This document shows, one piece after another, positions 1 through 21,422 of a DNA stretch of 21,422 nt; the first letter of the stretch is position 1; every line of letters starts with the position of its first letter. Under the pieces are notes generated by a model. The model searched no databases. It was not told the origin of the DNA and saw nothing but the letters and a program-made list of their open reading frames with translations. The DNA lies in the IMG/VR virus record IMGVR_UViG_3300022925_003753, positions 1 to 21,422 of that record; one strand, given 5' to 3'. Made by a program: the position numbers and the translations under genes. Source of the DNA: a virus.

Positions 1-3000
1 GCCTCTGATCCAGAGTGGTTTGACGAGGAGACTCGAAGAAGTGTAGTAAAATTAAACCCCTATCTTTCTATGCGTAAAGAGACCGCTAAGGAAAGAGAGG
101 AAAGGCTAAAAGATTTTGATCCTGACTATTTTATTCAAAACGCAGAGAAGGAGCTTGAGTCGGTTATCCCTTTTATGCGTTCACCTATTTTCCAGAAGTA
201 TGCCGACTTGTACGCTTCAGCCCTAACAGATCAAGAAAAGCGTTCTATCCTAGATGAGGTAAATAACATGCCGATAAAAGGGATAGTCACCAGACAGGAG
301 GTAAAGGCTTTTATAGACCGAATAAAGGCAGTTGATTTAATTAGAAACAACCCAAGTAAGGTTACAATTCAGTGGATGAACACCCAGTACAACGAGGTTG
401 CTGCTGCTCAAAGATTTTTAGAAAATTCTAATCAAAGAGAGCTTTCGAAACTCAAGAAGGAATACCTAGAAGGCTTTTATAGACTAAACGAACAGATTAG
501 AGTTGCAGGGCTAGATGCTGTTTATATGGAGTCCGATCCAAGTTACAGACCAGATATAGATTCTTTAGTTAAACAAAGAGATGCCTACATCAAGAGTTAT
601 GAAAACTTAGTTAAGAACGAAAGGCCAAAAGCTAAAAAAGTAGAGAAGAAAGAGGTTAAGAATTTCTACGACGGCCCTGAAGCGTTTGAGATAATGACCG
701 AGATTCTTAGGGAGCAAGAGAAGATGAGGATACACGAGTCCTTCCTTCGTCTTGTTAAGCTTCTTGCTATGGGTATGCCTAAGTCAGCGATGAATGCTAG
801 GATGTTCAACCTAGAGGTTTTGAGAAAAGTTCACGCTTTAGACCCAGACAACAAGGGCGGATTAATATCAAACCTGTGGTCTCATGAAAATCTAGACAGT
901 TTCTACAGAGAAACATTTCCTGCTTATGAAAAAATCATGCAGGAGGACAAGATTGGCGATGTAAAAGCATCAACTGGCGAAGAACAGTCAACAGTCCACC
1001 CTCAAGACCCTATACGGAGGAAGGTCTCATCCACAAGTAAGACCTCTGTTGCATACACAGACTCTAGTAAGGGTACAGTTACCCACGGAGATATTTTAAA
1101 TAAGTATAGGAAATTTGCATCTAGCCCCGCTGGAGCAACATTTACTGAAAGTCAGAAGTCTGCTATTTTAGCCCAACACGCGTCTAGTCAACTCCTTGCT
1201 GATTTAGGTCTTAGCCGTAGGAATCATGATGATGTATTAGATTCTCGTCAATATATCATACTAGACCCTGAGTCAGAGGAAACTACTATAAAGCTAGACA
1301 ACTCCGAGCGTGCTTCTGATATAGATGAGTACCACAATGCACTTCTAGATCTTCAGCAAAAAATGTCAGAGCCAGCCTCTCTTGCCTTGGACGACAGTGT
1401 GCTTAAGGAGATTGGCGTTCCCGATGAGGTTATCAAAACAAGGCCTACAAAGAGAGACATCTTAAGGTTCATTGAGCAGAGTAACGAGGAGCTCGATATA
1501 AAATCATCAGAATCTGGCCTCGCTCTGGATATAGATGACTACAACAAGCTATCTAAACTAGAAGCAGTCCGTAATGAGTTATTAAAAGCTAGCGATAGGT
1601 TCTATGCAGCCGAGGAGAAGCTGCACGGTGCTATGTCTGAAGAAGGTTATTTTATAACCCCTCAGATGCTTGCTCTTTCAATATGGTCTGAGTCTCCCTT
1701 AAGCTCCTCTGCCCAGGTTGCGAAAGACCCTCAAAAAGATGCTAGGGGAGGTTGGAAACCTACGATGCAAGATAACGGGCTAGACGAGTTTTTAACTGCT
1801 AATAACCCTGCTTCACAAGATAAAGAACTAAAAGGCTGGATAGATAGAGATACAGAGTTTTTATCCAACCGCATATACAAGTCTAAGAACGGTAAGGACA
1901 ATACCATATTAGACATCCTTTCAGAAATCGTACCTCAGAGAGAGAATGATTTTTCCGTAGCTCTAGAGGCATATTATGGTTTTCTATCTAAAGCACCCCT
2001 AACAGAGGTTCAAAACGCCATCCTAGATCATCTTAATAAGTTTGGTATTAAGAGTGGTATCAAGAAGTTTAAAGTTCCAGATTCTTCTACATTAGAAACA
2101 GCAATCCAGAAGCTTTCAGGTCTTTTAAGAGACGCTAGCAAGGAAAACCAGTTAAAGAAGACAAGACTTTCGTCATACTCTGGAAACGCAATTTTCATGA
2201 ATGACGGAGGTAATGTAAGAAGAAGAAGAATGAATCTCATACCTCCCGAGACATATCTTAATTTTATAGATAAGCTTATAGAGGGTGCAAAGCAAAGAGA
2301 GTACTCTCCTAGAAAATCTTTATTTCTTAGAACAAATACTGGCGTTTTAGATATTAAGCAAGAAGGTCGAGTCATCCAGACCCTTACATTTTCTGACAAC
2401 AAATCTATGGATAGGTTCGTCAAGAATATGAATGGCGTATTTTCTCAAACTAAAGAGCAGTACAAATCTTCTTTCGTAGCTCTTATGGGCTTAGATGTCG
2501 TAAGTAATAGAAAGCAGTTAGATGCAAAAAAGATAGGCGATTTAGTTATATACAAAGGCTCTCTACATAAGGTTGAGGCAAAAGGCGAAGATGGTAAAAA
2601 GGTTGTAGCTCAGGGTTTTGAAGAGATATTCAAAAACAAAGACGGAAGCTATAACTACGCAAGGTTGCAGACTGCCTTCATGATCGCCTTCGCAAAATCA
2701 GATCCAGCTTCTTTTTATGAGAGCGGAGAGGTCAATACAGTAAGCGGTCAGCCCATTGATCGTGCTGGTATATCTGCTGTTGCCAGAGATACTACCTCCA
2801 TAAATTCCATAAGCCCTGACCTTCTTGATGCCATAGGAACCGACCTTGGTGCTGGTATATCTAAAAACATACATGATGACATAAACGACTACGAGTCTCT
2901 GCAAGACCAAGCTAGTTCTGGTCAAGATCTTGATTCACCCGTTATAGAGAAAAACCTTTCAGGTTTCCAAAAGATTTTAAAATGGATTATTGGTAATCAG

Positions 3001-6000
3001 TCTTTTTCTGATGCATTCACCCGTGCAGGTGTTGAGAAGAAGTTTAAGCTTAACGAGTCTATACGAAGGAATCTAGTTAGCAGGGTAAAGCATTCGCTTC
3101 ACTCTGGCATAGTCAACAGTTACTACGAGCTAGAGCAGATGAATGAGCTCATGATCCAGGATCTTATAAAACAAGGTGTAATTGATCCTAATAACAAGGC
3201 GGATATGGACTCTGTCAGGCTCAATCAAAAGATCCGTCTCTACACGGGCAAGACAGGTGTTGAAGTAGACGAAGCAAAAGCTCAATATGAAACTCCTTTC
3301 ATGGAGAAAATTTCAGAGCTTAATGTGGAAGATCCTTTGAAGTTTTTCGGTGATTTTGCTTACGCTAGGTTTGCCAAAATAAGAAACAAATACATTCGGG
3401 AGAAGTATAAAAAGAGCCCTATGCTTGAAGGCAAAGATAAGGAAGGGAATATCCTGGGCTCAGGTATGTCAGAAAAAGAGGCTGACAGAATACTAAAAAC
3501 AACAGAAAAGCATCCTGAATTCAAAAAACTAGACAGCATAGTTAAAGACTTCGATAAAATGAACATGGATACCTTGAGAATATTGGTAGAAGGTGAGGTT
3601 CTTTCGGCAGATCAATTTGCACGACTTAAAAAGGCAGCTACTAACGAAAAGGGCGAGTTTGTATGGGCTCCATTAAGAGGTTTTGAAAAAGAGATGATCG
3701 ATGACTACCCAACTGGGTTAGACATGATCCAAGAAATGGTTCACATAGATGAAGTATCAGGAGCCCAGGGTACTGGTTCTGGTTTTAGTCAGACAGGTGG
3801 AAGACTGGCACTTACTGCAGCACTTGGTAGAACCACTAAAGCTAACTCTCATGAGATCTGGGGGAATGCGTTTCGAAGTAACCTTGAGGCTGTGCTTAGA
3901 GCTAACAAGAACAAAGAGACATCTAGAGGTCTTCTTGACTTGTTGAACATGGTAAACAAGGACGAAAAGTTAAAAAAAGAGTGGGGCGGAATCTTTCAAA
4001 TAGTTAGACCGATAGATCTCGGTAAGCACTCCGAGACTAAAAAAGTTCTAAAGCTAAGCTATGACCCTGATTTAGGGGAGGATAAGTCTTACTTTCAGGA
4101 GATGGAAGTAAATGCTCTAGAGTTAGAGGACAATGTGTTTACAGTTCGTGTAAAAGGTGAGCCTGTTTACATCATTTTTAAAGGCGATACAGGAAAGAGA
4201 ATTTCGGATGCTCTGAAGAATAAGAACAACTTTCAGATGGGCCCTATCTTAAGAGCTTTCGGAATAGCTAGCGGGTTTTTCTCCTCTATCTATACTGTTT
4301 GGAACTTGGATTTCATTCTCACTAACTTTTTCAGGGATTTTGTTAGTGGTGTGTTGAACTTAAAATCAGACCAAGAAACGAGAGACATAGCTAAACAGAT
4401 TGTCGATCCTCGATCTATGTACGGCAACTTCAAAGGTATGTATGCAGTAGCAAAAGCCCGAAGAGCTGGTAAGAGTATGGATTCCGTTCTTTCAGATTCT
4501 GACAGAAGGTTCCTAAACGAGGTCATGAAAAAAGACCGAAATGATATAACCGAGGAGGAGTTAACTAAGCTATTCCAGAACCCAGCCATGACAGCTATCG
4601 CCATGCAGAAAGCAGGCGGTAAGGTTGAGTTCTTTGGTCTTATTGATGCAGAGAAGAAAACATCTGACATTATTAGAAAGCTCAAGAGATTCCAAAAGTC
4701 TGGAAAGCCCTTCAATAGTAGAAATGCTGGAACTGTATTTTTTGACTGGGTTAATGACATCAACACAGGTGTTGAGAATGCAACTCGTATGCAGGCTTTC
4801 AAGGTTATGGTAATGAATGGTGCTACCTTTCAGAACGCTGCATATAAAGGAGGTAGAGAGGGCACTGTAGATTTTAACAGAAAAGGAAATTACACAAATG
4901 TTTTCAATGCACTATTCCCATTCTTCGGTGCTGGCATCTCAGGTAATGCTCGTCTTGTAAGAGCACTTACATCTCCCGATATGGGAGGCTCTACTGAGTT
5001 CAAGCAAAGACTTTTGATGAAAATCATTATGGGAGGTTTTGCATACTCACTGCTTATGCGTCTGTACGCAGGCGAGGATGAAGAGACTGAGGAACAGCAC
5101 TGGGATAGGCTGTCGTCATGGGAGAAAAAGCATGGGTTGAATATTTTCCTTAAACCTAACGGAGACGGGGGCAGGGTTGTAGCTCCTCTGCCTTATGGCT
5201 GGAATTTACCCTACGGAATCGGTGCTACGCTTGCAGATTTTGCGGTAGATTCAGCAGGTAAGGCAGACAGGAAGTATGGAGCTTTCGAAGCAGCGTCTGA
5301 AGTCTTAAGCAGTGCAATGGATACATTCCACCCAATGAGTGGCGGTACGGGTCTAGGTAGGGTTATACCACATGCTGTAAGACCTATTTACGAAATATCG
5401 TATAACTCTAACTTTATGGGCAATCCGATCAGACCTGAAAGAAGCCCTTTTGAAAAAGGTGAAAAGCCTGACTCTCAGCTTTATTTTAGTAGTGTAAACC
5501 CCATATCGAAAGATCTTACAAAGACTTTAAATAAATTAACAGGTGGGAACGAAAATCAATCTGGCTTTGTAGATATTTCGCCATCAACTATAGACCACAC
5601 ATTTAGCTATTTCTTCGGTACTATGGGTAGGCAGATTATGGCTATAAGTGGGTTTGGTTACGACAAGCTCAAAGGTAAAACACCTAATATCGGAAGCACT
5701 AGAGCTATACCTGTTGTATCTAGGTTGTACAAAGACGAGACAAGAGACACTCAGATGCAGTCAAGGTACTATGACCTTAGCAAACTTACTGGAAGCTACG
5801 ACACGCATTATCAATACCTTCTAAAAAATGGCAGAGGTCGAGAAGCTAAAGATTTCTACAATAAGAATAAAAACTATTTTAAGATATACTCTTTGATAAG
5901 TTCCCAGAAGAGCAGATCTGGTAAAATGAAGAGAGACATCAACAAAAGAATAAAGTCTGGAATTGATAGGTCTAAAATACAACCCCTTGAAGATCGTTTG

Positions 6001-6069
6001 TATCGTGAGAGAATAAAAGGGATGTCGTCTATCCTAAAACAAGCGAGGACGCTTGAAATCTACATATGA
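1..6069 (+). CDS. Giant phage polyvalent protein with LPD38-type region (5' partial)
   Basis: The reading frame is open from base 1. The first in-window ATG (70) has no Shine-Dalgarno, and the 23 codons before it read as ordinary coding sequence, so the true start lies upstream and the protein exceeds 2000 aa. Residues below are numbered from ATG 70. Much of it is charged and helical. Around residues 1090-1210 is the pattern 'MSEKEADRILK', 'MDTLRILVEGEVLSADQFA', 'WAPLRGFE', which I recall from phage polyvalent proteins. Residues about 1360-1690 resemble the LPD38 family: a segment reading VYIIFKGDTGKRISDALK, a hydrophobic stretch ending in FILTNFFRDFVSG (about 1396-1430), then FNRKGNYTNVFNALFPFFGA and a further hydrophobic helix (about 1651-1667) followed by an acidic patch and VAPLPYGWNLPYG. 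Such proteins are thought to be packaged and delivered with phage DNA; that role here is inference. It overlaps the portal gene by 4 bases (ATGA). I see no catalytic motif I would trust. Confidence 0.85.
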   Translation, partial: ASDPEWFDEETRRSVVKLNPYLSMRKETAKEREERLKDFDPDYFIQNAEKELESVIPFMRSPIFQKYADLYASALTDQEKRSILDEVNNMPIKGIVTRQEVKAFIDRIKAVDLIRNNPSKVTIQWMNTQYNEVAAAQRFLENSNQRELSKLKKEYLEGFYRLNEQIRVAGLDAVYMESDPSYRPDIDSLVKQRDAYIKSYENLVKNERPKAKKVEKKEVKNFYDGPEAFEIMTEILREQEKMRIHESFLRLVKLLAMGMPKSAMNARMFNLEVLRKVHALDPDNKGGLISNLWSHENLDSFYRETFPAYEKIMQEDKIGDVKASTGEEQSTVHPQDPIRRKVSSTSKTSVAYTDSSKGTVTHGDILNKYRKFASSPAGATFTESQKSAILAQHASSQLLADLGLSRRNHDDVLDSRQYIILDPESEETTIKLDNSERASDIDEYHNALLDLQQKMSEPASLALDDSVLKEIGVPDEVIKTRPTKRDILRFIEQSNEELDIKSSESGLALDIDDYNKLSKLEAVRNELLKASDRFYAAEEKLHGAMSEEGYFITPQMLALSIWSESPLSSSAQVAKDPQKDARGGWKPTMQDNGLDEFLTANNPASQDKELKGWIDRDTEFLSNRIYKSKNGKDNTILDILSEIVPQRENDFSVALEAYYGFLSKAPLTEVQNAILDHLNKFGIKSGIKKFKVPDSSTLETAIQKLSGLLRDASKENQLKKTRLSSYSGNAIFMNDGGNVRRRRMNLIPPETYLNFIDKLIEGAKQREYSPRKSLFLRTNTGVLDIKQEGRVIQTLTFSDNKSMDRFVKNMNGVFSQTKEQYKSSFVALMGLDVVSNRKQLDAKKIGDLVIYKGSLHKVEAKGEDGKKVVAQGFEEIFKNKDGSYNYARLQTAFMIAFAKSDPASFYESGEVNTVSGQPIDRAGISAVARDTTSINSISPDLLDAIGTDLGAGISKNIHDDINDYESLQDQASSGQDLDSPVIEKNLSGFQKILKWIIGNQSFSDAFTRAGVEKKFKLNESIRRNLVSRVKHSLHSGIVNSYYELEQMNELMIQDLIKQGVIDPNNKADMDSVRLNQKIRLYTGKTGVEVDEAKAQYETPFMEKISELNVEDPLKFFGDFAYARFAKIRNKYIREKYKKSPMLEGKDKEGNILGSGMSEKEADRILKTTEKHPEFKKLDSIVKDFDKMNMDTLRILVEGEVLSADQFARLKKAATNEKGEFVWAPLRGFEKEMIDDYPTGLDMIQEMVHIDEVSGAQGTGSGFSQTGGRLALTAALGRTTKANSHEIWGNAFRSNLEAVLRANKNKETSRGLLDLLNMVNKDEKLKKEWGGIFQIVRPIDLGKHSETKKVLKLSYDPDLGEDKSYFQEMEVNALELEDNVFTVRVKGEPVYIIFKGDTGKRISDALKNKNNFQMGPILRAFGIASGFFSSIYTVWNLDFILTNFFRDFVSGVLNLKSDQETRDIAKQIVDPRSMYGNFKGMYAVAKARRAGKSMDSVLSDSDRRFLNEVMKKDRNDITEEELTKLFQNPAMTAIAMQKAGGKVEFFGLIDAEKKTSDIIRKLKRFQKSGKPFNSRNAGTVFFDWVNDINTGVENATRMQAFKVMVMNGATFQNAAYKGGREGTVDFNRKGNYTNVFNALFPFFGAGISGNARLVRALTSPDMGGSTEFKQRLLMKIIMGGFAYSLLMRLYAGEDEETEEQHWDRLSSWEKKHGLNIFLKPNGDGGRVVAPLPYGWNLPYGIGATLADFAVDSAGKADRKYGAFEAASEVLSSAMDTFHPMSGGTGLGRVIPHAVRPIYEISYNSNFMGNPIRPERSPFEKGEKPDSQLYFSSVNPISKDLTKTLNKLTGGNENQSGFVDISPSTIDHTFSYFFGTMGRQIMAISGFGYDKLKGKTPNIGSTRAIPVVSRLYKDETRDTQMQSRYYDLSKLTGSYDTHYQYLLKNGRGREAKDFYNKNKNYFKIYSLISSQKSRSGKMKRDINKRIKSGIDRSKIQPLEDRLYRERIKGMSSILKQARTLEIYI

Positions 6070-8102
6070 TCGATACTAATTTAAAGCTAACAGAAGAGCA
6101 GGAGAGCGATCTCTTAAAGTACGCTTTTGAGCGTGTTGAAAGCTTGAAGATGGACAACAAGGAGAGAATCGAGTCAGATCGATTAAGCTGGAATGTCTAT
6201 CAAAACGACAGGCCAGATAGAGAGATTCTGGATTCTATATACTCAAAATCTAATGTTCCTGTCCCTATGACAACACTTGTCGTAGATCATTTCCTAGCTA
6301 GGGCTGAAGACGAGATCACAGGAACATCTCCTTTCTTTCGTTTTATGCCTCAGGGGAGGTCTGACGAAGTCAAGACCGATGCTTATGACAAGTACTTTAA
6401 TTGGAAGCTAGAAACAGTAGGTCATACTAGAGAAAGGCTTGAGGAGTCCTACCTGCACATCTTTTTACAGAGAGCCTGCATAATGAAAGCAGTCTTCGAA
6501 AATAAGACATCCCAGTGGATGGATTATGAAAGAAATGCTTTGTATAACATTGAAGAAGAATCCTTCGAAGAGATCCCCAATTACGGACCCATTATTGAGG
6601 GAGAGGCTAAGTTCATACAAGATGTAGATATTGAGACAGGGATGCCGATGTTAAGGCTTCAGGAAGACCCATCTTTTGTTATGACTCCTGGCGTTCATGA
6701 GTTTAGACCCTACCCGAATGGGGTACCTACAGAGCAAGTTATATTCAAAGGTGCAAAAAGCGTAGTCATTGACTCTGACAGGTTCTTATGCCCATCAGAT
6801 GTGGAAAGCGTTCAGGATGCTGATTTTGTTGTTGAGCTATACGACAAGCCTCTGAAGTGGGCTGAGAATATGTTTTTAAATCGTGAATGGCTTTCTTACT
6901 CAGAGTTTTCCGAGTCTGTAAAAAAGGATGCAAATAAAAGGACTAACACGAACACTGAGGGTAACTACAACTCAATACCACCCCGTGATGAATCCAAAGA
7001 GGATTTAAGTTTCGACAACAAAGAAAACCCAAGCATTCAGGTGGTTGAGTGCTGGGTTAGAAGAGATGTTTTAGGTACTGGTACGCCTCAAGATTTCTGC
7101 TTATTCTTAGAGCCTGAAACTAAAAAAGCTATCTATTACGAGTATGTAGCTAAAGTGACCCCAGATAACAGACTCCCTTACAGCACAGTTTCTATCGGAA
7201 GGCAGCGTAACAGATGGTGGGGTCCCTCTTTACCAGAAAGAATTTCAGTCTACCAAGAATTTATTGATAAGCAGTTTAACTCTGAGGCTTACAGAAATGA
7301 ACTTACCGCTAACCCTATTGTTGGTGCTAACGCCCATGCAGTCGAGGAAGAGCCTGAAGACATAGAGCTTATGCCAGGTCGTGTTTTTGAGCTTAAGGAC
7401 GGAAATACGGCAGATGACTTCATAAGTTATGTGCAGTTACCTAATGCAGATGCTAAAACACAGCAGATGATCGACTTTGTTTTTGGCTTGGTTCAGCTTT
7501 GGCTAGGAGTAAGTAATATGGCACAAGGGGATTACCAGGCACTTGCTCCTGCTAATACGGCAACAGGTGTTGAAGCTACTCTTAGGGAAGCGTCAAAGAT
7601 CGGCCGTCGATGGATGCGTAGAATAGTAAAAGGGTTCGAAGATCATTTAACTAAGTTAGTAAAGATTACAGCCACTACCTTAGATGAAGAAGAGGTTTTC
7701 GAGTACATGGAGGGCGACATTAAACAGTTTGGATCCATGACTCCTGAATCTGTTAAGAAGATGGAGATCGATGCAACTGTAATACTATCACAGGACCAAG
7801 GCCAAAGGGCTATTGAAAAAGCAAATCTCGCACTACAGGCACAGCAAAGATTCTTCGAGTCACCTCCTGAGATGCGTCCTTTCGTTCGTCCTTTGTGTAA
7901 GCGTATTTTAGATGCACTTGGGTACGAGAATGTTGATGAACTTCTTCCCGAGCAAGCCCCTGCTGATCCAAGGCAAGAGGCGGAGATAATGAAACTTTTA
8001 TCTGACGGAGCTGGATCCCCAGGGCAGGCAGAGGCAAACACTGAAGGATCTGCTGCCGTGATGGGAAACAGTAACCCTCAAGGTCAAAACCAGTATCAAT
8101 AA
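6066..8102 (+). CDS. Portal protein (head-tail connector)
   Basis: A 678-aa protein of usual portal length. Portals form the dodecameric ring at one capsid vertex through which DNA enters and leaves. Visible features are an N-terminal helical region with YSKSNVPVPMTTLVVDHFLA, which sets up the usual segment before the stem; the core around residue 380 (NRWWGPSLPERISVYQEFID); and PANTATGVEATLREASKIGR near residue 493, matching the common portal pattern in which a conserved small-residue turn is followed by a long helix. The C-terminus (from about residue 620) is acidic and then Gly/Gln/Asn-rich and low complexity, as in many portals. The start ATG overlaps the stop of the giant upstream gene (ATGA), implying translational coupling. 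There is no strong SD. The call comes from overall pattern recognition, since portals diverge strongly, but position, length and the downstream capsid genes support it. Confidence 0.85.
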   Translation: MIDTNLKLTEEQESDLLKYAFERVESLKMDNKERIESDRLSWNVYQNDRPDREILDSIYSKSNVPVPMTTLVVDHFLARAEDEITGTSPFFRFMPQGRSDEVKTDAYDKYFNWKLETVGHTRERLEESYLHIFLQRACIMKAVFENKTSQWMDYERNALYNIEEESFEEIPNYGPIIEGEAKFIQDVDIETGMPMLRLQEDPSFVMTPGVHEFRPYPNGVPTEQVIFKGAKSVVIDSDRFLCPSDVESVQDADFVVELYDKPLKWAENMFLNREWLSYSEFSESVKKDANKRTNTNTEGNYNSIPPRDESKEDLSFDNKENPSIQVVECWVRRDVLGTGTPQDFCLFLEPETKKAIYYEYVAKVTPDNRLPYSTVSIGRQRNRWWGPSLPERISVYQEFIDKQFNSEAYRNELTANPIVGANAHAVEEEPEDIELMPGRVFELKDGNTADDFISYVQLPNADAKTQQMIDFVFGLVQLWLGVSNMAQGDYQALAPANTATGVEATLREASKIGRRWMRRIVKGFEDHLTKLVKITATTLDEEEVFEYMEGDIKQFGSMTPESVKKMEIDATVILSQDQGQRAIEKANLALQAQQRFFESPPEMRPFVRPLCKRILDALGYENVDELLPEQAPADPRQEAEIMKLLSDGAGSPGQAEANTEGSAAVMGNSNPQGQNQYQ

Positions 8103-8120
8103 CAAAAAACCTTAAAAGCT

Positions 8121-8345
8121 ATGTTACCAACATTACCAAAATTCAGAAAATACCAAAACTCAAAAATACCTTCGTTCCCCAAGCCATTAAAAAGGAGGCG
8201 GGACAGAAGAAAAAATGAAAATAAAGAAGTTGCAAAAAGATTGTTCGGACCAGACTTTCCAGCTTTCGGTGCGTCTTTAGGCACCATATTTCAACCAGTT
8301 ACTGGTGTTATCAATAAAGTAAATCGAGCCACTTCTGTAAGATAA
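8121..8345 (+). CDS. Small basic protein of unknown function
   Basis: A 74-aa protein, strongly basic in its first half (LKRRRDRRKNENKEVAKR at residues 23-40) with a more hydrophobic C-terminal part (FGASLGTIFQPVTGVIN). It begins 18 bases after the portal stop without a clear SD, and its TAA overlaps the next ATG by one base (TAATG), which supports it as a translated, coupled gene. Small basic proteins are common directly after portals in phages; a nucleic-acid-binding or minor head role is possible but not shown. A 63-aa open frame on the opposite strand (8096-8287) is most likely a shadow. Confidence 0.6.
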   Translation: MLPTLPKFRKYQNSKIPSFPKPLKRRRDRRKNENKEVAKRLFGPDFPAFGASLGTIFQPVTGVINKVNRATSVR

Positions 8346-8620
8346 TGCCAGATATCGTGATGTTTGATAAGTTTTCGGACTTAAAGAGGCTATCCAATGA
8401 TGAATCTTTTTTACATCTTGAGAAACGCTTTCAGACGGAAAGAGGGAGATATCTCACAAAGATGCTCGACCCCTCAACATCGGCAGAGGAAACGCTTGCA
8501 CTCAAGGCAGTCGTTAACGCACTTGAGAAGGTATCGCCTTTGGCTCTCGTCGAAACTGTTATCAAGATCGAAACCAAAAACTTAAAAACATCACATCCTA
8601 AAATGTTTAGAGGTAGTTGA
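8345..8620 (+). CDS. Hypothetical protein (91 aa), helical
   Basis: I do not recognise this protein. It is 91 aa and predicted helical by eye: FDKFSDLKRLSNDESFLHLE, then a stretch with TSAEETLALKAVVNALEKVS, and a basic tail ending KMFRGS. Its ATG shares one base with the stop of the preceding gene (TAATG), and the next gene starts one base after its stop region, so it sits in a tightly coupled run of small genes between portal and tail fibres. No membrane segment, signal peptide or cysteine motif is visible. A minor virion protein or assembly factor is plausible from context only. Confidence 0.6.
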   Translation: MPDIVMFDKFSDLKRLSNDESFLHLEKRFQTERGRYLTKMLDPSTSAEETLALKAVVNALEKVSPLALVETVIKIETKNLKTSHPKMFRGS

Positions 8621-8621
8621 T

Positions 8622-8861
8622 ATGGGTAAATTTAAAGTAATCACATCAAGCGATCCAGACCCTATTCCAGAGGGTCGTTCTTACCGTGTTATATCAGCAC
8701 CTCCTGAAGATAGCTCATATGCATCAAAAGACGACCTTTCAGATCTTGAAGACAGGGTTATTACAACAACTGATCTTAGCCCTCTTACATCTTCAAATGT
8801 AGATTTTTGTATATTTATAGATGGAGGCAATGCATCTAGCTCAAACTGCTCAGGGTATTAG
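8622..8861 (+). CDS. Hypothetical protein (79 aa), acidic
   Basis: I do not recognise this protein. It is acidic and Ser/Asp-rich, opening with MGKFKVITSSDPDPIPEG and closing with a short hydrophobic patch (DFCIFIDGGNASSSNCSGY). The start is well supported: AGAGGT at 8609-8614 lies seven bases before the ATG. The middle (SYASKDDLSDLEDRVI) looks like a short linker or coiled segment of the kind seen near the N-termini of tail-fibre subunits. It precedes the Mtd_N-like gene by two bases, so a small tail or fibre-associated role is a reasonable inference. Confidence 0.6.
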   Translation: MGKFKVITSSDPDPIPEGRSYRVISAPPEDSSYASKDDLSDLEDRVITTTDLSPLTSSNVDFCIFIDGGNASSSNCSGY

Positions 8862-8863
8862 AT

Positions 8864-9106
8864 ATGTCTGTCACAATAGTTATACGAAAAGATTCCGAAG
8901 AAAGGTGGGTTACTTTGAATCCTATCCCTTTTCAAGGCGAGCTTTGTCTAAACACATCCAATAAAAAAATTAAGTGCGGTGATGGATTCAACAACTGGTC
9001 GGATCTGCCATACTTAAACGATAAAGACATAGAAGATTTAAAAAACGAATACGGAAATGAAACCGATTTCCTTTCATCGTATGAACACTATAAAATAAAC
9101 CCATGA
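8864..9106 (+). CDS. Stand-alone Mtd_N-like domain protein
   Basis: This 80-aa protein carries the signature of the N-terminal domain of the Bordetella phage major tropism determinant family (Mtd_N), also found at the N-termini of many phage tail fibres. The pattern is: W15 after a basic beta strand (IVIRKDSEERW), NP at 19-20, GEL at 25-27, KCGDG at 37-41, W45 and LPY at 48-50. In the family this module anchors the receptor-binding protein to the virion. Here nothing follows except about 30 acidic residues, so the module stands alone instead of heading a long fibre. Its TGA overlaps the ATG of the 465-aa fibre-like gene (ATGA), so the two are probably translated together and may form one complex. 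A weak AGGG lies eight bases upstream of the start. Confidence 0.75.
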   Translation: MSVTIVIRKDSEERWVTLNPIPFQGELCLNTSNKKIKCGDGFNNWSDLPYLNDKDIEDLKNEYGNETDFLSSYEHYKINP

Positions 9107-10500
9107 GCGAAGCAGACACACCAACAACAGTTTTAGGAAAGATAGGTAAACAAGTAGGAGCTGAAGTAAAAACAGTCACTACCTCTTTATCTAACCACAC
9201 AACATCGACACTTAACCCGCACGCCGTTACTAAATCCCAAGTGGGTCTGGATCTTGTAGAAAATACGGCTCTATCGACATGGGCAGGTTCCGCAAATATT
9301 ACCACCCTTGGGACTATAGCTACTGGTAATATCCCTTACTCCCTTATCACAGACGCCCCGACACTTAGTGCTATAGATTCTGTTACAGGTAATTTTACAA
9401 TTGGAGGTGATCTTACTGTTAACGGTGAAACAACAACACTCAATACTCAGACTCTAGCTGTTGAAGATAATATAATCGAGGTTAACCTCACAGCTTCTGA
9501 CGGAACAGCTACTGCCTCAACTGCTGGTCTTCAGGTAAATAGAGGTGATGGTGAATCAGAAGAACAGGTAGATATTTCAACTACGAAACACCCTGATGGG
9601 TTTGTTGCTCCTACATCTAACGAAATTGACGCATGGACAAACGAAGCGATTCATAGTTTTAGTTGGACAGTTAATTCTGCGACCACATATTGGAGTGATA
9701 CCTACTCTTACACCGATGCAAGCGGCACTAAGTGGACACTTAGTACTGTTCAAGTTTCGGGTGTTGGTTCAACTTCTGTCTACGATCTTAATTTAACCCC
9801 CACTGGTGGTACTACATTTAAAATCGGTACACTTTCAAAAGCCACTGAGGAAATAGATTTTATAGATGGCTGGGGCGTAAACTATGTAGATCCAGGTCAG
9901 AATGCTTGGGCTATTTTAATAACTTACACCCCAACATTAGGCTACGCTTCAAATACTTTAGGCTGGACTGGTGATACTGGGGCTATGGCAAAAACTTCTA
10001 CAACAGCAGTTATTGATGCTTTAGAATACGGAGGAGAAACTAAGAAAGTTTCAGCCATTTACCAGGCATCTGACACAAACAGTGTTACTTGGGAGGTTCG
10101 ATTTTCTGTCGGAGGAAATATTACCCTTGAAAAAGGTTCTGAGTCTCAGGTTATAGGTACTTATGCAGGCAGCGATGTCACAATGAGTGATGGGTGGTCA
10201 ATAGCTTATTTTGAAAATTCATCGGACCCAGAATTCTGGGATATTACCGTAGATCATGCTCCAATAGTAGGAGATGGTGACAAAGCTTCTTTAATCTGGG
10301 ACGAAAACAGCGGACAGGGTTTTTGGGAGTTCAGTCTAGGTACTGAAAAAGCAGATCTTAAGGCAAAAGACATTACCGCAAGCAAGGTAACTGTAGACTC
10401 TGGAGATAGTCTTATATTAGGCTATGACGCTAACTCTGTTGCAATACCTTTAGGAACTGTAGCGGCTTTTACTAGCTCACTAGCTGCTGCCAAAGTGTAA
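9103..10500 (+). CDS. Tail-fibre-like structural protein (465 aa)
   Basis: The N-terminal motif VLGKIGKQVGAEVK (residues 10-23) is followed by LNPHAVTKSQVGLDLVENT, a classic phage tail-fibre repeat sequence. Next comes GGDLTVNGETTTLNTQTLAV (about residues 101-120), a segment common in phage fibre and structural proteins. Residues about 196-400 hold two related beta-rich blocks, each ending in DGW followed by about 20 residues and a TP/AP pair (DGW at 255 and 363). Composition is Thr/Ser/Gly-rich, as in trimeric fibres. The start overlaps the stop of the Mtd_N-like gene. The role is probably host recognition or fibre assembly. There is no enzymatic motif. The next gene begins six bases later in the same reading frame. 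Confidence 0.75.
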   Translation: MSEADTPTTVLGKIGKQVGAEVKTVTTSLSNHTTSTLNPHAVTKSQVGLDLVENTALSTWAGSANITTLGTIATGNIPYSLITDAPTLSAIDSVTGNFTIGGDLTVNGETTTLNTQTLAVEDNIIEVNLTASDGTATASTAGLQVNRGDGESEEQVDISTTKHPDGFVAPTSNEIDAWTNEAIHSFSWTVNSATTYWSDTYSYTDASGTKWTLSTVQVSGVGSTSVYDLNLTPTGGTTFKIGTLSKATEEIDFIDGWGVNYVDPGQNAWAILITYTPTLGYASNTLGWTGDTGAMAKTSTTAVIDALEYGGETKKVSAIYQASDTNSVTWEVRFSVGGNITLEKGSESQVIGTYAGSDVTMSDGWSIAYFENSSDPEFWDITVDHAPIVGDGDKASLIWDENSGQGFWEFSLGTEKADLKAKDITASKVTVDSGDSLILGYDANSVAIPLGTVAAFTSSLAAAKV

Positions 10501-10506
10501 CAGGAT

Positions 10507-10824
10507 GTGGCTTCCGTACTTTCTCAGATAGGCCATGCTATTGGGGGTGAGGTTAAAAACCTCTACTCCCGTATTAGTGGCTTAGCTGGGGATGACGCCT
10601 ATTCGGAAATTGGATATGATGCTAATGGCAATGTATCCACAGTAACTACATACACTGATTCAACCAAAGTAACCTTGGTCAAGACTAAGACACTCTCCTA
10701 CAATTCTGGATCACTTACTGGCATAGTGGTCACAGATTCCAGTGGGACTACAGTCTTAACTCAGACCCTTGCTTACGATGTAACCAGTGGTGATTTGGAT
10801 TCAGTAGAAAAGGATTACGCATAA
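10507..10824 (+). CDS. Small tail-fibre-like protein with shared N-terminal motif
   Basis: A 105-aa protein with a GTG start. The start is chosen because the N-terminus (SVLSQIGHAIGGEVKNLYSR) matches the N-terminal motif of the preceding fibre protein at the same distance from the end. The rest is repetitive beta-hairpin sequence (EIGYDANGNVSTVTTYTD; later TKTLSYNSGSLTGIVV and QTLAYDVTSGDLDSV), typical of small fibre or appendage subunits. The SD is poor: AGGA sits only one base before GTG. The frame is the same as the upstream gene, separated from it by one TAA and two codons, so reinitiation or stop readthrough are both possible. Its TAA overlaps the next ATG (TAATG). Confidence 0.65.
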   Translation: MASVLSQIGHAIGGEVKNLYSRISGLAGDDAYSEIGYDANGNVSTVTTYTDSTKVTLVKTKTLSYNSGSLTGIVVTDSSGTTVLTQTLAYDVTSGDLDSVEKDYA

Positions 10825-13628
10825 TGAGTTTTGCAGCACCAGCAAGTGGAGTAATATATCAATCTGGGAGAGACTATGACCTGTCAGACCTTGCAACTAA
10901 TATCGGAGTCACAACAACAACTGACGATGGCATAACATACTACGATTTCGGAACAAACAGGCTTCATATACAAGGCACATTGTGGCACGATCCTGACAAG
11001 GAGGTAATGTTATTTCATCACACCTCAACATCAGCAACTGCCACAACCCATGTAATTAAGGTCAAGGAAACCACTGCTTCTAGGTCATGGAATTTCATAG
11101 ATGGGTGGTCGGTGGATAGTGATGGGAATTATGTAATAACTCATACGGGACATAGTGTTGAGGCAGGAGATGCATTAAGATTCAGAAATGTTACAGGCTC
11201 CGCAATAGAGCAGAAGCAAGCCAGGGTTTTATCGGTAACCACAAACACAATAACACTAGAGCGTGGTTATTATTGGGCTGGCGTGGATTCTGATAACTCG
11301 TTTACTATTACTTCCACCATTAGTGAGTATACCAGAATACCAATCTATAACTACGGCAAGGAATACAACAATAATGGTAGAGTCGGTTATTCGGATGGTA
11401 CAGGTGTTATAATTTCTGGAGATTCTACGAGCGCATATGACCCCGATGAGCATGGATTTTTCTTCGACCAATTTTCCTTCTTATGGTCTAAGGGTGGTAC
11501 GATAGTCACTAACCGCCCTTGTTCTATAGACGGTCATTATGATATAAAAAACACCACTTTCATGTCTCCTAGGCAAGACAACTCAGGTAACTGGCAACCA
11601 GTGGAAATGAGAAGCATGGGCGATGGATGGTGGGATAACGGCAAACTGATTAACATTAATGGAGTTAACCCAAAAAACACTAAGCAAATAGATGTTGTAT
11701 TGGAAAATGCTTGCGTATCTGAAGTTTTAGATAGCTGGTATGAGTTTTCCTTAAGAAATTTTGATGCATCTAAAAATTTTGGTGTGTGTGACTTTGGGCA
11801 CGATGGCTCATATGGCGTGAAAGGAACTCTATCGGGCGGAGCTTGGAGCGGAACAACTGTTACCCACCATCATCATGATTTTGAAATCGTAAACTCTGCC
11901 ACAGGTTCAAATATAATCACTATGTGGCGCCCCGTGCAGCGCAATCCAAACGCCCAGAGGGGAAATGTTGTCACTAAAAAGGAGGTGTCTTTTAAATTTA
12001 AAGATGCGGATAGCAATCCTATTGAGGGTGTAGAATTATACTTGAAGGATAATCCTTCTGATTATGCAAAAAACGCAACCTACCCCCCAGCTACAGCTGC
12101 GGGGTCATACACCACTACTCCTACTTTGCTGAACGGGGTTATTAATGCTGATGGTTCGGTCACATATGATTACACTAACCCCTTTGAGTACAGCGCGACA
12201 TCGGATGCAAATGGTAATATATCAACCTTAAAGATTACAACCTCTGCCCATTTACACGAATATAACGCAGATGACCCTAGTGCGCAAAACGACTACCCCA
12301 ACTTATATGTAAAAGCAAATAACAGCTGGGGTCTTAGCTCATCAAATACGAGAAGGCCTGATTTTTCTGATTGGGATACTGATAATTTTGGAGGTTTCTA
12401 TCGGGTAGACCGTCGTTCAAATGATAATACGGATGCCGATGAATTTACATTCCAGTTTTGCTCTTATAACCACTCACTTTCCTCCTCTACTCAAGCCCTT
12501 AAAGGATTAGGCGAACTTGCTGTTAATTGGGTTTTGTTTGACGACCAACTCATTACTGAGACGAAAGCAACAGCAGATGGTAATAGTGAAATAGACACGC
12601 CGCAGAAATTCTACAATAGAGCAAAATCATACTTAGTGGATAATTACGCAGGAGAAACATCAACTATTGTTTCACGGGAAGGTAACTCCATTAATGCGGG
12701 CTCTTACGATGTAGTGATTGACGGAAATGTAACGGATGCTGCTTCTGCATTCGCGATTAGCGGTAACATATTAACCATCAAGGCATCCAGTTTTGTCGGA
12801 GATATTCAGACCACTGGAACAATTACTTTAAGCAACAATGCAGAAGTTATCGGAACTTATGGGGAAAACACGGTCCTGCCTTGGGAGGTTACAAATGTAG
12901 AGGCAACTGCAACCCTGCAACTTTTCAATATTACCAAAAACCTAGAGGTAGAAAACTTAGTGGTTGCAGGTACGGCAGGAAACAAAGTGACATCGTCTGG
13001 CACTTACACAGGCCAAGAAGTGAGTTTGGGTGACAATATTCGTCTGCGAATCACCTGCCAAGCAGGGACAGGGGCATTCCTCCCCTACGAGGCTTTTGGT
13101 ATCGCAACGAGTGTAGGTATTAGTTTCGAGGCAAACCAACAGGCAGACACTATCTATAACGACAACGGAATTAATGCAGACAATCTGACTACCCTGTCCG
13201 CAGACTATCCGAATGTGCAGATCGACATCTCTGATGGTGATGGGGTCGCAGATGTCAGAGAGTTCTATGCATTCTATGTAAAACAAACAACCACCTCTAC
13301 TGGCATTGGGCAATGGTTTGGTGCAATCGATGCGATTGACCACATGAACTATCGAGTGAATACTGCCATTGCTGACATCAAATTACAGAACACTGGCAAC
13401 ACTCCATTGGTTATTTCTGGTGCGAGAATATTCCGTGACAATGGCACAAGTATTCTCCACGCAGACCTATATGACCAACCAATGACGCAGGACAATGGGG
13501 AGTTGATTCAATACATCAAAGGACAAGTTGATGAGTCTTTGGAAACAAAACTACCCCCTGCAATTGCAAGTGATCCAACCATTAGTGGTATCGATAAGAA
13601 CTCCAAGTTAATCCCAGCATTATTATGA
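10824..13628 (+). CDS. Large tail fibre/tailspike-like protein (934 aa)
   Basis: A 934-aa, beta-rich, Thr/Asn/Gly-rich protein with low lysine and no membrane segments, placed among fibre genes; the best reading is a large host-recognition fibre or spike. Visible parts are an N-terminal head (to about residue 75); a segment with NFIDGWSVDSDGNY; a central region with KKEVSFKFKDADSNPIEGVEL (about 390), which looks like an Ig- or carboxypeptidase-regulatory-like beta sandwich; and a C-terminal domain (about 710-934) ending in a helical tail with IQYIKGQVDESLETKLPPAI. I see no convincing lyase, hydrolase or chaperone-autoprotease motif. AAGGA lies nine bases before the ATG, which overlaps the previous stop. 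The C-terminal quarter is more GC-rich than the rest, suggesting an exchanged receptor-binding end. Confidence 0.7.
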   Translation: MSFAAPASGVIYQSGRDYDLSDLATNIGVTTTTDDGITYYDFGTNRLHIQGTLWHDPDKEVMLFHHTSTSATATTHVIKVKETTASRSWNFIDGWSVDSDGNYVITHTGHSVEAGDALRFRNVTGSAIEQKQARVLSVTTNTITLERGYYWAGVDSDNSFTITSTISEYTRIPIYNYGKEYNNNGRVGYSDGTGVIISGDSTSAYDPDEHGFFFDQFSFLWSKGGTIVTNRPCSIDGHYDIKNTTFMSPRQDNSGNWQPVEMRSMGDGWWDNGKLININGVNPKNTKQIDVVLENACVSEVLDSWYEFSLRNFDASKNFGVCDFGHDGSYGVKGTLSGGAWSGTTVTHHHHDFEIVNSATGSNIITMWRPVQRNPNAQRGNVVTKKEVSFKFKDADSNPIEGVELYLKDNPSDYAKNATYPPATAAGSYTTTPTLLNGVINADGSVTYDYTNPFEYSATSDANGNISTLKITTSAHLHEYNADDPSAQNDYPNLYVKANNSWGLSSSNTRRPDFSDWDTDNFGGFYRVDRRSNDNTDADEFTFQFCSYNHSLSSSTQALKGLGELAVNWVLFDDQLITETKATADGNSEIDTPQKFYNRAKSYLVDNYAGETSTIVSREGNSINAGSYDVVIDGNVTDAASAFAISGNILTIKASSFVGDIQTTGTITLSNNAEVIGTYGENTVLPWEVTNVEATATLQLFNITKNLEVENLVVAGTAGNKVTSSGTYTGQEVSLGDNIRLRITCQAGTGAFLPYEAFGIATSVGISFEANQQADTIYNDNGINADNLTTLSADYPNVQIDISDGDGVADVREFYAFYVKQTTTSTGIGQWFGAIDAIDHMNYRVNTAIADIKLQNTGNTPLVISGARIFRDNGTSILHADLYDQPMTQDNGELIQYIKGQVDESLETKLPPAIASDPTISGIDKNSKLIPALL

Positions 13629-13939
13629 GCGACGAGATAGGAGAGAACAAAAAAGTATCAACCAACCTAGGCTTCGTTGCCAAAGTTTTCGGCACAGCCA
13701 TATTCATTGTTTACTCTGGAGCTATGATCTACGCTCGATTAAACGCCCTGGAGATGGAGATCCTTCGACTTAATCATGATGTTAAGATGAATGCGGAGTT
13801 TAGGATTAAATGGCCTCGCGGAGAGTTAGGGTTTTTACCTGACGATGCTGAGCAAAATATGAGGCTTACTTTTTTAGAAAAAATATCAGGAAAGCATGAA
13901 GAGCTTTTAGATAAGATGCGTTACGGAGGAGGGGAGTGA
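13625..13939 (+). CDS. One-TM coiled-coil membrane protein (possible inner-membrane spanin)
   Basis: A 104-aa protein. The N-terminal 16 residues are polar and charged, residues about 17-39 form a membrane segment (VAKVFGTAIFIVYSGAMIY), and residues 40-55 continue as a probable coiled coil (LNALEMEILRLNHDVKMN). A conserved-looking stretch, KWPRGELGFLPDDAEQNMRL, follows, and then a second helix. Topology (short N-terminus inside, helical domain outside) fits an inner-membrane spanin, but similar small proteins also occur near phage fibre genes, so the function is open. The ATG overlaps the stop of the large fibre gene (ATGA), and its own stop lies two bases before the ATG of the holin-like gene. 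There is no SD, so expression probably depends on coupling. Confidence 0.6.
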   Translation: MSDEIGENKKVSTNLGFVAKVFGTAIFIVYSGAMIYARLNALEMEILRLNHDVKMNAEFRIKWPRGELGFLPDDAEQNMRLTFLEKISGKHEELLDKMRYGGGE

Positions 13940-13940
13940 A

Positions 13941-14405
13941 ATGGGTGAGATCCTTCTTATGCTTCTTACTGGAGGCGGTTCTACTGCTATGGGGGCTATG
14001 CTCAAAGGTGGGTTCGGACTTCTATTTGAGAGTCGCCGCCAGAAGCACGAGCTCGAAATTGCAAGGGAAAGTAGAGCAAATGAAAATTTCATTAAGCTAC
14101 AAGCTAAGCTGGCTGAAGGAGGTAATAATGAGTTCAGGGATTTTTCTCGTCGCATTATTGCTTTTATGGGGATTGGCACTCTTTGCTTTTGCGTCTTGCT
14201 CTGTACCATATTCCCACAAGCGGAATTCCTTTCTATCACTAACGCCAACGGCGAAGGAAGAACAGAATTGCTGTTCGGAATCATCTCTTGGCCAGCAAGC
14301 CAAGACCCCATCACGCTCAGTAGCGGACACCTTGCATACATGGGGCAAACAGCCCTTATGGGAATCCTCGGCTTTTATTTCGGGCCATCGCCTCACAGAC
14401 GATAA
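13941..14405 (+). CDS. Multi-TM holin-like membrane protein
   Basis: A 154-aa protein with a Gly-rich, moderately hydrophobic N-terminus (residues 2-29), a charged amphipathic helix (30-60: ESRRQKHELEIARESRANEN), a clear membrane segment at 72-92 (IIAFMGIGTLCFCVLLCTIF) and another at 130-147, ending in GFYFGPSPHRR. This layout (TM, charged helix, two TMs) resembles 3-TM phage holins, including the gene-transfer-agent release type. The start is ATG 13941, not GTG 13936 in another frame: GGAGGAGG at 13925-13932 is eight bases from the ATG but only three from the GTG. From residue 63 on, the same DNA encodes a second protein in the +1 frame. The stop abuts the next ATG directly. Confidence 0.65.
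   Translation: MGEILLMLLTGGGSTAMGAMLKGGFGLLFESRRQKHELEIARESRANENFIKLQAKLAEGGNNEFRDFSRRIIAFMGIGTLCFCVLLCTIFPQAEFLSITNANGEGRTELLFGIISWPASQDPITLSSGHLAYMGQTALMGILGFYFGPSPHRR
14116..14123 (+). promoter_or_regulatory. Perfect Shine-Dalgarno for an embedded gene
   Basis: AAGGAGGT sits inside the holin-like gene, with the ATG of the +1-frame lipoprotein-like ORF (14128) five bases beyond the GGAGG core. It is the strongest ribosome-binding site in the window and decides the start of the embedded gene. Confidence 0.7.
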
Positions 14406-14409
14406 ATGA
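14128..14409 (+). CDS. Embedded +1-frame lipoprotein-like ORF (candidate o-spanin, Rz1-like)
   Basis: A 93-aa ORF lying almost wholly inside the holin-like gene, in its +1 frame. The N-terminus is a hydrophobic signal-like segment (residues 5-22, IFLVALLLLWGLALFAFA) followed by FASC, giving a possible lipobox with Cys24 and Ser25 after it; the mature part would be about 70 polar residues. A perfect AAGGAGGT precedes the ATG at optimal spacing, and the TGA overlaps the next gene's ATG (ATGA). Outer-membrane spanin subunits such as lambda Rz1 are small lipoproteins encoded in the +1 frame within another lysis gene, so the architecture matches. Points against: there is no N-terminal positive charge, the lipobox is only approximate, proline content is modest, and the host gene looks like a holin instead of an inner-membrane spanin. 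Confidence 0.55.
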   Translation: MSSGIFLVALLLLWGLALFAFASCSVPYSHKRNSFLSLTPTAKEEQNCCSESSLGQQAKTPSRSVADTLHTWGKQPLWESSAFISGHRLTDDK

Positions 14410-14570
14410 ACATAATCGACAGAGTAGCAGTAACAGGAGTTGGTGGCACATTAGCTACTTTCGGACTTTCTTCGCTAGATTCCTTATTCGGGAGTATAGC
14501 GGGTTTAATAACTATAATATATATGTCTATAAAAGTATACCAGGAGGTAAAAAATGGAAAAAAAAGATAA
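14406..14570 (+). CDS. 54-aa holin-like membrane protein
   Basis: A short gene starting directly after the 154-aa gene's stop and overlapping the embedded ORF's TGA. The protein has a weakly hydrophobic, Gly/Thr-rich N-terminal half (VAVTGVGGTLATFGLSSLDS, residues 7-26) and a membrane segment SIAGLITIIYMSIKVY (about 30-45), ending in a positively charged tail (QEVKNGKKR). Small size, one or two membrane segments and a basic C-terminus are typical of small phage holins. With the 154-aa protein it could form a holin/antiholin or holin/pinholin pair; which is which cannot be told. The last 17 bases overlap the next gene. Confidence 0.6.
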   Translation: MNIIDRVAVTGVGGTLATFGLSSLDSLFGSIAGLITIIYMSIKVYQEVKNGKKR

Positions 14571-14682
14571 ACAAAAATTTAAACCATGCCCAGGTTGTAA
14601 GAATAAAGAGTGCATTAAGAAACAAAAATGCCAGGAGCCTGAGAAAAAGAAGCCTGGAGCAAGAGGTATTTACAAGTACTAA
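14554..14682 (+). CDS. 42-aa Cys-rich, Lys-rich peptide
   Basis: A 42-aa ORF overlapping the end of the holin-like gene in another frame. Start support is strong: AGGAGGT at 14542-14548, with the ATG six bases after the GG. It has four cysteines as C12-x2-C15-x4-C20-x5-C26 in a lysine-rich setting (FKPCPGCKNKECIKKQKCQE), compatible with a small zinc-binding knuckle, and a tail ending GARGIYKY. I do not recognise a family. The opening MEKKDKQK is encoded across a run of eight A. It is the last gene before a 44-base gap and the scaffold gene. Confidence 0.55.
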   Translation: MEKKDKQKFKPCPGCKNKECIKKQKCQEPEKKKPGARGIYKY

Positions 14683-14726
14683 TACAATCGCTTAATTTTT
14701 AAATCAGTACGCTGTATTCTGCTGGT

Positions 14727-15776
14727 ATGCAAAATACAGAAGAGGTGGTTGAATCCCCTCAACAACAACAAGATCTTTCGGATGTGGCAACCGACGCTCT
14801 CCGAGATGCTTTAGGAACCGAGGCTAGCAATGAAGTTGCAAGCCCCGAGATCGAGGAGACTCCATCTCAAGAAAGCGAAACTGAGCCGTTAGGCGAAGTG
14901 AGCGATCAAGAGGAGGATTTTACCGAGATTATAGAGACGAACGAGGCTGAAAGTGATGCCGACCGTCTGGCGAAAAGAAGAGTAAGACCAAGAAGCGAGC
15001 TCGATCAACAAGTTATTGATTTGTACAGATCGTCTGGATTCGAGGGCAGTTTTCAAGATGCTTCCGATGTAATATACGGAAGACAGCAAACCGCTCAACC
15101 GCAGGTTGCTCAGGTTCAACAACCGAGCCAACCAGAAGAAGATCCATATGAATTAAATCTTAACGGTTTGAAAGAAAGCGTTGTTTCTTTGGAGTCTCAA
15201 ATTGCTGAGGCTACTGAAGATATGGACACTGCTAAAGCTATACAGCTTCAAAGAGATCTGTTTCGAAAGGAGCTAGAGATCAATAATTTGCAAAATCAGC
15301 GTCAGATGCAGGAAGAACAAGAAACTCGATCTGCTCAAGAATCCCAACGGCAAAGAGCGTTGGAGAGTCGGAATAATGCCGTTTCAAAGTATCCAGAGCT
15401 GGATAACAAGAACTCGGTGTACCGCAAGGAGTTTGACTACTTTATATCAAACGCTGAGCAAGACCCCGACTATGCAGCAGTTTTTGCGTCACCACGATGG
15501 CCTGAGATTATGGCAAATGAGTTTGCAATGAGTAAGGGTGCTACAGAAGCACCTCAGCAAGTTGCACCTCAGCAAGTTGCACCTCAGCAAGTTGCACCTC
15601 AGCAACAACCACCCGTCATGGGTAATCAGGCTAAAGTTTTGACAACAGGACAGACTGCAAAACCCGCAAACCAACCTATATCTGCGGAACAAGTCCTTAA
15701 CAATGTAGGCAACCTTTCAAACGAACAACTTTTTCAAATGCTAGGTCAGCCAGATGGTAGGCAGTTTCTTAGATAG
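14727..15776 (+). CDS. Scaffold-like head assembly protein
   Basis: A 349-aa protein directly upstream of the capsid gene, the usual position for a scaffolding protein, which fills the procapsid during assembly and then leaves. It is very acidic and Gln/Glu-rich with almost no hydrophobic core. Residues 1-70 are acidic and disordered, then come a basic patch (LAKRRVRPR, about 81-89) and a short helical segment (ELDQQVIDLYRSSGFEG). Residues about 146-215 form a coiled coil (LKESVVSLESQIAEA onward through many QR/EE), and the C-terminal part contains an APQQV tandem repeat (275-294) and NNVGNLSNEQLFQMLG. The C-terminal helix could bind capsid protein, as in other scaffolds (inference). There is no SD before the ATG. 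No protease motif is visible. Confidence 0.75.
   Translation: MQNTEEVVESPQQQQDLSDVATDALRDALGTEASNEVASPEIEETPSQESETEPLGEVSDQEEDFTEIIETNEAESDADRLAKRRVRPRSELDQQVIDLYRSSGFEGSFQDASDVIYGRQQTAQPQVAQVQQPSQPEEDPYELNLNGLKESVVSLESQIAEATEDMDTAKAIQLQRDLFRKELEINNLQNQRQMQEEQETRSAQESQRQRALESRNNAVSKYPELDNKNSVYRKEFDYFISNAEQDPDYAAVFASPRWPEIMANEFAMSKGATEAPQQVAPQQVAPQQVAPQQQPPVMGNQAKVLTTGQTAKPANQPISAEQVLNNVGNLSNEQLFQMLGQPDGRQFLR
15549..15605 (+). repeat. 15-bp in-frame tandem repeat in the scaffold gene
   Basis: Three perfect copies of GCACCTCAGCAAGTT (15549-15563, 15564-15578, 15579-15593) plus a 12-base partial fourth copy. Each encodes Ala-Pro-Gln-Gln-Val in the scaffold frame. Perfect DNA identity points to recent slippage expansion; copy number probably varies between relatives. 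Confidence 0.95.
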
Positions 15777-15811
15777 GGTTTTAACAAAAAACACTATAAT
15801 TATTAAATAAA

Positions 15812-17251
15812 ATGGCTATTAAAACAACTCAAGGGGCAGCACAACCAGGTATTGGTAATGTTGACCTTCTTTCAAATAATACTAACTACACTACAGATAT
15901 TTTCGCTAACGGCGATTTGCGTACACGGCTTTGGTCGGAGCTCGTAACTCGTGATGCTCGTGAAAAGAATGTATTCTCCAAATTCATCGGATCTGAAGGA
16001 TCGGCTGCTCCTGTAGTTGAAAAAAGAGATCTCTCCGCTGGTGGATCAGATAAAGTGACTTTCACTTCTGTCGCTCCTATCCGTGGTCAAGGTGTTCGTG
16101 GGGAAGCAATCCTCAAAAACAACACTGGTAAGTTAAAGTTTGGTACTTTCAGTGTGGAGGTTGACTTAATTCGTCACGCCGTCGCATGGACGCAAGTTAT
16201 CAAACTTATGAGATTCACTGGTAAAACCATCGATCAGCTTTCCGCTGAGGTTATGTCCGAGTGGGCAGGGCGTACAGAGCAAGACCACATTCAGTCGTGC
16301 ATTCGTGACACTTGCTTAAACAACAGTACCTCCAACTTGATCTCCGACTACGGAGCTAATGGGGCAGTTACCTACGCTGAAGGTCTTAGTACCGACATCA
16401 TTCAGGAAGCAAAACAAGCCTTGATCGCTCAAGGCGGTGAGCCCATGAATGTTGGAGGGGATGATAAAACCGAGATTCCTGGCTACCTGTTCTTCGCCCC
16501 TGACGCAGTGCTTCGTCCACTTCGCAGTGATCCCGATTACATGGAAGCTATTCTCCAAGCTGACGAGCGTAGCAGTTCTAACAAACTGTACAGCGGTAAC
16601 TATGCAATGTGGGACGGCAATATGATTGCTAACCATAATGTAATCATCGACACTGCTGACGGTCGTCAAGGTTCACCCCTTCTTCCAACAGCTCTCGTTA
16701 CTACTCAAAGCACTGTTCAGGCTGCTGCTCTAAATCTAGGTGGGGATACATTCGCTAACTTCATTGGCTTTGATTCCAACATTCCTGGTGGTGGTGGTGC
16801 ACAGCATGTTGTGCCTAATGGTGGAGGCAATCTTCTGATTGTACAGCCTAATGGTACTTACTACAGCGTAAGTTACGCTAACATCAGTGCCGATGGGTCC
16901 ACAATCAACGGACTCGCCGACCTTGGTACTGCTCAGGCTAACAATGCTGCTGCTATTGCAGGAGTTACGCTTCCAGTAGGTACTGTTATCTACCAAGCAA
17001 ACTCCGCATCTACTCCTATTGGATATGCAGTAGCAATGGGTAAATCTGCACTATACTACGCAAAAGGTGGTGTATTCAATGAACAGATTTTCCACTATGA
17101 TGATTTTGCTAATAGTGGTAATAATGCACACTTATCTGCTGTAGGTGTTCAGTCCGTTTACGGAATGGCTACTTACCAAGACACCAATGGAAGAATCCCT
17201 GGTGTGCAGTTAATTGAGGCAGTTCGTCAGATCCCTGGCTTCTCATTCTAA
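15812..17251 (+). CDS. Major capsid protein, N4-gp56/DUF4043 family
   Basis: A 479-aa protein matching the N4-gp56 (DUF4043) major capsid family, which has the HK97-like fold. Characteristic segments are NGDLRTRLWSELVTRDAREK leading into FSKFIG (residues 33-60), GGSDKVTFTSVAPIRGQGVR (about 77-96), then LKFGTFSVEVDLIRHAVAW (about 109-127) and a conserved helix with EWAGRTEQDHI (about 150-160). The C-terminal half contains Gly-rich insertions (NIPGGGGAQHVVPNGGGN, about 330-347), probably an extra surface domain. Arginine is encoded mostly by CGT (12 of 17), unlike neighbouring genes, as expected of the most highly expressed gene. The start is preceded by an AT-rich leader (ATTAAATAAA) with no SD. 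A strong terminator follows within 30 bases of the stop. Confidence 0.92.
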   Translation: MAIKTTQGAAQPGIGNVDLLSNNTNYTTDIFANGDLRTRLWSELVTRDAREKNVFSKFIGSEGSAAPVVEKRDLSAGGSDKVTFTSVAPIRGQGVRGEAILKNNTGKLKFGTFSVEVDLIRHAVAWTQVIKLMRFTGKTIDQLSAEVMSEWAGRTEQDHIQSCIRDTCLNNSTSNLISDYGANGAVTYAEGLSTDIIQEAKQALIAQGGEPMNVGGDDKTEIPGYLFFAPDAVLRPLRSDPDYMEAILQADERSSSNKLYSGNYAMWDGNMIANHNVIIDTADGRQGSPLLPTALVTTQSTVQAAALNLGGDTFANFIGFDSNIPGGGGAQHVVPNGGGNLLIVQPNGTYYSVSYANISADGSTINGLADLGTAQANNAAAIAGVTLPVGTVIYQANSASTPIGYAVAMGKSALYYAKGGVFNEQIFHYDDFANSGNNAHLSAVGVQSVYGMATYQDTNGRIPGVQLIEAVRQIPGFSF

Positions 17252-17278
17252 GCCTTAGCTACATTCACGCTTAACCCT

Positions 17279-17313
17279 AGCCCCTCCCTGAGTTTCGGGG
17301 AGGGGCTTTTTTT
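17279..17313 (+). terminator. Intrinsic terminator after the capsid gene
   Basis: A perfect 10-bp GC-rich stem (AGCCCCTCCC at 17279-17288 pairing with GGGAGGGGCT at 17298-17307), a nine-base loop, and a run of seven T (17307-17313). It lies 28 bases after the capsid stop, and the next ATG follows at 17324. This mirrors T7, where a terminator follows the capsid gene. The opposite strand would have an A-run before the stem and T's only further away, so it acts on + strand transcripts. Confidence 0.93.
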
Positions 17314-17323
17314 AAAAAACATT

Positions 17324-17680
17324 ATGAAAATTATAATTATTGGTAAAAGAGATCAGATGGGCACAATCCCTCTTATTAGAGTAAAGGGCATGAGCCGTTT
17401 TCAGTATAACTTCGAGTGGGACAAAGAAAGCAGACACTATGCATATGAGCCTAAAAACCAAAGAGAGGCTGATGATATTTTTAGAACACAGGGTAAGCTT
17501 TATAAAAGAATGTTCTTTTCTGTTTTAATGGAGGAGAAGAATAAAGAAGTGCCTAAAAAGGAAAAAAAAGAGACCCCTAAAAAAGAGAAAAAAGCCGTAA
17601 AGAAAAAAGATGTAGATCACCACTTTGAAAAAGGGGTTTCTAAATTACAAGCGGTAGTCGAGGAAAAAGCGGAGTCCTAG
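17324..17680 (+). CDS. Lys-rich small protein of unknown function
   Basis: A 118-aa protein. The first 65 residues look globular (MKIIIIGKRDQMGTIPLIRV, then RFQYNFEWDKESRHYAYEPK). Residues about 70-96 are a lysine/glutamate tract with an imperfect repeat (VPKKEKKETPKKEKKAVKKK), followed by a helical tail. I do not recognise a family. Its position right after capsid and terminator and before the adaptor suggests a minor head or completion protein; a C-terminal basic tail that contacts DNA is possible. The start has no SD and lies 11 bases after the terminator T-run, leaving no room for its own promoter. It is 12 bases from the adaptor-like gene. Confidence 0.65.
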   Translation: MKIIIIGKRDQMGTIPLIRVKGMSRFQYNFEWDKESRHYAYEPKNQREADDIFRTQGKLYKRMFFSVLMEEKNKEVPKKEKKETPKKEKKAVKKKDVDHHFEKGVSKLQAVVEEKAES

Positions 17681-17692
17681 AATATATCTGTT

Positions 17693-18442
17693 ATGTCAGA
17701 GATTTCTTTTATTGAGGTATGTGACCAGGTCGCAAGTATGCTGGGGGCTGATTCAACGGAAGAACTTCCAGCAGTAGACGCTGCAAGAGTAAGAATCTCA
17801 GTAAACCAAGCATATCGAGAGTGCTACTCACCTATTGATGGAAGAAGACCACGATGGGCTACAAGAAAGTACACACTGGTTTTCGAAGAAGGGGTGCAGG
17901 AGGTAGAACTTGACCCAGAGGTTATTGATGTAGATAAAACGCCTGTTCTTGTAGATCACGGTCCACTATCCCCGATGAATGCGAGAAGCGATGAGATTAA
18001 AGCTAGGTCTTTTCATGGTGGGGATTTTAGACCTGTCGGAATATATCGAGGTCGTTTTCCATCAATTAATATGGAGGAGCCTGAAAAAGACAGACCTATA
18101 TGGTATTTTGTAGATCAAACCGATAACGGGAGTGACACTCAGGTAATACCTAAACTCGTAGTATATCCTGTACCAGATAAAGAATACTCGGTTGAAATTG
18201 TCGCGAATATCGTGCCTGCGGGTCTAGAGTTCGACGAAGAGGTTTTCAGAATACCTGGAGATTTGGTCTATGACATAGTTCTTCCAATAGCACAGAATAA
18301 GATGCTTGTTGATCCCAGGTATAACGGAGACAACAAGGAGATTATCATGAGAAGTGCAGCCGAAGCTAGGAAAAGACTCTCTACATTAGTCTCCCCTCAA
18401 AAGCATAAAAACTTAAGACTAAGCAGAAGAGCAGGGTGGTAG
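17693..18442 (+). CDS. Probable head-tail adaptor/neck protein
   Basis: A 249-aa protein beginning MSEISFIEVCDQVASMLGAD, then DAARVRISVNQAYRECYSP, a helical opening shared by phage adaptor (connector ring) proteins such as T7 gp11-like tubular proteins. A beta-rich middle follows (YTLVFEEGVQEVELDPEVID and KLVVYPVPDKEYSVEIV), then a C-terminal helical section (FRIPGDLVYDIVLPIAQNKM) and a basic end (LRLSRRAGW). This helix-beta-helix order, the size and the position after the capsid gene support a ring protein fitting under the portal. The family assignment is by pattern only. The start has no SD. Its stop directly abuts the next ATG. Arginine codons are mostly AGA (14 of 21), with one CGT. Confidence 0.55.
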   Translation: MSEISFIEVCDQVASMLGADSTEELPAVDAARVRISVNQAYRECYSPIDGRRPRWATRKYTLVFEEGVQEVELDPEVIDVDKTPVLVDHGPLSPMNARSDEIKARSFHGGDFRPVGIYRGRFPSINMEEPEKDRPIWYFVDQTDNGSDTQVIPKLVVYPVPDKEYSVEIVANIVPAGLEFDEEVFRIPGDLVYDIVLPIAQNKMLVDPRYNGDNKEIIMRSAAEARKRLSTLVSPQKHKNLRLSRRAGW

Positions 18443-19732
18443 ATGAAAGATCTGAAAATCAGACAACTTTCTCGGCCTAAAATTGTCCAAGACAATAAGT
18501 TTGGGTATAATACAATTCAGAGAAAGTATGTTGTACAAGGCGATAAAGTTGTAAGAAACGGGGTTTTTTCGTCAACAGTTACTGGCGAAATCTCGGTTGA
18601 TGGTGTACCGCTTTTTCTAGAAATAGGCGAAGAAGACACCGAATACAAAAACTTCTACCTGACAAATCAAACTATAGAGCCCTCTGGAAGCTCTATGGAA
18701 AAAGCTTATCTTACTAGAACCTTTGTTGATTTAAGAGATACTTTCATATCTGAAAACATAACTGAATCAAAGGATTTTAAAAAGGTAACAAGGAACTATG
18801 TTGTTTTAAGAAAAGCTCACGAAAGAGGTTACTCAGAAACTAATTTCCAAAAACACCCAAGTGTTGAAAAATCAGGATTTTACGATGCCTGGGATTATCT
18901 ACCTGTAGCAGTTGAGAATACACGACCTTCAATAGATGGTTTTAATTCAAACATCATATCAGCTAACAACTTTCCTAGATCGCTAAAAACACCTCAATTA
19001 AACAACTCAAACCTTTTTATCGCGTTGTCTAATAGCAAAGGCGTTTGCGAACCTCTAGAAAACAGTGCAAAGGTAGACATATCAAACCCAGGTGTGGATC
19101 TTTGGCAGGTATCCTGGATTATACCTCTTGAGGGGTACTGGTCAACTGCTACATCATCCACGCAGAGAAACAGTATAGATCTTCCTCAGATTGTAAGGTT
19201 CGATCAAAACGGTCTCAGTATAATGGACTGGGGTGACATATCGGGAGGGTCTGAAGCTGCACAAGCTTGGAAGTATACTTTTTTTCATGTCGGGAAATCT
19301 CTACCCGAAGATATGGTTGCGTACACTGGAGGCTCAGGAGGAAACTCATGGCCTAGTGTTTGGGTAGATATATATTTTGAAGGTTTTGGAAGCGGGTCTG
19401 GGTTTTCTCACAAGCAGCTAATAAAGAACGCTGTATTTAAAAAAAGCAACAGTGCCATTGTTAGTTTTAAATCCACAGAAGACACGAATGTAAATATAGG
19501 GCAACTCCAAGGTCAAAAAAACATAATTCTAAACTACGATTGTGGCGATGGTGCACCTGCTGTTTATCAAGGAAAACCTATAAGTAAGGCTGGTGGTCGT
19601 ATAGCCTGGGGTGCTTCTTACATTGGATCTCTAAATAGAGGGAATTCTGAAAGACTTACTACTAAGATAACACCTGTCTCATCATTTAAAGGAAAAAGAC
19701 TTTGGAAAGTTGAACTAACTTTTGTTTCTTAA
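18443..19732 (+). CDS. Probable virion protein of unknown function (429 aa)
   Basis: I do not recognise this protein. It is 429 aa, rich in Ser, Asn, Gly and aromatic residues, beta-rich by eye, with one cysteine pair region (GVCEPLENS; later NYDCGDGAP) and no signal peptide or membrane segment. The first 110 residues are polar (MKDLKIRQLSRPKIVQ), and the C-terminal half contains WVDIYFEGFGSGSGFSHKQL and AGGRIAWGASYIGSLNRG. It starts at the base after the adaptor-like stop and ends in a TAATG overlap with the next gene, so it belongs to the same translational unit. Tail, neck or fibre-base functions are all possible. Confidence 0.6.
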   Translation: MKDLKIRQLSRPKIVQDNKFGYNTIQRKYVVQGDKVVRNGVFSSTVTGEISVDGVPLFLEIGEEDTEYKNFYLTNQTIEPSGSSMEKAYLTRTFVDLRDTFISENITESKDFKKVTRNYVVLRKAHERGYSETNFQKHPSVEKSGFYDAWDYLPVAVENTRPSIDGFNSNIISANNFPRSLKTPQLNNSNLFIALSNSKGVCEPLENSAKVDISNPGVDLWQVSWIIPLEGYWSTATSSTQRNSIDLPQIVRFDQNGLSIMDWGDISGGSEAAQAWKYTFFHVGKSLPEDMVAYTGGSGGNSWPSVWVDIYFEGFGSGSGFSHKQLIKNAVFKKSNSAIVSFKSTEDTNVNIGQLQGQKNIILNYDCGDGAPAVYQGKPISKAGGRIAWGASYIGSLNRGNSERLTTKITPVSSFKGKRLWKVELTFVS

Positions 19733-21422
19733 TGGATGACGAAGAGAACAAGCAGAAAATTTCTGAGCTAGAGGATAAAGTTCAGGAACTTGCAGAAGCT
19801 ATTGAGAATGCAACTGACGGGCAGGAGTTGCCTGAAGAAACTAATTTCATAGATGTAAAAATTAATGGGAAGTCCCAAGTTGTTCATTTTATAAAAATAG
19901 AAGAGCTAGATGGAACTGACTATGACGAATGCAGTAAAATAAAAACTGCAAAAGATGCACAGGAAGCTTTCAGGCTAGCATTTAAGTATAGGTACGACAA
20001 AATATCTGAGTACCCTACTAATATATCCCACGGAGATTATCTAGTACTGGAATGTCAGGGGACTGAAATAATTAATCCAGATAATCAAGAAAGTGAATCT
20101 AGTGAAGAAGTTCCTGATGGGTGTTATTATCTCGGAATATGCTCTATCCCAGACAGCGGAATAAAAGGTATTGGTTGCGGTACACAGGAAGCAGAACCTG
20201 ATGGATTTGACTGTTTGGCAAGCGAAAGAGACGAGGCAGGGGATGCCATTAGAAGTTTTACTGCATGGAATACATGCGGAACAAAACCAGAAGAGTGCGT
20301 TGATGAGCTTGATGGAAACGGTGAGCCAATACCTAAGACCATAAAAATAGATGAAATAGTTCTACCACAATCAGGAGAAACACCTGAAAACTTAGACATT
20401 GTTTCGAATGTAACAAAAAACTCAACAACGACCCTACTCAACTATGTACAGACCGTGACTGATGTAGTTAAAGAAAGCCCTGTTGAAGAAGATATAGGAA
20501 ATATAGTCGGTTTAAAGTTCTCCGAAGACCCAGTAGACGGTGGCTTCCAGCTAGATGGGGATGAGCCTACTGGTTATATGGGTATCGTTACTAAGTTCGA
20601 AATAGGTAAGCAAAAAACAGAGACAGCAATATCTTTCGGATCTTATGATGCTAACTTCACACCTGTTGTTTTTAATAAGTCTACGCTTTTATCAAAAAAC
20701 CTAAAAGCAAAAGAAATTGAGGTTTCAGTAGACGAATGCGGAAAAGCTGCAAGGTCTCCAGAAAAAGGCGTTCATACTTCTGGGGATACTGAGTCTTCAT
20801 ATGAAATTATTTCAAAAGGAACTGATAATGGGACTGTTGTTTTAAATTCTTTCGGCCTTAATCCAAGCGATATCGCTCTGACTGAAAGGTCTGTAGGTGG
20901 TATTGAAGAAGTATCTATATTTGAGAATGTGGGTGCTGTAGAAGGCGGGAATTTTAATAAAGATGACAAGATTGTTTTCCTGCCCATAGAACCAGACCCT
21001 GAGTACACAATAAAAAGGCAGAACGACATAACTTTATTTAATGGGTACTCTGGATTTAGGGTGGCCCAGGTTACAAATGGCGATATAAAAACTGTAACTA
21101 TCTATGCAGTGCCTAGTCAGAAAAGCACTTTGTTTCAAAGCGGTCTACTTGTTGACGAAACAGTTGCCTCCTATGGAGAAGAGATAACAATTGGGTCATT
21201 TACCATAACGCAGTCAACAGGAACAGGGTCTGGAGATGGAGATGCTGTTGCAAATTACGCTTTCGAGGAACCTGGTGAAGGGTACATAGAAACTGCACAA
21301 GACCCGATTGAGTTTAATGTAAAAGGGACTGGGGCTTCTCTTACTCTAGAATCTGTCGGTGATGCTTTTTCCAATGAAATCGCTCAAGGTGCATGGGTAC
21401 CGCTACTTTTAAAGGACGGTGT
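19732..21422 (+). CDS. Cys-rich virion-like protein of unknown function (3' partial)
   Basis: The ATG shares a base with the previous stop (TAATG), and the frame stays open to the last base, giving at least 563 residues. The first 25 residues are a charged helix or coiled coil (MDDEENKQKISELEDKVQEL). Residues 60-190 contain eight cysteines (67, 108, 131, 137, 149, 161, 182, 189) around segments such as GCYYLGICSIPDSG and GCGTQEAEPDGFDCL; one more lies near 336. The remainder is acidic, Ser/Thr/Gly-rich and beta-like (for example TVTIYAVPSQKSTLFQSG). I recognise no family. Coupling to the 429-aa gene and its composition suggest a structural protein. The acidic, repeat-poor sequence and the missing C-terminus prevent a firmer call. 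Confidence 0.75.
   Translation, partial: MDDEENKQKISELEDKVQELAEAIENATDGQELPEETNFIDVKINGKSQVVHFIKIEELDGTDYDECSKIKTAKDAQEAFRLAFKYRYDKISEYPTNISHGDYLVLECQGTEIINPDNQESESSEEVPDGCYYLGICSIPDSGIKGIGCGTQEAEPDGFDCLASERDEAGDAIRSFTAWNTCGTKPEECVDELDGNGEPIPKTIKIDEIVLPQSGETPENLDIVSNVTKNSTTTLLNYVQTVTDVVKESPVEEDIGNIVGLKFSEDPVDGGFQLDGDEPTGYMGIVTKFEIGKQKTETAISFGSYDANFTPVVFNKSTLLSKNLKAKEIEVSVDECGKAARSPEKGVHTSGDTESSYEIISKGTDNGTVVLNSFGLNPSDIALTERSVGGIEEVSIFENVGAVEGGNFNKDDKIVFLPIEPDPEYTIKRQNDITLFNGYSGFRVAQVTNGDIKTVTIYAVPSQKSTLFQSGLLVDETVASYGEEITIGSFTITQSTGTGSGDGDAVANYAFEEPGEGYIETAQDPIEFNVKGTGASLTLESVGDAFSNEIAQGAWVPLLLKDG

Follow-up and report, generated by a model that had tools for sequence, protein, structure and literature searches.

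The small protein encoded directly upstream of the first fibre gene of this virus is, with a probability that we put at about 60%, a virion adaptor: its Mtd_N domain would take the DGG tail of the protein encoded before it, and its own C-terminal tail would take the N-terminal tag of fibre 1. An earlier note, made from the sequence alone, had described the protein as the anchor of a split fibre. The free-standing protein was borne out, whereas the label "anchor" looks too narrow, as the evidence points to a two-joint adaptor between the DGG protein and the fibre tag. The Mtd_N half would be a socket into which the 79-aa protein (8622-8861) inserts its DGG-ending C-terminus, and the C-terminal tail of the adaptor would act as a second plug, receiving the ILGKIGxxVGxEVK tag of fibre 1 (9103-10500). 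Because a similar tail closes fibre 1 and a tagged 105-aa protein comes next, the cassette reads as a head-to-tail chain, the order of which would be DGG protein, Mtd_N adaptor, fibre 1, 105-aa protein and 934-aa protein. We infer physical docking at the joints, a place of the adaptor in the virion and this order in the particle from the observations given below.

Table 1 Features of the Mtd_N and fibre cassette, with the portal and major capsid genes.
Feature	Position	Strand	Evidence or remark
Portal, SU10 type	6066-8102		Pfam/PHROG
79-aa protein with C-terminal DGG tail (proposed plug 1)	8622..8861	+	
DGG codons GAT GGA GGC	8820..8828	+	end 35 nt before the ATG of the Mtd_N gene
80-aa protein, open reading frame	8864-9106	+	Mtd_N domain and 28-aa tail
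Mtd_N domain, residues 1-52 (proposed socket 1)	8864..9019	+	profile, predicted fold
Conserved C-terminal tail, residues 53-80 with EYGNETDF, and stop (proposed plug 2)	9020..9106	+	alignments
Fibre 1, 465 aa, start overlapping the stop of the Mtd_N gene	9103..10500	+	ORF, PHROG
N-terminal tag of fibre 1, MSEADTPTTVLGKIGKQVGAEVK (proposed socket 2)	9103..9171	+	conserved among tag fibres
Tail of fibre 1, PLGTVAAFTSSLAAAKV, and stop (proposed second copy of plug 2)	10447..10500	+	by eye; tails of relatives
105-aa protein starting with the same kind of tag, VASVLSQIGHAIGGEVK (proposed second socket 2)	10507..10824	+	
934-aa protein, last of the fibre cassette, without tag	10824..13628	+	
Major capsid protein	15812-17251		Pfam/PHROG

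The window, by which we mean the whole 21,422-base virus record, contains several other genes. The end of a giant open reading frame (ORF) at 70-6069, which is open and comprises 3000 aa within locus L004, carries an LPD38 large polyvalent protein domain (E 3.7e-31), and its product is probably an ejected protein. Behind small membrane-type proteins, two long ORFs overlap in different frames (13936-14409 and 13941-14405) and are possibly lysis genes. No tRNA or Rfam matches were obtained in the 21,422-nt window.

Mtd_N domain and tail of the 80-residue protein

The signature pointed out in the earlier note is present in the 80-aa protein, with W15, NP at residues 19-20, GEL at 25-27, KCGDG at 37-41, W45 and LPY at 48-50. 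The homology to Mtd_N proposed on this basis, against which a lack of HMM or structural similarity had been named as counter-evidence, was found by profile and by fold, and the two agree. Residues 7-41 match the Pfam family Mtd_N (PF18454) with an E-value of 2.6e-5 and 24.5 bits, which for this protein alone is slightly under the curated cut-off of 26.3 bits. An Mtd_N match at E<=0.01 was obtained for each of the 22 aligned family members, among them the 80-aa protein (best 6.7e-14), and the profile of the family found hyaluronidases in the PDB (best E 1.2e-5). Among the PHROG families, 13 were matched by the 80-aa protein at E<=0.01, nine of which by all 22 family members. These families are 182-2079 positions long and are labelled as tail fibre, tail spike, hyaluronidase, or tail or structural protein; the matches fall at their N-terminal ends, save for phrog_11419 (97-145).

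The predicted model of the protein has a mean pLDDT of 76.6, with about 85 for residues 11-50. The top Foldseek matches of this model were phage hyaluronidases (2c3f, E 1.7e-3, probability 1.00), followed by Mtd (1yu1, E 0.16, probability 0.96; the Mtd variants span probabilities of 0.96-0.51), none of them reaching E<=0.001. Using VIA-align, the model gave a Z of 6.9 with 2yvv (52 aligned residues, 3.4 Å) and of 4.6 with 1yu0 (44 aligned residues, 2.1 Å), middling values that weigh more because the sequence match agrees with them. Native Mtd and HylP are trimers, and the 80-aa protein would likewise form a trimer. The model of the Mtd_N part (8864-9019) also resembles the trimerisation domain of collagen XV/XVIII with Z values of 4-5 (for collagen XVIII 5.1, with 50 aligned residues at 3.0 Å), a likeness that suggests a common trimer-forming arrangement.

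The chain stops 28 residues past the Mtd_N domain and has no long receptor-binding or enzymatic part. Residues E62, G64 and F69 of this tail, a feature absent from the earlier note, are invariant in all 22 aligned rows, and helices are predicted at residues 53-63 and 66-78, albeit with low confidence (pLDDT about 60).

Conservation of the Mtd_N protein as a separate gene

As described previously, the TGA of the 80-aa gene (9104-9106) overlaps the ATG (9103-9105) of the 465-aa ORF (9103-10500) in the form of ATGA. Relatives were collected by a portal-based search, which yielded 80 loci including two further contigs nearly identical to the window, by an alignment search with the small protein, which yielded 30 loci, and by a DNA scan for GKIGxKVG, which yielded 120 stretches, some of them on contigs shared with the small-protein search. 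In the scan, LGKIGxKVG was found near the start of 44 ORFs. Of these, 43 have another ORF within reach upstream, and in every one of the 43 a stand-alone Mtd_N ORF comes directly before the tag ORF, in agreement with the earlier proposal that anchor and shaft are separate chains; 38 cases were recognised automatically and five after correction of a shadow frame, and the cases are not deduplicated, the 38 automatic ones comprising 18 tails that are more than 20% different. Longer chains headed by Mtd_N, to which the signature had been ascribed, exist elsewhere and are fused in L101-L104, L107 and L108, and an intact fusion in all relatives was not found.

Nine of the 80 portal loci have a stand-alone Mtd_N ORF followed by a tag fibre. 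The tag pattern fires in eight of these, and the variant tag of the ninth (L067, IFGKVGKYVGEE) was recognised by eye. Neither gene was present in 24 loci having at least 5 kb of downstream sequence and in 47 having less. No locus with only one of the two was detected among the 80, in a comparison which a strongly diverged tag could escape. Given this both-or-neither pattern, the Mtd_N gene and the tag fibre seem to move as a unit. The suggestion that anchor and shaft are exchangeable found no support, as close anchors go with related fibres. When we searched for fibre exchange on a fixed anchor, 0/30 pairs of Mtd_N proteins with at least 85% identity, pairs that are not independent of each other, fell below the limit set for unrelated fibre middles. 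The identity measure used the shorter sequence as divisor and had a median of 0.35-0.38 in distant pairs; the pairs have loci in common.

DGG tails directly before Mtd_N

In the window, the tail of the 79-aa protein reads FIDGGNASSSNCSGY, and the equivalent upstream ORFs of the relatives carry tails of the kind CYVLDGGDSGSQPCDDS. Among 44 distinct Mtd_N proteins preceding a tag fibre, DGG ends the directly preceding ORF in 37 and is found in an ORF slightly further up in two. The five cases with none (L022, L030, L073, L079 and L098) are adaptors lengthened at the N-terminus by about 46-60 aa, for example VGRSVDIFVLKSTYEAGFAEL, and their preceding ORFs end, for example, in SKNSGGFGPGDLTDSTITVT; this added segment may stand in for the DGG joint. 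Three of eight apparently long forms of the adaptor were start-codon artefacts with DGG before them.

The idea of a DGG tail arose in loci L084-L108 and was first checked in 10 isolates and then in loci selected solely by a DNA pattern for KVGDGxxxW. The 120 stretches obtained in this way contained 138 Mtd_N-matching ORFs in 107 loci, one of which (L181) belongs to the kin of the window; 123 had an upstream ORF, and 89 remained after removal of similar tails. DGG was found within the last 40 residues of 37 of these 89 upstream ORFs compared to 25 of 937 background ORFs (p 6e-27), the lowest p among all tripeptides present in at least three tails. When each tail was shuffled, the number with DGG averaged 4.7 and never exceeded 13 in 1000 trials. 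The linkage is positional: DGG occurs in 30/80 ORFs at position -1 relative to Mtd_N, compared to 4/70, 5/74 and 6/88 at positions -4 to -2 and 2/65, 1/68 and 0/56 at positions +1 to +3. Mtd_N ORFs themselves end in DGG in 6/17 cases if the next ORF is again Mtd_N, and in 4/64 cases otherwise (p 0.005; with a looser motif 11/17 versus 9/64, p 8e-5). Since DGG precedes short Mtd_N ORFs of up to 125 aa (7/17), middle ones (4/13) and long or open ones (26/59), the rule is not special to stand-alone Mtd_N. The strict motif is missing in 52 of the 89 upstream ORFs, and the loose form is also missing in 36; the upstream ORFs without DGG include contigs resembling the cyanomyovirus S-MS29.

Two loci encode Mtd_N-DGG-Mtd_N in one short chain (L106, 7746-8192, on a 243-kb contig, and L230, 7101-7553). 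In the model of such a natural chain, the summary values give a pLDDT below 50 for the DGG linker (73-86), so that the model cannot show docking. A scan of bacterial genomes gave 118 stretches with three Mtd_N ORFs in two loci, and DGG in neither of the two upstream ORFs, a sample with no power.

We also read 16 named phages, a hand-chosen and non-random set, in 10 of which DGG lies near the end of the ORF directly preceding at least one Mtd_N gene. These are crAss001, Musetta, Hubbs, phiST, AhaSv, Summit, Catfish, Persistence, Pointis and the TM7 phage, with Musetta and Hubbs being close to one another. Their DGG proteins include a polysaccharide deacetylase, chi-like phage tail proteins and a 70-aa protein. 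Chains were seen in the TM7 phage and in Pointis, where IDGGSV or IDGGTP closes an Mtd_N protein and the gene behind it again encodes Mtd_N. In crAss001, the tail of gp24 carries DGG, and Mtd_N heads both gp25 and gp26; a relative of known structure was not found for gp24 by sequence. DGG before Mtd_N was not found in S-CBS3, S-MS29, ReqiPepy6, Javan458, Fazel and BPP-1. Look-alikes in Javan458 (ILDGRRDR), BPP-1 (DLGGIA), Fazel (ILDGNPE) and also S-CBS3 were not counted.

Like tails of the Mtd_N protein and fibre 1

Fibre 1 matches a PHROG virion structural protein (E 2.1e-6) and gave no match against Pfam. When 1,948 tails were ranked with a profile built from 18 adaptor tails, eight of the 13 fibre-1 tails came out among the first ten; the other two places went to background ORFs, of which one, at 51 bits, is probably a family member's tail. 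The regular expression G[DNT].{2,3}F.{3}[FLYV], picked after inspection of the tails, matches 18/18 adaptor tails, 12/13 fibre-1 tails and 6/1935 others. The ORF behind fibre 1, where visible, usually encodes a protein of some 100 aa that opens with such a tag. As both the adaptor and fibre 1 end in a like tail, two kinds of protein with this tail precede a protein that starts with the tag.

Two regions of the 934-aa protein resemble phage proteins, residues 538-710 gene 54 of Synechococcus phage Syn5 (38%) and residues 739-881 a protein of a Curvibacter phage (39%). Searches of named phages by tblastn gave no match at E 1e-5 with the portal and with the 465-aa fibre, and none with a relative of the 105-aa protein as query. 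In loci L119-L238, no tag ORF was detected using an expression that was too strict.

Alternative explanations

Several other readings of these data were weighed against the adaptor. Splitting of an Mtd_N-headed fibre gene by a frameshift or a sequencing error, or joining of its halves through programmed frameshifting, deserves hardly any credence: the overlap of stop and start as ATGA would suit it, but the region recurs on two further contigs at 99.95 and 99.99% identity, and in the relatives the gap between Mtd_N gene and fibre ranges from -4 to +27 with a frame offset of 0, 1 or 2, a variation that leaves no fixed frameshift. Since, in addition, the tail behind the domain is conserved and the fibre opens with a conserved tag of its own, this reading was dropped. 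It is likewise very improbable that DGG is the mere translation of the ribosome-binding site (GGAGG) of the downstream gene. Part of the DGG signal does overlap such sites, as GGAGG is contained in 14 of the 18 DGG motifs that end within 24 nt of the start. The enrichment, however, stays for motifs ending at least 25 nt upstream (27/76 before Mtd_N versus 13/555 in close gene pairs, p 6e-18), and any DGG is found in 36/76 cases before Mtd_N compared to 19/555 close gene pairs without Mtd_N, a control that contradicts the ribosome-binding site as a full explanation. In the window, the DGG codons lie 35 nt before the ATG and are thus too far away to be the ribosome-binding site of the Mtd_N gene.

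The remaining two readings are unlikely rather than improbable. If the Mtd_N protein were a factor for trimerisation or assembly, the DGG tails could be turns that close a trimer, and the operon neighbours would not dock at all. The likeness to the collagen XVIII domain (Z 5.1) leaves such a role open, and the available text of a study on T4 gp34 gives residues 1233-1244 (FVQVFDGGNPPQ) as a beta-layer in a trimeric fibre (PMC4786415). What makes this unlikely is the concentration of DGG just before Mtd_N, with 0-7% at other positions, and the low share of DGG ends (4/64) among Mtd_N ORFs that have no Mtd_N next to them; in the fused relatives, moreover, Mtd_N is kept in the fibre chain, which by inference does not fit a factor that leaves after assembly. 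Slightly less likely again is that the genes travel together as an inherited cassette and that the linkage reflects common descent, with no contact of the products. The kin of the window, in which homologous genes seem to move together, speaks for this reading, but the upstream DGG proteins of the pattern-chosen loci vary in length and kind after removal of similar tails, and those of the isolates are diverse. The two-joint adaptor is the most economical reading.

An apparent second tail-tag pairing and a possible connector code

A scan for QAIGxDIK gave 90 stretches. The ORF before the QAIGxDIK protein ends in a tail of the type D-x4-Y-x2-A-K, and a D five residues before the Y is present in 17 of 18 deduplicated tails of this group (60 before deduplication) compared to 44 of 1865 others. 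In these other phages (L365-L454), tails of the kind DFVADYTTAKA or DPLAYYILAKG precede proteins that open with (A)QAIGxDIK, and two tag proteins are often consecutive, as an apparent further tail-to-head pair. The tail profiles of the window's kin and of the QAIGxDIK phages do not recognise each other (0/8 and 1/18), and a single merged profile of both failed in both directions. Locus L172 encodes a stand-alone Mtd_N protein of 85 aa with LDGGTV before it, followed by a protein starting with LSLQTRLSDLITAVGTDIKQL. The tail of this Mtd_N protein, PSLALLYENAKV (LLYENAKV), has Y-x2-A-K and lacks D-x4-Y, which is suggestive of a link between the two tail-tag systems.

In uncultured phages, fibre genes vary and are difficult to annotate, and the joining of separate fibre chains is often unresolved, fibres being flexible in cryo-EM. 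On the basis of these sequence patterns, we tentatively propose, at slightly less than even odds, a connector code common to phages of very different hosts, in which a DGG tail would enter an Mtd_N socket and a second kind of tail, proposed to have an aromatic residue that in one group is followed by AK, would enter an N-terminal tag of the form (I/L)xxIGx... Fibres would then be daisy chains and stand-alone Mtd_N proteins converters between the two kinds of joint. If this is true, the order of fibre proteins could be read from sequence by a short tail-and-head rule, and the Mtd_N domain would gain a concrete role, none having been found established in the literature examined. For isolates, the pairing rule gives direct predictions that can be tested with peptides.

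Comparison with known systems

By profile and fold, the Mtd_N domain of Mtd from Bordetella phage BPP-1 and of the streptococcal phage hyaluronidases is also present in the 80-aa protein. In those proteins, the domain heads a long receptor-binding chain, whereas the 80-aa protein is mostly domain, has a tail of its own and leaves the fibre to a separate chain. Unlike the window, BPP-1 and Javan458 are without a strict DGG tail upstream. Free-standing Mtd_N proteins of 115 aa, annotated as hypothetical or minor tail protein, are also found in the Microbacterium phages Musetta (gp45) and Hubbs (gp40), where the preceding ORF ends in LDGGTP; their tails and the next proteins differ from those of the window. 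The available text on AXL1 reads the Mtd_N of gp44 as a domain involved in receptor specificity (PMC9206674).

Regarding fibres built from several chains, the accessible part of one report describes how separate fibre chains of K1-5, G7C and Klebsiella phages are linked via an adaptor or a short conserved terminal peptide (PMC6872550). The window shares with them a separate fibre chain and a short terminal peptide (LGKIGxKVG) beside a candidate adaptor. As far as that report's available text goes, however, their joints consist of a T4gp10-like domain and the N-terminal peptides of the second fibre, whereas a C-terminal DGG tail and an Mtd_N socket are proposed here. Pfam gave no match to a T4gp10-like domain in 16 ORFs of the window, a search which a diverged copy could escape. 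In the hub of crAss001, the trimeric first fibre protein gp22 docks N-terminally and further, less well resolved chains are added, according to the available text (PMC10172136). The DGG tail of gp24 followed by Mtd_N in gp25 and gp26 resembles the window, and, as gp24-gp26 are absent from its main text, that paper does not describe the joint proposed here. Among the matches listed in the open-licence literature, we found no description of a DGG-Mtd_N pairing or of a stand-alone Mtd_N adaptor. The Mtd_N domain is already known, as are multi-chain fibres with adaptors and short conserved peptides; if the binding is real, it is the broader DGG-Mtd_N rule that would matter.
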